NCBI GenBank assembly: GCA_016928395.1
Contig: JAFGKV010000186.1
Location: 1-64,000, forward strand
Length of the DNA stretch: 64,000 nt
Direction of reading: 5' to 3'
Source of the DNA: Candidatus Fermentibacterota bacterium
GTDB lineage: Bacteria; JAFGKV01
The position numbers and the translations under genes are program-made. The first letter of the stretch is position 1; each line of letters opens with the position of its first letter. The notes under the pieces were generated by a model. The model had not been told where the DNA came from and searched no databases. It saw only the letters and a program-made list of their open reading frames with translations. Positions 1-64,000 of this stretch are shown piece after piece.

Positions 1-1112
1 CCCCTGGCGCACACCTCGGGTTTGATCCGGCCATCGGCCGTGGGGCCGGGAGAACTGAACGATCCGATTGCACCGGAGGCATCCACCGCGCCCACGGCTA
101 TGACGCTATCGCCGTCGGCTGGGGTGCCGATAGTGCCCCACGACGTCCCCCGGTAGTTGCCTGCGGCGACTACCACCGCGATGCCTAATTCCGCGGCCCG
201 GTCGGCAGCGATGGTGGTCATCGCGGTGTTGCCGTCCAGATCGCCATAGGTGTAGCCCATGCCATTGTCGAAGATCGTGTAACAGAGGCTGCTGCTGACC
301 ACATCTGCTCCCGCGGAATCGGCCCATTCGATGGCTGCGACCCAGTTATCCTCCTCGATGGGCAGCTCGTAGCGAAGATCCTCTGTCTTGGCCAGCAGGA
401 ATGACGCGCCGTGAGCCGGGCCGACCAGGGCCCCCGGCCTGTACCCGGCCAAGGCGCTCCACACGGCCGTGCCGTGGGCATCGCTGTAATCCTGCGGATT
501 CGCAGGATCCCGTTGCGTGTCGCCATCACCGAACACGAAATCCCGCTCGGCCACCAGGTGAAGGTCGCGCAAAGATTCGTGATCCTTGTAAAACCCGGTG
601 TCCAGAAGGCAGACGAGCACGCCGGATCCGGTATACCCCAGGGCATGCAGGTACGGCACCCTGATCTGGGCGAGTTGCGCCTCGGCGGCGCCGTAGTCGG
701 GCACTCCGCACCCTGCCCTGAGGGGCTCGGGGAAGCTGCGGACATAGCGAGGTATGGGCCGTATTCCCCAGACAAAGGGGAGCGCTGCCAGGCGATCCAG
801 CACCGGCCGGTCAGCCTCCACCGACACGGCGTTGAACCAGCGAGACCGGTGGCGTATCAGGGCGCCCCTCTCCGCCACGGCCTCCACATAGCGTTCAGAT
901 ACCTGAAGATCCTCTTCATCGATGAGGCGTGCGGCCTCTCCTCGCACTTTGGCGCGTCTGGCCAGGCACCGAGCCGAGAGCGATGTCCGGGCGAGACCGT
1001 CCGCATCGGCCGCCTCGCCTTTGTCCGAAAACAGAACCCAGCAAACCTCGTCCGCTCCAGTGGAGCTCGCCACAGCGGCACCAAGACACAGAATCAGTAG
1101 CCACTCACGCAT
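1..1112 (-). CDS. Secreted subtilisin-like serine protease (peptidase S8), partial at the left edge
   Basis: The frame is open from a start codon at 1110-1112 to the window edge, giving 370 codons. The start follows a GGAGG-type ribosome site and a short signal peptide (MREWLLILCLGAAVASSTGA). The S8 active-site landmarks are in order: catalytic Asp in DTGF (about residue 171), catalytic His in DAHGTA (about 213), and the oxyanion Asn in AAGN (about 319). The visible part ends at a typical FSSPGP..GRIKPEV segment, just before where the GTS catalytic Ser should lie outside the window. Residues about 25-130 look like an N-terminal prodomain. By family it is an exported endopeptidase; the substrate is unknown. 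It is transcribed divergently from the M1 aminopeptidase. Confidence 0.9.
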   Translation of the reverse strand, partial: MREWLLILCLGAAVASSTGADEVCWVLFSDKGEAADADGLARTSLSARCLARRAKVRGEAARLIDEEDLQVSERYVEAVAERGALIRHRSRWFNAVSVEADRPVLDRLAALPFVWGIRPIPRYVRSFPEPLRAGCGVPDYGAAEAQLAQIRVPYLHALGYTGSGVLVCLLDTGFYKDHESLRDLHLVAERDFVFGDGDTQRDPANPQDYSDAHGTAVWSALAGYRPGALVGPAHGASFLLAKTEDLRYELPIEEDNWVAAIEWADSAGADVVSSSLCYTIFDNGMGYTYGDLDGNTAMTTIAADRAAELGIAVVVAAGNYRGTSWGTIGTPADGDSVIAVGAVDASGAIGSFSSPGPTADGRIKPEVCAR

Positions 1113-1375
1113 CGCGCACCTCCATGGAGGCAAGATAGAGGCCGCCTCCCAGGACGACAATGGGATCCCCAAACTACGGCGGCGGGCGTCCCGTCAACCA
1201 TGCATGCCTTCCCCGCCCTGTTGGCCGTTCGAGGGCGTGCACTCCGGTTTATCGGTCCATTCATCCATGCGTGGATCCTTCGAACCCTCATCACGACTCG
1301 ATCCTTGACCGCGAGGCCCCCGGGCCGTCACTTGTCCCTCCGGCTGAGCGACCTCGCCCACAGAAAGGAGATGCC

Positions 1376-3307
1376 ATGATCCCGTCGATGGTGATACTGA
1401 TGACGCTGGTCTCGAACCTGACAGTACAACCCCCTTCGCCTGCGTTGCGCGCCCACGTGGCGCGCGCCAAAGAAGAGGCATACCGGGCCTCACGGGCCGC
1501 CATTCCAGAGGAGCAGGTGAGGATCGCCGAGGAGATCGATGTTCGCCGATACGACATCGACCTGACGATTGACCCCGAGGCACGGCTCATTCGCGGATGG
1601 GTGGGTCTGGCGGCGGAAGTGCTTGCACCGATATCCGCTCTCTCATTGCACATGAACAGCTCCTGGCTTGCCGTGGACAGCGTCTCGGGGCCGGTCGCGG
1701 GGTGGACCCACCAGGCCCACCTGCTGACTCTGCAGCTTGACCGATCCTTCGCCGCGGGCGAACGCGTAGATCTGACTGTCTTCTACCACGGCTCGCCGCT
1801 GTACTCCTCGTTCGGGATACCGTTCTTCGATCAACGCAACGGTGTTCCCCTCATCGCCACCCTCAGCGAACCCTTTGGTGCGCGCAACTGGTGGCCCTGC
1901 AAGGATCAGCCCGACGACAAGGCCGATACGGTCTCCATGACCGTGACCGTGCCCTCGGGCCTTACGGTCGCCTCCAACGGCCGCCTTGTGGGTATCGACC
2001 TGGCGCCCAACGGTCGCACTCATCGGTGGATTGAGGAATATCCCATTGCGACCTATCTCGTGTCCCTGGCCATCAGCGACTACGTGGCGATTCAGGAATG
2101 GTATCTCCCCGCCGGCGGGGATTCCGTGCCTGTGGTTCACTACCTCTATTCGGATCTCTCCGGCAATGCGGGGGCCTTCGCGGTGACGGTTCCTGCCATG
2201 GGGGACCTGGCATCGCGGTTCGGGCCCTACCCGTTCCCCAAGGAGAAGTACGGTCACGCGCTCTTTCCGTGGGGCGGGGCCATGGAGCACCAGACCTGCA
2301 CCACCATGGGGGAGCAGGCGGCGAACGGTGGATGGGAGTGGATCATCGTCCACGAGTTGGCTCATCAGTGGTGGGGAGACCTGGTCACCTGCGCCTCGTT
2401 CCATGACATTTGGCTCAACGAGGGATTCGCCACCTACAGTGAAGCACTCTGGCAGGAGGTGCAAGGCGGTATGCCCGCGTACCACGCTGCCATGGCCGGC
2501 AATGCCTTTTATGGCGGCGGGACGGTGTATGTCGAGGACCCCGAGACCGAGGATATCTTCCACTACGGCCTCAGCTACATGAAGGGCGCCTATGTGCTCC
2601 ACATGCTGCGTCATGTCGTGGGCGACAGCGCCTTCTTCGATGCACTCCTCGCCTACCGCGAGCGATTCGCCTATGCCAGCGCCACCACCGATGGCTTCCG
2701 GCAGGTTGTCGAGGACGTATCGGCTCGTGATCTGGGCTTCTTCTTCGACCAGTGGATCTATGGATCCCGCTACCCGACCTACGAATACGGGTGGTCCTGC
2801 GATGCCGATGGGTCCGTGTGGAAGACTTCCCTGAGGATCCGCCAATCGCAGACGAATACGGGCTTGTTCACCATGCCGGTGGATGTGCGACTCACGCTGG
2901 ATGACGGCACGACGGAGACGGAGATCTTGTGGATACAGGGTTTTGAGACCACGGCGGAACTCCTCACTGACGGGCTGGTTACGGCCGTGGAGCTTGATCC
3001 CGAAAACTGGGTTCTCTGCCGCAAGACCGAAGTCCCGCTTCGAGGCGATGACTACCCCGGCCCCACCATGCTGACACTCCAGGGCCCTTGGCCGAACCCA
3101 TCGACACACGGCGCCGGCCTCATCGCGTGGGCGCCCTGCAGCACGGAGTTGGTGATAGCGGATCTTCTCGGCCGCACGGTAATGAGCAGGCATCTGCAGC
3201 AGGGACGGCATGCGGTCAGGCTTGACCTGGAGGCCGGAGCAGGGGTGTATCTGGTGCGGTTGGTCGGATCCTGCGGCACGGCGACGCGGACAATGGTGAT
3301 CCGCTGA
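1376..3307 (+). CDS. Secreted M1-family zinc aminopeptidase with C-terminal sorting-like domain
   Basis: 643 residues. The start at 1376 sits 5 bases after AAAGGAG; the frame extends upstream but without coding character. The zinc site is complete: HELAHQWWGD with His326, Glu327 and His330, and the third ligand Glu349 in NEGFATYSE, which fits the HExxH-x18-E spacing of family M1. A GGAMEHQ segment stands where the substrate-binding GxMEN motif is expected. The last 75 residues or so form a beta-rich domain ending in GVYLVRLVGS..TRTMVIR, like the FlgD/Por-type C-terminal domains of FCB bacteria. The N-terminus (MIPSMVILMTLVSNLTVQ) is a weak signal peptide. Inferred role: extracellular or cell-surface peptide breakdown, together with the divergent subtilisin. 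Confidence 0.9.
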   Translation: MIPSMVILMTLVSNLTVQPPSPALRAHVARAKEEAYRASRAAIPEEQVRIAEEIDVRRYDIDLTIDPEARLIRGWVGLAAEVLAPISALSLHMNSSWLAVDSVSGPVAGWTHQAHLLTLQLDRSFAAGERVDLTVFYHGSPLYSSFGIPFFDQRNGVPLIATLSEPFGARNWWPCKDQPDDKADTVSMTVTVPSGLTVASNGRLVGIDLAPNGRTHRWIEEYPIATYLVSLAISDYVAIQEWYLPAGGDSVPVVHYLYSDLSGNAGAFAVTVPAMGDLASRFGPYPFPKEKYGHALFPWGGAMEHQTCTTMGEQAANGGWEWIIVHELAHQWWGDLVTCASFHDIWLNEGFATYSEALWQEVQGGMPAYHAAMAGNAFYGGGTVYVEDPETEDIFHYGLSYMKGAYVLHMLRHVVGDSAFFDALLAYRERFAYASATTDGFRQVVEDVSARDLGFFFDQWIYGSRYPTYEYGWSCDADGSVWKTSLRIRQSQTNTGLFTMPVDVRLTLDDGTTETEILWIQGFETTAELLTDGLVTAVELDPENWVLCRKTEVPLRGDDYPGPTMLTLQGPWPNPSTHGAGLIAWAPCSTELVIADLLGRTVMSRHLQQGRHAVRLDLEAGAGVYLVRLVGSCGTATRTMVIR

Positions 3308-3405
3308 GCAACCCTTGACAGGCCGGCCCTATACCATTCCATGATAAGGTTGCCTTGTTCTCTGTGGCGGTTTCCCCCGGCGATGCCGTCTTGAAAGGAG
3401 TATGC

Positions 3406-3807
3406 GTGAAGGATCCCGAGGCCCTGGCCATGGCCGCAGCCACCCTGGCGGCCGACGAACTGGCGACCGACATCGTGGTGCTCGATCTGCGCACCCTGAG
3501 CGATGTCGTCGACTTCTTTGTGATTGCCTCATCACCATCCGATATGCACCTGCACGCCATCGCCTCGGGCATTGAGGACGGTCTGCGCCACAAGGGGACA
3601 GCGCCCCATCATAGGGAGGGCGGGGCCGGATCACGGTGGATCCTCTTGGACTACATCGATGTCATCGTGCATCTCATGCATCCGTCCATCCGGACATTCT
3701 ATTCCCTTGAGGAGCTGTGGGGCGACGCGCCGACGAGACGCGTGGAAACGCGACGGCTCTCTTCGGAAATCTCCGACGGGATTGACCTTGATGATATCGA
3801 CGCTTGA
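3406..3807 (+). CDS. rsfS: Ribosomal silencing factor RsfS (Iojap/DUF143)
   Basis: 133 residues from a GTG at 3406, preceded by AAAGGAG at good spacing; a longer upstream frame lacks such a site. The Iojap core is clear: DIVVLDLRTLSDVVDFFVI near the N-terminus and WILLDYIDVIVHLM further on. Family members bind ribosomal protein L14 and block subunit joining when nutrients are scarce. The 3' end overlaps argS by 17 bases, so the two are probably co-translated. This is the first gene of a packed run of housekeeping genes. Confidence 0.93.
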   Translation: MKDPEALAMAAATLAADELATDIVVLDLRTLSDVVDFFVIASSPSDMHLHAIASGIEDGLRHKGTAPHHREGGAGSRWILLDYIDVIVHLMHPSIRTFYSLEELWGDAPTRRVETRRLSSEISDGIDLDDIDA

Positions 3808-5434
3808 GCAAGTCGTAGACCTGCTCAAGCAGGAGATCGCCACTGCGGCGGGAGATGCCGCGGCAGATGTGGCCCCCGTCATCGAGCGGCCGAAGGAGGC
3901 GGGGCATGGTGATTTCTCCTGCAATATCGCGTTGCTGTTGGCCCCCAGCGTCGGAAGACCACCTCGAGATATCGCCCGCGACATCGTCTCCCGCCTGAGC
4001 ATGCCGGCTGATACGGTGGAGGAGGTAGAAATCGCCGGGCCGGGATTCATCAACTTCACGCTCTCACCCGCGATGCTGCATAGAGGGCTTGTCGGTACTT
4101 TGACCCAGGGTGATGCCTTCGGGACTCTCACCACCGGCGCTGGCTTACGAGCCCAGGTGGAGTTCGTGTCGGCGAACCCCACGGGTCCCCTCACCATAGG
4201 CCACGGTCGTCAGGCCGTGCTGGGCGACGTGGTCGCGCGTCTGCTGGCCAACGCGGGCTACAGGGTGGAGCGGGAGTATTACTTCAACGATGCCGGCCGC
4301 CAGATTGCCCTGCTGGGCGAATCGGTTCGAGCCCATTACCTGACCCAGCTTGGACAGCCTTCGTCGCCACCTGAAGGAGGGTATCAGGGAGACTATGTGG
4401 AAGAGATCGCGCACGCCTTTCGGGCCGCCCACGGCGACACCCTTCCACCCCCCGACATTGACGTCTTCTCCGAGTTCGGCACGATGTCGAACTTCGCCGC
4501 AATCCGTCGGACCTTGGATCGATTGCGGGTCTCGTTCGACTCCTACTACAGCGAGAGGAGCCTCTACGAAAGCGGCCGCATCAACGAGACCGTGCGCGCA
4601 TTGCGGGAGGCCGGGCTTGCGTATGACAAAGACAACGCGGTCTGGCTGGCGGGGACGAAGCTACAGCTGGACCAGGATTGGGTCATGGTGCGCAGCAATG
4701 GTGAACCGACCTATCGGCTTCCCGACATCGCCTATCACCGGCACAAGCTGCAGCGGGGATTCGATCTGATCATAGACGTGTTCGGCGCTGATCATCATGC
4801 AACCTATCCCGTGGTGCTGGCCGCGGTGCACGCTTTGGGCGGCGATGTTTCCCGGTTCCAGGTGCTCATCCACCAGTTCGTCACGGTGAAACGCGGAGGC
4901 CAGGAAGTCCGGATGTCGAAACGATCGGGCGAGTTTTCGACCCTGGATTGGCTGCTAGACGAGGTGGGGGTTGATGCGGTTCGGTACTTCTTCCTGCTGC
5001 GCGTGCGCTCCAGCCATCTGGCCTTCGACATCGACCTGGCTCTCAAGCAGAGCGAGGAGAATCCGGTGTTCTATGTCCAGTACGGCCATGCCCGAACCTC
5101 AGGCATCTTGCGGTTCGCCTCCGAGCAGGGGTTCAACAGCGACGGTTTATTCGATCCAGGAATGCTGTCGCAACCGGAAGAACTTGCCCTGATCCGCGAG
5201 ATCCTCCAGTTTCCGGAGATACTCCGTCAGGCAACGGAGTCGCTGGAACCGCAGAAGATCACTGTGTCTCTACGTAACGTGGCCACTGCGTTTCACCAGT
5301 TCTATCAGCATCACCGCGTCATCGGCGAGGATCGGGACCTCTCGCGGGCGCGGCTGGCCTTGGTCCGCGCCACCCGTATCGTTTTGGCGCGGGGTCTTTC
5401 ACTCCTGGGCGTCACGGCGCCTGAACGCATGTAG
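3791..5434 (+). CDS. argS: Arginyl-tRNA synthetase
   Basis: 547 residues, normal for bacterial ArgRS. The start MISTLEQVVDLLKQ at 3791 lies inside the end of rsfS; the longer upstream frame is only the shadow of that gene. An N-terminal Add-1-like domain is followed by the class I catalytic core. The HIGH region reads NPTGPLTIGHGRQ, with Thr in place of the first His. The KMSKS equivalent is RMSKRSGEF. The C-terminal helical DALR domain ends the protein. It charges tRNA-Arg with arginine in the cytoplasm. mtnP follows after 13 bases. Confidence 0.95.
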   Translation: MISTLEQVVDLLKQEIATAAGDAAADVAPVIERPKEAGHGDFSCNIALLLAPSVGRPPRDIARDIVSRLSMPADTVEEVEIAGPGFINFTLSPAMLHRGLVGTLTQGDAFGTLTTGAGLRAQVEFVSANPTGPLTIGHGRQAVLGDVVARLLANAGYRVEREYYFNDAGRQIALLGESVRAHYLTQLGQPSSPPEGGYQGDYVEEIAHAFRAAHGDTLPPPDIDVFSEFGTMSNFAAIRRTLDRLRVSFDSYYSERSLYESGRINETVRALREAGLAYDKDNAVWLAGTKLQLDQDWVMVRSNGEPTYRLPDIAYHRHKLQRGFDLIIDVFGADHHATYPVVLAAVHALGGDVSRFQVLIHQFVTVKRGGQEVRMSKRSGEFSTLDWLLDEVGVDAVRYFFLLRVRSSHLAFDIDLALKQSEENPVFYVQYGHARTSGILRFASEQGFNSDGLFDPGMLSQPEELALIREILQFPEILRQATESLEPQKITVSLRNVATAFHQFYQHHRVIGEDRDLSRARLALVRATRIVLARGLSLLGVTAPERM

Positions 5435-5447
5435 ACGAGGAGGAACC

Positions 5448-6314
5448 ATGCACCGTGTGGATCTGGCGGTGATCGGGGGGACCGGTCTGTACGATATGGA
5501 TGTGGTCGAAGTGATCGACCGCATTCGTCCCCGCACCCCCTACGGTCCGCCGTCGGACGAAATCACCGTCGGCCGCCTCCACGGCCTCATGGTGGCGTTC
5601 CTTCCCCGGCATGGAAGAGGGCACCGTCTGCTGCCGTCGGAGATTCCGTACCGCGCCAACGTGTTCGCCCTGAAACAGTTGGGCGCAACCAGAGTGGTGT
5701 CTCTCAGCGCGGTGGGCTCCCTGAGCGACCGGCTCAAGCCTATGGATATCGCGGTGCCGGACCAGATAGTCGACAAGACATGGGGCAGGCCCTCGACCTT
5801 CTTTGGTGACGGTGTAGTGGCACATGTCGAGTTCAGCGCCCCGGTCTGTGCCACACTGAGAGCGGTCGCATCGGCGGCGGTCAGGCAAGTGACCGGCACG
5901 GTCCACGACGGCGGCACCTATGTCTGTATGGAGGGCCCGGCCTTCAGCAGTAAGGCGGAGTCGCTGCTACACCGCTCGTGGGGTATGGATGTCATCGGGA
6001 TGACCGCCATGCCCGAGGCGAAGCTCGTCCGTGAGGCCGAGATGTGCTACTGCCTCATCAGCCTCGTGACCGACTATGACGCCTGGCATGAGACCGAGGA
6101 GCCGGTTTCCGCCGACATGATTCTCACCTACCTGCGGAAGAATGCAGAGAATGCCAAAGCCATCATCAGCGCTATGGCGGATAGTCTTCCGGCGGGCCGA
6201 AGCTGTTCGTGCGGCACGACCTTGAGCCGCGCGTTGGTCACAGACCTGACGAGAGCCCCCTTCAGCACCGTGGAGCGCTTGCGGCCGCTCCTGGCCCCCT
6301 ACTTGAAGGCTTAG
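5448..6314 (+). CDS. mtnP: S-methyl-5'-thioadenosine phosphorylase / purine nucleoside phosphorylase family
   Basis: 288 residues with a GAGGAGG site before the ATG. Family motifs are the phosphate-binding loop VIGGTGLYD at the N-terminus, PRHGRGH, and GGTYVCMEGPAFSSKAE, followed by IGMTAMPEAKLVREAE. Enzymes of this group cleave methylthioadenosine with phosphate to adenine and 5-methylthioribose-1-phosphate, salvaging a by-product of polyamine and SAM chemistry. Some relatives act on inosine or guanosine instead, and I cannot fix the base specificity from sequence alone. It is followed after four bases by a PfkB kinase. Confidence 0.88.
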   Translation: MHRVDLAVIGGTGLYDMDVVEVIDRIRPRTPYGPPSDEITVGRLHGLMVAFLPRHGRGHRLLPSEIPYRANVFALKQLGATRVVSLSAVGSLSDRLKPMDIAVPDQIVDKTWGRPSTFFGDGVVAHVEFSAPVCATLRAVASAAVRQVTGTVHDGGTYVCMEGPAFSSKAESLLHRSWGMDVIGMTAMPEAKLVREAEMCYCLISLVTDYDAWHETEEPVSADMILTYLRKNAENAKAIISAMADSLPAGRSCSCGTTLSRALVTDLTRAPFSTVERLRPLLAPYLKA

Positions 6315-6318
6315 CGGG

Positions 6319-7278
6319 ATGATACGGCAGGAAGGGTGCGCACCACTGCTAGTGGTAGGGTCTGTTGCCCTTGATTCAGTCACGACTCCGTTTGGCGAAG
6401 CGACGGACATGCTGGGGGGATCTGCGGTGTATTTCTCTCTGGCTGCGTCGCTGTTCGTACCGGTGAGCATCGTGGGCGTCGTTGGTGCCGATTTCTCAAC
6501 CAGTCATCTTGACCTGCTCCGTGCGAGAGGGGTCGACACCCAGGGGCTCCAGCAGATGCCAGGGTCGACGTTCCGATGGGGCGGGCGGTATGGCTATGAC
6601 CTGAACCAACGGGATACTCTGTTTACCGAACTCAATGTCTTTGAGCATTTCAGGCCATCAATTCCGGAGTGCTACCGGGATACCCCCTTTCTCTTCTTAG
6701 GCAATATCGATCCCGAGCTTCAGCGGATGGTCTTGGACCAGATTCATTCCCCCGTTTTGGTGGCGGGCGATACCATGAACTTCTGGATCGAGGGCAAACG
6801 CGAGGCGCTCATGTCGGTGGTGGCCCGCCTCGATGTGCTGATGCTCAATGACAGCGAGGTGCGATTGCTCACCGGCGAACCAAACTTGGTTCGTGCCGCC
6901 CGTCAGGTGCTGGTTCGTGGCCCGAAAAGCGTCGTGATCAAGAAGGGTGAACACGGCGCCATGATGCTCATGCCCGAGGGATGCGTGTTCGCGCCGCCGT
7001 TTCCCCTGGAGTTGGTGGTAGATCCCACAGGCGCTGGGGATTCCTTCGCCGGTGGATTCATGGGGTATCTGGCATCCTGCCAAGTAGTCGGGGAGGCCGA
7101 ACTCCGGCGCGCCGTGATGTACGGCTCGGTGGTCGCATCGTACAGCGTCGAAGATTTCGGCGTGCGACGACTGGCGTGCTTGACTCGTGAGGAAGTCGAG
7201 GGGCGTGCCGTCGAGTTCGGAAGAATGACGGTCCTTGATCTCTCTCGCAGAGAACAGGGCCTTCCGGAGACCGACTGA
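6319..7278 (+). CDS. PfkB-family sugar/nucleoside kinase
   Basis: 319 residues. The ribokinase-family signature DPTGAGDSFAGGFMGYL carries the catalytic Asp and the anion hole. The N-terminal half has the GGSAVYFSLAASLF region typical of sugar recognition, and VLMLNDSEVRLLTGEP is the usual central segment. The substrate cannot be read from sequence. It lies only four bases after the MTA phosphorylase and is probably co-transcribed, which suggests a role in nucleoside or ribose-derivative salvage (inference). About 140 bases separate it from lnt. Confidence 0.85.
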   Translation: MIRQEGCAPLLVVGSVALDSVTTPFGEATDMLGGSAVYFSLAASLFVPVSIVGVVGADFSTSHLDLLRARGVDTQGLQQMPGSTFRWGGRYGYDLNQRDTLFTELNVFEHFRPSIPECYRDTPFLFLGNIDPELQRMVLDQIHSPVLVAGDTMNFWIEGKREALMSVVARLDVLMLNDSEVRLLTGEPNLVRAARQVLVRGPKSVVIKKGEHGAMMLMPEGCVFAPPFPLELVVDPTGAGDSFAGGFMGYLASCQVVGEAELRRAVMYGSVVASYSVEDFGVRRLACLTREEVEGRAVEFGRMTVLDLSRREQGLPETD

Positions 7279-7419
7279 GCGGCACGACACCGTCCATTTC
7301 GAATAGCCCGGAGGGCTCGACTGCCTCGAAGGATCGGCTCATTCCGCGCATGAGTGAGGACGGCGCAAAGCATTCTGCTCCAAGAGCATCCCACAACCTC
7401 TCTGCTCCGAGGAACCACA

Positions 7420-8919
7420 ATGCTTCTTCGTGATGGGTTGAACCTTCGGGTGGTGACCCTGCTGGTCTTGTCTGCCGCAGCGGTCACCCTGTCGTTTCCG
7501 CGCACAGCCCTCTACGCTTTGGTCTTCGTCGCGCTTGCCCCCACTCTGTTCGTATGCCACGGAGCCCGCGCAGGCGCCGTGTTCGCCTTTCGGGCGGGAT
7601 GGGCCATGGGGTTTTTGGCCCACATGGGCACGCTCTGGTGGATCGCGCGGCTCTATCCCACGGAGATCACGTATCCCTGGTTACGGCTTCCCATCCTGAT
7701 TCTCTTGGCAGCCTTCGAGGGGTTATTTTACGGGCTTGCATTCCTGGGATGGAACGCCGCCTCCCGCCACGGCCGGTGGTGGCTGTGGCCCGGAGTCTGG
7801 GTTGTCACGGAGTATGCCCGGTCTTTGACGACATTGGCATTCCCATGGACGGTGCTGGCCAATACCTTAACCGCACAACCGCTGCTCCTCCAGCCGGCAG
7901 CCGTGGGCGGCGTCTGGCTTCTAGACCTGGGCCTGGCTGCCGTGAACATGCTGGTCTTCAAGGCTGTGGAGCGGCCCCGGTATGCCGCCGTCGCCGCCGG
8001 GCTTCTTGCCTGCTGGATCGGGGGGAGCATCCTATCCATGGACACCGAGGCAGGCTCCGTGGATGTGGCAATCGTTCAGCCCAATGCACTCCCCGAGTTC
8101 AAATGGCATCAGGGGGGCAAAAGCCGCGTATTGAGCGATCTGGAAGCGCTTTCCTTCGCCGCCGCGGAGTCCTTACGCGATGCCCGCGCGCCGCTTTTGA
8201 TTTGGCCCGAGACGGCCCTGCCTATGGTGGTGCGCCCCGGAGGAAGCGCCGAGTTCTGGCTGGCGCGCCTTGTGGATGAGCTGGGCATGCCCCTCATTAC
8301 GGGGGCCCTGGGAACCTCATACCATCGAGGCCAGGATCTTCTCACCAATGCGGCGGTGGCGGTGATACCCGGACGCGGAATCGTCGGGCGCTATGACAAG
8401 CTCCACTTGGTACCGTTCAGCGAGAAGATGCCGTTCTCCGACACCTTTCCCGCCATGAAGAACATCAACTTCGGCCAGGGCGACTATGCACCCGGTATCG
8501 AGTCGGTCATGCTGGAGGCCGGCGGCATACGCGTCGGCGTACTCATCTGTTTCGAGGCCATCCTTCCTGCACTCGTCCGCCAGCATAGTGACTCCGGGGC
8601 CGAGCTGTTCGCCAACATCACGAACGACTCCTGGTTCGGGCAGTCGGGTGCACCGGAGCAGCATGCATCTATCTCGATTCTCCGGGCAGTGGAGCACCGG
8701 AGGTGGCTCGTACGGGCAGCCAATACCGGCCTGAGCATCATTGTGGATCCGTGGGGCCGGGTGATACGGCGCGGCGGGATGTTCCGCCCAGAAGTGATCA
8801 CGGGTTCGGTGCGGCCGCGCAGCGATCGCACGGTCTACGCCCGCACGGGCGACTGGGCCGCCTGGCTGGGCATCCTGGCCGTCGCGTGGGTTGCCGTTGA
8901 AGCATGGATCCGCCGATGA
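7420..8919 (+). CDS. lnt: Apolipoprotein N-acyltransferase
   Basis: 499 residues; the start at 7420 has GAGGA upstream and removes an unlikely N-terminal extension. The first half is hydrophobic with several membrane segments. The second half is a nitrilase-type periplasmic domain with the catalytic triad visible: Glu in LLIWPETALP, Lys in YDKLHLVPFSE and Cys in VLICFEAI. The family transfers the third acyl chain to the N-terminal Cys of mature lipoproteins in the inner membrane, which fits a diderm cell. Its stop overlaps the start of the next gene (ATGA). Confidence 0.93.
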   Translation: MLLRDGLNLRVVTLLVLSAAAVTLSFPRTALYALVFVALAPTLFVCHGARAGAVFAFRAGWAMGFLAHMGTLWWIARLYPTEITYPWLRLPILILLAAFEGLFYGLAFLGWNAASRHGRWWLWPGVWVVTEYARSLTTLAFPWTVLANTLTAQPLLLQPAAVGGVWLLDLGLAAVNMLVFKAVERPRYAAVAAGLLACWIGGSILSMDTEAGSVDVAIVQPNALPEFKWHQGGKSRVLSDLEALSFAAAESLRDARAPLLIWPETALPMVVRPGGSAEFWLARLVDELGMPLITGALGTSYHRGQDLLTNAAVAVIPGRGIVGRYDKLHLVPFSEKMPFSDTFPAMKNINFGQGDYAPGIESVMLEAGGIRVGVLICFEAILPALVRQHSDSGAELFANITNDSWFGQSGAPEQHASISILRAVEHRRWLVRAANTGLSIIVDPWGRVIRRGGMFRPEVITGSVRPRSDRTVYARTGDWAAWLGILAVAWVAVEAWIRR

Positions 8920-9611
8920 GCCGCCCACGCATCCTGCTGACCAGTGACCGCGCCGTGGTGGGGGATCCCCCGCGCTTGGCCGACTTTGTCAACGCAGTGT
9001 ATACCGAGGCTGTAGAGCGTGCCGGTGGACTGGTCACGCTGCTGCCCGCTGGCGATATCCATCGTGTGGCCGAGGCGCTAACCCACGCTGACGGCGTCCT
9101 CCTGACAGGAGGCCCGGACTACCGCAGAGCTGGTCTTGATCCCCATTCACGATATTGCCACACGCACCGCGAGAAACGTGATCTCGCGCTGTGGCCACTC
9201 CTGGCGGAGCGATACCATGCTGTTCTGGGAATCTGTTTGGGCATGCAGCTCATGACGTTAGGAGCTGGGGGCGCATTGTACCAGGATCTTCCATCCCAAG
9301 CTCCTGATGCCGGGCTTCACCGAGGTACGCACCACCGCGTACGGCTGCGCCCCGACAGCAGGTTGGGAAGACTCCTCGGAAACACGATACTCGTCAATTC
9401 CCGGCATCACCAGGCACTGAAACAGCCCGGCCACGGCTTCGTTGTCGCAGGATGGGCGACTGACGGCCTTGTCGAGGCCATTGAGGCTCCCGGACAGAGG
9501 TTCCTAGTCGGCGTGCAGTGGCACCCGGAAGGCATGCGCAGAAGCGCCCCTCAGCAGCGGCTCTTTCGCGCCTTCGTAGAGGCTTCGGGCAACGGTGGAA
9601 GATGGCCGTAG
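8916..9611 (+). CDS. Class I glutamine amidotransferase-like hydrolase (peptidase C26, gamma-Glu-GABA hydrolase type)
   Basis: 231 residues from an ATG overlapping the lnt stop by four bases. The nucleophile elbow GICLGMQLM carries the catalytic Cys, and VQWHPEG carries the His-Glu of the triad. GVLLTGGPDYR is the usual oxyanion region. The PuuD/C26 family hydrolyses gamma-glutamyl amides such as gamma-glutamyl-GABA. No polyamine genes are adjacent, so the physiological substrate is uncertain. The 3' end overlaps the inositol monophosphatase gene by ten bases. Confidence 0.82.
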   Translation: MSRPRILLTSDRAVVGDPPRLADFVNAVYTEAVERAGGLVTLLPAGDIHRVAEALTHADGVLLTGGPDYRRAGLDPHSRYCHTHREKRDLALWPLLAERYHAVLGICLGMQLMTLGAGGALYQDLPSQAPDAGLHRGTHHRVRLRPDSRLGRLLGNTILVNSRHHQALKQPGHGFVVAGWATDGLVEAIEAPGQRFLVGVQWHPEGMRRSAPQQRLFRAFVEASGNGGRWP

Positions 9612-10384
9612 GCGACGATCTTCTCGCCGCAGTCCAAGAGGTGGCCCGGGAGGCGGGAGATCTCCTAAGGCGCTCGTTTCGGCGACCCATGAGTATTTCG
9701 TATAAGGGACTCGCCAATCTAGTGACCGACGCCGACACCGCCAGTGAACGCCTCATCCGCACGGGACTCGAGCGCATACTGCCCGGCGTCTCTTTCCTCG
9801 GCGAGGAGAGCGGGGGAGATCTGTCCGTTTCGGGCCAGACCTGGGTCGTGGACCCCCTGGATGGAACCACCAACTTCGCGCACGGCTTCCCCTGGTTCTG
9901 TGTCAGTATCGCCCTGGTCGAGGAGAGCCAGCCTCTCCTGGGCGTGGTGTACCACCCCATGATGGACGAGTGTTTCATCGCCCGAAGGGGTAGTGGTGCG
10001 TTCTGCAATGGTCAGCGTCTTGCGGTTTCCACGATTCCCAGCGTGGCTGAGTCGCTCCTGACCACCGGATTCTACTATCACAAGGGTGATGAGTTGTCGC
10101 GCCAAGTCACCCTATTTCATCGCATTCACCAGAAGGCCCAGACAATCCGACGGCCGGGCAGCGCCGCCTTGGATCTTGCGTATGTGGCCGCTGGGTACTT
10201 CGATGGCTTCTGGGAGAAGGGCCTTGCCCCGTGGGACGTAGCCGCGGGCTTCCTGCTGGTGCGCGAGGCCGGAGGAGTGGTCACGGACTACGCCGGTGCA
10301 CCGGTGTCCGTCGACACGGCCGAGACGCTTGCCACCAACGGGCTGATTCACCATGCCTTGAGAATTCTCCTCCGCGGTACGTGA
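9602..10384 (+). CDS. Inositol monophosphatase family protein
   Basis: 260 residues; the start at 9602 gives MAVGDDLLAAVQEVAREAG, while the longer frame upstream is a shadow of the preceding gene. The lithium-sensitive phosphatase motifs are complete: GEESGG, then DPLDGTTNFAHG with the metal-binding aspartates, and WDVAAGFLLVREAGG near the C-terminus. Members dephosphorylate inositol-1-phosphate, and some act on other sugar phosphates or on PAP. It is the last gene of the run that begins with rsfS. Confidence 0.9.
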   Translation: MAVGDDLLAAVQEVAREAGDLLRRSFRRPMSISYKGLANLVTDADTASERLIRTGLERILPGVSFLGEESGGDLSVSGQTWVVDPLDGTTNFAHGFPWFCVSIALVEESQPLLGVVYHPMMDECFIARRGSGAFCNGQRLAVSTIPSVAESLLTTGFYYHKGDELSRQVTLFHRIHQKAQTIRRPGSAALDLAYVAAGYFDGFWEKGLAPWDVAAGFLLVREAGGVVTDYAGAPVSVDTAETLATNGLIHHALRILLRGT

Positions 10385-10577
10385 AGAAATCCGCGGGCAC
10401 GGGTCTTGCCTGTGTCCCATGTGTGGGGCTCTGGACGGCCTGCAAAGTGAGAGGTAATTCGAAACACGACCGCATTGGTCAGTGGTGCCGTGGGTGCGGC
10501 AGGAAAGGAGGCATGTTCGGAGACGGCGCGTTCCGGTGACCCTGCGTTGCATACCGTGTTCTCCAGGAGGTGAAACA

Positions 10578-11390
10578 ATGAGGTTCTTGCTCTCTGTGGC
10601 CCTTGTGCTTGCGGCCGTCGGATCCGCCAATGCGGCAAACTGCAATGACATGCACATCATCGGCGTCACGACCGTGGCGTCCGACGGCACGGCCCAGGGC
10701 CTGTTCGACAAGATGCTCGGAGAGTCCATCTGCGTGCAGGTGCAGCTCATCGAGATCGACACCGACCTGCAGCTTGAGACTCCGGCCGACTACGATGTCC
10801 GCATACTTATCGTGGATTCAAACGGCGACACGGTCGAAACCTGCTGCTGGACCGGCGAACCCTCCCCGGGCAATTCCGTCCCGTTCTACATGGGCCCCCC
10901 GGGGTGGACCTGCTGCTATGCCCTGTCTCCCGATGATCCCATCGGCACCTACACAATCTATGTCGGTATCTTCGCTGACGACGGCAACTGCGAGATCCCG
11001 TGCGTTCCGGGAAGCTGGAACCATGCGGTGACCCAGGTCACCGGCGTGGTGCCCGTCGAGCTGTCGGCCTTCGAGGCAGCAGTCTCCGGTGCGACAGTCA
11101 CGATTCGATGGGAGACCAGGTCTGAGAATGATAACCTGGGATTCTTCGTTCTCAGGTCATCCGGCACAGACGGCGACTATGTCCGCCTCGGCGAGATGAT
11201 TCCCGCCCAGGGGAGCTCATCAACCGGCGCCACCTACTCGTTCACCGACCGGCCGGGCACTTCCGGTGCCTACTTCTACCGGCTGGAGGATGTTGCCACC
11301 GATGGCTTGACCACTCTGCACAACCCTGTCCGGGTCGTGACCGGCGACACGGCAACCTGGGGTGAGATCAAGGCATCCTTCGACAAGTAG
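10578..11390 (+). CDS. Secreted protein with FN3-like C-terminal domain, function unknown
   Basis: 270 residues preceded by CAGGAGG. There is a clear signal peptide (MRFLLSVALVLAAVGSANA). Residues about 20-150 form a Cys-rich beta domain (for example CCWTGEP, WTCCYAL, CEIPCVP) that I do not recognise. From about 155 an FN3-like fold follows, with WETRSENDNLGFFVLRS and YFYRLEDVATDG. Tails of this kind are frequent on exported proteins of FCB bacteria. It is a single-gene unit with about 190 non-coding bases upstream and a terminator downstream. Disulfide bonds are likely, given eight or more cysteines. Confidence 0.75.
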   Translation: MRFLLSVALVLAAVGSANAANCNDMHIIGVTTVASDGTAQGLFDKMLGESICVQVQLIEIDTDLQLETPADYDVRILIVDSNGDTVETCCWTGEPSPGNSVPFYMGPPGWTCCYALSPDDPIGTYTIYVGIFADDGNCEIPCVPGSWNHAVTQVTGVVPVELSAFEAAVSGATVTIRWETRSENDNLGFFVLRSSGTDGDYVRLGEMIPAQGSSSTGATYSFTDRPGTSGAYFYRLEDVATDGLTTLHNPVRVVTGDTATWGEIKASFDK

Positions 11391-11412
11391 AAATAACCGC
11401 GCCGAGTCCGAA

Positions 11413-11450
11413 GACCGGTGGCCCACTCCGGGCCGCCGGTCCTCCGTTTT
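11413..11450 (+). terminator. Rho-independent-type terminator after the secreted FN3-like gene
   Basis: The arms GACCGGTGGCCC (from 11413) and GGGCCGCCGGTC (ending 11441) pair over twelve positions with one G-U wobble and a five-base loop, followed by CTCCGTTTT. It stands 22 bases after the stop codon and between two convergent genes. Confidence 0.7.
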
Positions 11451-11535
11451 CAGCGGGGGAAAGGTACGGCCATTCAGCGCGTACCACCTTGCCCCCCAAG
11501 CCTGTGGCCTGTGGCTTCGCGTGGCGTTCGACCTC

Positions 11536-13278
11536 TCAGGGGCCGTCGTCCAGCGCCCATGAGGAGCCGCCCACGGGCTCCGTCGGCATGGACAGGCTGA
11601 GCCCCATCCGGGAGATCAGCGTGTAATACCGCTGCGACCCTCCACCGGAAAGTGCATTCACGTCAAGATACGATGTGGCCTGGATGGTCGTCTGCCCGGA
11701 TTGTGGTGACCAGGGCGCAGTGTGCCACCGGAGCACATAGTCGGTTGCCGGGGGATCGGGCGCCCATGTGAGCAGGAGGTCATGGTCGTTCGGCGCGCTC
11801 ACCGTCACCCACGCCGGCCCAGCCAAAGGCGGGGCGTCGCCGCGTCTGAACGAGAATACTTCTGCACCAACAAGACTCGATGCCAGGAACTCCTGGAGTC
11901 CCACACCGGGGGCCGACACCACGGCGCACGTCCAGGTAAGGCCGTCATTCGCTGGCGTCTGCGCTGGATCAGGCAGGTTCGCCCATCCCGGGGCAGCGCC
12001 TCCCAGCAGGGGCACCTGGAACGAGGTCACCGACGCAGGCCCGACCACCTCCCACACCAATGAATCCAGGCCGGCGCCCGAGCGATCTTCCAGCGTAAAC
12101 GAGGAGACTTCCCAGTCGGCAGCGGGAGTACCTGCCGCCTGGTACCCGCCAAAAGTGAACTCGTCCCCCGCGCGGATGAGATCCGGCGGCAGGTAGAAGG
12201 CTTCGAATAGGCGGGTTGCGCCAGGCGTCAGGGCAGTCCAGTCGAATGCTCCACCGCCCCAGGTGGGATGCTCCGAGGTGTCGGAGTATGCCACGCCCGA
12301 GTAGGCATCTAGGTCGGCAAACACGCCGGAGGCAGGCAGATATGAAAGGGACACCGTGGTGTCGATCCCCGCGCGGCACTGGACGCCGTGCAGCGGCACA
12401 AAACGGTCCTTACGCGGACTGGTAGTCAGCTCGCCAAGGCAGGCCACATAGCCCTGGCTCCCCCCCGGCACTCCGCTCACTGTGACCTGTATGCCATGCA
12501 CAAAGCCTGTGGTACAGGTGTGATTGATGACGGCGTCGCCCGAAACGGCGTAGTTGCGCGATGCGGTTCCACTCGTCGCGACAAGCTGGAGGGGATTGCC
12601 GGCGATGAGATCATCGACGCTGACCCGATACCCCAGACAGATCATATCCACGGTGCTCCCGGTGCGGAAGCGCTGGGTATACGGCTCCTTGAAGAAGTTC
12701 ACTACATACATCTCTGTCTGACTCGGGATGTCGATGTTCTCAGGAATCGGGATATCGGCATTGACGGGCCACCCGATATGCATCGTGTCCATGAAGGATG
12801 ACATCAGGACGCCTGCGTCGCCGCTTAGAAGCTGCTCCGGAGCGATGGCGCCCATGACGATACCCATGTCCAGAAAACCGTCGGTGTTCACCAGGGGCAG
12901 CCCTCGCACGACGCCCGAGATCAGCGAAGTGTCCGGCCATTGTTGGACGACACAGGGATCGCACCACAGCGTCAGGGTGCCCACAGGACAGTCCAGCACC
13001 GTGAGTCTCGCATACCCTGCGGGCGCCGCGGTCACGGAAAGCCCGGCAACCAGGGCCGGATCGCTCAGAACGACCAGTCCATCACCTCCGGTGATCCCCC
13101 AGTTGCCCGGGAAGGGATCATCCGGGGCGGCACCGATCTGTAGGTAGACCCCCGACAGCGGCTGGTCGGTCTGCCGATCCCGCACAGTCACGGTGAGCTG
13201 ATCTGCCGAACCCGCCACGCACAAAGTCGCCAGCATCATCACCGCGAGGAATGGAATGCGGCAATCGGTCCTCATCAT
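11536..13278 (-). CDS. Large secreted protein with Ig/CarboxypepD-like N-terminus and FN3-like C-terminus
   Basis: 580 residues from an ATG-ATG pair at 13273-13278 with GGAG upstream. The longer frame to 13515 overlaps the preceding gene and is rejected. The signal peptide is MMRTDCRIPFLAVMMLATLCVAGSA. Residues 25-90 look like a carboxypeptidase-regulatory/Ig-like domain (TVTVRDRQTDQPLSGVYLQI). The middle is beta-rich and unrecognised. The last 100 residues resemble FN3 (LLLTWAPDPPATDYVLRWHT). It is the last gene of the nine-gene minus-strand operon, ten bases after the GWxTD gene, so it may be the surface protein served by that operon (inference). Confidence 0.75.
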   Translation of the reverse strand: MMRTDCRIPFLAVMMLATLCVAGSADQLTVTVRDRQTDQPLSGVYLQIGAAPDDPFPGNWGITGGDGLVVLSDPALVAGLSVTAAPAGYARLTVLDCPVGTLTLWCDPCVVQQWPDTSLISGVVRGLPLVNTDGFLDMGIVMGAIAPEQLLSGDAGVLMSSFMDTMHIGWPVNADIPIPENIDIPSQTEMYVVNFFKEPYTQRFRTGSTVDMICLGYRVSVDDLIAGNPLQLVATSGTASRNYAVSGDAVINHTCTTGFVHGIQVTVSGVPGGSQGYVACLGELTTSPRKDRFVPLHGVQCRAGIDTTVSLSYLPASGVFADLDAYSGVAYSDTSEHPTWGGGAFDWTALTPGATRLFEAFYLPPDLIRAGDEFTFGGYQAAGTPAADWEVSSFTLEDRSGAGLDSLVWEVVGPASVTSFQVPLLGGAAPGWANLPDPAQTPANDGLTWTCAVVSAPGVGLQEFLASSLVGAEVFSFRRGDAPPLAGPAWVTVSAPNDHDLLLTWAPDPPATDYVLRWHTAPWSPQSGQTTIQATSYLDVNALSGGGSQRYYTLISRMGLSLSMPTEPVGGSSWALDDGP

Positions 13279-13288
13279 GGCGCGTCTC

Positions 13289-14491
13289 CTACCATCGGGA
13301 CAGGTCGCCCTGGACCATATCGTACCGGCCGAAACCCGTACGATCCACGAAGACGAACTCTCGCTTGAGCGAGTGGTAGCTCCAGATCTCGTACGGCTTG
13401 TTGTTGCGGTCAAACGGATGGCGTTCGATATCGTCGGGAGGGCCGAAGCGGACATGGACCATTCCCATGTCCGTCTTCCACCCCTCTTCGAATGCTGAAA
13501 AGTTGTCGTTGGCATACATGATCCGCGCCTCGTACATTTCTACCAGTTCATTGCGGGGTGTCGACGGCACTGGATCGTGCTCGACCCAGTACGCGTGCCA
13601 GAACTCTGTCCGGTCTTGGGGCGCAAGCTTCTTGAATCTGCGTACCTCGTCCTTCTCGGCGATGTAGCTCAGGAGCCGGTGGGCATCATCATACCTATTC
13701 ACCATGGTCCAGATAGACCATGGTACTACCATGTGCCTGGCTGTCGTAGTGGGATCGTGCGTTCCCACGCTCATCTGCACTTGGTAGCTTCCTGCCTCCA
13801 GCCGGGTGACGCCAAGGAACATCTCAACCATGGTCAGTGCTCCGGAAACCAGAATACTGTCGCTCTGCTCTATCCTGCTCTTGCCCCGAGCATCGGAGAC
13901 CTCCACCCGCACGGGAAGCACGGTCTCGGAGGTATCTCCGAATGCATAAAGCTCCGCGGCCACCGTCAAAGCGCCGCATGGGTCAGGCAGCGTGTCGGAG
14001 AGTGCCTGCCGGTCCTCCATGCATCCGAGCAACATAAGAGAGCTGAGTTGCAGGCCCGACGATTTGGGAGGCTCCATCACCAGCGTCTGCTGACGCGTTC
14101 CGCTTCGCTTGTTTTCACGGTCTTCCATCGTGACGCTGACGACATAGCTGCCGGGCGGAAGTCTCAATCGGATCTCCTCATGGGCAAGCATATTGCGAGC
14201 ATTGGTTTCGGCGAACGAGAAGACCTGAACCGCGCCGCTAAGATTCCCCGTGTGCACCCGTTCCCCCTTATCCGTTGCAATCCGGTATGAGGCGGTGTAG
14301 GTGGCGGTGAAGCCGTCCTCGCCCTTCACGAAGAGGAGTTCGTCATAGGCAAGGGAGATGCGTATCTTCGCGTAGGGGCCTTCCTCGGGTTCCCAATAGC
14401 TTGCAGCCTCCACTTGGAAGGGAAGGGAGGCAGGTTGAGACCACGCCCAACCGGCGTGTGTGAGGGCTGCGAGTATGATGAGTCGATTCAT
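13289..14491 (-). CDS. GWxTD domain-containing exported protein
   Basis: 400 residues. The N-terminal signal peptide MNRLIILAALTHAGWAWS is followed by two or three beta-rich segments. The C-terminal third holds the GWxTD module: RTEFWHAYW, NELVEMYEARIMYAND, EEGWKTDMGMVHVRFG and KPYEIWSYH. GWxTD proteins are known from Acidobacteria and FCB phyla, and their function is unknown. The start codon overlaps the stop of the upstream glycosyltransferase fusion (ATGA), so it is translated from the glycan operon message. That links this orphan domain with surface polysaccharide or export work. Confidence 0.85.
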   Translation of the reverse strand: MNRLIILAALTHAGWAWSQPASLPFQVEAASYWEPEEGPYAKIRISLAYDELLFVKGEDGFTATYTASYRIATDKGERVHTGNLSGAVQVFSFAETNARNMLAHEEIRLRLPPGSYVVSVTMEDRENKRSGTRQQTLVMEPPKSSGLQLSSLMLLGCMEDRQALSDTLPDPCGALTVAAELYAFGDTSETVLPVRVEVSDARGKSRIEQSDSILVSGALTMVEMFLGVTRLEAGSYQVQMSVGTHDPTTTARHMVVPWSIWTMVNRYDDAHRLLSYIAEKDEVRRFKKLAPQDRTEFWHAYWVEHDPVPSTPRNELVEMYEARIMYANDNFSAFEEGWKTDMGMVHVRFGPPDDIERHPFDRNNKPYEIWSYHSLKREFVFVDRTGFGRYDMVQGDLSRW

Positions 14492-16785
14492 GAGTTCTCT
14501 CCTGGCATGAGACTGGTGTTGGGACGAGTGGATCCACCCATGAGCGCCGATGCGATGAGCCGAAGGGAGCCCAAGAGAATCCGCACGTCAGTGCCGAGGT
14601 TGATGCTGTTCAGGTACGCAAGGTCATACTTCAGCTTGTCTGAGGCTTCCGAATCATATCGCCCGTGTACCTGTGCCAATCCGGTGAGACCGGGCCTCAC
14701 CACAAGCCGCCGTTGATAGGCAGGGTCACCCCGGGTGAACACCTCCACGAACTCCGGTCGCTCGGGCCGTGGCCCGACGAAACTCATCTCTCCTTTGAGG
14801 ATATTGATGAGCTGCGGAATCTCATCGAGATGGGTGCTCCTGAGAAATCCCCCGAAACGCACGATCCTCGGGTCGTCAGCAGAGGCCAGCACCGGGCCCG
14901 ACTCCTTCTCGGCATCAGCAATCATCGTACGGAACTTCAGCAACACAAACTGCTTGCCTCGCCGCCCCACGCGAACCTGTCTGTACAAGGCCGGCCCGGG
15001 GCTTGAGAGCTTCGTGCTGAGCATCACCAGCGCACACACCCAAGAGGTCAGCAGGAGGCCCGCCCCGCTGGCCACTACATCCAGGCCGCGCTTGACCGTA
15101 CGATACCACCCGGAGAGAGGATCGGTGGGCAGCTTGATCAGCGGCATGCCAGCCAGGTTGGTCAGCTCGACCCTGCCGATGAGGATCTCGTACAGCCCTG
15201 GCACGATGCTGACGCGTGCGCCTCGGTATTCGCAGCTGGCGATTACCTCAATGAGCCGGTGTGGGGGCCACGAGTCCACCGCAATGATGACTTCGGTGAG
15301 TGCGTAGCGATGCAGCACCGCTGCGATGCCATCGGCCTGGCCCAAGACGGGTGCCCCCACCGATTCGGGACCCGATGTAGAGACGAACCCCACGAATCGT
15401 GAGCCGACCCCGAGACGTCCCCCCAGTTCGCGGGCAAGCCTCTGGGCGGCATCTCCGGTGCCGATGATGCCGACGCGAACGACACCGCGTTTCCGCGTCG
15501 GCCGCGAGAGCAGTGCGGTTCGCACGACAGCCAACGGCGCGACTGCCAGGATCAAACCCAGTGCGAACACCGATCGGGGGAAGGGAAAGGTGAGCGTGGC
15601 GAAACGCCGCGACACGAAGTTCGCCAGCACGAACACGCCTGCAGCCACGGTGAGCGCTCGCGCCACCTGATATGCCAACTGCACCATGTCTCTGTCATGT
15701 TCCTCGTCGTAGAGTCGCGCGCCCCACAGCACCAGAATCGTGATGCCCGTCAGCACGGGGGAAGCGTGGAGGAACGCATCGAAGTGAGGCTGGACCACGC
15801 CCCCCAGTTTCAGGTAGAACGCCGCCACCTGGGTTAGGTTGATACACACTGCGTCCAGCGCCATGATAGCCAACACTCTGACAACCGGCGCAATACCGTC
15901 GATGATGCCCCTCGCCAATACCCCGAAGGATACGAGCCAGTTAAGCGGCCGGGCCAGCGTACCGGCGAAGTGCTTGTTGTGGAAGAGCAGCATCGCCCGG
16001 TGGAACTCGTACGTGCTGCGCAGCTTGTTACGCTTGCTCAGCCCGCCTTTGTAGTGGATAATCTCCGCAGCCGGGTTGTACAGCACCTTCCACCCGTGCC
16101 GCCGGGCGCGAAGACACCAGTCCAACTCCTCGCCGTACAAAAAGAACTGCTCATCCAACGCACCAACCGTCAGCAACACCTCCGGTCGGAACATGAGAAA
16201 CGAGCCGGACACTGCGTCCACTTCGGTCTCCCTGGCATCATCCTTGAAAGTCAGGTTGTACCTGGCGAACCGAACGCTGGAGGGTCGAAGCTTCGCCAGC
16301 CCGATCATCCGATAGAACGCTACCGCGGGCGTGGGAATCGATCGCCGGCAGGCGAGCTGCAGGGTAAGATCGGGATTGAGCACGCGGCAACCCGCGATGC
16401 CCGCCTCCGGATGGGCATCCATGAAGCGCACCATGTCCGATAAGGCATCACCCAGGACGCGGGTGTCGGGGTTCATCAGCAGCACGTAGCGACCTGTGCA
16501 GAAAGGGAACGCCTGGTTGTTGGCCCGGGCAAAGCCGACATTCTCGCTGTTGGCCAGAACGGTGACCTGGGGATAGCGTGTTCTGACCATGTCGGCGCTG
16601 CCATCCGTCGATGCGTTATCGACAAGGGTCACGTGCACGCTGATGCCCTCGGTGTGTCCGAACACCGAATCCAGGCATTCTTCCAGATAGTCGATTCCAT
16701 TCCAGTTGACGATGACCACGGAGAGATCAGGTGGCACGCCTGGGTCCGGCACTGGCCGCGCCTTGGGTGCCGCTGCATCGTTCAT
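14488..16785 (-). CDS. Fusion of a GT2 glycosyltransferase with a polyprenyl-phosphate sugar-phosphotransferase
   Basis: 765 residues; the start at 16785 overlaps the stop of the radical SAM gene (ATGA). Residues about 18-290 are a GT-A family 2 enzyme (VVIVNWNGIDYLEECLDS, LLMNPDTRV, FFLYGEELDWCLRARR). Then come several membrane helices, a CoA-binding-like Rossmann segment (VGIIGTGDAAQRLARELGG), and a C-terminal bacterial sugar transferase domain (KRGLDVVASGAGLL, LLKFRTMIADAEKESGP, LDEIPQLINILKGEMSFVGP). The latter family loads the first sugar phosphate onto undecaprenyl phosphate to start a glycan; GT2 enzymes add later sugars. Both halves look intact, with no frameshift. The fusion is much longer than either family alone. 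Confidence 0.88.
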   Translation of the reverse strand: MNDAAAPKARPVPDPGVPPDLSVVIVNWNGIDYLEECLDSVFGHTEGISVHVTLVDNASTDGSADMVRTRYPQVTVLANSENVGFARANNQAFPFCTGRYVLLMNPDTRVLGDALSDMVRFMDAHPEAGIAGCRVLNPDLTLQLACRRSIPTPAVAFYRMIGLAKLRPSSVRFARYNLTFKDDARETEVDAVSGSFLMFRPEVLLTVGALDEQFFLYGEELDWCLRARRHGWKVLYNPAAEIIHYKGGLSKRNKLRSTYEFHRAMLLFHNKHFAGTLARPLNWLVSFGVLARGIIDGIAPVVRVLAIMALDAVCINLTQVAAFYLKLGGVVQPHFDAFLHASPVLTGITILVLWGARLYDEEHDRDMVQLAYQVARALTVAAGVFVLANFVSRRFATLTFPFPRSVFALGLILAVAPLAVVRTALLSRPTRKRGVVRVGIIGTGDAAQRLARELGGRLGVGSRFVGFVSTSGPESVGAPVLGQADGIAAVLHRYALTEVIIAVDSWPPHRLIEVIASCEYRGARVSIVPGLYEILIGRVELTNLAGMPLIKLPTDPLSGWYRTVKRGLDVVASGAGLLLTSWVCALVMLSTKLSSPGPALYRQVRVGRRGKQFVLLKFRTMIADAEKESGPVLASADDPRIVRFGGFLRSTHLDEIPQLINILKGEMSFVGPRPERPEFVEVFTRGDPAYQRRLVVRPGLTGLAQVHGRYDSEASDKLKYDLAYLNSINLGTDVRILLGSLRLIASALMGGSTRPNTSLMPGENS

Positions 16786-18287
16786 GGTGCCGCTCCCGGC
16801 CCGGGACGGCTCCTCGAAGCCAACCATGAGATCAACCGTCCGGCGTCATGCAAGGCCAGAGTCGGCTCGCCCCGCCATACCGCTACGCGTGACCGTAGCC
16901 GTTTCGCCACGCGCGGCAGGGCCGCGTTGTAGTGATGGAAGCGTGCGTGCATGGCGGACTCCACGGTTGAGTAGCTGACCCCGGGCGGCAGAATCATCCC
17001 TCTGTCATCGCGGATGAAGTAATAGTCGTGGGGGCTCATGCGGAAGTACGCATCCCGCGGCATGGTCTCCATCACGACACCCCTCTCCAATGCCCAGTCG
17101 AACAAAGCTGTCCCCGGGAACGCCTCATAGCCCGAAAGACTTGCAAAATCCGGCGCCAGCTCCCGCATAAATCTATCTGTCGCGTGGACATCTTCCAGGC
17201 TTTCTCCCGGTAGCCCCATCATGAAGTACGCAGTCCAATGCAGGCCAGATCTTCGCAGCATTGCCGCGGCATCTCGAATCCGAGCAGCGCTCAGCGATCG
17301 ATCAAGCCTCTGCATCATGGGTTCCGACCCGGTCTCTACGCCCACCTTGACTCCCCGGCATCCCAACCCACGCATCGCCGATAGCAGTCGCTCGTCAATC
17401 CTGTCCACCCGGGTCACGCAGTCCCATGTCATGCCGCGTCGATGCAGAAGCTCGGCGATAGCCAGCGTCCGCTTCGCATCCAGGGTAAACACATCGTCTT
17501 TGAAGGCCACATGGCGAACACCCTGCCTCGTGATCTCGTCAAACTCTGCCTCCAGGACCTCCAAGGGGACCAGTCGCACACGCCGCCGCCACAGCCCCTT
17601 GGTGAAGCAGTAGGTGCAGCCAAAAGGACAGCCCCGCGACGTCATCACCAGGCCCAGATCCTCGCGAGAGTATGATCCCCGGACGAAAAGGTCGCGGGTA
17701 GGGTGCCCCAGGCGCTCGAGAGCCGCCGGGGGGACCTCGGTGATGCAGTTACCGGTCCTGGTCACCAGCCCCGGTGTCTCCCTTCCCAACGTCTCAATCG
17801 CGGCACGGTCTTCTACCAGGATCGTTCCCAATACCGGCTCACCCTCCCCTACAACAACCCCATCGACTTCAGGAGCGTTCTCCAGAATCTCCATGGGCCG
17901 CACCATGGCGTGGGGGCCTCCCACGACGATGGGCACGTGGGGGAGCCTCGCGCGTACCCTCGATGCAACCTGCATCACCGAGGCCATCTTCGCGGTCAGC
18001 GCCGAGATGCCAACCCACTGGGGCCGGGTCACGGCCAGGGTATGGTCAAGCTCCTTCCAGATGGGGGATCCCTCATCGGCGACCCCTGCGGAGTAGTCGG
18101 GATAGCGTCGAGGTAAGCCTTGGTAGTCGACGCCTCGAGCGCGAGCATCGTGGTCGGCGTCGTAGACCAACGGCTCGTGGCCCAAGGCGCGGGCGTGAGC
18201 CGCAAGGGTGGCCAGACCATACGGGAAGTAGCGGGTGAGAAAGCCCATGAATCGGTAGAACGGAGGGTCTATCAGCAGGATCCGCAT
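16782..18287 (-). CDS. B12-binding-domain radical SAM protein
   Basis: 501 residues from MRILLIDPPFYRFMGF at 18287, with GAGG upstream. The N-terminal part is a cobalamin-binding-like Rossmann domain (VGISALTAKM, VPIVVGGPHAMV, VVGEGEPV). The radical SAM cluster motif follows as SRGCPFGCTYCFTKG, with the three cysteines in CxxxCxxC order. The C-terminal part has GVKVGVETGSE and YFMMGLPGES. Class B relatives methylate unreactive carbons or rearrange lipids and sugars, and the substrate is not predictable. Placement between glycosyltransferase genes suggests modification of the glycan or its carrier (inference). It overlaps the upstream GT2 by 16 bases. Confidence 0.88.
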   Translation of the reverse strand: MRILLIDPPFYRFMGFLTRYFPYGLATLAAHARALGHEPLVYDADHDARARGVDYQGLPRRYPDYSAGVADEGSPIWKELDHTLAVTRPQWVGISALTAKMASVMQVASRVRARLPHVPIVVGGPHAMVRPMEILENAPEVDGVVVGEGEPVLGTILVEDRAAIETLGRETPGLVTRTGNCITEVPPAALERLGHPTRDLFVRGSYSREDLGLVMTSRGCPFGCTYCFTKGLWRRRVRLVPLEVLEAEFDEITRQGVRHVAFKDDVFTLDAKRTLAIAELLHRRGMTWDCVTRVDRIDERLLSAMRGLGCRGVKVGVETGSEPMMQRLDRSLSAARIRDAAAMLRRSGLHWTAYFMMGLPGESLEDVHATDRFMRELAPDFASLSGYEAFPGTALFDWALERGVVMETMPRDAYFRMSPHDYYFIRDDRGMILPPGVSYSTVESAMHARFHHYNAALPRVAKRLRSRVAVWRGEPTLALHDAGRLISWLASRSRPGPGAAP

Positions 18288-19183
18288 GCCAACCTCGGCG
18301 ACAGGCAGGCCTTGAGCACCGCCATGTGCTCGGCGCGATGGGCGCCAGGCATGGACACCAGTGAGTAGCCGCACAAGAGGGCACGAACCCCCGACCTCTG
18401 AAATGCATTGCCGTGGCGCTGGAAGTAGCGAAGCGCACTGATCGCCCGATGGCGATGGGCCCGGGCCGTCCGACTCGGCGCGCTGCCTCCAATGACGTGT
18501 CCTGCCGTGGCCGTGGGTGTGAACCCTACGGCCCAGCCCGCGTTCCACAACCGACGGCACAGATCCTTTTCTTCGTAGTAGAGGAAAAAACCCGGGTCAA
18601 GGGGACCGGCATCGAAGAGGGCTGCGCGACGAAGCATGAAACAGGCGCCGCTCACCATTTCGACCTCCCGCTCGACCGTGTGGGGATCAAGCTGGCCAAA
18701 GACGTCGGCCAGTTTGGTTCGGCCCAGCGCACGCTTTGCGGCCGGCGGCACCCTTCCCGCTACGCCCAGAAGATGCCCGGCGAGCTGCACGAGAGTTGGG
18801 AGCCGGTAGCTGCTGGTCTGCAGGGTTCCGTTCGGATTGCACAGTCTAGGCCCCGCCAGGGCCATACGGGGGTGGCGGAGCAGGAAGGCAACCAGCGCTC
18901 CGACAGCACCGTCACCCAGTGTTGTATCCGGGTTAGCCACGAGGAGGAATTCGTTATCCAGTAGTGCAAAACCACGGTTCACACCCCGCGCAAACCCCAG
19001 GTTGCGGCAGGGCTCGTCCCAGACCACCGAAGCGCCGAAGCCGGCTTTCAGATTCATGGGTACCGGGTGGGAGTCATGATTGACCACCACCGTTCGATGC
19101 ACCTGGGGAACCAAGGCACTAAGGCACCTGAACAACAGGTCGAAGGAACCATAGTGCACCACCACGGCCCCGACATTCAGCAT
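18272..19183 (-). CDS. GT2 family glycosyltransferase (rhamnosyltransferase-like)
   Basis: 303 residues. GT-A landmarks are VGAVVVHYGSFDLLFRCL at the N-terminus, FLLVANPDTTLGDGAV with the DxD-like Asp, and the acceptor-side GPLDPGFFLYYEEKDLC. This is the arrangement of the WcaA/RfbF-like rhamnosyltransferase group. It transfers a sugar from an activated donor at the cytoplasmic membrane face; donor and acceptor are unknown. Its start overlaps the end of the YdcF-like gene by seven bases. The last residues run into the radical SAM gene. Confidence 0.87.
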   Translation of the reverse strand: MLNVGAVVVHYGSFDLLFRCLSALVPQVHRTVVVNHDSHPVPMNLKAGFGASVVWDEPCRNLGFARGVNRGFALLDNEFLLVANPDTTLGDGAVGALVAFLLRHPRMALAGPRLCNPNGTLQTSSYRLPTLVQLAGHLLGVAGRVPPAAKRALGRTKLADVFGQLDPHTVEREVEMVSGACFMLRRAALFDAGPLDPGFFLYYEEKDLCRRLWNAGWAVGFTPTATAGHVIGGSAPSRTARAHRHRAISALRYFQRHGNAFQRSGVRALLCGYSLVSMPGAHRAEHMAVLKACLSPRLACGSC

Positions 19184-19821
19184 GGCAGTCTCCGGTAGCG
19201 AATCCGGTAGAAGAGAGTCTTCACCGTCTCATTGAAGACCCGCACCAATCCATCCTCGTTCTGCCACCATGGCTGATAGTCCACCTCCGGTACGGGCGCG
19301 GCCGCCACATGAACGACGATTCCCCTGGATTCCAGCACTCGGCCGAGTATCCAGCGTGACCGGGCGCTATGATAACTGGAGGTGACGAAAATGAGCCTTC
19401 GAAGCCCTCGACCCCCGGCCCAGGCCGCCGCGGCCTCTGCTTCGTCCAGGGTGCTTGCCACGGGACCGGGCAACACGACAACGCATGAATCGGCTATCCC
19501 CAACGTGGACAGAATGCCGCAGGCGATGACATCCTCGGGAGGAGCCAGCCCCAACCTGACCACGGCGCTGCTCTCAGGCCTTGCCATGGCAACGATGGGG
19601 GCGCGCCCCTCCCGCATGAGCGCTGCCGCATAGGCGGTGCGGGGAAGCACCTCCCCCAGCAGGATAAACACTGCATCCGCCCGTGCGGGCAGCTGTTCCC
19701 AGTGCTGGAGCCGTTCTCCCCAAAGCCGCAGCAGGTGGTGGGGCCGGTAGGCCAGATAGACGCACAGGCCGAGGGCAACCCCGGCGAGAAGCGAGAATCG
19801 CACCGGTCGGGGTGCAGTCAT
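19177..19821 (-). CDS. YdcF/ElyC/SanA-like DUF218 membrane protein
   Basis: 214 residues from MTAPRPVRFSLLAG at 19821, where the ATG overlaps the preceding stop (ATGA). The longer frame to 20079 is a shadow of the GT2 gene. There is one N-terminal membrane helix. The DUF218 core follows: ADAVFILLGEVLPRTAYAA, then STLDEAEAAAAW and IFVTSSYHSARSRWI. ElyC and SanA relatives affect envelope or peptidoglycan synthesis and undecaprenyl-phosphate use; the biochemical activity is not established. The glycan operon context fits a lipid-carrier role (inference). Confidence 0.8.
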   Translation of the reverse strand: MTAPRPVRFSLLAGVALGLCVYLAYRPHHLLRLWGERLQHWEQLPARADAVFILLGEVLPRTAYAAALMREGRAPIVAMARPESSAVVRLGLAPPEDVIACGILSTLGIADSCVVVLPGPVASTLDEAEAAAAWAGGRGLRRLIFVTSSYHSARSRWILGRVLESRGIVVHVAAAPVPEVDYQPWWQNEDGLVRVFNETVKTLFYRIRYRRLPC

Positions 19822-20771
19822 CCCAGCTTCCCGACGGTCACCGGCCATGGCATGAAGCCAATCACCATCCACGGAGCAATGCGCCGGGCGAACAACCCCA
19901 GCCGAGGCGTCCTCCGGTGCAGGGAGGGGCGGACCCGCACCGCCGCACACTTTGCCCGAGACACCGCGCGCCCGCGTCCCGCTGCGATGTGGCGGAGTAG
20001 ACTGGCTATCTGGTAGCACCCATGCAATGGTCCCAGCGCAGGCCAGAGCACCCAGGGCGTATTGTGCCAAAACGCCCACTCCAGATTCCGTTGCGCTAGC
20101 GACAAAAGCAGGCCGGGCGTACGGCGCAGCGTTTGCCCTCCCAGATGCTCCACCACCGCACCGGGATGCAGCAGGCAGGAGTAGCCGGCATACCGCAGGC
20201 GCAAGGCAAGGTCAATGTCCTCGTCTTGCGCGAAGTACGCCCGGTCAAAGCCCCCCACTTCCATGAAGGCGTCTCGGCGGTAGATCGCTGCCCCGCCGCT
20301 GGCTCCGAAAACCTCCACGGCGTGGGGGGGGAGTTGGCAGGTCAACCGCCCCTCCATGCATCTGCGCCCTACTCCCCAGATGGTCCAGCGCAGGCCAGCT
20401 GACTCAACTACCCCTTCGGGCGAGAGAATCACCGATGCACACGAGCCGACAGCATCCCACCCAAAGACCGACTCCGCCGTTGCCAGCCATGCCTGATGTG
20501 GCCGTGCGTCATTGTTCAAGAAGGCGATAAGGTCAGCGCAAGACGCCTCGGCCCCCGCCTGCGCACCTCCCGCAAATCCGGCATTGGTGGAAAGCCGTAC
20601 CACTCGAATACGGGGATACTCTGAGCCAAGCCACGCGTCGGTCTCGTCGGTCGAGCCATTGTCCACCACCACGATGCCGTCAGCGACCCGTGTCTGGGCG
20701 GCCAGCGCATCCAAACACGACCCCAACAGGTGCCTGCCGTTCCACGAAGGAATGATGACGTCGATTCTCAT
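19818..20771 (-). CDS. GT2 family glycosyltransferase
   Basis: 317 residues from MRIDVIIPSWNGRHLLGSCL at 20771, the ATG overlapping the rlmN stop. The GT-A fold is shown by VVVDNGSTDETDAWL, IAFLNNDARPH and the region FAQDEDIDLALRLRYAGYS. The C-terminal 80 residues are basic and partly hydrophobic and may anchor the enzyme to the membrane. It is the first of three GT2 modules in this operon, so the glycan probably contains at least three different linkages (inference). Confidence 0.87.
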   Translation of the reverse strand: MRIDVIIPSWNGRHLLGSCLDALAAQTRVADGIVVVDNGSTDETDAWLGSEYPRIRVVRLSTNAGFAGGAQAGAEASCADLIAFLNNDARPHQAWLATAESVFGWDAVGSCASVILSPEGVVESAGLRWTIWGVGRRCMEGRLTCQLPPHAVEVFGASGGAAIYRRDAFMEVGGFDRAYFAQDEDIDLALRLRYAGYSCLLHPGAVVEHLGGQTLRRTPGLLLSLAQRNLEWAFWHNTPWVLWPALGPLHGCYQIASLLRHIAAGRGRAVSRAKCAAVRVRPSLHRRTPRLGLFARRIAPWMVIGFMPWPVTVGKLG

Positions 20772-21934
20772 GGCACGGCTGGACCAGACGGTGTACAGGC
20801 ACCGCCGGCCAATTGGCCGCATGCCGCTGCGATGTCACGACCCATGCTCTGACGCAAAGTCACGGCCCGGGGCCCGGGTTGCAGCCACTCCATGAACTGG
20901 CGCGTTCTGTGCGGCGACGATGCGCGGAACTCCCCATCGCCTGCATCGTTGAACACGATAAGGTTAATCTTGCAGGCGAGGTTGGTGGCCAGGGATGACA
21001 AGGCCCGAGCACAGGACGGGGTATCGTTGATTCCCTCAAGAAGCACATACTCCAGGGTGATCGTTGCTTTGGTGGCCGCCGCATACTGCTTCAATGCAGG
21101 TACGACCTCGGCCAGCGGAGGGGCCTTGGGCATGAGTGAGAGCCGCAGCGACTCCCACGGGGCATTGAGACTGAGCGCAAGGCGAGGCTTCAGCCCTGAT
21201 TCGGCCAGGGCACGAATTCCGTCGGGAATACCGCAGGTGCTTACCGTGATGCGCCGGGAGGCATAGCCGAAACCGTGTTCCCAGACCAAGACGCGAATCG
21301 CCTCGATGACCGGCCGAGGCTCCAGCAGGGGTTCTCCCATCCCCATGAACACCACATGCGTCGGCCTCGACAGCCCAGCCCCGGCCGGCTGCGGTCGTTG
21401 GATCGCCAAGAGCTGTTCCAGGATCTCTCCGGTGCCAAGGGTACGCCCGCGCCCCCGTCGCCCGGTGACGCAGAAGACGCAGGCCATGGGGCACCCTGTT
21501 TGGGAGGATAGACATACCGTGGTGCGTCGCGCCGCCGGAAGATGCACCGTCTCCACGGCGTCACCTGAAGCGAACTGCACCAGCACCTTGCATGATCCGT
21601 CTGTTGACGTGGAGGACACCTCGATGGCTGCTCTTCGGACACACCACTCCTGGGCGAGACGGCGCCTCAGCACTGCCGAAACATCGCTCATCCCGTCGAT
21701 ATCTTCTACATCGTGCTGGTACAGCCACCGGGCGATCTGCGAGGCTCGGAACGGACGCTCGCCCAGTCTTTGTGCCAACTCCCCAAGCCCTGTTCTACCC
21801 AGGTCGCGTATGTCGGCAGCGGCCGACCCCTGCCAACCCTGCTCTGCGCAATCGCCGTACGCCGGTGGGTTCTCGGTGTGTCGGCAATTCATCGAGTGCT
21901 TCGCCCTGGAGCCTATCTGCGTAGGTCCATTCAC
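20768..21934 (-). CDS. rlmN: RlmN-type 23S rRNA/tRNA adenine C2-methyltransferase (radical SAM)
   Basis: 388 residues; the ATG at 21934 overlaps the amylase stop by four bases. The radical SAM motif is CPMACVFC within LSSQTGCPMACVFCVTG. The second methyl-carrier Cys of the family is present in the C-terminal MGRDIAAACGQLAG. MGMGEPLLE, ITVSTCGIPDGI and LALSLNAP are further family segments. RlmN methylates A2503 of 23S rRNA and A37 of some tRNAs. A housekeeping modification gene inside a glycan operon is odd, but the coding frame looks normal. Cfr relatives have a similar plan, so the exact target position is not proved. Confidence 0.9.
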   Translation of the reverse strand: MNGPTQIGSRAKHSMNCRHTENPPAYGDCAEQGWQGSAAADIRDLGRTGLGELAQRLGERPFRASQIARWLYQHDVEDIDGMSDVSAVLRRRLAQEWCVRRAAIEVSSTSTDGSCKVLVQFASGDAVETVHLPAARRTTVCLSSQTGCPMACVFCVTGRRGRGRTLGTGEILEQLLAIQRPQPAGAGLSRPTHVVFMGMGEPLLEPRPVIEAIRVLVWEHGFGYASRRITVSTCGIPDGIRALAESGLKPRLALSLNAPWESLRLSLMPKAPPLAEVVPALKQYAAATKATITLEYVLLEGINDTPSCARALSSLATNLACKINLIVFNDAGDGEFRASSPHRTRQFMEWLQPGPRAVTLRQSMGRDIAAACGQLAGGACTPSGPAVP

Positions 21935-24345
21935 CGTGTTGAGAGCACCAGAGCGCTCAGAGGAGGCACCTCCAGACGCACCGCTCCCGCGTACTGGTTC
22001 GCCTCACCTTCTCCCCATCGCCTGAGCAGGCGCTTCACCGCCAGACTCTGTAGGCTCACCTGGCCTGACCATTCGTGCTCCGTCAGGTTGAACGCTATGA
22101 CGGCATAGTCATCGAAGAACGCCCGAGCCATGACCAGAACGTGGTCCTCGATATGAAGCGGAAGGAAGTCACCGAAGGACAGTGCGGGGATGTCCCGCTT
22201 GAGCCGACCCAAGGCCCTCATGGATGCGAGGTGCATGTGCTCATCGGTGGATAGCTCATCGCCGAACCGCATCATCCGCCGGTTGTCAGGGTCAGCCGCA
22301 CCCGGCATGCCGATCTCATCGCCATAGTAGAGCACGGGAATGCCGGGGATGGACAGGTTGAACAGGAAGAAGAGCTGCATCCGCCGGTACACGATGGGAT
22401 CGCGCACCGTCACCTCGTTCGTCCAGCCCCATCGGCGTTCGTCTGCGCCGGGAGGCATGTCGCCCTGGGCCAGGGTCACGAATCGCACCTGGTCGTGGCT
22501 ACCGGTGACATTTGCCATCATGTGCAGGGGCCCGAAGGAGTCCAGCGACTGGTCCAGCTCCCGGATCACCTGGACGAACGATGCGCCGGGGCGGCCGCAG
22601 AAGAGAGGCCGGGAGGCATAGTAGAGGTTGAAATCGAACTGGCCATCCATCTCGGCGGGGCAGACATAGCTGCCCACCAGAGCACGCGAACCAAAAGTTT
22701 CTCCGATCTGGAGGAGGGGTTGGTGTGGCGAAGCCTCACGAAGCCCGGCGGTCAGTGCGCGCCAGAATCCGTGGGGAATGTGCTTGGTGGCATCGTGCCG
22801 GAATCCGTCGAGATCGAAGGTGGTGAGCCACCATGCTGCGGAGCAGACCATCGAGTCCACGCCAGGAGCGCCCAAGGAGAGATCCAAGGTCGGAAGGAAC
22901 GGGTCAAACCAGGTGGATAGGCGATGCTCGTCCCAGTGGCGCAGGTTGAGCGTACCGTCGGGCAGCGTGAGGTTCTGGAATAGACTGGGATGCTCGGTCG
23001 CCCACGGGTGATCAACATGGACATGATGCGGCACCAGATCTAGGATCACGCGGAGACCGCGGGCATGGGCCGCGGCTACCAGATCCCGCATCAGCGCGAC
23101 AGCCCCAAATCGAGACTCGATGGCGCGGTCGGCGGCCGGCCAATATCCGTGATACCCGCTATAGGCCATGGCTGCCGGAAACTCGGCATCGGGAATGGGG
23201 AGCCGGCGCGCCCCGAAGTAGGGATCAACGGATTCGGTCAGGAGCGAGTCCAGGGCCTCGACTGAGAGACCGCGCATCTCGTTCGTGTACTCCAGCGGCG
23301 AGATAGCGGCCTTCTCAGGACCCGGGTAGAGCGGACCCATCCACAGAGTACTCACACCCAACGAGTCGAAATAGCCCTCGTCCAGCGTGTGCCTCACCCC
23401 CGCCAGATCTCCGCCCTGGTAGTTGACCAGATGATGCACCCCCGGATGGCACAAAGGCCTGTCATTGGAGGGATCTCCGTTGCGGAACCGGTCAGGGAAG
23501 AGACTGTAGATGAGACTGTCGTAGAACCCCGCATCAGCCCCGGGCCGGCCGCGGGGCTGACCATGGTCCAGCCAGGTCCAGCATTCGGGCAAAGGTCGGC
23601 TCTGCGCGTCGAGACCAAGAATCCGAAGCAGGCCTCCCCCTTGGGGCGTGACCCGGAGCAGCCCCTCTTCGTAGCTGAATGGAGCTTCCAGCCCATCCAG
23701 GAGCACAAAGACTGCTTCGGGGGAATCGTCCGGGGGATACAGCGAGAAGGTCAGCGTACCATCCTGGTGGCCTGTTTTCAGGAACCGACGGGTCGAGGTA
23801 CCCAGGCCGATATGAATGACCGAGTTATGGCCACCCAGCCCATCATCCACACGGTCGGGATTGGTCGGATCCGCGATCCACGAGCCGTCAACGACGAACT
23901 TGTAATGATAGGTTCCAGGACTCAAGGCAAGGCGCGAGTGGAAGCTGCCGTCGACGCATTCCATGGGGTTGGCCGTTGCGCTCCAGCCGTTGAATGAGCC
24001 CGCAACGAACGCCGATGACGGCGCGGGTTCCTGGCACGAGTAGACCAACTCGACATCGGCCATGGGCCTGCGTTCCACCGGAATCACCATCGAGCGGCCC
24101 AAAGCTCTCAGCTGGACAAGCCCGAGCGTGCCGCCTTCACCGGCGGCGTTCAGCACCAATGAGTCGCCCTCAACGCACGCGTCGATGCCCTCTGGACAAC
24201 CTTCAACGATCCACGGACCCGGTTGCGACCAGGCCGAGAGGTCCAATGTCTCCGGCCGGGCGCCAATGAGACGAATCGTAGGCGGGAAGGGCGAGGCCGC
24301 AATAGAGGCCGTTGCCAGTACTCCCGTAAGAAACAGTCGCCACAT
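21931..24345 (-). CDS. Secreted alpha-amylase family (GH13) protein with N-terminal CBM48/E-set domain
   Basis: 804 residues from MWRLFLTGVLATASIAAS at 24345, preceded by GAGGAGGAGG. After a signal peptide and a short beta domain, an E-set/CBM48 module is seen (FVAGSFNGWSATANPM, YHYKFVVDGSWIADP). The (beta/alpha)8 catalytic domain has the GH13 conserved regions: LDLVPHHV, GFRHDATKH with the nucleophile Asp, LLQIGETFGS with the acid/base Glu, and VTGSHDQVR. It resembles neopullulanase or cyclomaltodextrinase. Being exported, it should act on external or periplasmic alpha-glucans. It is the promoter-proximal gene of the nine-gene minus-strand operon. Confidence 0.88.
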   Translation of the reverse strand: MWRLFLTGVLATASIAASPFPPTIRLIGARPETLDLSAWSQPGPWIVEGCPEGIDACVEGDSLVLNAAGEGGTLGLVQLRALGRSMVIPVERRPMADVELVYSCQEPAPSSAFVAGSFNGWSATANPMECVDGSFHSRLALSPGTYHYKFVVDGSWIADPTNPDRVDDGLGGHNSVIHIGLGTSTRRFLKTGHQDGTLTFSLYPPDDSPEAVFVLLDGLEAPFSYEEGLLRVTPQGGGLLRILGLDAQSRPLPECWTWLDHGQPRGRPGADAGFYDSLIYSLFPDRFRNGDPSNDRPLCHPGVHHLVNYQGGDLAGVRHTLDEGYFDSLGVSTLWMGPLYPGPEKAAISPLEYTNEMRGLSVEALDSLLTESVDPYFGARRLPIPDAEFPAAMAYSGYHGYWPAADRAIESRFGAVALMRDLVAAAHARGLRVILDLVPHHVHVDHPWATEHPSLFQNLTLPDGTLNLRHWDEHRLSTWFDPFLPTLDLSLGAPGVDSMVCSAAWWLTTFDLDGFRHDATKHIPHGFWRALTAGLREASPHQPLLQIGETFGSRALVGSYVCPAEMDGQFDFNLYYASRPLFCGRPGASFVQVIRELDQSLDSFGPLHMMANVTGSHDQVRFVTLAQGDMPPGADERRWGWTNEVTVRDPIVYRRMQLFFLFNLSIPGIPVLYYGDEIGMPGAADPDNRRMMRFGDELSTDEHMHLASMRALGRLKRDIPALSFGDFLPLHIEDHVLVMARAFFDDYAVIAFNLTEHEWSGQVSLQSLAVKRLLRRWGEGEANQYAGAVRLEVPPLSALVLSTR

Positions 24346-24770
24346 AGAATCCTCCTCCTCGGCCAAGGGCCGCTCCAAAGCACTCGCCTCGTGAGTGCTG
24401 ACGATTCATCCGACTGCGGTGCAGGGCCAAGCACTGCCCCTTCCAGACACTAGGTGCAGCGGGCGGCGGCTTTCGGCACGGACACGCCGGGTGACACACC
24501 CATACCCGTGGTCACAGGGCGGGCATGAGGCAGCGACCGGGCCTCATCACCCTTGCACAAGGATGGATCAGACAGTAGCCTCCCCGGGCAGGTGCTGCCG
24601 CCGTCAGCGCTATCGTCTCTCGCGCCACAACCCATCGAGACTCGGCATCTTTGTCCATCAATCCTTGCGTGGGGGGTCCCTGACGGGCCCAGTCGGATGA
24701 TCGAGAGAGACCAACCCCATCTTACACTGCGGTCGAGAAAGCGGCAAGAGCCCTCAGGAGGTGTGCAAAG
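24346..24770. other. Divergent intergenic region, no gene seen
   Basis: 425 bases separate the amylase operon (minus) from the UroD-fold gene (plus), so both promoters should lie here. I see no RNA gene, riboswitch consensus or convincing -10/-35 pair, and the short frames present have no coding character. Confidence 0.4.
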
Positions 24771-25745
24771 GTGGATGACCTCAGGAAAATCCCCCGCCCG
24801 GTGGCACTCCTCTTCTCCGTTGACCACGCAGCCTGGATCGCCGGCGTCCCCGCCTCCCACGCCTTTCACAGCCCCACGCGCATGGCGTCGGTGGTGCTGT
24901 ACGCCCACGCCGTCTATGGTCATGACCTGGTGGTTGTCCACAGCGATGCGTTCATCCTCTTGGAGGCACTGGGAGGGGAGTGCGCCTACTCTGACGCCGG
25001 TCCCCCCGTGCTGATACGCAGACCTCCTGCGGAGTCAGAGCGTCCCATCGATCCGGAGAGGGACGGCCGCATTCCCCTACTGCTCGAGGCCGCATCCTTG
25101 GTGCGGCGGCATCTATCCGGCATGTCCGCGGTGGCAGTTTCCATTACTGGGCCCCTCACTTTGGCTGCGGGCGTAGTCGGTGAAGCAGGCTTCCTCGCGT
25201 CCCTGGGCAGCATGACGGCCCAGTATCGCACCGTCTTGGCCTGCGCCGAAGAGACTGTGGCAAATATCGCGCGGGCGGCTCGCCGGGAAGGAATGCTCGT
25301 CATGCTGGCTGAACCCCTCGCTGGCATGCTGAGTCCCTCGCTTTTTGAGGCGGAGGCGGCGCCAACGCTGCGTCGCATCCTTGCCGACGCAGAGGCCATC
25401 GTGCACATTTGCGGCGATTGCTCGCATCTGCTCCCCCTCCTTCCCGCTGTCGGAGCATCCGCCTTCAGTCTTGATGATGTGGACATAGGTGCAGCATCGC
25501 GGACGCTCCTGGATACAACGATGCTGATGGGAGGAGTGACCCCCTTTGCCATCCGGGAGGGGCCGCCGGAGCGAGTGCGAGTTCTGGCACGGGAGGCCTG
25601 TGCCACGGGGAGTGGGTTGGTACCCTGCAGTGGTTGCGATCTTGTGTGGGATACTCCTCGGGAGAACGCCAGGGCGTTCGTGCAGGGCGCTCGGGACGCG
25701 ACGAGCAATCAAGGGGAACCGGATCGCCCCCTGGCCACGCGATGA
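24771..25745 (+). CDS. UroD-fold methyltransferase, MtaA/CmuA-like (corrinoid:thiol methyl transfer)
   Basis: 324 residues from a GTG at 24771 with CAGGAGG at correct spacing. The fold resembles uroporphyrinogen decarboxylase, but the zinc-ligand pattern of the cobamide methyltransferases is present: His and Cys in VHICGDCSH and a later Cys in LVPCSGCDLVWDTPRENARAF. This separates it from heme-pathway HemE, which lacks this zinc site. Family enzymes move a methyl group between a corrinoid protein and a thiol. No corrinoid protein or coenzyme M gene is nearby, so the acceptor is unknown. Confidence 0.75.
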   Translation: MDDLRKIPRPVALLFSVDHAAWIAGVPASHAFHSPTRMASVVLYAHAVYGHDLVVVHSDAFILLEALGGECAYSDAGPPVLIRRPPAESERPIDPERDGRIPLLLEAASLVRRHLSGMSAVAVSITGPLTLAAGVVGEAGFLASLGSMTAQYRTVLACAEETVANIARAARREGMLVMLAEPLAGMLSPSLFEAEAAPTLRRILADAEAIVHICGDCSHLLPLLPAVGASAFSLDDVDIGAASRTLLDTTMLMGGVTPFAIREGPPERVRVLAREACATGSGLVPCSGCDLVWDTPRENARAFVQGARDATSNQGEPDRPLATR

Positions 25746-25833
25746 GGGGAGCAGGCGCATCCTTGTCTTCCCTTCGAAACCCTCGGAACGGCAGCGCTGT
25801 GCCGAATTTCCCCTGAGAATACAAGGAGCCTTG

Positions 25834-26949
25834 ATGCACGCACTGGTTACGACACGCGGCCTGCTCGGCCTGGCACTCATGCTGCCGTGCGTCTCCTTGG
25901 CGCAACCCGAGATTCCGACGGGGAAGCCTCCCGTATCCACGATGATCATACCGGAAACCCTCGCGCTGTGTGGTGAAACCCTGCCGCTGCACAGAGCCGA
26001 TGTGCGAGAACGTCTGGAGCGGGAATTCTACTTCAACCTCGACCGGGAAGGCCAACTGGTGCTCTACCTCAAGCGCCTTGCCCGCACCAACCCCGTTGTC
26101 GAGCCCATCTTACGGGAGATGAACCTTCCCGACGACTTGAAGTTCGTCCCCGTGGCGGAAAGCGGCCTCGTGTTCAGGGCAGCCAGTGCTGCCGCTGCGG
26201 TGGGCTACTGGCAGTTCGTCAAGGGAACGGCACTGCGATACGGCCTTACAGTAGGAACCTATGTGGACGAACGCCGTGATCTTGCCAAGTCGACCCGTGC
26301 GGCCGGTGCCTACCTGAGAGACCTGCACACGCAGTTCGGCTCATGGGCGGTCGCGCTGGGTGCGTACAATTGGGGCGAAAACCGCATGGACCGGGCCATT
26401 CGGGAACAAGGGACTACTTCATACTACGACCTCTACTTGCCCGATGAGACCGATCGCTTCGTGTTTCGCATCGCCTGCATGAAACTGCTGCTGGACAATC
26501 CACAGAGGCATGACCTCTACCTGCCGGAGGAGCGCCTCTATTCGTTACCCCTGACCGATGAGGTGGAAATCCGAGCCAAGAGCTCTCTGCATATCGCGGA
26601 ACTGGCGCAGGCTGCCGCGGTGTCTGCCCGCGAGTTTCGTCACTTGAATCAGTGGATGAACGCCAACACGCTGCCGGCCGGTACATACCGCTTCTCGGTT
26701 CCCCGGGGCTCTGGGCAGACCTTTGAGAACCGGCTTCGCCAGTCATCGCCGGCCCCTGCCTCGAGACCGCCCGGTTCGGCAGCGGTTCATGTAGTACGCC
26801 AGGGCGACAGCCTCACACGGATCGCCATGCGGTACGGGGTGTCGTTGGAGGATCTCGAGCGCTGGAATGGCGTCTCACGACGACACGCCATCCACCCCGG
26901 TCAACGGCTGATTGTGGGATCCCCCACATCGGGCGCAGACAAGTCGTGA
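25834..26949 (+). CDS. MltD-like lytic transglycosylase with C-terminal LysM domain
   Basis: 371 residues; the start at 25834 follows AAGGAG and yields a signal peptide (MHALVTTRGLLGLALMLPCV). The SLT/GH23 domain has the catalytic Glu in VPVAESGLVF, then VGYWQFVKGTA and VALGAYNWGENRM. A single LysM repeat closes the protein (HVVRQGDSLTRIAMRYGVSL). The family cleaves the glycan strands of peptidoglycan to 1,6-anhydromuropeptides in the periplasm. The upstream frame from 25546 is a shadow of the preceding gene. Confidence 0.92.
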   Translation: MHALVTTRGLLGLALMLPCVSLAQPEIPTGKPPVSTMIIPETLALCGETLPLHRADVRERLEREFYFNLDREGQLVLYLKRLARTNPVVEPILREMNLPDDLKFVPVAESGLVFRAASAAAAVGYWQFVKGTALRYGLTVGTYVDERRDLAKSTRAAGAYLRDLHTQFGSWAVALGAYNWGENRMDRAIREQGTTSYYDLYLPDETDRFVFRIACMKLLLDNPQRHDLYLPEERLYSLPLTDEVEIRAKSSLHIAELAQAAAVSAREFRHLNQWMNANTLPAGTYRFSVPRGSGQTFENRLRQSSPAPASRPPGSAAVHVVRQGDSLTRIAMRYGVSLEDLERWNGVSRRHAIHPGQRLIVGSPTSGADKS

Positions 26950-26963
26950 TTTCTCCGTGCCGC

Positions 26964-26989
26964 AGAGAGCTCCATGCATGGAGCTCTCT
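26964..26989. repeat. 26-bp perfect palindrome after the lytic transglycosylase gene
   Basis: The half AGAGAGCTCCATG is followed directly by its exact reverse complement, ending at 26989. It begins 14 bases after the stop codon. No T tract follows, so it may end transcription weakly, protect the mRNA 3' end or bind a dimeric protein. Confidence 0.6.
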
Positions 26990-27147
26990 TGGGAACGTTG
27001 TGCCTTTCCCAGAAGCGCTTCATACTTCGAGCCGCTCACCATTGCAGCCTGTGGAACGACCACTCCGGGAACTTCACCCAGGGCACGGGGTAGGTGGAAC
27101 CGGACGGGTTGTTGACAACCACACCGCCCATCACTAATGTCTTGGAG

Positions 27148-27172
27148 TGTGGCCAGACGCGCTCTGGCCACA
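27148..27172. repeat. Stem-loop upstream of the DksA-like gene
   Basis: The arms TGTGGCCAGA and TCTGGCCACA are exact complements with a five-base loop. It lies 60 bases before the dksA-like start, in the probable 5' leader. It could be a regulatory hairpin or an operator. Confidence 0.45.
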
Positions 27173-27231
27173 TTGCTCATGTTCTCCAACCCGCCAGCTG
27201 AGCTGACGGCTCGTCTCTGTGGGAGCGCGCC

Positions 27232-27675
27232 ATGGATCAACAGACCCTCCAGCAGATCAAAGACCGGCTCCAGGAGCGCAAGACTGAGCTCCTTCGTCTC
27301 ATCAAGGAGCAGCAGGAGGAGATGGGCGCCATCCAGTCCACACGTTCTCCTGACTGGCTCGATCTCACCACCGCCACTGAGAACATCCACCTGCTGATGA
27401 CTCTTGGCGACAACGAACGTCGCGAACTCGACGACATCGAGATCGCTCTCGGCAAGATCGACGATGGAAGCTACGGCGAATGTGAGGCTTGTGGAAGACG
27501 GATTAGGCCTGCGCGGCTCGAAGCGCTCATCACTGCCCGCCTCTGCAAGAAATGCAAGGACGAGGAGGAAGCCACGCTGCGGCCCAATGCCCCGAGCTAC
27601 AGCATCGGTTGGCGCGCCATAGAGCAGGATCCGACGCTTCTGGCCGGCGCCGGTGAGGAAGAGGAGAAGGAGTGA
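27232..27675 (+). CDS. DksA/TraR-family zinc-finger protein
   Basis: 147 residues. The first 75 form a coiled coil (MDQQTLQQIKDRLQERKTEL and on). The C4 zinc finger has CEACGR and CKKC pairs about 20 residues apart, within YGECEACGRRIRPARLEA. DksA relatives bind the secondary channel of RNA polymerase and work with ppGpp. The acidic coiled-coil tip DxxDxA of true DksA is not evident, so it may be a TraR-like or CarD-type variant. The C-terminus is a short acidic tail. Confidence 0.85.
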   Translation: MDQQTLQQIKDRLQERKTELLRLIKEQQEEMGAIQSTRSPDWLDLTTATENIHLLMTLGDNERRELDDIEIALGKIDDGSYGECEACGRRIRPARLEALITARLCKKCKDEEEATLRPNAPSYSIGWRAIEQDPTLLAGAGEEEEKE

Positions 27676-27701
27676 CAGCCGTTCGGGTTGTCCGGTGACG
27701 G

Positions 27702-28550
27702 GTGGGGAGGTTCATCAGTAGGCGGAGATTCCTCACGTATGCGGCCGGCGCAGCCGTCGGCACCGGACTCTACGGCGTGGCCTGGGAGCCTCGCCGTTTT
27801 CATATAGCAGACGAGTCGGTGGTTATCCGAGGGCTGCCTCAGGCGTTGTACGGCCTCAAGGTCGTTCACCTCTCGGACTTTCATCGTGGACACTGGGTGA
27901 GCGAGGATCACATTGGCCGAGCGGGAGACCTGGCGCGCACGCTTGACGCCGATCTGGTCGTGCTGACGGGTGACTTCGTGACGGGGCGAGCGTCCTACGC
28001 ATGGAGCTGTCTTGATGCGTTGGGAAGCATTCCTTCGCGCTTGGGTACCTTTGCTGTCATGGGAAACCATGATTGGTGGACGGACAGCACCGTAGTACGG
28101 CGAGCCCTGGCCCGCGCCGGGGTTCACGTGCTCTCCAATGCCGCGGTTCGCATCACCCTTGACGACTCGCCGTTGTGGCTTCTCGGGGTCGAAGACATGT
28201 GGAGTCCTGCCTTCTCGCTGGCAAAGGCCGTCTACGCCGCAGGCAGCAATGAGCCCCGGATCCTCCTGTGCCATAACCCGGATGTCTTTGCCACCGCCTC
28301 TGCCTGGGGCCTTGACCTCGTTCTCTCCGGCCACACCCATGGCGGCCAGGTGTGCCTGCCCGGCATAGGGCCGCTCCTTCTGCCGATACGAGCCGACCGA
28401 CGGCTTGCCTCGGGAACCCACCGGGTCGGGCGGACCAGCATTCATGTCACCCGGGGCGTGGGAGTCGTGGCGCCTCCTGTGCGAATCAACTGCCCTCCGG
28501 AAGTGTCCCGAATCACGTTGCACCCGGAGGCCGACTATCCCGTTGCCTGA
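27702..28550 (+). CDS. Tat-exported metallophosphoesterase (YaeI-like)
   Basis: 282 residues from a GTG at 27702. The N-terminus carries a twin-arginine signal, SRRRFLTYAAGAAVG. Phosphoesterase motifs appear in order: HLSDFHRG, LTGDFV, GNHDWW and LSGHTHGGQ, which supply the two-metal site. YaeI-like members act on phospholipid or other phosphoesters outside the cytoplasm; the substrate here is unknown. Tat export suggests the metals are loaded before transport. It lies 26 bases after the DksA-like gene. Confidence 0.87.
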   Translation: MGRFISRRRFLTYAAGAAVGTGLYGVAWEPRRFHIADESVVIRGLPQALYGLKVVHLSDFHRGHWVSEDHIGRAGDLARTLDADLVVLTGDFVTGRASYAWSCLDALGSIPSRLGTFAVMGNHDWWTDSTVVRRALARAGVHVLSNAAVRITLDDSPLWLLGVEDMWSPAFSLAKAVYAAGSNEPRILLCHNPDVFATASAWGLDLVLSGHTHGGQVCLPGIGPLLLPIRADRRLASGTHRVGRTSIHVTRGVGVVAPPVRINCPPEVSRITLHPEADYPVA

Positions 28551-28691
28551 CCACACATGTCCTTATCCGTGGGAGGTCCACTGGAGTCCTTCTCTCAGTC
28601 CCCTCTGGCTCAGGGCACGGGGGTTTTGATGCTCCCTGGGTAGACACGTACTTTGTTTGACAGAATCTCGGTTCACGGAGGGAGCAGAAGA

Positions 28692-30170
28692 ATGCCACCT
28701 GCCGATAGTATGCCCAGTAGGCTCAAGGTCCTTCACATCGCAAGCGAGGGCTTCCCCTTCGTCAAGACCGGGGGCCTTGCCGACGTGGTGGGGGCGCTGC
28801 CGGCGGCCCTGGCTCAAGCAGGACATGACATCAGGGTAGTGCTTCCGCTCTATGGCTGCGTAGACCGCGATGGGTTGGAGCGAATGGCCCATGCTCTGGG
28901 GGTACCTCTTGGATCCCGCGAGGAGTGGGGTGCGTCCTGGCGACGGGTTGACGGAGGGGTCACCACCTACTTCCTGGAACACGATGTCTTCTTCAACCGC
29001 CCGTGGCCGTACGGCCCTCCCGGGGGCTCGTATAGCGACAACCTGGAGCGCTTCGTGTTCCTCAGCCGGGGCGCGTTGCAACTGTGCCATGCCACGGCCT
29101 GGTTTCCCGACATCATCCATGTCCATGACTGGCATGCCGCCATCGCCCCCGTCTTTCTCAATACCGTCGAGCGCGCCACGCCCCTGGGCCGGGCAGGCAG
29201 CGTCCTTACGATTCACAACATGGATTTCCAAGGCAACTTCCCCGCCGATCAAATGCCGCACACCGGCCTGGGCTGGGAGCACTTCACGTTTCTCGATATG
29301 GAACTCAATGGCAGAGTATCGCTGCTGAAGGGTGGCATCGCCCATTCGACACTGCTCACCACCGTCAGCCCCACCTATGCCTGGGAGATTCAGAATGAGC
29401 CCCTGGGCCGAGGTCTGGAGGGAATGGTGCGGGAGCGACGCGACCTCCTCACGGGGATTCTCAACGGCATTGACTACAGTATATGGAATCCCGAAACCGA
29501 TGTGCATCTCCCCGTTCGATACTCGGCGGACACCCTGGCCTCGCGGTCTGCCTGCAAGGAGACACTTCAACGGCGGGTGGGCCTTGACCCGAAGCCCGGC
29601 ACGCCACTTGTGGGAATGGTGACCCGCCTCTCCTGGCAGAAGGGTATCGATGTCGTACTGAAGGCATTGCCCCGCATTCTCGAACTGGACATGCAGATGG
29701 TCATTCTTGGGGCGGGTGATCCGGATGCCGAAGGCGAGGTCCATCACCTCCACACAGCCTGGCCGGGCAAAGCTGCCGGTATTGTCGGCTATAGCGAGGA
29801 ACTGGCCCACCAGATCTATGCGGGCAGCGATTTCTTCCTCATGCCGTCTCGATTCGAACCAGGCGGATTGGGGCAACTCTATGCCCTGCGCTACGGCTCG
29901 CTTCCCATCGTGCGCGCCACCGGGGGCCTGGTCGATACCGTGACTTCCTACGATGAAGCAAGCGGCCACGGCACAGGGTTCTCGTTCAACGACCTTAGCC
30001 CCGAAGCCCTCTTCGATGTCGTCGGCTGGGCTCTGTGGGCCTACTACGACCGCCCTACCCACATAGAGGCCATGCGCCGCGCGGCAATGAGCACCCGCTT
30101 CACATGGGAGACGGCGGCCAACCGCTATCTCGATGTATATCGTCGAGCACTTCGCCTGCGCAGGGGATAG
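28692..30170 (+). CDS. glgA: Glycogen (starch) synthase, ADP-glucose type
   Basis: 492 residues; the start at 28692 follows GGAGGGAGCAG. GT5 hallmarks are the N-terminal donor loop FVKTGGLADVVGALP, IHVHDWHAA, and in the C-terminal domain TRLSWQKGIDVV and SRFEPGGLGQLYALRYG with the catalytic Glu. ATGGLVDTV is also present. It elongates alpha-1,4-glucan from a nucleotide-glucose. No other glycogen genes are adjacent, though the GH13 enzyme lies 4 kb away on the other strand. The 222 bases after it hold no clear gene. Confidence 0.93.
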   Translation: MPPADSMPSRLKVLHIASEGFPFVKTGGLADVVGALPAALAQAGHDIRVVLPLYGCVDRDGLERMAHALGVPLGSREEWGASWRRVDGGVTTYFLEHDVFFNRPWPYGPPGGSYSDNLERFVFLSRGALQLCHATAWFPDIIHVHDWHAAIAPVFLNTVERATPLGRAGSVLTIHNMDFQGNFPADQMPHTGLGWEHFTFLDMELNGRVSLLKGGIAHSTLLTTVSPTYAWEIQNEPLGRGLEGMVRERRDLLTGILNGIDYSIWNPETDVHLPVRYSADTLASRSACKETLQRRVGLDPKPGTPLVGMVTRLSWQKGIDVVLKALPRILELDMQMVILGAGDPDAEGEVHHLHTAWPGKAAGIVGYSEELAHQIYAGSDFFLMPSRFEPGGLGQLYALRYGSLPIVRATGGLVDTVTSYDEASGHGTGFSFNDLSPEALFDVVGWALWAYYDRPTHIEAMRRAAMSTRFTWETAANRYLDVYRRALRLRRG

Positions 30171-30392
30171 CGGGGAGATAGCTCGAGCCCGGAGGCAGGG
30201 CCGTCACACACTGGTTGACGCAGTTGCGGTTCGCCGTAGGCATCGAGAAGTTGTCATGACAGAAGAGTACGGGTGCGGAGTGCTGCCATTGCGCACTCCC
30301 CAGGTACAGCCCGTGATGGAGCAACGACTCTGACCGGGGGGTAACATGAGACGCCTGGTTGTATGCAGCACTCTGCGCGGCCGCCTCACTGC

Positions 30393-31883
30393 ATGGAGAT
30401 GGGGTGGTCCGTGAGTTCTCGAGGATCGGAGACGCTCAGAATTCTGCTCATTGACGATAGTCCTTCGCACGCGGCGTTGATGGCGGGCGCATTGCCTTCG
30501 CATGACGAGACACTATTCACCCTGGAGAGATGCACGCGGCTGACAGACGGTCTCCGGCACCTGCAACGCTCAGTCTTCGATCTTGTCGTACTCGGCCTGA
30601 CCCTGCCTGATGGCGGTGGCCTTGAGGGGATCGGCTCCGTTCGTCAGGGTACCCCTGGGCTGCCCGTGCTGATTCTTGCCGAGAGAGCAGATCGCGAGTT
30701 GGCCATCGACGCGGTCCGTCGAGGCGCCGACGACTTTCTTGTCGCGAAGACCATCAATCCTGCAATGCTGACGCGGGTCATCCGTCATGCGGTCGAGCGG
30801 GCGCGCTACGAGGCGGCACTGGCCGCCAGCGTCGCCAAACATCAGAGCCTCTTGGCCAGCATCCAGTCACCAGTCTTGGCTCTGGATGAGAGCATGCGGG
30901 TCATCTACTGCAATGAAGCCTATGGGCGTTTCGTGGGTCTCTCTTTGTCCGAGCTGGAGGGGCAGGTACTCACCACGCTGTTTCCCGCCTTTACTCGCAC
31001 TGCATCCTGCGCGGCGTATCGGGCCGCCTTTGACACGGGCCAAAACCAAGAGGTGGAGGGCCCGTGTAAAGATCGATATCTCCGCGCCCGCGTATTCCGC
31101 GCGCCCTTCGGAATTGTTGCCATCGCCGAGGACATCACCGCGCATAAGCGGGCCGAGGAGACACTGCGGCTACGAACCCTTGAGTTGGAGGCGCGTAACG
31201 AGGAACTTGATGCATTCAACCACACGGTGGCCCATGATCTGCGCAACCCACTGGGCGCCATTCGAGGGTTCGTGGAGCAGTTAGCCGATCATGTCGACTC
31301 CATGCCGGTCGACGAAATCAGGACCTACCTCGAGAGCATTCTGCATGCCGGCTCCAAGATGAACTCCATCATAGAAGAGCTGCTCCTGCTGGCCGGAATC
31401 CGCAGGGCAGCTGAGATTCCGATGGCCCACCTCGACATGCCAAAGATCGTTCGTGAAGCGCTTCTTCGCCTCTCGCATGTCACGGCACAGTGCGGGGCCG
31501 AAGTAACTATTGCCGAAACCTTGCCGCCGTCCTTGGGCCACGGCCCCTGGATAGAAGAGGTGTGGGTCAACTACCTCAGCAATGCCCTCATCCACGGAGG
31601 CAGACCACCCAGGATCACCATCGAGGGGGTCGAAAACGGCGATCATGTCCGCTACTCGCTTCGCGACAATGGCAAGGGCATCCGCCCCGAGGAGCACCAG
31701 GCACTCTTCTCCCCCTTCACTCGGCTTGGCGACGCCAAGGCCCCGGGCCACGGCCTTGGGCTCTCCATCGTGCGACGGATCGTCGAGCGGCTCAATGGAA
31801 GTGTGGGCGCCACGAGCACGCCAGACGGATGCACCTTCTGGTTCACGCTCCCGCGTTCAGGCGGCCCAGGCGACGGCGCATGA
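30393..31883 (+). CDS. Hybrid sensor histidine kinase: degenerate receiver, PAS, HisKA and HATPase
   Basis: 496 residues from 30393; the true start may be the GTG at 30411, which has a GGAG twelve bases upstream. Residues about 10-130 are a receiver-like domain (LRILLIDDSPSH) whose phospho-acceptor Asp is replaced by Gly in DLVVLGLTLPDGGG. A PAS domain follows (SPVLALDESMRVIYCNEAYG). The HisKA box is FNHTVAHDLRNPLGAIRGF with the phosphorylated His. The ATP-binding domain has VNYLSNALIHGG, LRDNGKGI and GHGLGLSIVRRI. No transmembrane helix is seen, so it is cytoplasmic. No cognate regulator is nearby. Its stop overlaps the next gene (ATGA). Confidence 0.87.
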   Translation: MEMGWSVSSRGSETLRILLIDDSPSHAALMAGALPSHDETLFTLERCTRLTDGLRHLQRSVFDLVVLGLTLPDGGGLEGIGSVRQGTPGLPVLILAERADRELAIDAVRRGADDFLVAKTINPAMLTRVIRHAVERARYEAALAASVAKHQSLLASIQSPVLALDESMRVIYCNEAYGRFVGLSLSELEGQVLTTLFPAFTRTASCAAYRAAFDTGQNQEVEGPCKDRYLRARVFRAPFGIVAIAEDITAHKRAEETLRLRTLELEARNEELDAFNHTVAHDLRNPLGAIRGFVEQLADHVDSMPVDEIRTYLESILHAGSKMNSIIEELLLLAGIRRAAEIPMAHLDMPKIVREALLRLSHVTAQCGAEVTIAETLPPSLGHGPWIEEVWVNYLSNALIHGGRPPRITIEGVENGDHVRYSLRDNGKGIRPEEHQALFSPFTRLGDAKAPGHGLGLSIVRRIVERLNGSVGATSTPDGCTFWFTLPRSGGPGDGA

Positions 31884-33622
31884 AGAGCCCTACAGGGCGA
31901 ACGAGCGGGGCAAGGCCGGCATTTCTCCTCGCCTGCCACGTGGTGATCTCACCGCTTCTGATGGCCGGTGATCTCTGGGCCATGGTGTACCAGGTCGGCC
32001 CTGGGCAGCCGTATGCTTCCATCGGCGCCGTACCATGGGAGTCGTTGGCAGCCGGCGACAGCGTGGTGATTCACTGGCGGAGCGAACCCTACCGCGAGAA
32101 GTGGGTACTATGCCGTACAGGTACGGCAGATTCCCCCATCGTGGTGCGCGGCCTGCCTTCGCCGGAAGGCGAACGGCCGGTGGTCAGCGGCGAGAATGCC
32201 GTGACCAGGCCTCAGCTTGACTACTGGAATCGCGATCGAGGCGTGGTGAAAATCGGGGGCGCCAGTGTTCCGCCCGACTGCATGCCAGCCCACATCACCA
32301 TCGAGGGCCTGCGAATCCGCAGCGCCCGCCCTCCCTACACCTATGATGGCGGCTCGGCATACTCCTCCAGCGCCTCGGCCATCTACGTCGAAAAGGGAGA
32401 ACACCTCACCTTCCGCGACTGCGTCTTCGACGATTGCGGCAACGGCCTCTTCACGGCCTATCAGTCGGCCGTGGTGCTGGTGGACCGATGCGCCATCTTT
32501 GGCAATGGGATCGAAGGCTCCATCTATCAGCACAACTCCTACTGCGAAAGCCAGGGTATCACCTACCAGTTCACTCACTATGGACCGCTGCGTGCGGGGT
32601 GCCCGGGCAATAACCTGAAGGATCGCTCCTCGGGCTGCGTAATCCGGTACAACTGGATCGAAGGCGGCAATCGCCAGCTCGACCTCGTCGACAGCGATCA
32701 CTCGGCCCTGTACAGTGATCCGGCATACCGCACCACCTTCGCCTATGGCAATATCCTCATCGAACCCGACGGTGCTGGCAATAGCCAGATCTGCCACTAT
32801 GGCGGCGATTCCGGGGCGACAAGCCGCTACCGCAAGGGGACGCTCTACTTCTACAGCAACACCGTGGTGTCAACGCGAACGGGCAATACCACGCTCTTTC
32901 GCCTCTCCACGAACGAGGAATCCTGCGACTGCCGTAACTCAGTGGCCTTTGTGAGCGCCACCGGGCCACATCTGGCCATGCTGGATGCCACCGGCGTGCT
33001 GTATCTCTACCATGACTGGTTCAAGACCGGCTGGGTCACCTGCCACGGCACCCTTCAGGGTACGGTCCATGACATGGGCGGAATCGTAACCGGGCCGGTA
33101 CCGGGCTTCGCTGACGAGGGAGCGCAGGAGTTCTGGCCCACGCCTGCCTCGGCGTGCGTGGATGCGGGCGCCAATCTGGCCGACCCGTGCGTTCCTGACC
33201 ACACCGTCGAACTCGAGTATGTGAAGCATTCGACCTACAAGGCGCGAGCCCTTGCAGCCCCCGTGGATATCGGCGCCTACGAATCCCCCCACGAGGGTGG
33301 CATCCCTGCCTCGGTATCCGGCGTGTCGGCCAGGGAGGAGGGTATGGCGGTGATCCTGACATGGGAGGCGGTGACTACGGACACGTGCGGATTGCCCCTC
33401 GTGCCGGATGCCTACCGGGTCTATACCGCCACGCGGGCGTATTTCGTACCGGGCAGCGAGCTGCTGCTGACCACTACAGCCGACACCACCACCACGGCCC
33501 CAGGCGCCGCCCAGGATCCGCTGTGGGATCATTTCTTCTGCGTGACCGCGACACGCGCCGGGGTCGAAGGCGCTGCCAGCGAAGCGGTCGGCGCCTTCGA
33601 TTTCGTCATGGGTCCGCGATGA
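31880..33622 (+). CDS. Secreted right-handed parallel beta-helix protein with C-terminal FN3-like domain
   Basis: 580 residues from an ATG overlapping the kinase stop. A signal-peptide-like segment lies at residues 10-35 (FLLACHVVISPLLMAGDL). The body has repeated pectate-lyase-type coils (HITIEGLRIRS, EHLTFRDCVFDDCGNG, GCVIRYNWIEGGNRQ). The last 100 residues or so resemble FN3 (VILTWEAVTTDTCGLPL). Catalytic residues of known polysaccharide lyases cannot be assigned, so it may bind rather than cleave glycans. The stop overlaps the start of the ABC ATPase, so its synthesis is coupled to that exporter. Confidence 0.8.
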   Translation: MKSPTGRTSGARPAFLLACHVVISPLLMAGDLWAMVYQVGPGQPYASIGAVPWESLAAGDSVVIHWRSEPYREKWVLCRTGTADSPIVVRGLPSPEGERPVVSGENAVTRPQLDYWNRDRGVVKIGGASVPPDCMPAHITIEGLRIRSARPPYTYDGGSAYSSSASAIYVEKGEHLTFRDCVFDDCGNGLFTAYQSAVVLVDRCAIFGNGIEGSIYQHNSYCESQGITYQFTHYGPLRAGCPGNNLKDRSSGCVIRYNWIEGGNRQLDLVDSDHSALYSDPAYRTTFAYGNILIEPDGAGNSQICHYGGDSGATSRYRKGTLYFYSNTVVSTRTGNTTLFRLSTNEESCDCRNSVAFVSATGPHLAMLDATGVLYLYHDWFKTGWVTCHGTLQGTVHDMGGIVTGPVPGFADEGAQEFWPTPASACVDAGANLADPCVPDHTVELEYVKHSTYKARALAAPVDIGAYESPHEGGIPASVSGVSAREEGMAVILTWEAVTTDTCGLPLVPDAYRVYTATRAYFVPGSELLLTTTADTTTTAPGAAQDPLWDHFFCVTATRAGVEGAASEAVGAFDFVMGPR

Positions 33623-34665
33623 ACCTCATCGAGGTTGACCGGCTCAGCAAGACCTTCCTGACCAGGGAGAAAGAGCCCGGATTCCTCGGCAGCCTGCGTA
33701 GCACGTTACGACCGCGGAACCGGGAGACCGCAGCGGTACGGAGCATCTCGTTCGCGGTGGAGGCCGGTCAACGGCTGGCATTCATCGGCCCGAATGGCGC
33801 AGGTAAGTCCACCACCATCAAAATGCTGGTAGGCATACTCTACCCCACATCCGGTCAGGCCTCGGTGCTGGGCAAGACGCCATGGTCCCAGCGGCAGGCG
33901 CTGGCCCGGGAAATCGGCGTGGTGTTCGGGCAGAAGTCACAGCTCTGGTATCACCTGCCCCCTCATGATTCCTTCGATCTGCTGGGTCGGATTTTCGGCC
34001 TCAAACCCTCGGAGACCCGCGCGCGAACCCGCCAGCTTGTGGAGTTGTTCGAGATCGCCCGCCACATGGAAACCCCCGTGCGCAAGCTCTCGTTGGGCGA
34101 GCGCATGCGCTGCGAAATCGCTGCCTCACTGCTCCACCGGCCCAAGGCCGTCTTTCTGGATGAGCCTACCATCGGCCTCGACGTGGTCATCAAACAGCGA
34201 ATCCGTGATCTCATTCTTACCCTGAACCGAACCGAGGGGCTTACCCTGTTCCTGACGTCCCACGACGCCGGCGACATGGAAGCCCTCTGCAGCCGTGCTC
34301 TGGTGATCAACCACGGTGAGATCATATTCGACGGCCGTGTCTCGGCACTGAAGCGTGATTACATCAAGACCAAGACCATCTCGTTGAAGCTGCGCCAGAC
34401 GTGGGAGGGCTTCGAGATGCCCGGCGTCAGCGTCCTGAAGCACAAGGGGTATGGCGTGAAACTGGAAGTATCGACCGACCGGGCACCCATCGACCGCGTC
34501 ATCGCCGCCGTGCTTGATCGATACACAGTTGCGGACCTCAGCGTCGACGACCCGCCCATGGAGGAAGTCATCTCGGCCATTTACGCCGAGCCGGCCTCTG
34601 CCGAGGGCAGATCGCCCAGAACTCCTTCTCCCTCGACAGGAGAAGGCCGGGATGGGGGTGAGTAG
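33619..34665 (+). CDS. ABC-2 type exporter, ATP-binding protein
   Basis: 348 residues. Walker A is GPNGAGKSTTIK, the signature is LSLGERMRCEIAAS instead of LSGGQ, Walker B is AVFLDEPTIGLD, and the switch His is in LTSHDAGD. This signature variant is usual in the NatA/viologen-exporter-like group that pairs with DUF990 permeases, as here. The start overlaps the beta-helix gene stop. The last 14 residues (TPSPSTGEGRDGGE) are encoded by a hairpin repeat and look like a late extension of the frame. The transported substrate is unknown. Confidence 0.92.
   Translation: MNLIEVDRLSKTFLTREKEPGFLGSLRSTLRPRNRETAAVRSISFAVEAGQRLAFIGPNGAGKSTTIKMLVGILYPTSGQASVLGKTPWSQRQALAREIGVVFGQKSQLWYHLPPHDSFDLLGRIFGLKPSETRARTRQLVELFEIARHMETPVRKLSLGERMRCEIAASLLHRPKAVFLDEPTIGLDVVIKQRIRDLILTLNRTEGLTLFLTSHDAGDMEALCSRALVINHGEIIFDGRVSALKRDYIKTKTISLKLRQTWEGFEMPGVSVLKHKGYGVKLEVSTDRAPIDRVIAAVLDRYTVADLSVDDPPMEEVISAIYAEPASAEGRSPRTPSPSTGEGRDGGE
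34622..34662. repeat. Dispersed hairpin repeat forming the 3' end of the ABC ATPase gene
   Basis: The arms CCTTCTCC and GGAGAAGG with a seven-base loop are followed by CCGGGATGGGGGTGAG. I know this pattern as a widespread intergenic repeat of bacterial genomes. Here it is read through by the ABC gene and supplies its last codons. Confidence 0.55.
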
Positions 34666-34703
34666 TGGCCTCATTCCCTCCTGTGCACAGCGCCTCCTGA
34701 CCC

Positions 34704-35498
34704 ATGGGCGTGCTCACCTACGCCGCCGTAGCGCGCCTGGCTGCGCGCCAGCAGACCGCCTACCGGGGAGAGATGGTCGCCAGAGCGATCTCCATGGGCG
34801 TCTTCATGGTGGTGTTTGTCGCCCTCTGGTCCGCCGCGTTCTCCGGCCGGGCATCCGTCCCTCTGGCCGGCTACAGCCGAGAGCACGTGCTGTGGTACCT
34901 GGTCATGACCGAAACCATCGTACTCTCGTCTTCCCGTGTGTTCCTGGAGATCAGCGAGGCGGTGAGAGCCGGAGACATCGCGTACACTCTGGTGCGCCCG
35001 ACCCACTATGCCGTGTGGCAGATTGCGCATTCGCTGGGAGGTGCGCTGCCTCGGTTCGTCACCAGCCTGGTGGCCGGGTCGGCGGTGGTGTTCGCCTTCA
35101 CTGGAACTGTCGCCGGCTCTCTCGGCGGGCTCCTCAGCTTCGCGCTGCTGGGTACTGCGGCTTTGGTGCTTGACGGCATCATCGCCGTCTTGATCGGGCT
35201 GGCGGCCTTCTGGATCGAAGACGTATCTCCCGTTTTCTGGATCTACCAGAAGCTGCTGTTCACCATCGGCGGCATGTTGGTACCGCTGCAGTTCTTCCCC
35301 CAGTGGCTGCAGCAGATCGCTGCGTGGCTGCCGTTTTCGCTTGTCGTCTATGCACCGGCCCATGCCTTCGTCGCGGGCAGTCCCTCCCACCTCCTCCGGA
35401 CGCTGGCCGGTCAGGCTGCCTACCTCGCCGGAGCTGCCCTACTCCTCCAGCTTGTGTGGCGCAGAGCCCAGCGCCGCATGGTGGTTCAGGGAGGATAA
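34704..35498 (+). CDS. ABC-2 family exporter permease (DUF990 type), first subunit
   Basis: 264 residues with six predicted membrane segments (for example ISMGVFMVVFVALWSAAFSG). VRPTHYAVWQIAHSLGG is the usual cytoplasmic loop of this permease group. It pairs with the ATPase 38 bases upstream and with a second permease downstream, forming a three-gene exporter. The homologous pair probably makes a heterodimeric channel (inference). Confidence 0.87.
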   Translation: MGVLTYAAVARLAARQQTAYRGEMVARAISMGVFMVVFVALWSAAFSGRASVPLAGYSREHVLWYLVMTETIVLSSSRVFLEISEAVRAGDIAYTLVRPTHYAVWQIAHSLGGALPRFVTSLVAGSAVVFAFTGTVAGSLGGLLSFALLGTAALVLDGIIAVLIGLAAFWIEDVSPVFWIYQKLLFTIGGMLVPLQFFPQWLQQIAAWLPFSLVVYAPAHAFVAGSPSHLLRTLAGQAAYLAGAALLLQLVWRRAQRRMVVQGG

Positions 35499-35512
35499 GG
35501 AAGGGATGGAGG

Positions 35513-35552
35513 GAATGATGGAACGATGGAACGATGGAATGATGGAATGATG
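35513..35552. repeat. Tandem 8-bp repeat (GAAYGATG)x5 between the two permease genes
   Basis: Five consecutive units of GAATGATG or GAACGATG are followed by a degenerate sixth. A complementary segment (CCATCGTTCCAT) near 35635 could fold back on it. It lies in the 218-base gap between the two permease genes, which otherwise shows nothing. Confidence 0.75.
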
Positions 35553-35716
35553 GAAGGACGGGTGGAGGAGTGCAGGGGTGGCGCTTCTGAATTCTGACGT
35601 ATGGATTCCTCTCCTGCGTAGCGCAGACCTGCCTCCATCGTTCCATATTCCCCATGATTATGGAGTCATTCCAGTACCCCATGACTCCATCCCTCCACAC
35701 TCGACGAGTTAGTCCC

Positions 35717-36499
35717 ATGCGCCACCTGACGCTCATCCTCGCCTATCTCCGCCACAATCTTCTGTCGGCCATGGCCTACCGTGGAGCGTTTCTGCTGCAA
35801 GTCATGGGGATGGTCCTCAACAACTCGTTCTTCCTCTTCTTCTGGTGGGTGTTCTTCCAGAGGATTCCAACCTTGCAGGGATGGGGCCTGTCGGACGTGA
35901 TGATTCTGTTCGGCCTTGTCGCGTTCGCCTTCGGCATCGCCACCGCCGTCTTCGGCAACTGCCTGCGCATTCCCCGACTGGTCGTTACCGGACAGCTCGA
36001 TTACTATCTGACTCTCCCTGCCGACCCGCTCGTGCACCTCCTGGTGTCCCGGATGTCGCTCTCCGCCTGGGGCGATGTGCTCTTCGGCCTGGGCCTCTTC
36101 TGCGTGATTCACCCCCTTGACCCTCTCAGGCTTCTCATCTTCGTGAGTGTCGGGCTGCTGTCTGCCGCGGTTCTAGTCTCTTTCGGTGTACTCTCCGGGT
36201 CGTTGGTTTTCTGGCTGGGCAGCATGGAACAGGGGGCCGAGCAGATCATCTGGTCCATCACGACGTTTTCCATGTACCCCACGGAGCTGTTTCCCCCCGC
36301 CATCCGAGTCATCCTCTACACACTCATCCCGGCGGCCTTCGTCGGAGCCCTTCCGGCCCGCCTCGTCGCCCAGTTCTCCTGGGATCGCCTCGGCCTGCTC
36401 CTGGCCTTCACCGTGGGTTTTGCCCTCCTGGCTCGGCTGGTCTTCTATCGGGGCCTTCGCCGCTACTCCTCAGGCAATCTCGTCGCCATGCGCGGCTGA
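35717..36499 (+). CDS. ABC-2 family exporter permease (DUF990 type), second subunit
   Basis: 260 residues from MRHLTLILAYLRHNLLSAMAYR at 35717; the upstream part of the frame is repeat sequence and is left out. There are six membrane segments, and VTGQLDYYLTLPADPLVHLLV is the conserved loop matching that of the first permease. It completes the exporter with the ATPase at 33619. No classical ribosome site is obvious before the start. The gene ends 28 bases before a 36-bp palindrome. Confidence 0.87.
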   Translation: MRHLTLILAYLRHNLLSAMAYRGAFLLQVMGMVLNNSFFLFFWWVFFQRIPTLQGWGLSDVMILFGLVAFAFGIATAVFGNCLRIPRLVVTGQLDYYLTLPADPLVHLLVSRMSLSAWGDVLFGLGLFCVIHPLDPLRLLIFVSVGLLSAAVLVSFGVLSGSLVFWLGSMEQGAEQIIWSITTFSMYPTELFPPAIRVILYTLIPAAFVGALPARLVAQFSWDRLGLLLAFTVGFALLARLVFYRGLRRYSSGNLVAMRG

Positions 36500-36527
36500 C
36501 CATGGCCTCACCGGGGAATCGGGCACT

Positions 36528-36563
36528 CCGCAGGACTATTCTAATATTAGAATAGTCCTGCGG
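36528..36563. repeat. 36-bp perfect palindrome with ACTATTCTAA core arms
   Basis: The sequence reads the same on both strands from 36528 to 36563. The central arms ACTATTCTAA and TTAGAATAGT (36535-36556) are separated by TA. They recur exactly at 48744-48765. The palindrome follows the second permease and could be its terminator hairpin, an operator or a small mobile element. Confidence 0.8.
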
Positions 36564-36673
36564 GAACGGGAGGAGCGCCTTCAGCCCCCTGAACCCAACC
36601 TGGCTTCTGCGGGTTCATCCTGAAAGGCATCCGGTATTCCCCACCGGATCGAGCGCATCGGAAGGCGAGCAAT

Positions 36674-36850
36674 GTAAGACGTCTTTTCCTGTGTGGAGTG
36701 CCTCTGCTCATGGTGACGACTGGATGCGGCGGAAGCGGGCCGGCTGTTCTGGAGATGGTAAAGATCAGGGGAGGGTCGTTCCTCATGGGGTCGAATGCAG
36801 GAGATCCTGACGAACAGCCCGTGCATGAGGTGCATATCATGGATGAATAG
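36674..36850 (+). pseudogene. 5' fragment of a lipoprotein-like SUMF1/FGE-sulfatase domain gene
   Basis: The frame reads a hydrophobic leader (VRRLFLCGVPLLMVTTGCGG) with a lipobox-like Cys, then LEMVKIRGGSFLMGSN and DEQPVHEVHIMDE, and stops at 36848-36850. This is the typical opening of a formylglycine-generating-enzyme-like domain, which normally continues for over 200 residues. Nothing matching follows. The first ATG in frame is at 36710, and the intact start is not visible. It is a remnant, lying in an otherwise non-coding 530-base gap before the MFS gene. Confidence 0.7.
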
Positions 36851-37032
36851 ACGGAATGGCGAAATGATTGGGGAGAGGAGAACTGAATCGCCCACGCAGA
36901 GAAACAACAGACAACCCGTTCGATCCTGACTGCGCAATGGAGTGCGGAGGTTGACGTCGTGCGGGGCACATCGTTGTCTTGTCGGTGAGCGCAGAAGGTC
37001 TGCGCTCGCACGAACGAACACGGAGAATGTGG

Positions 37033-38271
37033 ATGCGGCGATCCCTGGTGGAGTTTCTGGGGCTTCGCAGGAGCATGCTGGGGCTCCTGGGCATGGTAGT
37101 CTTGGTGGGCATGGGTGAGAAGATGGCGGAGCGTTTTCTGCCCATCTACCTAATCGCCCTGGGAGGCGGGCCGCTGGTGGTCGGCCTTCTCAATGGCCTG
37201 GACAACCTGCTTTCCGCCCTCTACTCGTTTCCTGGCGGCTACCTCGCTGAGCGTCTGGGCACCAAACGCGCACTCATGGTCTTCAACATCATGGCCATGG
37301 CGGGATTCGTCATCGTCATCGCCATCCCGACCTGGCAGGCAGTGATCATCGGGTCGGTGCTCTTCCTCTCGTGGACCGCCATCTCCCTGCCCGGCACCAT
37401 GAAATTGGTGTCGACAGTCCTCCCCAAGGAAAAGCGCACAATGGGCGTTTCGCTGCACTCGTTGGTGCGTCGCATTCCCATGGCCTTGGGACCCCTGGTG
37501 GGTGGTGCCCTCATCGCGGCCAGGGGAGAACGCGACGGGGTACGCCTCGCCTTTGTGGCCGCGCTGGTCCTAGCAGGCGTGGCCGCATGGCTGCAGCACG
37601 TACTTATCGAGGATGACCGGGGCACGCATAGGGCCGGGGCATCTCCAAGCAAGAACCCGCTCAGTCTCTGGCGAGGCATGCATCCGAGCCTGAAGAACCT
37701 CCTGGTGGCCGATATCCTGGTGCGCTTCTGCGAGCAGATTCCCTATGCGTTCGTGGTCATCTGGTGCATGAAGACGGTTGCTCGACCCGTGTCGGCCTTC
37801 CAGTTCGGCATACTCACTGCGGTCGAGATGACCACCGCCCTGCTCATCTACATCCCCATCGCCTATCTGGCTGACCGGGGCAACAAGAAGCCCTACGTGG
37901 TGACCACTTTCGGTTTCTTCACCATCTTCCCGATGGTGCTCATGATGTCCAGGTCGTTCTGGCCGTTGGTGTTCGCATTCATTCTTCGCGGGCTCAAGGA
38001 GTTCGGCGAGCCGACCCGCAAGGCCCTGATCATGGATCTGGCTCCCGACGATGCCAAGGCGGCCACCTTTGGTCTCTACTACCTGGTGCGAGACGTGGTG
38101 GTCTCCCTGGCCGCCTTCGGCGGGTCACTGCTGTGGCTCATCTCTCCTCAGGTGAACTTCATCGCCGCCTCGGCATTCGGTCTCCTGGGCACCGTCTGGT
38201 TCGGCCTTCGGGGCCGGGACCTCGGGGCGGGCTATCCGCTGAACGGATCTCTCCCCCGGGCCAGCGGTTGA
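37033..38271 (+). CDS. Major facilitator superfamily transporter
   Basis: 412 residues with twelve predicted membrane helices. The start at 37033 has CGGAG seven bases upstream; ATG 37027 and a longer frame from 36979 are alternatives. The loop between helices 2 and 3 reads GGYLAERLGTKRALM, a form of the MFS signature, and its counterpart in the second half is AYLADRGNKKPYVV. The substrate is unknown; drug or small-molecule efflux is typical for this group. It converges on, and overlaps by 40 bases, a minus-strand gene. Confidence 0.87.
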   Translation: MRRSLVEFLGLRRSMLGLLGMVVLVGMGEKMAERFLPIYLIALGGGPLVVGLLNGLDNLLSALYSFPGGYLAERLGTKRALMVFNIMAMAGFVIVIAIPTWQAVIIGSVLFLSWTAISLPGTMKLVSTVLPKEKRTMGVSLHSLVRRIPMALGPLVGGALIAARGERDGVRLAFVAALVLAGVAAWLQHVLIEDDRGTHRAGASPSKNPLSLWRGMHPSLKNLLVADILVRFCEQIPYAFVVIWCMKTVARPVSAFQFGILTAVEMTTALLIYIPIAYLADRGNKKPYVVTTFGFFTIFPMVLMMSRSFWPLVFAFILRGLKEFGEPTRKALIMDLAPDDAKAATFGLYYLVRDVVVSLAAFGGSLLWLISPQVNFIAASAFGLLGTVWFGLRGRDLGAGYPLNGSLPRASG

Positions 38272-38720
38272 CTTGACCCGTCATCCGCTCGGGAATTCGG
38301 GCCGGATCGTACCTCTTCGTCGCGGCTGTCCGCAGACACCGCCTGGCTGATGATCCGGTCGGTCACCTCGGAAAGATGGGCCTCGAGGACAGCGCTGAAC
38401 TCCAGAAATTCAGGCCATAGCGTCTCCTCCACGAATCGGCGGGATACGCGGGCCATCACCGTGGTCCGCCGTTGGTTGCGGTAGCGATAGGGCTCGACTC
38501 CATACCGCCGGAGCAGAGCGAACAGGAGCCTGCGCGACCAGCCGTCGGACACGGAAAACCGGAACTCCGTCGGCGGGTCGAGCTCTGCAAGCTCGCCCAG
38601 GCGCCTGCGGATCCGTTCCGCGGCATCCGCCGCTGCCGCCTTCTCGCCCTCTGTGCCGGGCCGCGCGAACAGCGCTTCGATCCGATGGAGCTTCTCAATG
38701 AGCTGACGTTCGTCGGTCAC
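38232..38720 (-). CDS. Conserved-looking hypothetical protein, partner of the next gene
   Basis: 162 residues, unrecognised. The N-terminal 60 residues are predicted helices (LIEKLHRIEALFARPGTEGE and on). A central Arg-rich stretch (RRLLFALLRRYGVEPYRYR) is followed by FVEETLWPEFLEFSAVLEAHL. The last 30 residues are low-complexity. The ATG overlaps the stop of the upstream gene (ATGA), so the two are made together. The first half faintly recalls DUF2786-type proteins, but I do not claim this. No membrane segment or signal is seen. Confidence 0.65.
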   Translation of the reverse strand: MTDERQLIEKLHRIEALFARPGTEGEKAAAADAAERIRRRLGELAELDPPTEFRFSVSDGWSRRLLFALLRRYGVEPYRYRNQRRTTVMARVSRRFVEETLWPEFLEFSAVLEAHLSEVTDRIISQAVSADSRDEEVRSGPNSRADDGSSQPLARGRDPFSG

Positions 38721-39217
38721 GTGACCTCTTCGCTGCTCTGCACCCGCGCACGTTGGTAGGGCTCAGGGTTCGGGGGTTCGGCCTCCGGAGACGCAGCAGG
38801 GAGTCGCTGATCGGGGGAGTCAGCCGTGTCCCCGGGGGCGATTCCCGTGGGTGATGCCGCCTTCGGGCGGACGAAGTGCGTAGACCAGAGCTCCTCGATG
38901 GCCGGGATCCGGCTTCGGGAGAACCGCAGGTGAACCTTGGGGCCTTTGCCCCATGCCATGTAGCCGGTGTGGCTGGGTTTCAGCTTTCCGTTCATGCTGT
39001 TCCTCCGCACGGTCTTCATGATGAACGAGATCCGAGCGAGGTTGACGCGGACCACCTTCTCAAGGTAGGGGACGCGGCGAAACCTCCAGGATTCAAAGTC
39101 CTTCGGATCCAGGTAACCGAGGGCCATGAACACGTCGGGATAGCTGATATACCCCTTCTCGCGGAGCAGCTCACCTGTCACCGTACCGAGCTTCTTCAGC
39201 AGATCCCGCCTGTTCAT
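38717..39217 (-). CDS. Hypothetical basic protein, first gene of a coupled pair
   Basis: 166 residues from MNRRDLLKKLGTVTGELLRE at 39217. The protein is basic, with helical segments and YISYPDVFMALGYLDPKDFE, which could be a helix-turn-helix-like fold. VPYLEKVVRVNLARISFIMK and KLKPSHTGYMAWGKGPKVHL follow. The last 40 residues are Pro- and acidic-rich and probably disordered. I do not recognise the family. The coupled partner downstream suggests a two-component complex, perhaps nucleic-acid binding from the charge (inference). Confidence 0.65.
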   Translation of the reverse strand: MNRRDLLKKLGTVTGELLREKGYISYPDVFMALGYLDPKDFESWRFRRVPYLEKVVRVNLARISFIMKTVRRNSMNGKLKPSHTGYMAWGKGPKVHLRFSRSRIPAIEELWSTHFVRPKAASPTGIAPGDTADSPDQRLPAASPEAEPPNPEPYQRARVQSSEEVT

Positions 39218-39308
39218 CGCGCAACGGTCTCCACCGCGCGGCCGCTTTGCATGCATCCCGTAAGGCTTCCTCGATGCACGTGCCTCCCTTCCTCCGCTAC
39301 CGGGCAGC

Positions 39309-40001
39309 CTAGCCGCGCAGCCAGTGCACCACCCATACGGGCAGCATGCCGCCGATGTTGAAGAGGGCGTGGATGATGACCGCCGGAAGCAGGCTTCCCG
39401 TCCTTTCGCGGTAGCGGGCCGCGACCAACCCCAGGAGGATCGTGAGCACGATCAGGGGACCCGCCGCCGCTCCCATGGATCTGATGAGCACAATGTGCAT
39501 CAGCCCGAAAAACACTCCGCTGACGACAACCGGCAGGCTCAGCCTGCGCGAACCGGAAACCCTTGGGTCGGAGTTGCCGCCCAGGAGCGTTTGCAGCAGC
39601 CCCCTGGTCAATACCTCCTCACAGATGCTGGCATACACCCACACGAAGACGACAATCTGCAGCTTCGTGAAGTTGGCGGCGGGTCCGGCGCGACCCTGCG
39701 CTCCCCCGGACGCAACCATTGCGAGGAGAGAGAGTACTGCGGTCGGCACGGCCCAAAGCAGGATGCGAGGGCTGAACCTAAACGTTCCGAGGGTGAACCC
39801 GAACAGCGCAAGCCGGCCCCGTGAGAGAAGCCACATCGCCGCAAGGGAGAGTGTGAGCATCACGGAATGCGTGATCCACGACGAGGGGAAGAAACTCTCC
39901 GCCGGGAGGCGGATAACCCTCGGAGCCTGGAGTGCCGCCAGGGCAATAGCCGCCGCCAGGGCGAGGCCGGTCACGAGCCTGAACGATAAGCGATGTGCCA
40001 T
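39309..40001 (-). CDS. CPBP-family intramembrane metalloprotease (CAAX protease/Abi type)
   Basis: 230 residues from MAHRLSFRLVTGLALAAAIA at 40001, after GGGAGG. There are seven or eight membrane segments. The family motifs are all present: SICEEVLTRGLL (EExxxR), FFGLMHI (FxxxH) and IIHALFN (HxxxN). CPBP proteins process prenylated or bacteriocin-related peptides, or act in envelope stress; the target here is unknown. It has no close operon partner. It is the last ordinary gene before the accessory island. Confidence 0.88.
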   Translation of the reverse strand: MAHRLSFRLVTGLALAAAIALAALQAPRVIRLPAESFFPSSWITHSVMLTLSLAAMWLLSRGRLALFGFTLGTFRFSPRILLWAVPTAVLSLLAMVASGGAQGRAGPAANFTKLQIVVFVWVYASICEEVLTRGLLQTLLGGNSDPRVSGSRRLSLPVVVSGVFFGLMHIVLIRSMGAAAGPLIVLTILLGLVAARYRERTGSLLPAVIIHALFNIGGMLPVWVVHWLRG

Positions 40002-41008
40002 GCAACCGCCTCCCTGAGAGGTGCCTTCCGAAACATCCGCACTGCGCCTGACCCCCTGCCCACGAGAGGCCGGCGGAGGAGAATCAGGCAGCACTCCCCG
40101 AACTCATCGCCCCCAAGACCGGCCTCGCGTGGGCTGCGCCCATCCAGGTGGCAGAAGTAGTACGAGGTCTTTGGACGCTCGAGCATCACCCAATCCTCGT
40201 CGTGCTGGGTCTTCCCGGAATGAGCCAGGCCGGTTGCACGAGCCCGGCCATCTCTTCGCCGTCGGCCAATTGGCAGGCTGCTCGCCCTCTCCACGGCGCA
40301 TTAGAACGGGTCACTCCCCCGTGGGGGTCATCACAGCAATCCGGTCCCGCGGCATCAGGATCACTGTGGTCGCGCGGAAGATTGGCATCGAATCCGCCGC
40401 GTCAAGCGGGCGGGCAAGTCGGACGGTGGCAGACGACCCCTCACTGCCCAAAGTACTTACATCGGCGCACTCCAGGCCGAAACGGCCTCCCGCTTTAATA
40501 ACCCTCGCGGCCAAGGACCCTGTGACACACCCCCCGACAAACCCGCGTGCTGGCGCTTCGGCCACGCCCGGAAGATCTCCCGGGGTCTGGGTACGCGACG
40601 CGGGCTGGTTCACTCCCCCGATCTCCACACTCTACCATACCTCTGCACCAGTGCACTGGGCCGTCACGGCGGTGTGCGGCTCGGCCCCCCATCCGCAGTG
40701 ATTCGCCGAGTCGGCAAGTTCGACCGCGACCTGACCTGACCCCAGGCGTGAACAGGACTCCGGCCCCAGCGCCCAAAGGTCCGCCAGTGGCTGGCTCCCG
40801 CCACCTCACGCGATACTCCTGCGAGGCACTCTCCGCACCGAGCAATTCGGACCGCGCCCCCTGTGGCCAATGCTGCGAACCGGAGCTCAGCCGGGCCTCT
40901 GAGCGCGCGGATCGCAGTTCCCCTGAGCAAGACGGTCCAGGAAATGCATGCTGATTGAACTTCTGATATTCACTTGACATAGCTCATACACAGCGGTATT
41001 TGCCCGGG
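40002..41008. other. 1 kb without a convincing gene, left border of the accessory island
   Basis: Only short frames occur. One minus-strand frame at 40311-40628 (about 105 codons, starting GTG right after a stop) has amino-acid usage that could be real (LAARVIKAGGRFGLECADVS), but I find no family or ribosome site. Another minus frame reads WVMLERPKTSYYFCHLDGR near 40150-40200. These may be decayed genes. The last 40 bases hold the candidate promoter of the DUF4143 gene. Confidence 0.4.
40974..41002 (+). promoter_or_regulatory. Candidate sigma-70-type promoter of the DUF4143 gene
   Basis: A perfect -35 box TTGACA (40974-40979), 17 bases of spacing and a weak -10 TATTTG (40997-41002). Transcription would begin at about 41009, the first base of the ATG, so the message could be leaderless. 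That fits the absence of a ribosome site. Confidence 0.4.
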
Positions 41009-42202
41009 ATGATCACTCGAACGCTCTCCTCGCGGTTGCTCCAACTCGCCCCGTCGTACCCGGTGATCTTCCTTACCGGTCCCCGGCAATCGGGAAAGAC
41101 CACTCTGGCGCGGAGCGCCTTTCCAGACTACATGTATGTCTCTCTCGAGGATCTCCAGAACCGGGAGGAGGCCACGGAGGACCCGCGGGGCTTCCTACGC
41201 CGCCTGGAGAACGCCCCGGGTGCGATCCTCGATGAGGTACAGAGAACGCCGGATCTGTTCTCCTACATCCAAGGATTCGTCGACTCGGGAGGGGGTCCTC
41301 TCATACTCACGGGGTCAGAACAGTTTCTCCTCTCTGAGCGGATAGACCAGACACTGGCTGGACGCGCCGCCATCCTTGAGCTTCTTCCGTTTTCCGTGGC
41401 CGAGCTCTGCCGCCGTGCAAGCCTGTCGCCCGACGAATTCATCGCCGGGAGTAGCATCCCCTCCGGCGAACCCCCGATGAGTCTGGACAATATGCTGTTC
41501 ACCGGATTCTTCCCCCGAATCCATGATCTATCCCTGGAGCCGTCCCCTTGGCTCGATGGGTACATCCGCACCTATGTGGAACGAGATGTGCGCGCCCTCA
41601 CAGCAGTGGGCGATCTCGACACGTTCGGCCGGTTTGTCGCGCTGTGCGCGGGCCGGAGCGGCCAGCTCCTCAACACCTCGTCGTTGGGGGCCGATGCGGG
41701 AGTGACGCACTCCACTGCACGGCGCTGGATTTCCATACTGAAGGCAGGCTACGTCATCGACTTACTGCAGCCACACTTTGAGAACTTCTCCAGACGTCTC
41801 GTCAAGGCACCCAAGCTCTACTTCGTGGACACGGGGCTGCTGTGCCGTCTGCTGGGCGTGCGGAGTCCTGGTGACCTGCACCGCCATCCTCTTCGCGGCC
41901 TAATTGTCGAGAACCTGGTCATTGGCGAGCTTCGCAAGCTGTTTCTGCACCATGGCCAGCGCCCCCCGCTCTACTTCTGGCGTGACTCCAACGGACGCGA
42001 AGTGGATGTCATCATTGATCTGGGAATCAGAAGGATCCCGGTGGAGATCAAGGCGGGCCTCACTGTGGCAGCCGACTTCCTGAAGTCACTCGATCTCTAC
42101 GCCGGCCTTTCACAGGGGGAGGGTGGCATTCTGGTCTATGGGGGCGACGAGACCTACCGTCGCCGCCAGGATCTTGTTCGTGCCTGGTGGTCATGCACGT
42201 AG
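41009..42202 (+). CDS. DUF4143-domain AAA+ ATPase
   Basis: 397 residues from the ATG at 41009; a TTG at 41000 is an alternative. The P-loop is LTGPRQSGKTTLARS and Walker B is GAILDEVQRTPDLF. The middle carries a winged-helix-like stretch (LGADAGVTHSTARRWISILK). The C-terminal DUF4143 part ends in a nuclease-like motif, YFWRDSNGREVDVIIDLG with VEIKAG. Such genes are common in islands and are suspected, but not proved, to act in defence or toxin systems. The only gene here with a clear promoter box, it has no partner on the same strand. Confidence 0.88.
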   Translation: MITRTLSSRLLQLAPSYPVIFLTGPRQSGKTTLARSAFPDYMYVSLEDLQNREEATEDPRGFLRRLENAPGAILDEVQRTPDLFSYIQGFVDSGGGPLILTGSEQFLLSERIDQTLAGRAAILELLPFSVAELCRRASLSPDEFIAGSSIPSGEPPMSLDNMLFTGFFPRIHDLSLEPSPWLDGYIRTYVERDVRALTAVGDLDTFGRFVALCAGRSGQLLNTSSLGADAGVTHSTARRWISILKAGYVIDLLQPHFENFSRRLVKAPKLYFVDTGLLCRLLGVRSPGDLHRHPLRGLIVENLVIGELRKLFLHHGQRPPLYFWRDSNGREVDVIIDLGIRRIPVEIKAGLTVAADFLKSLDLYAGLSQGEGGILVYGGDETYRRRQDLVRAWWSCT

Positions 42203-42313
42203 AGCATAGTGGTCAAAGGCCTCGCCGGCATAGTCTTTCCTGCCGGTGTGGATGGCGTCGTAGAACGCCGCGGTCGTGGCGAAAGGCCCATCCCCGGTTC
42301 CGCCTCTGGTCAT
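42191..42313 (-). CDS. Small ORF coupled to a broken membrane-protein gene
   Basis: 40 residues, MTRGGTGDGPFATTAAFYDAI and on, ending DYAGEAFDHYALRA. Its ATG overlaps the stop of the upstream membrane-protein frame (ATGA), and its 3' end overlaps the convergent DUF4143 gene by 12 bases. The amino-acid usage looks protein-like, but I do not recognise it. It may be the N-terminal remnant of a longer gene. Confidence 0.35.
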   Translation of the reverse strand: MTRGGTGDGPFATTAAFYDAIHTGRKDYAGEAFDHYALRA

Positions 42314-42594
42314 CGGCTGAGCCCCCGAAGGCGCCCGAGCCATATCGGGCCGAACAAGGTCACCAGGAGCACGGCGACGCACACTCGGCTGCGGAGCACA
42401 TTACAGTCCGAAAGAAGCCGCTCCCACGAGTTACCGAACAGGTAGTGGCCGGCCAGGAACTCGAACGCAACCGTAATCCTCACTCAGAATGAACCCGCGA
42501 TGACCAGGTCCGCCCGACGTGACGGCCTGATCCAGGGGAGAGCACACCACATCACCACGAGAAGCGCGATGCAGCCCGTCACCGTGCTGATCAC
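42310..42594 (-). pseudogene. Small membrane protein gene with an in-frame TGA
   Basis: From a GTG at 42594 the frame reads two hydrophobic segments (ISTVTGCIALLVVMWCALPW and ITVAFEFLAGHYLFGNSWER) and ends at 42310. Codon 37 (42484-42486) is TGA, in the context AGSF-stop-VRITVAFEF, where an aromatic residue such as Trp would fit. The frame, composition and hydrophobicity continue unchanged across it. So it is a single-base nonsense mutation, a sequencing error, or two short proteins. Related small membrane proteins are known only as hypothetical. Confidence 0.55.
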
Positions 42595-42656
42595 GTGGCC
42601 CGCCTTCGATATCGGTCACTGCACCCCCACCCGTTGCGGGGCTCGCCCTTTGCCCG

Positions 42657-43043
42657 TCAGTCTCGGTGGGCGGCACAGTTGAACAGCCGCTCCATTGCTT
42701 CCCCCCGGCTATAGGCCAGCTCCCTCGGCGTGTCACCGAACTCCGAGCGGATGTCCGGGCTGGCGCCAGCCCGCAGGAGGAGCTCTGCACTGCACTCGTC
42801 GCCCTGCATGACCGCGACGTGAAGTGGTGTCTGCCCCATGTCACCGATCGCGTCGAGTTCGGCACCCGCCTCGATCAGCACCTCGATGGCCCGACAATCC
42901 CTCCGCCAGGCCATGACGTGCAGGGGTGTGTCCCCATCCGTACCCCTGCTGCCGATCTCCACGATCCGTGCGCCCAGCTCATCGGGGAACAACACGTCCG
43001 AGGCTGACTGCAGAATCTCGTTCAGCGAACGCTCCGCCTCCAT
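42657..43043 (-). CDS. Ankyrin-repeat protein
   Basis: 128 residues from MEAERSLNEILQSASDVLFP at 43043, after GAGGAGGGCGAG. Three ankyrin units are visible: DGDTPLHVMAWRRDCRAIEV, GQTPLHVAVMQGDECSAELL and a C-terminal FGDTPRELAYSRGE. These form a protein-binding solenoid. No signal peptide is seen, so it is probably cytoplasmic. It is one of a run of minus-strand genes with the NUDIX hydrolase and two small proteins; the partner it binds is unknown. Confidence 0.85.
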   Translation of the reverse strand: MEAERSLNEILQSASDVLFPDELGARIVEIGSRGTDGDTPLHVMAWRRDCRAIEVLIEAGAELDAIGDMGQTPLHVAVMQGDECSAELLLRAGASPDIRSEFGDTPRELAYSRGEAMERLFNCAAHRD

Positions 43044-43158
43044 GTTTCTCGCCCTCCTCACCTGTTCCTGCGCTATGGGCCGTCGGGCACCCTCACCTCG
43101 TGTGGTCGCCTCGCTATGCCAACTTCGAACACCCTGGCGAGAGCCATTCCGCGCGGGG

Positions 43159-43659
43159 TCAGAACGCCGCATCCCTCGACTCAAGGCATCGCGCTTCCCA
43201 GTTCTCGGCTCGGAACTCATCCCACTGGTGCTCCATGACGGGCGTGGGAAAGACAGTCTCGTGCCGCAGGTCTTCCCGGGTGAACCATCCGGCTTCGACG
43301 ATCCCTTCGGCTCGCGCTTCCTCGGTCGGCATGACGTCGCCGCCTACGACATCACACAGCATCCAGATTTTGCACATCTTGAAGCGAACGCATTGCAGGT
43401 CCTCGATCCACAGAACCCGCCAGGGCCGAACCACGACGTCGGTCTCCTCCCGCGTCTCGCGGATGATGGCGTCAACGGTATTCTCGTACGGACGGAGCGC
43501 GCCGCCCGGCCCGACCAAGTACGAACCGCCTCCGGCCGTGGGGTACCGGACCAGCAGGATGGCATCGCCCTTCAGGACGATTCCTCCACCGGCAATCCGA
43601 TGCGGTGTCATGCGGCAGCTCGATGCCGGGGCGTGTTCATCCAACGTATCCCTTCTCAT
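43159..43659 (-). CDS. NUDIX hydrolase
   Basis: 166 residues. The Nudix box is GALRPYENTVDAI followed by IRETREETDVVV, which fits Gx5Ex7REUxEExGU except that Asp replaces the last Gly. The metal-binding glutamates REx2EE are intact. Members hydrolyse nucleoside diphosphates linked to another group; the substrate is not readable. The start at 43659 comes two bases after the stop of the membrane protein gene upstream. An internal Met at SCRMTPHRIAGGG could be an alternative start. Confidence 0.87.
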   Translation of the reverse strand: MRRDTLDEHAPASSCRMTPHRIAGGGIVLKGDAILLVRYPTAGGGSYLVGPGGALRPYENTVDAIIRETREETDVVVRPWRVLWIEDLQCVRFKMCKIWMLCDVVGGDVMPTEEARAEGIVEAGWFTREDLRHETVFPTPVMEHQWDEFRAENWEARCLESRDAAF

Positions 43660-43661
43660 CT

Positions 43662-44048
43662 CTACCGCGCCCCTTCATCGCGCAGCCTGACTCGGTTGCG
43701 GAATCCTCGCTCCTTCACGACCTGGTCGCCGATGCGAATACCCTGCCGAATACGGATCTGCATCGGGACCACCCTGTCTATGGTCTTCCCTGCGGGCGTT
43801 CGGATGACAAGATGTTCCTCTTCGGGAGACTCCAGGATGAACCGATCCACCCATCGAACCTTGAGCCCGACCACCTCTCCCTCGTAGGGGAAGTAGGCGT
43901 CGTGCACATACGTGGCAACAGACACGAAGAACGCCGCGACCACTGCAAGGCCCAGCAGCGCCAGAACCCCACCCAGTGGAGTGCCGAGAAACCGCCACCG
44001 GCCCTTGTGGTCAGGAGCATCCCGCCAGAAAAGTACGGTCACCTTCAT
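43662..44048 (-). CDS. Hypothetical membrane protein with one central helix
   Basis: 128 residues from MKVTVLFWRDAPDHKGRWRF at 44048. A hydrophobic segment at about 20-45 (LGGVLALLGLAVVAAFFVSV) is followed by a soluble beta-rich domain with EGEVVGLKVRWVDRFILESP and LVIRTPAGKTIDRVV. It probably sits in the inner membrane with the C-terminal part outside. I do not recognise the family. It is directly followed by the NUDIX gene and probably co-transcribed with it. Confidence 0.65.
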   Translation of the reverse strand: MKVTVLFWRDAPDHKGRWRFLGTPLGGVLALLGLAVVAAFFVSVATYVHDAYFPYEGEVVGLKVRWVDRFILESPEEEHLVIRTPAGKTIDRVVPMQIRIRQGIRIGDQVVKERGFRNRVRLRDEGAR

Positions 44049-44142
44049 CGCGTTCCCTCGTATGAGTGCGCCGTAGCCAGCCTCCATGCCCGCTCGTCTC
44101 CCTGATCAACCCAGCGGCAGCGCTGAGCGACCGCCGCCGACT

Positions 44143-44556
44143 CTATTCCTCGACTTTCAGAGAGTTCTCCTTACACCATTCCAGGAGTCGGTCCTTGGTC
44201 TCCCGTGCCTCGAACTCATACCACGTCTCCAGCACACCCCGCCTGGCGAGGAGGTCCTTGAATCGGCCGTAGGCCCCTCGCCGACGGAAGATCTCCCTCA
44301 CCCGCCACGGAAGCTCACCGCCAATCCCGTCCGCAAAGGCGAAAGCGAGACTCCGGCCTAGACCCAAGTCGTTCTTGTGGGGAATCGAGACGAAATCGTC
44401 GTCGAACTCTGCGTCTTCGGGAACCTCGTCCACATCGGCCATATCCGATCGGTAGAAGACCTCACCCGTAACCCTCGACACAAAGGCCGAGTTCGCGTAC
44501 TGAGGGGCCGAACTCACGAAGCTGAATGCCGCTTCGATATCAGAGTACGTGATCAT
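44143..44556 (-). CDS. UPF0158-family protein
   Basis: 137 residues from the ATG at 44556, which has GAGGA nine bases upstream; a GTG at 44562 is an alternative. Family features are the acidic centre EVPEDAEFDDDFVSIPHK and the C-terminal block RGAYGRFKDLLARRG followed by WYEFEARETKDRLLEWCKEN. UPF0158 proteins are uncharacterised and frequent in islands. It is the first of the minus-strand small-gene run from 44.6 to 42.2 kb. Confidence 0.82.
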   Translation of the reverse strand: MITYSDIEAAFSFVSSAPQYANSAFVSRVTGEVFYRSDMADVDEVPEDAEFDDDFVSIPHKNDLGLGRSLAFAFADGIGGELPWRVREIFRRRGAYGRFKDLLARRGVLETWYEFEARETKDRLLEWCKENSLKVEE

Positions 44557-45371
44557 GGTCACCTGTCCTCTCTTCCCTCATCGAGCGAGTCCAACGCGAG
44601 AATCTGCGGTAGACGCAGTTTTCGCATGACCCCACTACTGACGGATTCTCAGCGCGCGGCTGAACCCTTCCGTGCGCGACGTCTATCTTCTCACGAAGAT
44701 CAACCACTACCCCCGGTGATGATGCGGATGAGCCCCAAACAGGGCAAGGCATTCGCCACGCCCGCGCTGCCCTTGGCATCCGCTCTCACCTCTCCGTGGC
44801 CTGTTTCGCCGATGATACTCCAATTCAGTGGGGGAGACAAGTCGGCGCTCCTTGAGGAAGCGGACCGGAGGCAGAGGCGGCCTGTAGGGTCATCCGTTCG
44901 ACCGTCCATGCGTGGCGGTCTGGTTCTCGCCCGTCGTGCCAACGCCGTTTTGGAATGGCTCTTCTTCGGCCAATCCGAAAGGGACCTCTTCTTCCTTTCT
45001 TCGGCACTGCGCACCGGCAACTGCCGACTCCTTGGAGTGCGGCGGCTCGCCGCCGCATTCGCCTGCGGGAGCTGGGCTCCCGCCATCCAAGGCGCAGGCA
45101 AGCCTGCGCAAACCAGTCGTCAAATCCAAGGTCGGTCAGTTCCACCGCCTTCACTCCTCCGTCGGCCACTCCACTTCGGCCTTCGCCGCTGTCCCGCCTT
45201 CCGCGGCACCTGCGGAGATCGCGATCATCAGACCGCCGATCACTCTCCGACCATGCTCCTCAGAGTGTCCATTTCAAACCAGCGATGGTGCTGTGGGAGC
45301 GACTCTTGGTCCGGCACGGCTGGATGCTGGGATCAGCCGTGACTCCCCCGTTCTGTTCCTGGTGTTCCCGG
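44557..45371. other. 815 bases of gene-end fragments and dispersed repeat, no intact gene
   Basis: The minus strand has short protein-like ends: a tail LMIAISAGAAEGGTAAKAE ending in WPTEE at about 45156, and right after it VELTDLGFDDWFAQ (45104-45154), which resembles the N-terminus of the RsgA GTPase. It is cut off by a palindromic GC-rich repeat (about 45020-45110). The rest has stops in all frames. Confidence 0.45.
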
Positions 45372-45560
45372 CTACTTCACCACCGTGATCGGGACGAACT
45401 GGCGGGAGCCATCGCCCTCAACTCCCAGGAAGTACTGGCCGGTGGTGATGGTGTCCGGCAGTCTCAAGACGATCGTCGCGTCCGGTCCCATCCTCTCCGC
45501 CTGCTGCAGGCTCATCACCCGCCGCCCCAGCAGATCGACGACGGTAAGTCGGATCAGGCC
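45372..45560 (-). pseudogene. Orphan C-terminal FlgD/Por-sorting-like domain fragment
   Basis: The last 62 codons of a frame read IRLTVVDLLGRRVMSLQQAE, then TTGQYFLGVEGD and QFVPITVVK before the stop. This matches the C-terminal domains used for surface export in FCB bacteria and is similar in pattern to the tail of the M1 aminopeptidase in this window. Upstream of it the frame loses protein character, so the body of the gene is gone. Confidence 0.6.
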
Positions 45561-46369
45561 TTGTCCTTCCAATCCCGCAACCCCGCATCCTTCGTTGCGG
45601 AACCATGGCGTGACGTGAAAACAGCACATCCGATCGGGGACTCCGTATGCGATTGGAACCCGCCGGAAAGCATTCGACCACAAGGATTCTGAGGATCGGC
45701 GGAATGCGTCGCAACTGGCTCACAAACAGGCAGGATCGGAGCTATTCTAGTCTGAGCCCACGTTGAGCGATTCCCCTCTACTGCGGCTTCCACCGCGCGG
45801 CTGCGCTGTTCGTTTCCCGCTTCGCCCTCTCGACGTATCCGGTGGATACGCCTCCGTCGTCTCAGCGCTCCAACATCGCGGCTCGCTCGCGCGTTGTGAG
45901 CCTCGCGACGACAAGAGTCGCTCAACGTGGGCTGAGAATAGTGGGCAGTATCGGCCCCGGCTGCGCCGGACGCGCGGCCCGAGCAGCCGGATCCATGGCC
46001 AGGTGCCGAGAGGGAGTGGTCAGTCTTCAGTTGTCGGTAACCAGTTGAGCGCAGGGGAAGCGGCGACACGAAACCGGCGAAGAATCCCCATCGTGCGACG
46101 GAAGGACGCGCCATGGGTCGAGAAGCATGCGAACGCGATCCGATTGTATCCATCACAGCCCCTGGTGAAGGTCTCTCTCGGAACGGAATAGGCTTCAAGG
46201 AAGCCGATACCTCCTGCGCGGTCAAGCGGTTCGGGTGCGACGTAAGGTCTTCCGCCGGCAAGCCTTGGAGATCCCCCAGGCCAAGAGCCCGAGGACTGAC
46301 CAGTCCTACTCTCATGGCCGTCCGTAGACCGCAGAGCCCCGCGCGCGGAGCGGCGTGGTTGCCTGACGG
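45561..46369. other. About 800 bases with one interspersed-repeat copy and no gene
   Basis: Frames here have biased, Arg- and Ser-rich composition and no recognisable domain. The stretch contains a half-site CTATTCTA (about 45741) resembling the palindromes at 36535 and 48744, and repeat copy A at 46137. Confidence 0.4.
46137..46205. repeat. Interspersed repeat, copy A of three
   Basis: It begins GATCCGATTGTATCCATCAC and continues with CAGCCCCTGGTGAAGG and TCTCTCGGAACGG. Copies B (49999) and C (52436) share this order with about 80% identity by eye. Weak similarity continues some 50 bases further around a GTCAAG motif. Confidence 0.75.
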
Positions 46370-46612
46370 CTACTCGAGATCTTCGAGAGGAATTGTATTG
46401 CCTTCCCGGGCTTCCCTTCGGGAGCGCTCAATCACCTTCCGGAACCGTGGGTCGTTGAGGAGCCGCTACTCGAGGTAATCATCCTCATCTCGGAAGCCCC
46501 TGAGCACTGCAACCGGTTTCCCGTGGCGTGTGATGATGATCTCCTCCCGGACCGCTCGCTTCACGCAGGCCGAGAGACTATCCTTCGCCTGACTAAGAGA
46601 CATCGTGGTCAT
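46370..46612 (-). pseudogene. Phd/YefM-family antitoxin gene with an in-frame TAG
   Basis: The frame begins MTTMSLSQAKDSLSACVKRA, then EEIIITRHGKPVAVLRGF, the DNA-binding part of Phd/YefM antitoxins. Codon 49 (46466-46468) is TAG, in the context DDYLE-stop-RLLNDPRF, where related antitoxins have LEYRLxNDPRF. Coding sense continues to the natural stop at 46370. So the toxin-binding tail is cut off unless the TAG is read through. The ATG overlaps the stop of the RelE toxin gene upstream. Confidence 0.75.
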
Positions 46613-46905
46613 GAGTTCTTCACTCCATGTTCATCGAGCAATTCCCCAGCGCCAGCCTTTGGCACAATGGCCAGAACGATCACCTTCGCGCCGACGACAT
46701 CGCAGAAGACCCTGTATTCATCGACCCGGAGACGGTACTCGGGATGCGCCATCGCGCGTAGCTTCTTGATTCGACTCCGGCTCGTCTTCGTCGGTTCGTA
46801 CCGAAGATGGCGTTCGAGTTCAGTCTTCAGCACCGCACGCCACCGGGAACTCAAGGCCCGGTAGTGGCATTGAGCCGTAGTGGTTAGAACGATTTCGAAG
46901 CGCAT
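46609..46905 (-). CDS. RelE/ParE-family toxin
   Basis: 98 residues, MRFEIVLTTTAQCHYRALSS and on. The RelE fold is shown by TSRSRIKKLRAMAHPEYRLR, VDEYRVFCDVVG and VIVLAIVPKAGAGELLD. RelE toxins cut mRNA in the ribosomal A site; ParE relatives poison gyrase. The toxin lies upstream of its antitoxin, the reverse of the common order, with an ATGA overlap. All frame-determining parts look intact, although the antitoxin is broken. Confidence 0.88.
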   Translation of the reverse strand: MRFEIVLTTTAQCHYRALSSRWRAVLKTELERHLRYEPTKTSRSRIKKLRAMAHPEYRLRVDEYRVFCDVVGAKVIVLAIVPKAGAGELLDEHGVKNS

Positions 46906-46939
46906 GCCTGCAAGGTGGCGACTTTCTAACCAGAATCAA

Positions 46940-46983
46940 GGCCAGATTAAAGGCTATGTCTCATCTGGCCATGAGGTGGCCAG
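46940..46983. promoter_or_regulatory. Inverted repeats upstream of the RelE gene, candidate operator
   Basis: GGCCAGAT (46940-46947) and ATCTGGCC (46963-46970) are exact inverted arms, and a third related arm TGGCCAG lies at 46977-46983. They stand 35-78 bases before the toxin start, where TA modules are normally autorepressed. Confidence 0.4.
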
Positions 46984-47043
46984 CGGAAGGGGGTACGCGG
47001 TCGGCCGACACCGCGTCGTAGGGCAACTGGAGAGCCTGGTGCG

Positions 47044-47262
47044 CCTGCCTGCCGCAGGCAGGTAGCGAAACACGCTCCTGTCGCGTCGCAGCTTCAGCGG
47101 AGACGGATGCCCGCCTGCGAAGCGGGCTGACTGCCGACTGAAGATTGCCGCCCCATCTCCTCACTCCTATCTCCTTACTCGACAGACCCCTTCGAGTCCT
47201 TCGTGTCTTCGCGGTGAGATTGCTGCCTTTGCGCTCTTTGCGCTCTTTGCGCCTTTGTCGTT
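47044..47262. repeat. Mosaic of short dispersed repeats between RelE and RES loci
   Basis: Includes the stem CCTGCCTG-CCG-CAGGCAGG (47044-47062), a second stem GCCCGC/GCGGGC near 47112, and a tandem run of CTTTGCGCT units (about 47225-47260). Sequences like these are scattered in many environmental genomes. The whole gap 46906-47437 has no gene. Confidence 0.5.
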
Positions 47263-47437
47263 GACCCTGAGCGCAGTCGAGGGGCGGGAGATTCCCGTTT
47301 CGGATTTCCCGCGTAGCAAGCCGACTCTTCCATTCGTTCCAACTCGCCGATTATCCGGCGCATTCCCCACGTCCCTATGCCGGCCCTGGAGTGCGGAATG
47401 CAGGAATGCCAGGACAAGCGGAGTGGGGTGGCCTCCG

Positions 47438-47908
47438 TCAGCGCGGCTTCGTGAGGCGGGGGTCGAAGCGGAACTCGGCGGCGCCGCCGATCCCGATGCG
47501 GGCGAAATCCGAATGCGCCGGGTTCAGCAGGAAGTTGGTCTCCACACGGACAATGGCGCTCGGCACGGCCAGCACCGCCGACGTACGACGCCTGACCCAC
47601 TCCGTGCCCAGACGACGGGTCGATGCGGGGGGCGGATCATCGGCCCAGTCAGCAGGAAGGTCGGCTGATGCCACTCGGAGGCAGATGGATTCGTCGAACG
47701 TGATGGGCACGCTCACGTACAGACTCAGAAACTCAGGCGTGCCCAAGTGGGCGAGCATCTCTAACGCCGCCAGCGACAAGGATCCCGCGGTGTACACCAT
47801 GCGGATGCCCCGCTGGTTCCACCGGCCCGGGTACAGTCGTGCACCTTCGCCGGCAAACGCCGCTTTCGCATGCCTCGATTGGACGATTCGCCATGCGGTG
47901 ATCGTCAA
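47438..47908 (-). CDS. RES-domain toxin
   Basis: 156 residues from a TTG at 47908 that overlaps the antitoxin stop (TTGA). The RES core is present: TAWRIVQSRHAKAAFAG, GRWNQRGIRMVYTAGSLSLA, ALEMLAHLG and later SAVLAVPSAIVRVETNFLLN, with the Arg, Glu and Ser positions of the family. RES toxins are ADP-ribosyltransferase-like enzymes that degrade NAD+ or modify a metabolic enzyme. The cognate Xre-type antitoxin gene lies just upstream, as is usual for this TA type. Confidence 0.88.
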   Translation of the reverse strand: MTITAWRIVQSRHAKAAFAGEGARLYPGRWNQRGIRMVYTAGSLSLAALEMLAHLGTPEFLSLYVSVPITFDESICLRVASADLPADWADDPPPASTRRLGTEWVRRRTSAVLAVPSAIVRVETNFLLNPAHSDFARIGIGGAAEFRFDPRLTKPR

Positions 47909-48459
47909 GAAAAGACCCCGTGCTCCAATCGTCCCAGCAAGTCCTCGACCTCCCTCGCGCCGACCTCGGTGTCGGCATGCTGGAGCGGCGTTTGCCCCCG
48001 TAGCGCTTTCTTCGGTGACTTGAGCCACTGTCGCGCCTGCTCCTCGCCTCCGAGTGCCGCCACGGCGCTGTCGAACAGCGTGGCGATGCGGTAGACCTTC
48101 TCGGACTCGAGCGCCCTGAGTCTCCCCTCCTGTTTGCGGCGCGCGAGCGTTCGCCGTGCGATCGATACGAGGTCAGCCAGCTCGTAGACCGTGAGCTGTA
48201 GCTCGCTGCACAGCTTCTCGAAGGCCGTGAACATGAACCCTCTCTTGATCTCTTCGATGGCCCGTGCGCTACTGGCAAGCCGAAGCCCCAGCGCACTACA
48301 CGGCGGTCTCCGCGATCGGCCTCGCAGGCGCAGAGCCGATGCGTCAACGGTGGCGAACCCATACTGGGTCCACCCGTACACCGAGCCTGGTTCGCGAACG
48401 CGGGCGATCTCCTCTGGTGAAGTCGTGACCGCAGTGTCTCGGGTGCGTGAGCGGGGCAT
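47905..48459 (-). CDS. Xre/MbcA/ParS-type antitoxin (DUF2384) of the RES system
   Basis: 184 residues; AAGGAGGT stands at ideal spacing before the ATG. The N-terminal 70 residues are Arg-rich and variable. Then comes a helix-turn-helix (YELADLVSIARRTLARRKQ) and the DUF2384 toxin-binding part (VYRIATLFDSAVAALGGEE, WLKSPKKALRGQTPLQHADT). The protein should neutralise the RES toxin and repress the operon. It appears intact, unlike the RelE antitoxin nearby. Confidence 0.88.
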   Translation of the reverse strand: MPRSRTRDTAVTTSPEEIARVREPGSVYGWTQYGFATVDASALRLRGRSRRPPCSALGLRLASSARAIEEIKRGFMFTAFEKLCSELQLTVYELADLVSIARRTLARRKQEGRLRALESEKVYRIATLFDSAVAALGGEEQARQWLKSPKKALRGQTPLQHADTEVGAREVEDLLGRLEHGVFS

Positions 48460-48743
48460 TCCTACCTCCTTATGCCATTATGCACTGGAAGATCCGCCAA
48501 ATGGCATGCATTGTCAAGATGGAGAAGCACGACCAGCTCGCTGCCGCTACTTCTCGGTACGACACGGGAATCCAACGCGCCCGTCGGTGCGTGAGTGGCG
48601 GACACGGTGCGGAGCACACGCCATGTTCCACCGATGCCGTACGGCTCATCTGCCCGCGTCGCCTCGTCGAGTCGCCGGAGTGTTCTCCACGTCCGTAGGT
48701 ACCGAGCGTGGCGAACTGCGAGTCAAGACAGCCCGTGCGGGCC

Positions 48744-48765
48744 ACTATTCTAAACTTAGAATAGT
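48744..48765. repeat. Palindrome with ACTATTCTAA arms, second copy
   Basis: Arms ACTATTCTAA and TTAGAATAGT are separated by AC. Both arms are identical to those of the palindrome at 36535-36556, but the flanks are unrelated. Confidence 0.75.
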
Positions 48766-48915
48766 TCGTAGTGTAGCCGTGGAGTACCATGTCGCCATGC
48801 TTCAGAGGGTTCGGAAGCCCTTTCTGGAGCGCTCTTTCGTTCAACAACCTGACACTTGCCAACGCCCCTAGACCGGCCTCGGTGTTTGTTCGCGAGAGAG
48901 GGTGGCAGGCACAGG

Positions 48916-48951
48916 ATATTCCATGCCCGGAATATTCCTGGCATGGAATAT
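48916..48951. repeat. Nested palindrome of GGAATATTCC type
   Basis: Outer arms ATATTCCATGCC and GGCATGGAATAT are exact complements over 12 bases. The 12-base loop contains a further complete palindrome, GGAATATTCC (48929-48938). Three ATTCC/GGAAT units thus alternate in phase, as in a multi-site operator. Confidence 0.6.
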
Positions 48952-49186
48952 TGGCTCTCGGCGCGTCGCCCGGCTGTCCGGAAAGCCTGTCCCTAGACCG
49001 GGATGCCTCGCTATCCTTTGCGTCCTTGCCTGCTCTTCGTGAGATTCCCGTTTGGCTTCTTGCGCTTCCCGAGTAATGCGTTCAGGATTTCCCGCGCAGC
49101 ACTGCGCGGTGGGCTTGACTGCAGCGTGCCTCAATCCCTTCTTGGCAGAAGTGATGTCAAGAGGACAAGGGGTAAAGGAGTAGGAG

Positions 49187-49441
49187 ATGGCAGAGGAGAT
49201 GGCAGAGGACACGGCGTTGGCGTACAGCAGGCTGTCCAGTAAGGGACAAGTCACCGTTCCTCTCAAGGTCCGGGAGGCGTTGGGATTGAAGGCTCGTGAC
49301 ATAGTGGCGTACGAGGTCCGCCCTGACGGTGTGGTTTTGCGCAGGGCCGAACCATTCGATGTGGAGTTTTATCGTGCCCTCGCCTCCACGCTGGAGGAAT
49401 GGAACTCCCCGGAGGATGAAGAGGCATTCCGTGACCTGTGA
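49187..49441 (+). CDS. AbrB/MazE-family antitoxin
   Basis: 84 residues. The SpoVT-AbrB DNA-binding fold reads YSRLSSKGQVTVPLKVREAL, then DIVAYEVRPDGVVLRR. GGAG precedes the ATG; a second ATG at 49199 within a short duplicated stretch (ATGGCAGAGG twice) could also start translation. The acidic C-terminal tail should bind the toxin. It overlaps the mazF-like gene by 11 bases. Confidence 0.88.
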   Translation: MAEEMAEDTALAYSRLSSKGQVTVPLKVREALGLKARDIVAYEVRPDGVVLRRAEPFDVEFYRALASTLEEWNSPEDEEAFRDL

Positions 49442-49766
49442 TCAGTGGGACGTGGTCGCTGTTCCGTTCCCGTTCTCGGAGTCATCGGGGGCGAAGCGAC
49501 GTCCTGCAGTGGTCCTCAGCGGGCGAACCTTCAACAATGCCGGCCACGTCGTACTCGCCATGGTGACCACACAGCAGCATCGCCCGTGGCCCGGTGACAC
49601 GCCGGTTGCCGACATAGATCGGGCAGGCCTTCCGCGCCCGTGCATCGTTCGACTGAAGCTCTTCACGCTGGATGCGCGGCTGATTGCCCGGAGACTCGGC
49701 ACGCTCGGTACGGATGACATCGCGGCAGTGCGAGCGAGCCTTCGCACATATCTCTCGTGCGATTGA
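49431..49766 (+). CDS. MazF/PemK-family toxin
   Basis: 111 residues from a GTG at 49431 inside the end of the antitoxin gene; the longer frame is a shadow. Family motifs are DVVAVPFPFSESSGAKRRPA and VVLAMVTTQQH, with VRLKLFTLDARLIARRLGTL near the end. MazF toxins cleave mRNA at short sequences. It forms a standard antitoxin-first module with the AbrB-type gene. Confidence 0.87.
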   Translation: MTCDQWDVVAVPFPFSESSGAKRRPAVVLSGRTFNNAGHVVLAMVTTQQHRPWPGDTPVADIDRAGLPRPCIVRLKLFTLDARLIARRLGTLGTDDIAAVRASLRTYLSCD

Positions 49767-50260
49767 GCCTCAACCAGCGCACGCCCTCCCCGGGGGGCGA
49801 ACCACGCCATGTCTGGAGCACACGCGGTCCTGTCTCCGCTTCCGCGGCTCGATTCTGACTTCAGAACAGTGCCCGAGACCCCTCCATCCGACTCGGCTTC
49901 CGTCTGCTCTCCGTGTGGTCAGACTGCCTCCCCACGTTCCTTCGCGCAATCCCCGCGGCGAGCGCTGCGGACCGCTGCGGCGAGCGGGATTGGAGGATGT
50001 CCGATCGATCATATCCATCACAGCCTTTAGTGAAGGTCTCTCTCGGAACGGGACAGGCTTCAAGGAAGAGCCTCGACCCAGGACCGTCAAGCCCGCCGGT
50101 TCAGCTTCGCGCCCTCCGCGGAGCCCGGGGAAATCACGATTTTAGGACCACACACAGTGCCCAGGCATGCGCACTGGAGCGTCCAACTCACGCCGATGAT
50201 TCTGTCCAATGTGCAGCCGGTGGTGAACGTGGCGAACATGCCGTTGGGGCACCGTATGTC
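49767..50260. other. About 490 bases holding repeat copy B, no gene
   Basis: Apart from the interspersed repeat copy B the stretch shows only short frames in all phases. It lies between a plus-strand TA operon and a minus-strand methyltransferase, so both genes end here. Confidence 0.45.
49999..50070. repeat. Interspersed repeat, copy B of three
   Basis: It reads TCCGATCGATCATATCCATC, CACAGCCTTTAGTGAAGG and TCTCTCGGAACGGGACAGGC in order. It is closest to copy A, with which it shares the run from GTGAAGG through GGCTTCAAGGAAG. Confidence 0.75.
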
Positions 50261-50986
50261 TCATCCGTCTTCTTCGCCGGTCTTGTCGGTACCTCTAGAC
50301 ATCCGCAGAAAGACAACGGAGTTCGCATTCCTGAATGGGGTGTCGTACTTGCACGCGAGAGATTCAACGAGGTCCACCTCGACCCATTCATTGTCGCGGG
50401 AGATTCTCTTCAGGCACTCGACTGAGACCGTCTCACTGAGCACATCGGGCAGTTTCTGATCAAGATACTGGTTATACCCGACTGGTATTGTTACGAGCGC
50501 CTTCCCGTCAGGAGTGAGAAGGGCCTGGACCTTCCTCAGGGCGGTAATCACCGATTCCTGCTGTCTCGGCCTCTCATCCCATCCCACATGCTCTATGGTC
50601 GAGATGGATACGATGACGTCGAATCGCCGCCCCGGGCGGAACGCGAGGAGATCCTGGTTGAGTACCGGTCTGTACGTACATCGTTCCCATTTGTCGATGA
50701 CGGTATGACCTATGTCGAAGTAATGGGACAAGACGTTGCCGACTTCGAGAGTCGTGGAAGGAGATGCCTTTCCCAGGAATTCACGCACATATGGGATTTC
50801 GACGGCACGTTCATTTGCCCATGTATGGTTATATGGATGGAAGAAGTACGGGTATTCACGTCCGCCAAGATGGAAGGTCCGCGTCCGCAGCGGGTTGCGA
50901 TGTTCGCGGATAGTCCAGCGGATGCGATCGCTGAAGCATCGACGCCACAGCTTGAACTCCATACTGGAATCGCGCAGAATGCTCAA
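50261..50986 (-). CDS. SAM-dependent methyltransferase-like protein
   Basis: 241 residues from a TTG at 50986, which has GGGGAG six bases upstream; an ATG at 50962 lacks such a site. The Rossmann motif I is degenerate (TTLEVGNVLSHYFDIGH), then FDVIVSISTIEHVGWDE and a post-motif LLTPDGKALVTIPVGY. This pattern is seen in glycan- and lipid-linked methyltransferases. No signal peptide is seen. It follows the lipoprotein gene (51050) by 63 bases and may share its message. Confidence 0.75.
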   Translation of the reverse strand: MSILRDSSMEFKLWRRCFSDRIRWTIREHRNPLRTRTFHLGGREYPYFFHPYNHTWANERAVEIPYVREFLGKASPSTTLEVGNVLSHYFDIGHTVIDKWERCTYRPVLNQDLLAFRPGRRFDVIVSISTIEHVGWDERPRQQESVITALRKVQALLTPDGKALVTIPVGYNQYLDQKLPDVLSETVSVECLKRISRDNEWVEVDLVESLACKYDTPFRNANSVVFLRMSRGTDKTGEEDG

Positions 50987-51049
50987 CCGTGTCTCCCCAT
51001 CAGCCTCGAACCGCTGTTCCGTAAAGCCAGGTGCCGACGAAACGAATGC

Positions 51050-52039
51050 TCAACCCCCGTGGCAATACTTCTCGATCTCCTCTTCAGTCAAGGCGCGATT
51101 GTAGACATAGACCTCATCTATCGTACCGCATGCATAGTGTTTCCCCCTCTCACCTGATCCGATCAGGAACGCGTCGGCTATGTCTGGAAGTCGCGCGGGA
51201 ACTCCGTTGAGACTTCCGAATACCTGTCTGCCGTTGACGAAGACCCTCGCGAAGCCGTTATCAATGGTCATCGCATAATGATACCATTCATTCAGCTGGA
51301 AAGTGTGTGAGGGCACTTCGACATCAGTATGGCTGCCCGGATCATACAACGGATGCAGCTTCGGAGAGACCAACAGCCTATACGTGCAGCACTCAGCGGA
51401 ACTGACAATCCCATCGTACTCGGCATGATCGGTAAGCCGAAACCAGGCCATGATCGTCATCTGATTGGTTGATGAGAATTCGTAGTGCCCGCTGACTTGG
51501 ACATAGCTGCTGCGGCCGTTCAGTCTCAGCCCCTCCCCGTCCTTGCCTTCACCCCATTCTGCGCCAAAGACGGTGCTTGTATGCCCCTGCCCACTCTCGT
51601 CGTTCGCATCACCGTTCAAGGGAAGGTAGAGAAGGAGACCATCATGAGAGGCCCCTCCTGCCTGTGGAGACGCCGAAGCCTGACCGCGTTCCTTGGTTCT
51701 GAGATGAACATCGGTGATCGTTGTCTTGCCCGCCACAACGGCGATTCTGACGCGGGCCTCGGGGTGGCCATACTTGGCCACGATGACCACGTAGTGACCG
51801 ACAAGGACGTCGGCGATCGTGAAACTCCCGTTCTCGTCAGTCGTGACGGCGCTGGTAGGCGGGTCCGTACAGACGCTGGCGAGTGGGATGGCCGTCCCGT
51901 CTCGGGAGTCGATGGCTCTTCCGCTGATGATCCCTGTGGGAGGAACGGGTTCGGGAGGTGTTTCTACTGGCACACGCCCTGCAAACCGATGACATGCGAG
52001 CTGGCAAAGTAGCAACAACACTATCCAGGGTCTGTTCAT
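51050..52039 (-). CDS. Lipoprotein with CarboxypepD-like and LamG domains
   Basis: 329 residues; GAAGGAGGGAGG precedes the ATG at 52039. The lipoprotein signal is MNRPWIVLLLLCQLACHRF with Cys at the LxxC lipobox. Residues about 50-130 form a carboxypeptidase-regulatory-like beta sandwich (GIISGRAIDSRDGTAIPLAS, VTTDENGSFTIADVLVGHY). Residues about 150-325 are a LamG/concanavalin-like domain (GLLLYLPLNGDANDESGQGH, MTIMAWFRLTDH, TIDEVYVYNRALTEEEI). It probably binds sugars or proteins at the outer surface. Confidence 0.87.
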   Translation of the reverse strand: MNRPWIVLLLLCQLACHRFAGRVPVETPPEPVPPTGIISGRAIDSRDGTAIPLASVCTDPPTSAVTTDENGSFTIADVLVGHYVVIVAKYGHPEARVRIAVVAGKTTITDVHLRTKERGQASASPQAGGASHDGLLLYLPLNGDANDESGQGHTSTVFGAEWGEGKDGEGLRLNGRSSYVQVSGHYEFSSTNQMTIMAWFRLTDHAEYDGIVSSAECCTYRLLVSPKLHPLYDPGSHTDVEVPSHTFQLNEWYHYAMTIDNGFARVFVNGRQVFGSLNGVPARLPDIADAFLIGSGERGKHYACGTIDEVYVYNRALTEEEIEKYCHGG

Positions 52040-52435
52040 GAAATGATCCCTCCCTCCTTCGCTTCTCGTTGATCCGGGCCGCGGCCCACCCAACTATGGC
52101 TCCTGTGGATCCGAAGGGGATGCCGAGGTCGGAGGGTAGCCGCAGAACCCGCCCTCGGCGGACTGCGATGGTAGTGAATCTTCCTGTGAGCATTGCCTTC
52201 CGTCCTGCCATTATGGACTCGCCTGCATCTCATGCGTGCCCAGCCAGTCGCATCCGCCTCTGACCAGAAGCGCGCCAACCGTATTGGTGCCATGAGGAAA
52301 CACACGGTCCTCGGCGCTCGGGGGCCAGTGGATTGGGCCGTGTCGGGATGCCGCGGCAGGCGGCCGGCCGTCGGACGTAGCGAAGGCGGTGAGGCGCGCT
52401 CGGTTGGTGTGTAGGGTCGCGGGCTGGTTGCCCAA

Positions 52436-52500
52436 GATCCGACCGTATCCATCACAGCCCCTGGTAAAGGTTCATCTCGGAACGGGATGAGACCAAAGAG
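52436..52500. repeat. Interspersed repeat, copy C of three
   Basis: It reads GATCCGACCGTATCCATCAC, AGCCCCTGGTAAAGG and ATCTCGGAACGGGATGAG. It is the most diverged copy, and the similarity continues weakly around a GCACCGTCAA motif about 15 bases on. Confidence 0.7.
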
Positions 52501-52671
52501 CAACATTGACTCCGCACCGTCAACGCCGCTGAGCTGACTCCGCAATGACCGCTCGGGATCTTCCCCGGGCATCATGGTCATGGGGGACACGTCACAGACA
52601 GCATTTGTCCTATCACCGCTTCTTCCCTATCGAAGCGTCGGTTCTCCCCCTCTCGCTGCCGCACACGGGCG

Positions 52672-52727
52672 TGTAGGGGCAAGGCTCTGACCTTGCCCAC
52701 GGGCGGAGTCAAAGCTCCGCCCCTACA
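52672..52727. repeat. Double-hairpin element with terminal inverted repeats
   Basis: The ends TGTAGGGGC and GCCCCTACA are exact inverted repeats. Inside are two stems, GGGCAAGG/CCTTGCCC and GGGCGGAG/CTCCGCCC. The same design is known to me as a small dispersed element in other bacterial genomes. Confidence 0.6.
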
Positions 52728-53133
52728 AGGAGCGCGGCGGCAAGGTCCAGCATCGTGCGGCGGTGCATTCTTCACGCCGTACCTTTCTCGCCGCTTCGCC
52801 ACCCATGCAAGGTGTTGCGGCAGGCCTGCGCACTCCACAGCCTGCCGGGTTCCAGTTGTCGGAGGAGATCGCGGGGATTCCGAGGGAACGCCCTCACCGG
52901 CGAGTCCAGACCATTTCGCGCCGGCGTCGACACCGCTTCGGCTCGTTCGCGCTTTGCAGCGTTCTGATCGGCCGGATCGCGCCTGTAGCGAACCGCAGAT
53001 TGGCGCCGCGCGGATAAGGCATACTCGATCGTGTGTCTACGCCGAGGGCGCGTGCTGACAGCCGCACGCACCGACCATCTTGACAGGACTGAGCCGGATT
53101 ACAACTTGTCAGGGTTTCCATAAGGTATCGACT

Positions 53134-53209
53134 GGGCGGGTAGCTCAGCTGGCAGAGCACCGGCGTCACAAGCCGGGGGCCACAGGTTCAAGCCCTGTTC
53201 CGCCCACCA
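53134..53209 (+). tRNA. tRNA-Val (anticodon CAC)
   Basis: 76 nt with all four stems: acceptor GGGCGGG/TCCGCCC (one G-U), D stem GCTC/GAGC, anticodon stem CCGGC/GCCGG with loop GTCACAA (U33, then anticodon CAC), T stem ACAGG/CCTGT with loop TTCAAGC. The 3' ACCA is encoded. It reads the Val codon GUG. It stands between the accessory island and core genes, a common insertion boundary. Confidence 0.95.
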
Positions 53210-53277
53210 GTCTTGCAGTAGTCAGGCCTTTCGAGGGCCGGCTTCCCTCTCACGCGCCTAGTTAGGCATGCGGGCAC

Positions 53278-53991
53278 ATGGATGAAACCATAGAACTCCT
53301 GCTCAAGCTTCAGGAGATCGATTCTCTGGCGGACGAGCTGGAGAGGAAGAGGGCGCTGGTTCCCAAGCGTCGCGCTGAGCAGCAGGCGGTGCTGGATGCC
53401 GCAGTTGCCGCAGTGGCTGAGCACAAGGACCGGGTCAAGAAGAAGGAACTAGACAAGCGCGCCGCAGAGAACGAAGTCAAGGAGATCGAACAGACCACGC
53501 TACGCTACCAGACCCAGCTCAATGCCGCCAAATCGAACGACGAATACCGGGCGCTGGTTGCCCAGATCCGGCGAGCCAAGGAACGGCAGAACGCCCTTGA
53601 GGACCGGGTCCTCGCCGCCATGGAAGAGATCGATCAAGTCGAGCGTGCGCTTGGCGAGGCAGAGGCCGCCCGAAAAGCCGCCCACCAGCAGTCTGCAGAC
53701 CGCGATCGTGAGCTCACTGCTCTGTCGGCCTCGCTGGGGGAGGGAATCCAGGCAAAGGCTATGGAGAGGAAGCGGGTCGCCTCGTCCCTCGATCCGGTGA
53801 CCTTGCGCCGGTACGAGCGTATCCGGAGTGGCCAAGGCGCTCCTGCGGTAGCCGTGATTGATGGCTACATTTGCGGGGGTTGTCACGGCACTCTTCCGGC
53901 GCAGACTGTCAACGAGATCCGGAGAAGAGACAAGCTGTACACGTGCCAGTTCTGCGGCAGGATCGTAGTCACGCTCTCACCGCAGGACTAG
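53278..53991 (+). CDS. Coiled-coil protein with C-terminal C4 zinc ribbon (CT398-like)
   Basis: 237 residues. About 170 residues of heptad-rich coiled coil (for example LQEIDSLADELERKRALVPK, QTTLRYQTQLNAAKSNDEYR) are followed by a zinc ribbon with CGGCHG and CQFCGR. The NDEYRAL region is conserved in this family. Its function is not settled; the gene is often found next to nif3 or rnpB, as it is here. The start is weakly supported by a ribosome site. It ends 11 bases before RNase P RNA. Confidence 0.88.
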   Translation: MDETIELLLKLQEIDSLADELERKRALVPKRRAEQQAVLDAAVAAVAEHKDRVKKKELDKRAAENEVKEIEQTTLRYQTQLNAAKSNDEYRALVAQIRRAKERQNALEDRVLAAMEEIDQVERALGEAEAARKAAHQQSADRDRELTALSASLGEGIQAKAMERKRVASSLDPVTLRRYERIRSGQGAPAVAVIDGYICGGCHGTLPAQTVNEIRRRDKLYTCQFCGRIVVTLSPQD

Positions 53992-54131
53992 GCTGGTTAG
54001 CCGTCAGGGACGGCCCCAGGCGATCGCCTCCCGGCAGCGCCGGGGGGAGGAAAGTCCGAGCTCCCCGGGGCAGGGTGCTTCGTAACGCGAAGGCCGGGTG
54101 ACCGGCGGAAAGCGCCACAGAAAGTATACCG

Positions 54132-54206
54132 CCCCGCACCCAAAGGCTGCGGTGCCCCTGCACTGCAGCAGTCTGGTTTCTTTATCCGCCGCCTTTGGGT
54201 GCGGGG
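54132..54206 (+). repeat. 75-nt hairpin insertion at P12 of RNase P RNA
   Basis: Arms CCCCGCACCCAAAGGC and GCCTTTGGGTGCGGGG are exact 16-base complements, with a 43-base interior. The outer 11 bases of each arm recur in the second hairpin at 54380. In a compact type A RNA such as that of E. coli, this helix is much shorter. Confidence 0.8.
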
Positions 54207-54379
54207 TAAGGGTGAAACGGTGAGGTAAGAGCTCACCGGTTCCGGAGGCGACTCCGGAAGCCGGGCAAGCCCCACCTGGAGCAAGGCCAAATAGGGAGGA
54301 ATGAGCCGCCCCGACTCTCATCCTCCGGGTAGGCCGCGTGAGCCCGTCGGTGACGGCGGGCCCAGATGAATGATCGCCA

Positions 54380-54452
54380 CCCCGCACCCACGAGCCGCGA
54401 AGGGGGAGCAGGCAATGCCCATGTTCCCGCTGCGCTGCTTGTGGGTGCGGGG
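54380..54452 (+). repeat. 73-nt hairpin insertion at P18 of RNase P RNA
   Basis: Arms CCCCGCACCCAC and GTGGGTGCGGGG pair over 12 bases and continue inward imperfectly. It sits between the conserved ATGAATGA and ACAGAAC segments, where E. coli has a short P18 hairpin. The outer arms match those of the P12 insertion. Confidence 0.8.
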
Positions 54453-54480
54453 AACAGAACTCGGCTTATGGGGCCGTCCC

Positions 54481-56640
54481 ATGACGCTATCGTCCGATGC
54501 TTTTATCGCCGGTGTAAGGGATCTCGATCCCAGCCTCGACACCGTCATCCTTGGCCGCGCGTTCGACATGGCATCCGCGGCCCATCGCGACCAGATGCGT
54601 GCCTCTGGTGAGGCATACTTCAGCCATCCCCAGGCCGTGGCGCTCACCGTTGCCCGCCTGGGCCAGGGCAGTGACGCGGTAGCCGCTGCCCTGCTTCACG
54701 ACGTCGTCGAAGACGGCGGCGTCACCATCGACAATGTGCGACGCGCCTTTGGCCCCGGCATCGCGACTCTGGTGGCGGCACTGTCCAAGATGTCTGCCCT
54801 CGAGACCCCCCAACGGGAGGCCCGTCAGGCCGAGTACTTCCGGCGTCTCCTCCTGGCATTGGGCGAAGATGTGCGGGTGATCGTCATTAAGCTGGCAGAT
54901 CGCCTCCACAACATGCAGACCCTTTCCTTTCTCGCCCCTGACCGCCAGCGCTCCATCGCCACTGAAACCCTGGATATCTATGCGCCCCTCGCCCATCGCC
55001 TGGGAATGGGGTGGTTTCGTGTGCAGTTGGAGGATCTCGCCTTCAAAGAGCTCGATCCGGCATCGTATCAGCAGATGAAGGAACGTGTCGCTGCCCGGCG
55101 AGAGGAACGCGAGTCTATGGTGGAGGGATTGGCCGCTCCTCTGGCCGCCATGCTCACCGCGGAGGGAATCTGCGGGCAGGTGGTTGGGAGGGTGAAGCAC
55201 TTCTACGGCATCTATCGGAAGATGAAGCTCAACGGGAAGTCGTTCGATGAGATCTTCGACCTGGTAGGTCTTCGAGTCATCACGCAGTCAGTGGAGGACT
55301 GCTATCGGGCGTTGGGTCTGGCCCACACAATGTGGGCCCCGGTGGAAGGGCGTTTCAAGGACTACATCGCGGTTCCCAAACCCAACATGTATCAAAGCAT
55401 CCACACCACGGTCAAAACCGAGGAGGGTGTCACCGTGGAGTTGCAGATACGGACCTCGGTGATGGACACCATTGCTGAATTCGGCGTTGCGGCACACTGG
55501 CGATACCATCTGGAGCAAACCGGAAAACGCTACGTGGCCAAGGAGCATTTTCGCTGGATTCGACAGCTCCTCGAGTCAGAAACCGCCGAGGATGCCCGGA
55601 GGGATCTGCTGGGCGCCTTCCGCGACGGAACCCGAGACGCCGAGGTCATGGTGCTGACGCCCCGCGGCAAGTTGATTCCCATGCGGGCCGGTTCTACGGC
55701 CCTTGACTTCGCATTCTCCCTGCACTCCGATATTGGGCTGCACTGCGCCGGCGCCCGGGTCAATGGAAAGGCCGTCACGCTGGATCATGTCCTGAGCAGT
55801 GGTGATCAGGTGGAGATTCTCACCTCCCCTGCAGCCCATCCCACCCCAGGCTGGCTCACCAGGGTGGCGGGCACCAGTGCCCGTCAGAAGATCAGGCGAT
55901 ACCTTCGGCGAGCAGAGCGTGAGCGACTTCAGGCGTCAGGACGGACACTGCTCCTACGGTATCTGCGCAAAGAGAAGCTCCCGCTTCCCAAGACGGGGAT
56001 TGCGTGGGATGAGCTAGCCCAGACCCTTCAGTATCCTACGGTTACTGAACTTCTTCATGCCGCGGCCATTGGCGCCGTGAGCCGTTCCCATCTGGCAGCG
56101 CTGCGACCCAAGGAGGAACCATCGCCATCTCAGGAACCCCTGCGCGACATACCCCATGAAGCCCGGGGAATTCGTTTGGGCGATCTCCGCGGGATTGCCG
56201 TCAGATTCGCCGAATGCTGCCGGCCGATTCCGGGTGACAGGATCACCGCCATGGTGACCAGGGGCCGGGGCGCCAGTATCCATCGCGTTGATTGCAGCAA
56301 TGCCTTCCGAGGCGACGCCGAACGGTGGATCACCGTGGAGTGGGATGTGGCGCACGGAGAGACCTTCAGTGCCCACTTGGCCGTACTGGTCGGCCAACGG
56401 AGAACGGTGCTGGGAGACATGGAGGCGGCAATCCAGGGTGCAGGCGCACGGCTGGGAGGGATTGAGATCACCAGCGACATTGACGGATCTCGTTGGCTGC
56501 AACTGGTGGTGGTCGTGACGGGCACACAGCATGTGGACGCAGTGCTGACGGCGATCCGCAAGCTGCCCGGCGTCCTTGAGGCGGCGCGGGGACGCCCCAC
56601 CAGGCCTGGCCGAAGAGTGCAGAGAGCGATCCAGTCGTGA
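54481..56640 (+). CDS. relA: Bifunctional (p)ppGpp synthetase/hydrolase, RelA/SpoT
   Basis: 719 residues from MTLSSDAFIAGVRDLDPSLD at 54481; the frame upstream to 54370 is RNase P RNA and is rejected. The hydrolase HD domain is intact (SHPQAVA, LLHDVVEDGG with His73-Asp74, KLADRLHNMQTL). The synthetase domain has FYGIYRKMKLNGKSFDEIFD, FKDYIAVPKPNMYQSIHT and VELQIRTSVMD. A TGS domain (VLTPRGKLIPMRAGSTALDF) and a C-terminal ACT domain follow. It makes and removes the stringent-response alarmone. No ribosome site is visible, since the upstream bases are the P1 strand of RNase P RNA. Confidence 0.93.
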   Translation: MTLSSDAFIAGVRDLDPSLDTVILGRAFDMASAAHRDQMRASGEAYFSHPQAVALTVARLGQGSDAVAAALLHDVVEDGGVTIDNVRRAFGPGIATLVAALSKMSALETPQREARQAEYFRRLLLALGEDVRVIVIKLADRLHNMQTLSFLAPDRQRSIATETLDIYAPLAHRLGMGWFRVQLEDLAFKELDPASYQQMKERVAARREERESMVEGLAAPLAAMLTAEGICGQVVGRVKHFYGIYRKMKLNGKSFDEIFDLVGLRVITQSVEDCYRALGLAHTMWAPVEGRFKDYIAVPKPNMYQSIHTTVKTEEGVTVELQIRTSVMDTIAEFGVAAHWRYHLEQTGKRYVAKEHFRWIRQLLESETAEDARRDLLGAFRDGTRDAEVMVLTPRGKLIPMRAGSTALDFAFSLHSDIGLHCAGARVNGKAVTLDHVLSSGDQVEILTSPAAHPTPGWLTRVAGTSARQKIRRYLRRAERERLQASGRTLLLRYLRKEKLPLPKTGIAWDELAQTLQYPTVTELLHAAAIGAVSRSHLAALRPKEEPSPSQEPLRDIPHEARGIRLGDLRGIAVRFAECCRPIPGDRITAMVTRGRGASIHRVDCSNAFRGDAERWITVEWDVAHGETFSAHLAVLVGQRRTVLGDMEAAIQGAGARLGGIEITSDIDGSRWLQLVVVVTGTQHVDAVLTAIRKLPGVLEAARGRPTRPGRRVQRAIQS

Positions 56641-56950
56641 CGGCGCGGGTATCAAAGTTCAGGGTTCAGGGTTCAGGGTTCAGGGTTCAGGGTTCAGGGT
56701 TCAGGGGTCAGGGGTCAGTCGGGCCTCTGGCGGCGGGATACTCGGGGTTTTCGAGGTTGGGAGTACGCCGAGTTGTAGCCCCGTCGCTCTGCGCCGGGCG
56801 CCCGTGAGAGCTCAGGTCGTCGGACACGGGCGCAGCTAGTGATCTGCCACCGGGCCGCAGTCAGCCACGTCACGGATTGATGCGATCGACTTCGCAGGGT
56901 ACCTTGCCGACCATGTTGACACGAAGACACAACGGTCCGGAGGCCACTCC
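56641..56950. other. 310-base gap before ribD, no riboswitch seen
   Basis: Begins with a tandem GTTCAGG run and continues as non-coding sequence. The conserved segments of an FMN riboswitch are absent, so the riboflavin operon lacks that control here as far as I can see. Confidence 0.5.
56657..56705. repeat. Tandem 7-bp repeat (GTTCAGG)x7
   Basis: Seven exact units, followed by two variant units GGTCAGG and GGTCAGT. It begins 16 bases after the relA stop codon. Such a run may vary in copy number by slippage. Confidence 0.85.
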
Positions 56951-58072
56951 ATGAAGGGCACGCGCACATCGACAACAGACGAGCACTGGATGGGACGGGC
57001 CGCAGCCTTGGCCCGCCGGGGCGAAGGCAGGACTTCGCCCAACCCACTCGTGGGGGCTGTGCTGGTCAATGAGGGACGAGTCGTGGGAGCTGGTTTCCAC
57101 GCGCGCGCAGGCGGTCCCCACGCAGAGATTGTCGCGCTGAAGGCCGCGGGACCTGCGGCGCGGGGTGCCGACCTGTATGTCACTCTGGAACCCTGTGCCC
57201 ATCACGGGCGTACTCCGCCCTGTGCAGACGCTCTCGTGGCCGCGGGAGTCAGGCGGGTGGTTGCTGGAGTGCAAGACCCGAATCCCTTGGTGGACGGCCG
57301 GGGCTTCGCCCGGCTGGCGGTCGCGGGCGTGGAGATCCGAGTCGGCGTACTCGCGCCGCTATGCCAGCGACTCATCGAGCCCTATGCAGTGGCCATGGCC
57401 GCGGGGCGCCCTTTCGTTCACCTCAAGATGGCCTTCTCCGCCGACGGGCGGATTGCCCCTGCAACGGGTTCATCCCGCTGGATAACCGGTCCCGCGGCCC
57501 GGCGGTGCGCCCATCGGTTGCGGTCACGGCTGGACGCGGTGCTCGTGGGCATCACCACCGTCCTGATGGATGACCCTGCGTTGGATGTCCGCCTATCCGG
57601 GGCTCCCAGGGCCCAGCCCCGTGCGGTGGTGCTCGATGCCGGTGCGCGAACGCCTCCCCAGGCGCGCCTGCTGAGGCCGGGTTCGGATGGCCCCCCGCTG
57701 ATCCTCTGCGCCGCCGACGCACCACGGCAGCGAGTTGCTGCATTGGCGGCCGCAGGCGCCCGTGTGGTGCCGGTGCCCGAGGAGCCGCCGGGCATGCTCC
57801 ATATCCCTTCCGTGCTGGAGGCCTTGGCACACGAGGGGATTCAGAGCATTCTGGTCGAAGGGGGAGGCCAGGTGGCCGGCTCCTTCCTGGCGGCGGGCGT
57901 GGTGGATCGTGCAACCATATTCCTGGCGCCGGTGTTTCTCGGCTCCGAGGCCACCGCTGCAGTGGCCGGCCTGGGCCGGCTGGACCTATTGTCCGCGCCC
58001 CGGGGCAGGCTTGTAGGCATCCGCCGAGTCGGATCTGATGCGGTGATCGAATTGGCGCTGGGAGGTCGATGA
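56951..58072 (+). CDS. ribD: Bifunctional riboflavin deaminase-reductase
   Basis: 373 residues. The N-terminal deaminase has the zinc site HAEIVALKAAG and PCAHHGRTPPCADAL, with NPLVGAVLV as a family landmark. The C-terminal reductase begins about residue 150 (FVHLKMAFSADGRIAPATG) and has SILVEGGGQVAGSFL. It carries out the second and third steps from GTP to riboflavin. GGAGG precedes the ATG. First gene of a compact operon that contains the full riboflavin pathway except the phosphatase step. Confidence 0.94.
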   Translation: MKGTRTSTTDEHWMGRAAALARRGEGRTSPNPLVGAVLVNEGRVVGAGFHARAGGPHAEIVALKAAGPAARGADLYVTLEPCAHHGRTPPCADALVAAGVRRVVAGVQDPNPLVDGRGFARLAVAGVEIRVGVLAPLCQRLIEPYAVAMAAGRPFVHLKMAFSADGRIAPATGSSRWITGPAARRCAHRLRSRLDAVLVGITTVLMDDPALDVRLSGAPRAQPRAVVLDAGARTPPQARLLRPGSDGPPLILCAADAPRQRVAALAAAGARVVPVPEEPPGMLHIPSVLEALAHEGIQSILVEGGGQVAGSFLAAGVVDRATIFLAPVFLGSEATAAVAGLGRLDLLSAPRGRLVGIRRVGSDAVIELALGGR

Positions 58073-58699
58073 GTGTTCACCGGACTGATCGAAACAATGG
58101 GAACACTACTGTCGTGGCAGACGCGGGGGCGCGTCGTGCGCCTGGGGATACGGACGCCGTTGGCCCGAGATCTCGCCATCGGCAGCAGCATTGCCATCGA
58201 CGGCGTCTGCCAGACCGTGGTGCACACGGCCGGCGACACCTTCGACGTCGAGGCAACCGGAGAGACTCTCAAGCGAACGACCCTCGCGAGTTGGAGGGGG
58301 CCACGGGCGGTGAATCTGGAGCGGCCACTGCGGGCCGATGGCCGGCTGGACGGTCATCTGGTAACGGGTCACGTGGACGGAATCGTACGCCTTATGGACC
58401 GCCGGATGGAATCCGCGGGAGTCTGGTGTGTCTTTTCCCAATGCCCGGATCTCAGGAGGTATGTCGCCCCTCAGGGCAGCGTGGCCCTGGACGGTGTCAG
58501 TCTCACCGTCGCGACCGCCTCCGAAGGCTCCTTCTCGGTCTCTTTGATTCCCCACACGCTCGGGCAGAGCACCCTTGGCGCGAGGCGGCCCGGTGACTAC
58601 CTTAATCTGGAGGTAGATCTCGTGGCGCGGTACGTGGAACGGCTGATAGCCCGGGCCTCCGGCCTGGGCAGTCAGGAGGGCATGAATGAGTGGTTTTAG
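58073..58699 (+). CDS. ribE: Riboflavin synthase, alpha chain
   Basis: 208 residues from a GTG directly after the ribD stop, with GGGAGG upstream. The two lumazine-binding half domains are visible: [15 protein letters not shown] and [20 protein letters not shown] in the first, [10 protein letters not shown] and [20 protein letters not shown] in the second. It dismutates two 6,7-dimethyl-8-ribityllumazine into riboflavin. The 3' end overlaps ribBA by 14 bases. Confidence 0.94.
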
Positions 58700-59978
58700 C
58701 ACGGTCGAAGAAGCATTGGATGCCCTGCGCACCGGCCGAATGGTCGTTGTGGTGGACGATGAGCGCCGGGAGAACGAGGGTGACTTGGTCATGGCCGGGG
58801 AGAAGATCAGGCCGGAAGACGTCAACTTCCTGTCCAAGGAGGCCCGGGGCCTTGTCTGCGTCGCGCTGACGGAGGATCGCGCGAGGGCGCTGAACCTCTC
58901 ACCCATGGTTGACCGCAATACCGCGCCTTTTGGCACGGCCTTCACCGTCAGCGTTGACTATGTCAAAGGCACGTCCACGGGGATTTCCGCCTTTGACCGG
59001 GCTGCGACCATTCGCGCACTGGCCGACCCTGCTACTCCTGCCGAGGATCTGGCTCGTCCCGGGCATATCTTCCCTCTGGTGGCGCGTCAGGGCGGTGTGA
59101 TCCGCCGAGCAGGCCACACCGAGGCTGCGGTGGACCTGGCCCGATTGGCCGGCCTCAGCCCGGTGGGGGTTTTGTGCGAGATCATGGACGATGATGGCCA
59201 TATGGCCCGCCTCCCCCGCCTTGAATCCTTCGCCCGAGACCATGACCTCAGGCTCCTGACCATTGAGGAACTCATCCGCTACCGTCGAGCCCGGGAGAAT
59301 CTGGTGACCAAGCTCTTGGAGATTGATCTGCCCACCCGCCACGGCAACTTCCGGCTGCACCTGTACGAGAGCATCTACGAGGGCGACCATCACATGGCGT
59401 TGGTGCGGGGCGAAGTCCGGGGACAGGAACGCATACTGGTGCGTGTACACTCCCAGTGCCTTACCGGCGACGTGTTCGGCTCGCTTCGTTGCGACTGCGG
59501 CCCTCAACTCGATCACGCCATGCGGCTCATCTCCAAAGAGGGACTGGGCGTCGTGCTGTACATGCGGCAGGAAGGAAGAAGCATCGGCCTGGTCAACAAA
59601 CTGAAGGCCTACCGTCTCCAGGAGCAGGGGCTTGACACTGTGGAGGCGAATCTTTCCCTGGGCTTCAAGGCGGACCTCCGGGACTACGGGATCGGCGCCC
59701 AGATCCTGGCCGACCTCGGCCTCTCGACCATCAGGCTTATCACCAACAACCCCCGCAAGGTCGTGGGGTTGGAGGGCCATGGGCTGGAGGTCGTGGAGCG
59801 CGTGCCGCTGGAGGTGCGGCCCAACCCGATAAATGAGCAATACTTGGCCGCCAAGCGGTCCAAACTCGGCCACCTATTCGGACTGGGTCCTTCGCTGGAT
59901 GCCGATGCGCCGGAGGACGTCATCAGCGAGTGCATGCGCGACGAACGCAGCCCATGGCATCGAAAGGAGACACCATGA
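58686..59978 (+). CDS. ribBA: Bifunctional DHBP synthase / GTP cyclohydrolase II
   Basis: 430 residues. The N-terminal DHBP synthase has [40 protein letters not shown] and [17 protein letters not shown]. The C-terminal cyclohydrolase II has the zinc cysteines in [20 protein letters not shown] and the GTP-binding [15 protein letters not shown]. It makes both starting compounds of riboflavin, the butanone phosphate from ribulose-5-phosphate and the pyrimidine from GTP. Both halves seem catalytically complete. The stop overlaps ribH (ATGA). Confidence 0.95.
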
Positions 59979-60451
59979 CGGAACTCCACGGCCACCTGGA
60001 TGCGACCGGGCTTTCTCTGGCCATCGTGGTGAGCAGATTCAATGACTTCATTACCAAGCGCCTGCTCGAGGGCGCGCAGGATTGCTGGGTACGGCATGGG
60101 GGAGACGATTCGGCCGTCACCGTGGCCTGGGTGCCGGGTGCCTTCGAACTGCCTCTTGCAGCCAAGCCCCTGGCTGCATCGGGAGCGTACGACGCCGTCG
60201 TGTGCCTCGGGGCCGTGATCCGGGGCAGCACGCCTCACTTCGATTTCGTTGCCGCCGAGGCCTCCAAAGGAATCGCCAAGGTCGCGTTGGATGCGCCGTG
60301 CCCGGTGATCTACGGCGTGCTGACCACCGACACCGTGGAGCAGGCCATCGAACGGGCGGGTACCAAGTCGGGCAATCGGGGATGGCATGCCGCCCTGGCC
60401 GCCATCGAGATGGCTCGTCTCCACCGGCAGATCGAGTCGGCCCGGCGGTAG
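59975..60451 (+). CDS. ribH: 6,7-dimethyl-8-ribityllumazine synthase
   Basis: 158 residues; the ATG at 59975 follows AAAGGAG and overlaps the ribBA stop. Family motifs are [50 protein letters not shown] and [19 protein letters not shown] with the catalytic His region. It condenses the pyrimidine and butanone phosphate branches, and in many bacteria forms a 60-subunit shell. nusB follows after six bases, a gene neighbourhood common in bacteria. Confidence 0.95.
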
Positions 60452-60457
60452 TCATCG

Positions 60458-60892
60458 ATGACCGGTACACGGCATCGGATGAGAAAGGCCCTCCTGCAGG
60501 CCGTCTACGCGTGGCTCCTTGAGACTGACGCGCCTGATGAGGTTCTCGACACCGCTCTGAACGAGCATGCCGTGCAGCCGGATGACCGGGAGTATGCCCA
60601 CAGACTGCTGACCGAGATCATCGCCCACCGCGCGGAGGCTGATTCGCTGCTGGCCCGTGTGCTGGAGCATTGGTCGCTGGACCGGCTAGGCCAGGTCGAG
60701 GCCGCAGTGTGCTACCTGGCTCTCCACGAACTGAGGGCCGGTGAGATCCCGACTGAGGTCATCCTTGACGAAGCCGTTCGCTTGGGAAAGGAGTATGCGG
60801 GGGAGGAGTCTGCCCATTTTGTGAATGGCTTGCTGGATGCCGCCGCCGGTATTGTCCGGCCGGATGCGGCATCTCTTGAGGAGTCTCCGTGA
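60458..60892 (+). CDS. nusB: Transcription antitermination factor NusB
   Basis: 144 residues, all-helical. Landmarks are RHRMRKALLQAVYAWLLETD at the N-terminus, HWSLDRLGQVEAAVCYLALH and ELRAGEIPTEVILDEAVRLG followed by EESAHFVNGLLDA. With NusE/S10 it binds boxA RNA and prevents early termination in rRNA operons. The position after ribH is conserved in many bacteria. The end overlaps the phosphoesterase gene by four bases (GTGA). Confidence 0.95.
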   Translation: MTGTRHRMRKALLQAVYAWLLETDAPDEVLDTALNEHAVQPDDREYAHRLLTEIIAHRAEADSLLARVLEHWSLDRLGQVEAAVCYLALHELRAGEIPTEVILDEAVRLGKEYAGEESAHFVNGLLDAAAGIVRPDAASLEESP

Positions 60893-61617
60893 CCACGGCG
60901 GTGCTTTCGGATGTCCATGGCAATCTTGAGGCCCTGGACGCGGTGCTGGCCGAGATCGCCAGCCTCGACATTGAACGGCTTCTGGTATGCGGTGATGTTG
61001 TCGGATACGGAGCCAATCCCACCGAGTGCCTTGACCGACTCCTGGATCGTCACCCCGTCATGGTGGCCGGCAATCACGACTGGGCCGCCGTGGGCAAGCT
61101 GCCCACCGAGTCATTCAGCGATGATGCGGCGGCGGCAGTGCTGTGGACATCGAGCCGGTTGGATGAGCCTCACCGGCAGGCGTTGCGCACACTTCCTCTG
61201 GAGTATAGAGATGAGATCCTGCTGGCGGTGCACTCCTCCCCGTGCGCCCCATCGGAGTGGTCGTACCTGGTGGAGATCGACGACGTCCGCCGGGCCATCG
61301 AGACGTCCGACCGGCCATTGTGCTTCGTTGGCCACAGCCATGTCCCCTTCGTGTATGGGCGGGGCGAAGGGCAGGAAGTATTCGACCGTCGGCCGGGGCG
61401 CTACCCTCTACGGCCCGGCTGGCGCTACCTTGTCAATGTGGGCAGCGTGGGTCAACCCCGCGACGGAGATCCCCGCGCCAGCTTTGCTTTGCTGCACGGG
61501 GAGAGCAAGACGGTAGAACTGGTGAGGACACCCTACGATATACGTGCGGCCCAGGAGAAGATCCACGCCGCGGCCCTCCCTGAGTTCTTGGCGTGGCGGC
61601 TGCGCTGGGGGTTCTGA
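60889..61617 (+). CDS. Calcineurin-like metallophosphoesterase
   Basis: 242 residues from a GTG overlapping the nusB stop. Motifs are LSDVHGNLEALDAVL, VCGDVVGYGANPTEC, VAGNHDWAAVG and FVGHSHVPFVYG, giving the full two-metal site. YLVNVGSVGQPRDGDPRASF is typical of the YfcE-like/Ser-Thr phosphatase-like group. No signal peptide is seen. The substrate is unknown. The stop overlaps the next start (TGATG). Confidence 0.88.
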   Translation: MTTAVLSDVHGNLEALDAVLAEIASLDIERLLVCGDVVGYGANPTECLDRLLDRHPVMVAGNHDWAAVGKLPTESFSDDAAAAVLWTSSRLDEPHRQALRTLPLEYRDEILLAVHSSPCAPSEWSYLVEIDDVRRAIETSDRPLCFVGHSHVPFVYGRGEGQEVFDRRPGRYPLRPGWRYLVNVGSVGQPRDGDPRASFALLHGESKTVELVRTPYDIRAAQEKIHAAALPEFLAWRLRWGF

Positions 61618-62411
61618 TGGGTAGTTCAGGGGCGACCGAGGCATGCGGCTCTGCCCATGATGAGCCCTGGCAGGCATTCTGGGGGCAAAGACAGGCCTCA
61701 CCCCACGACGTCTACCCCAACTCACCCCGAATTCCGATGCGTCTACTGTCCGGCGAAGGAGGCGACCCCGTTTTGGAAGTTGGCTGCGGCAGCGCGAGGG
61801 ACAGCGTCCGATTGGCTCAGGCAGGGCGGCAGGTGGTCGTACTCGACCGAGCTCCCAACGCCTTGGCCATTGCCAGAACCTTTGCCCGGGAGGCCGGAGT
61901 CAGACTGTGCCTCGTGCGCGGTGATGCCCGGCAACTTCCATTTAGAGCCGGCGCATTCGGCACGCTGTTCCATCAGGGGGTGCTGGAGCATTTTCGCGAC
62001 CCACTGCCCCTGCTCAGGGAGAACCACCGGGTGCTCCGGGCAGGGGGAACGCTGCTGGTGGATGTTCCCCAGACGCTGCACCCATGGACTCTCCTCAAGC
62101 ACATCCTCATTCCCCTCGGCCTGTGGTTCGGCGGGTGGGAAACTCAGTTCACCCCCGGGCGAATCCGATGCGTGGTGTCGCAGGCGGGGTTCACGGTCCG
62201 CCACATATATGGAGAGTGGATGGATCCCTCCTTAGTTTACCGACTCATTCGTGAGCTGGGACGCAGAACGGGCCTATGGCGCCTCCCGCTCTACCCGCGG
62301 GGAGTCCGGCCTGTCGTCCTGGCCCGTACTGTGGACCGCATGCTCCTGAAGGGCGCGGCGGAGCTGCACACCGGGTACGTTGTCGGAGCCGTGGCCGTGA
62401 GGATGCCATGA
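61617..62411 (+). CDS. Class I SAM-dependent methyltransferase
   Basis: 264 residues from MGSSGATEACGSAHDEPWQA at 61617. Motif I is VLEVGCGSARDSVRLAQAG, motif II is VVLDRAPNALAIA, and the middle has FGTLFHQGVLEHFRDP. The C-terminal third with HPWTLLKHILIPLGLWFGG may contact membranes. Neighbouring glycosyltransferases suggest a role in glycan or lipid-linked sugar methylation (inference). It is coupled to the phosphoesterase and to the GT4 gene by overlaps. Confidence 0.85.
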   Translation: MGSSGATEACGSAHDEPWQAFWGQRQASPHDVYPNSPRIPMRLLSGEGGDPVLEVGCGSARDSVRLAQAGRQVVVLDRAPNALAIARTFAREAGVRLCLVRGDARQLPFRAGAFGTLFHQGVLEHFRDPLPLLRENHRVLRAGGTLLVDVPQTLHPWTLLKHILIPLGLWFGGWETQFTPGRIRCVVSQAGFTVRHIYGEWMDPSLVYRLIRELGRRTGLWRLPLYPRGVRPVVLARTVDRMLLKGAAELHTGYVVGAVAVRMP

Positions 62412-63517
62412 ACATCTTGGTGGTGAATTGGCGGGGAATCCGGAGCCCGCAGGCTGGTGGGGCGGAAGTACACGTCCACGAGATCTTCCGGCGACTCGCG
62501 GCATGGGGGCATTCCGTGACGCTTCTGTGCAGCAGGCCGCCTGGGTTTTCCGCCGAGGAGACGGTGGACGGAATACGTACCCTGCGGTATGGCAACTGGA
62601 TGAACTTCAATATGGCTGCCGCGGTCTACTACCTGAGGCATCTTCGGCGCGAGCCCTTTGACGTCATTGTCGACGACATAAACAAGATACCCTTCTACAC
62701 GCCGCTCTACGCCCGCCATCCCGTACTCGTGCTGGTTCCGCATCTGTTTGGCACCACGGTGTTTGCCGAGGCAGCATTTCCGTTGGCGGCCTATGTCTAC
62801 CTGTGGGAGCGGGCCGTGCCGCTGGTATACCGCCGAACTCCTGCCGTGGCCATCTCGGAGAGCACAAAGCACGATCTTGTCAAGCGAGGCTTGGATCCCG
62901 GGCACATCAACGTGGTGTACTGTGGAGTGGACCGTGCCGTGTATCGGCCCCCTCATGACGGGGAACGACTCCCGGTCTTCGCCTATGTCGGACGGCTCAA
63001 ACGGTACAAGAGCCTGGATGTGCTTCTGGCCGCCGCGGCGCTGCTTCGACCCTCGCACCCCGGGGTTCGTGTCGTCATTGCGGGTGCCGGGGACGATCTT
63101 TCCCGCCTCCGAAGGAGGGCCCGAAGTCTCGGGGTGGAGGATATGGTTTCGTTCCCGGGATTTGTGCCCCCTGAGCAGAAGGTCGCCCTCATGCAGACGG
63201 CCATGGCGCTGGTGGTTCCTTCGCCTAAGGAGGGGTGGGGCCTTACCGCCATGGAGGCCCATGCCTGCGGCACCCCGGTTCTGGCCAGCAAGAGCCCGGG
63301 CTTGGTGGAGTCAGTGAGGCATGATGTCAGCGGGCTCCACGTCCCCTACGGAGACGCGCGGGCACTGGCGGCGGCCATGGCCCGGCTGATCGACGAACCC
63401 GCCTTGGCGAGCAGACTCTCACAGGGCGCCCTCGAGTGGTCGGCCCGGTTCGACTGGGATGCAACGGCACAGGAGATGCTGCAGCAACTCGAGCGTGCGG
63501 CAGGAGGATCTCAGTGA
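62408..63517 (+). CDS. GT4 family glycosyltransferase
   Basis: 369 residues; the ATG at 62408 overlaps the methyltransferase stop. The GT-B fold has an N-terminal NWRGIRSPQAGGAEVHVHEI and a C-terminal donor domain with FAYVGRLKRYKSLDVLLAA and SPKEGWGLTAMEAHACGTPV, containing the ExxxxxxxE-type region. The donor is a nucleotide sugar, unknown. It is co-translated with the next GT2. Confidence 0.9.
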   Translation: MNILVVNWRGIRSPQAGGAEVHVHEIFRRLAAWGHSVTLLCSRPPGFSAEETVDGIRTLRYGNWMNFNMAAAVYYLRHLRREPFDVIVDDINKIPFYTPLYARHPVLVLVPHLFGTTVFAEAAFPLAAYVYLWERAVPLVYRRTPAVAISESTKHDLVKRGLDPGHINVVYCGVDRAVYRPPHDGERLPVFAYVGRLKRYKSLDVLLAAAALLRPSHPGVRVVIAGAGDDLSRLRRRARSLGVEDMVSFPGFVPPEQKVALMQTAMALVVPSPKEGWGLTAMEAHACGTPVLASKSPGLVESVRHDVSGLHVPYGDARALAAAMARLIDEPALASRLSQGALEWSARFDWDATAQEMLQQLERAAGGSQ

Positions 63518-64000
63518 AACCATTCCTGAGTGTGGTGTGCCCGGTGTACAATGAGAGGGAGAGCGTTCCTCTTCTGGTGGATGAGCTGTACCAGGTGCTA
63601 CAGCGGCTCACGGCCGACCGCATCCGGGACTTCGAGATCATCTTCGTGGATGATGGCAGCACGGACGGAACGGCGGACGTGTTGGAACGGCTACGCGGAG
63701 AACGACCCCGGTTGGGCGTGATCCGTTTCCGCATCAATGTAGGCAAGTCCGCGGGCTTGGCCCGGGGGTTTCGGGCCTCGGTCGGGGATGTGGTCATCAC
63801 GCTGGACGGTGATCTCCAGGACGACCCCAGAGAAATCCCTGCCCTTTTGGACAAGCTCGACGAAGGGTATCACGTGGTTTCAGGCTGGAAGGCAGATCGG
63901 AAGGATCCTCTCTCCAAACGGGTGCCCTCACGGCTGTACAACTGGGCCACAAGAACCGCCAGCGGCTTGCCTCTTCATGACTTCAACTGCGGCCTTAAGG
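63514..64000 (+). CDS. GT2 glycosyltransferase, DPM1/GtrB-like, partial at the right edge
   Basis: 162 residues visible from a GTG that overlaps the GT4 stop (GTGA), with GGAGG upstream. The start SVVCPVYNERESVPLLVDEL, then EIIFVDDGSTDGTADVLERL and VITLDGDLQDDPREIPALLD, is typical of polyprenyl-phosphate mannose or glucose synthases. It probably loads a sugar onto a lipid carrier for export or for lipid modification. The C-terminal membrane helices, if any, lie outside the window. Confidence 0.9.
   Translation, partial: MKPFLSVVCPVYNERESVPLLVDELYQVLQRLTADRIRDFEIIFVDDGSTDGTADVLERLRGERPRLGVIRFRINVGKSAGLARGFRASVGDVVITLDGDLQDDPREIPALLDKLDEGYHVVSGWKADRKDPLSKRVPSRLYNWATRTASGLPLHDFNCGLK

Follow-up and report, generated by a model that had tools for sequence, protein, structure and literature searches.

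RNase P RNA is essential, usually encoded by a single-copy gene, and trims tRNAs. In cyanobacteria, STRR lengthen its gene, rnpB, at helix P12. A title cited in PMC2858038 is devoted to STRR in cyanobacterial rnpB, and Rickettsia palindromic elements (RPE) have been described in the M1 RNA and tmRNA genes (Ogata et al. 2002, via PMC2229807); as summarised in the latter source, RPE range in size from 105 to 146 bp and also occur within protein genes as in-frame fusions. The same account reviews RUP, ERIC, NEMIS and YPAL as small non-autonomous palindromic repeats of bacteria (PMC2229807). Insertion of repeats in RNase P RNA is already known from Rickettsia and cyanobacteria; we found no published P19 insert and no two related inserts in one RNA, in a search that covered few subscription papers.

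The window that we analysed, a stretch of 64,000 nucleotides of Candidatus Fermentibacterota DNA (source genome G000), holds a bacterial type A rnpB in which two helices, P12 and P19, are drawn out into long hairpins with identical 11-base arms (Table 1). We think it rather probable that both hairpins derive from a short palindrome, scattered through genomes of this bacterial family, of which copies were captured at the P12 and P19 tips. From sequence comparison we infer both the derivation of the arms from this repeat and the mechanism of capture.

Table 1. Positions of rnpB, its helices and its neighbours in the window
Feature	Position	Strand	Remarks
CT398-like coiled-coil/zinc-ribbon protein gene	53278-53991		5' neighbour of rnpB
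rnpB, bacterial type A RNase P RNA	54007..54484	+	478 nt; RF00010, 273 bits
P12 with inserted hairpin	54132..54206	+	75 nt; placed by Rfam alignment
P18, intact, GUGA tetraloop	54342..54361	+	placed by Rfam alignment; separate helix
P19 with inserted hairpin	54380..54452	+	73 nt; arms CCCCGCACCCACGAGC / GCTTGTGGGTGCGGGG
Probable native P19 stem, 5' strand CCCCG	54380..54384	+	pairs with CGGGG 54448-54452
RelA/SpoT gene	ATG at 54481		3' neighbour of rnpB

The match to RF00010 covers the model in full (1-367 of 367) with a conserved core and a score far above the gathering threshold of 100 bits, and as the G000 genome contains this one match the gene is single copy. Its 3' end is overlapped by the RelA/SpoT start codon by four bases (54481-54484). 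A sequence-only reading of this locus had described a gene of about 480 nt, lengthened by two hairpins of about 75 nt that share 11-base arms and differ in their interiors, and all of this is borne out: the match is 478 nt long, and the hairpins of 75 and 73 nt both start with CCCCGCACCCA and end with TGGGTGCGGGG around interiors that are unrelated between P12 and P19. In P12 the arms CCCCGCACCCAAAGGC and GCCTTTGGGTGCGGGG pair over 16 bp and are followed by an inner helix. Both hairpins fold far more stably than shuffled sequence, with -49.0 kcal/mol (z -7.05) for P12 and -59.7 kcal/mol (z -8.66) for P19. As for the sites, which had been given as P12 and P18, the former stands and the latter does not: the Rfam alignment identifies the second hairpin as P19, lying after the 3' strand of P2 and before the ACAGAACUCGGCUUA segment, and P18 as an insertion site is ruled out by this alignment together with the intact P18. 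With it falls the claim that the contact between P18 and P8 must be altered, for the GUGA tetraloop of P18, which is of the GNRA type, is kept in G000 and in both relatives described below (G001, G002). There is no tandem array in rnpB, a repeat search of 53900-54600 having returned the arms plus chance pairs alone, and no target-site duplication at P19 in the flanks GCCACCCCG and CGGGGAACAG.

Our comparison within the phylum comprises three genomes, all apparently MAGs: G000, G001 (of the same genus and 82% complete) and G002 (of the same family). In G001 both helices are long (P12 53 nt, P19 73 nt; arms CCCCGCACTCAAAGG and CCCCGCACCCAAAGG), and as this is a different MAG, an assembly artefact is unlikely. 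G002 combines a long P12 (63 nt, CCCAGCACTCAAGC) with a short P19, CCCCGGACCTCCGGGG, whose flanks are identical, a state that resembles an empty site; the P19 of an unrelated Acidobacteria contig (L113) is short, the same as in G002. A short P12 is found in none of the three genomes, the helix measuring 75, 53 and 63 nt in G000, G001 and G002, respectively. Across them the arms co-vary, with two-sided changes at 6 of the 16 pairs of P12, none of which is broken, and at 2 of the 15 pairs of P19, which argues that both inserts are maintained as RNA helices. Since in G002 P12 alone is long, the P12 insert would be the older one, and parsimony suggests that P12 was lengthened before P19. Probably native stem, in P19, is the outer CCCCG. 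Moreover, because both relatives have GCACTCA, the exact identity of the 11-base arms in G000 would be explained most simply if P12 had later undergone a compensatory change, from T-A to C-G.

The arms of the rnpB hairpins are also the arms of a 20-bp palindrome, GCACCCAA.GC.TTGGGTGC, that is found elsewhere in these genomes. As an exact 20-mer (GCACCCAANGCNTTGGGTGC) it has 29 copies in G002 and three in G000, it is missing from the 82% complete G001 and from all 383 genomes of other phyla that were searched, and its reversed control has no match; the pattern GCACCCAN{0,30}TGGGTGC occurs at 31 places in G002 against 0 for the reversed pattern. Comparison of 14 distinct copies from G002 shows a fully conserved stretch of 28 bp (TCCCGCACCCAA.GC.TTGGGTGCGGGA) that ends at a sharp edge in mosaic flanks, and 12 of the 14 do not overlap any ORF of 150 aa or more. 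In G001 the P19 arm equals the palindrome sequence over CCCGCACCCAAAG. Near the dispersed copies no other RNA gene was seen, in that none of 12 loci had an Rfam match. Four G000 contigs (C9, C85, C95 and C188; L065, L069, L070, L071) bear a REP-like repeat of greater length (GGCTTGGCCCCGCACCCAACGC... with CTGGATTGCCCGG-type hairpins after it), in which the 20-bp palindrome or one of its variants is embedded.

The long form of the hairpin is a different matter, as the exact pair of arms occurs at no place but rnpB across the G000 genome. What the genome does contain are four degenerate relatives of 75-79 bp, which are intergenic by appearance with small dubious ORFs overlapping them, and whose arm similarity to P12 is 30.5 (C122), 23.5 (C57), 21.5 (C280) and 20.5 (C340). 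Permuted-arm decoys on 837 kb gave a mean of 17.3 and a maximum of 19.5, where genome-wide maxima would be higher; C122 and C57 lie above all of these decoys and C280 and C340 just above them, a comparison that flatters C122, C57 and C280, which were found by the arm search. C122, whose arms and their spacing are those of the rnpB hairpins, is secure, C57 is likely, and C280 and C340 are marginal once the decoys are extrapolated genome-wide. A covariance model built on seven sequences picked up C340, which was outside its training set, with 40 bits and an E-value of 4.9e-5 (these E-values being rough), in addition to its training members; in an unbiased scan of 837 kb (1316 hairpins) C340 alone came up besides the rnpB pair. 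A high-copy element in G000 is ruled out, given that the exact pair is confined to rnpB and that 837 kb yielded one further candidate. The loose pattern GCAYCCAN{38,66}TGGRTGC was discarded as evidence of copy number: it matches 12 places in G000 against 4 for the control, and most of these look like chance coding matches. G001, at 82% completeness, has no other convincing long copy.

Of the sequence-only reading's idea that a mobile palindrome had entered the gene twice, to be checked by a search for further copies of its arms, these data leave some parts in place and remove others. The arms are indeed shared with a palindrome dispersed in the family of G000 and G002, and G002 does have the short P19; mobility itself remains a conjecture. 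Further copies exist as the four degenerate relatives of about 75 bp, not as the exact pair. Two entries of one exact element would be too simple an account, because the exact arms are nowhere else, the insertion in P19 met a P12 that was already long, CCCCG at the outer end of P19 is probably native and the arm identity in G000 probably reflects the later change in P12.

The course of events that we favour would start from a repeat with the core GCACCCAA(A)G / C(T)TTGGGTGC, dispersed in genomes of the G000/G002 family. A first copy would have been captured at the P12 tip, before the split from G002, and a second one at the P19 tip in the ancestor of G000 and G001, with the native short stem CCCCG/CGGGG kept and the loop replaced. 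As both sites are peripheral, length-tolerant helices, the ribozyme core is left intact, and from then on compensatory changes would have kept the inserts as RNA helices as their interiors drifted. Capture would most likely have proceeded by tip exchange or template switching via a shared CCCG/CGGG stem, or else a non-autonomous palindrome transposed into the hairpin tips. The former route fits at least as well as transposition, because the CCCCG/CGGGG stem of P19 matches the ends of the palindrome, a target duplication is absent and the loop is changed.

The strongest rival to such captures is copying within the gene, in which the P12 tip would have been transferred to P19 by template switching or gene conversion via CCCCG/CGGGG, without a genome-wide element. 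It would account for a P12 that is already long in G002 while P19 is short, the arms of G000 P12 and G001 P19 are the closest of all pairs (score 36), and at pair 9 of the G000 P12 arm the change from T-A to C-G has brought the arm into full agreement with P19, an outcome to be expected of gene conversion. What speaks against it is that GCACCCAAAG in the P19 of G001 is what the dispersed palindrome has, and the P12 of both G001 and G002 reads GCACTCAA instead; that the interiors of P12 and P19 show no relation; and that C122, elsewhere in the genome, has the same arms and the same spacing. We regard intragenic copying as rather unlikely. Still less use, in our opinion, is an appeal to selection, according to which the long helices serve a function of their own (RNA stability, a protein contact or a new tertiary contact) and the sharing of arms is secondary. 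Although two-sided changes do maintain the arms, interiors and lengths drift freely (as the P12 lengths illustrate), G002 manages without a long P19, and P12 and P19 are both known as variable helices, which together make this reading highly improbable.

The resemblance of the arms exceeds what chance would give. Across 112 parsed rnpB genes, the similarity between P12 and P19 arms is 28 in G001 and 24 in G000, with the next value at 15 and the median at 8. In a length-fair control, in which the P19s of G000 and G001 were compared to the P12s of 109 other, unrelated genomes, scores averaged 9.6-9.7 (sd 1.9-2.0) and reached a maximum of 17. Long P19 helices are themselves rare: besides those of G000 and G001, one cleanly parsed P19 among the 112 exceeds 60 nt, two apparent long ones being parse errors. 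Convergence would mean that P12 and P19 grew independently by local slippage and that their GC-rich stem bases happen to favour CCCCGCAC. Indeed, CCCCGCAC also begins P19 in the unrelated G053 and G059, and in G053 (L041) P12 and P19 share CCCCGC[GA]C / GGTGCGGGG without repeats, its P12 insert having no dispersed copies in its own genome. In addition, GCAC lies near the P12 base in 6 of 20 long P12s, namely three of this phylum and three of unrelated genomes, vs 2 of 81 short ones. Part of the arm, it appears, can arise by convergence, and in view of G053 and G059 it is CCA(AAGG) that is diagnostic rather than the arm as a whole. Convergence, however, leaves unexplained why CCA(AAGG) is shared on top of CCCCGCAC, why the arms match a palindrome that is restricted to the family, and scores of 24-28 where the control maximum is 17, and we take it to be unlikely. 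Capture of the dispersed palindrome is the reading that we retain.

Comparable events may be seen at P12 in other bacteria. Among 15 other genomes with a long P12, the insert is dispersed in its own genome in two, G040 and G123. In G040 (L046, L268-L272) P12 consists of nested palindromes, CCCCCCTTCTTGCTTTC / GCAAGAAAGCAGGGGGG, that are dispersed in the genome (10 further matches, one of them 51/51 identical), and some copies carry a second hairpin, GTCCCCCTTGTGGGGAC, inside the first, at its centre. In G123 (L212, L273-L278) the P12 tip carries the palindrome GGAGACAAGGG[GA]TTTAAACCCCTTG, which recurs at many other genomic places; the P12 insert has 33 further matches, some of which are both strands of one palindrome. 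The remaining 13 of the 15 have no such repeat family at the sensitivity used, and the notion that dispersed repeats lie behind every long P12 was rejected, multiple copies being confined to G040 and G123. The rnpB of G138 (L204) has a P12 of 224 nt with arms GTCAGGAGTTAGGATTCAGGATTTAGGG and no dispersed copy at the same sensitivity, and those of G082 and G100 (L173, L192) have small extra hairpins in the P13 region (GGTGGGG...TAAGAGC), a length-variable site.

With three unrelated lineages (this phylum, G040 and G123) beside the published cases from Rickettsia and cyanobacteria, we tentatively raise the possibility, which we consider less likely than not, that P12 and P19 tips are recurrent landing sites across phyla for genome-specific palindromes entering hairpin tips, and that the length of rnpB largely records such captures. 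If the pattern of G040 and G123 held generally, lineage-specific variation in RNase P length would be largely repeat capture rather than slow helix growth. Inserts that survive in an essential RNA such as this show where the ribozyme tolerates foreign hairpins, and two arm-related inserts in one molecule, of which the P19 one is datable by G002, amount to a small natural experiment on how palindromes become maintained RNA helices.

Among known systems, RPE come close in that a small, hairpin-forming, dispersed palindromic repeat sits, apparently tolerated, inside an RNase P RNA gene. They differ from the present case, which involves 20-28 bp GC-rich palindrome arms, two sites in one RNA, another phylum and a long form of low copy number; the inserts of 73-75 bp moreover fall outside the RPE range, so that the two are set apart here by size. 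With RUP, ERIC, NEMIS and YPAL, as with REP/BIME, our palindrome shares its dispersed, mostly intergenic distribution, an ability to land in genes and the composite flanks of the G002 copies, yet its unit is about 28 bp and we see neither a terminal TA nor a target duplication. The P12 inserts of G040 and G123 are alike in placing a dispersed palindrome at the P12 tip, in unrelated phyla, but their sequences are unrelated (the CCCCCCTTCTTGCTTTC palindrome and GGAGACAAGGGGTTTAAACCCCTTG), their copy number is higher and they affect P12 only. With STRR, finally, the present case would share the lengthening of rnpB by a repeat that occurs throughout the genome; where those are tandem heptamers, the repeat described here is a palindrome with diverged interiors that is present in P19 as well.
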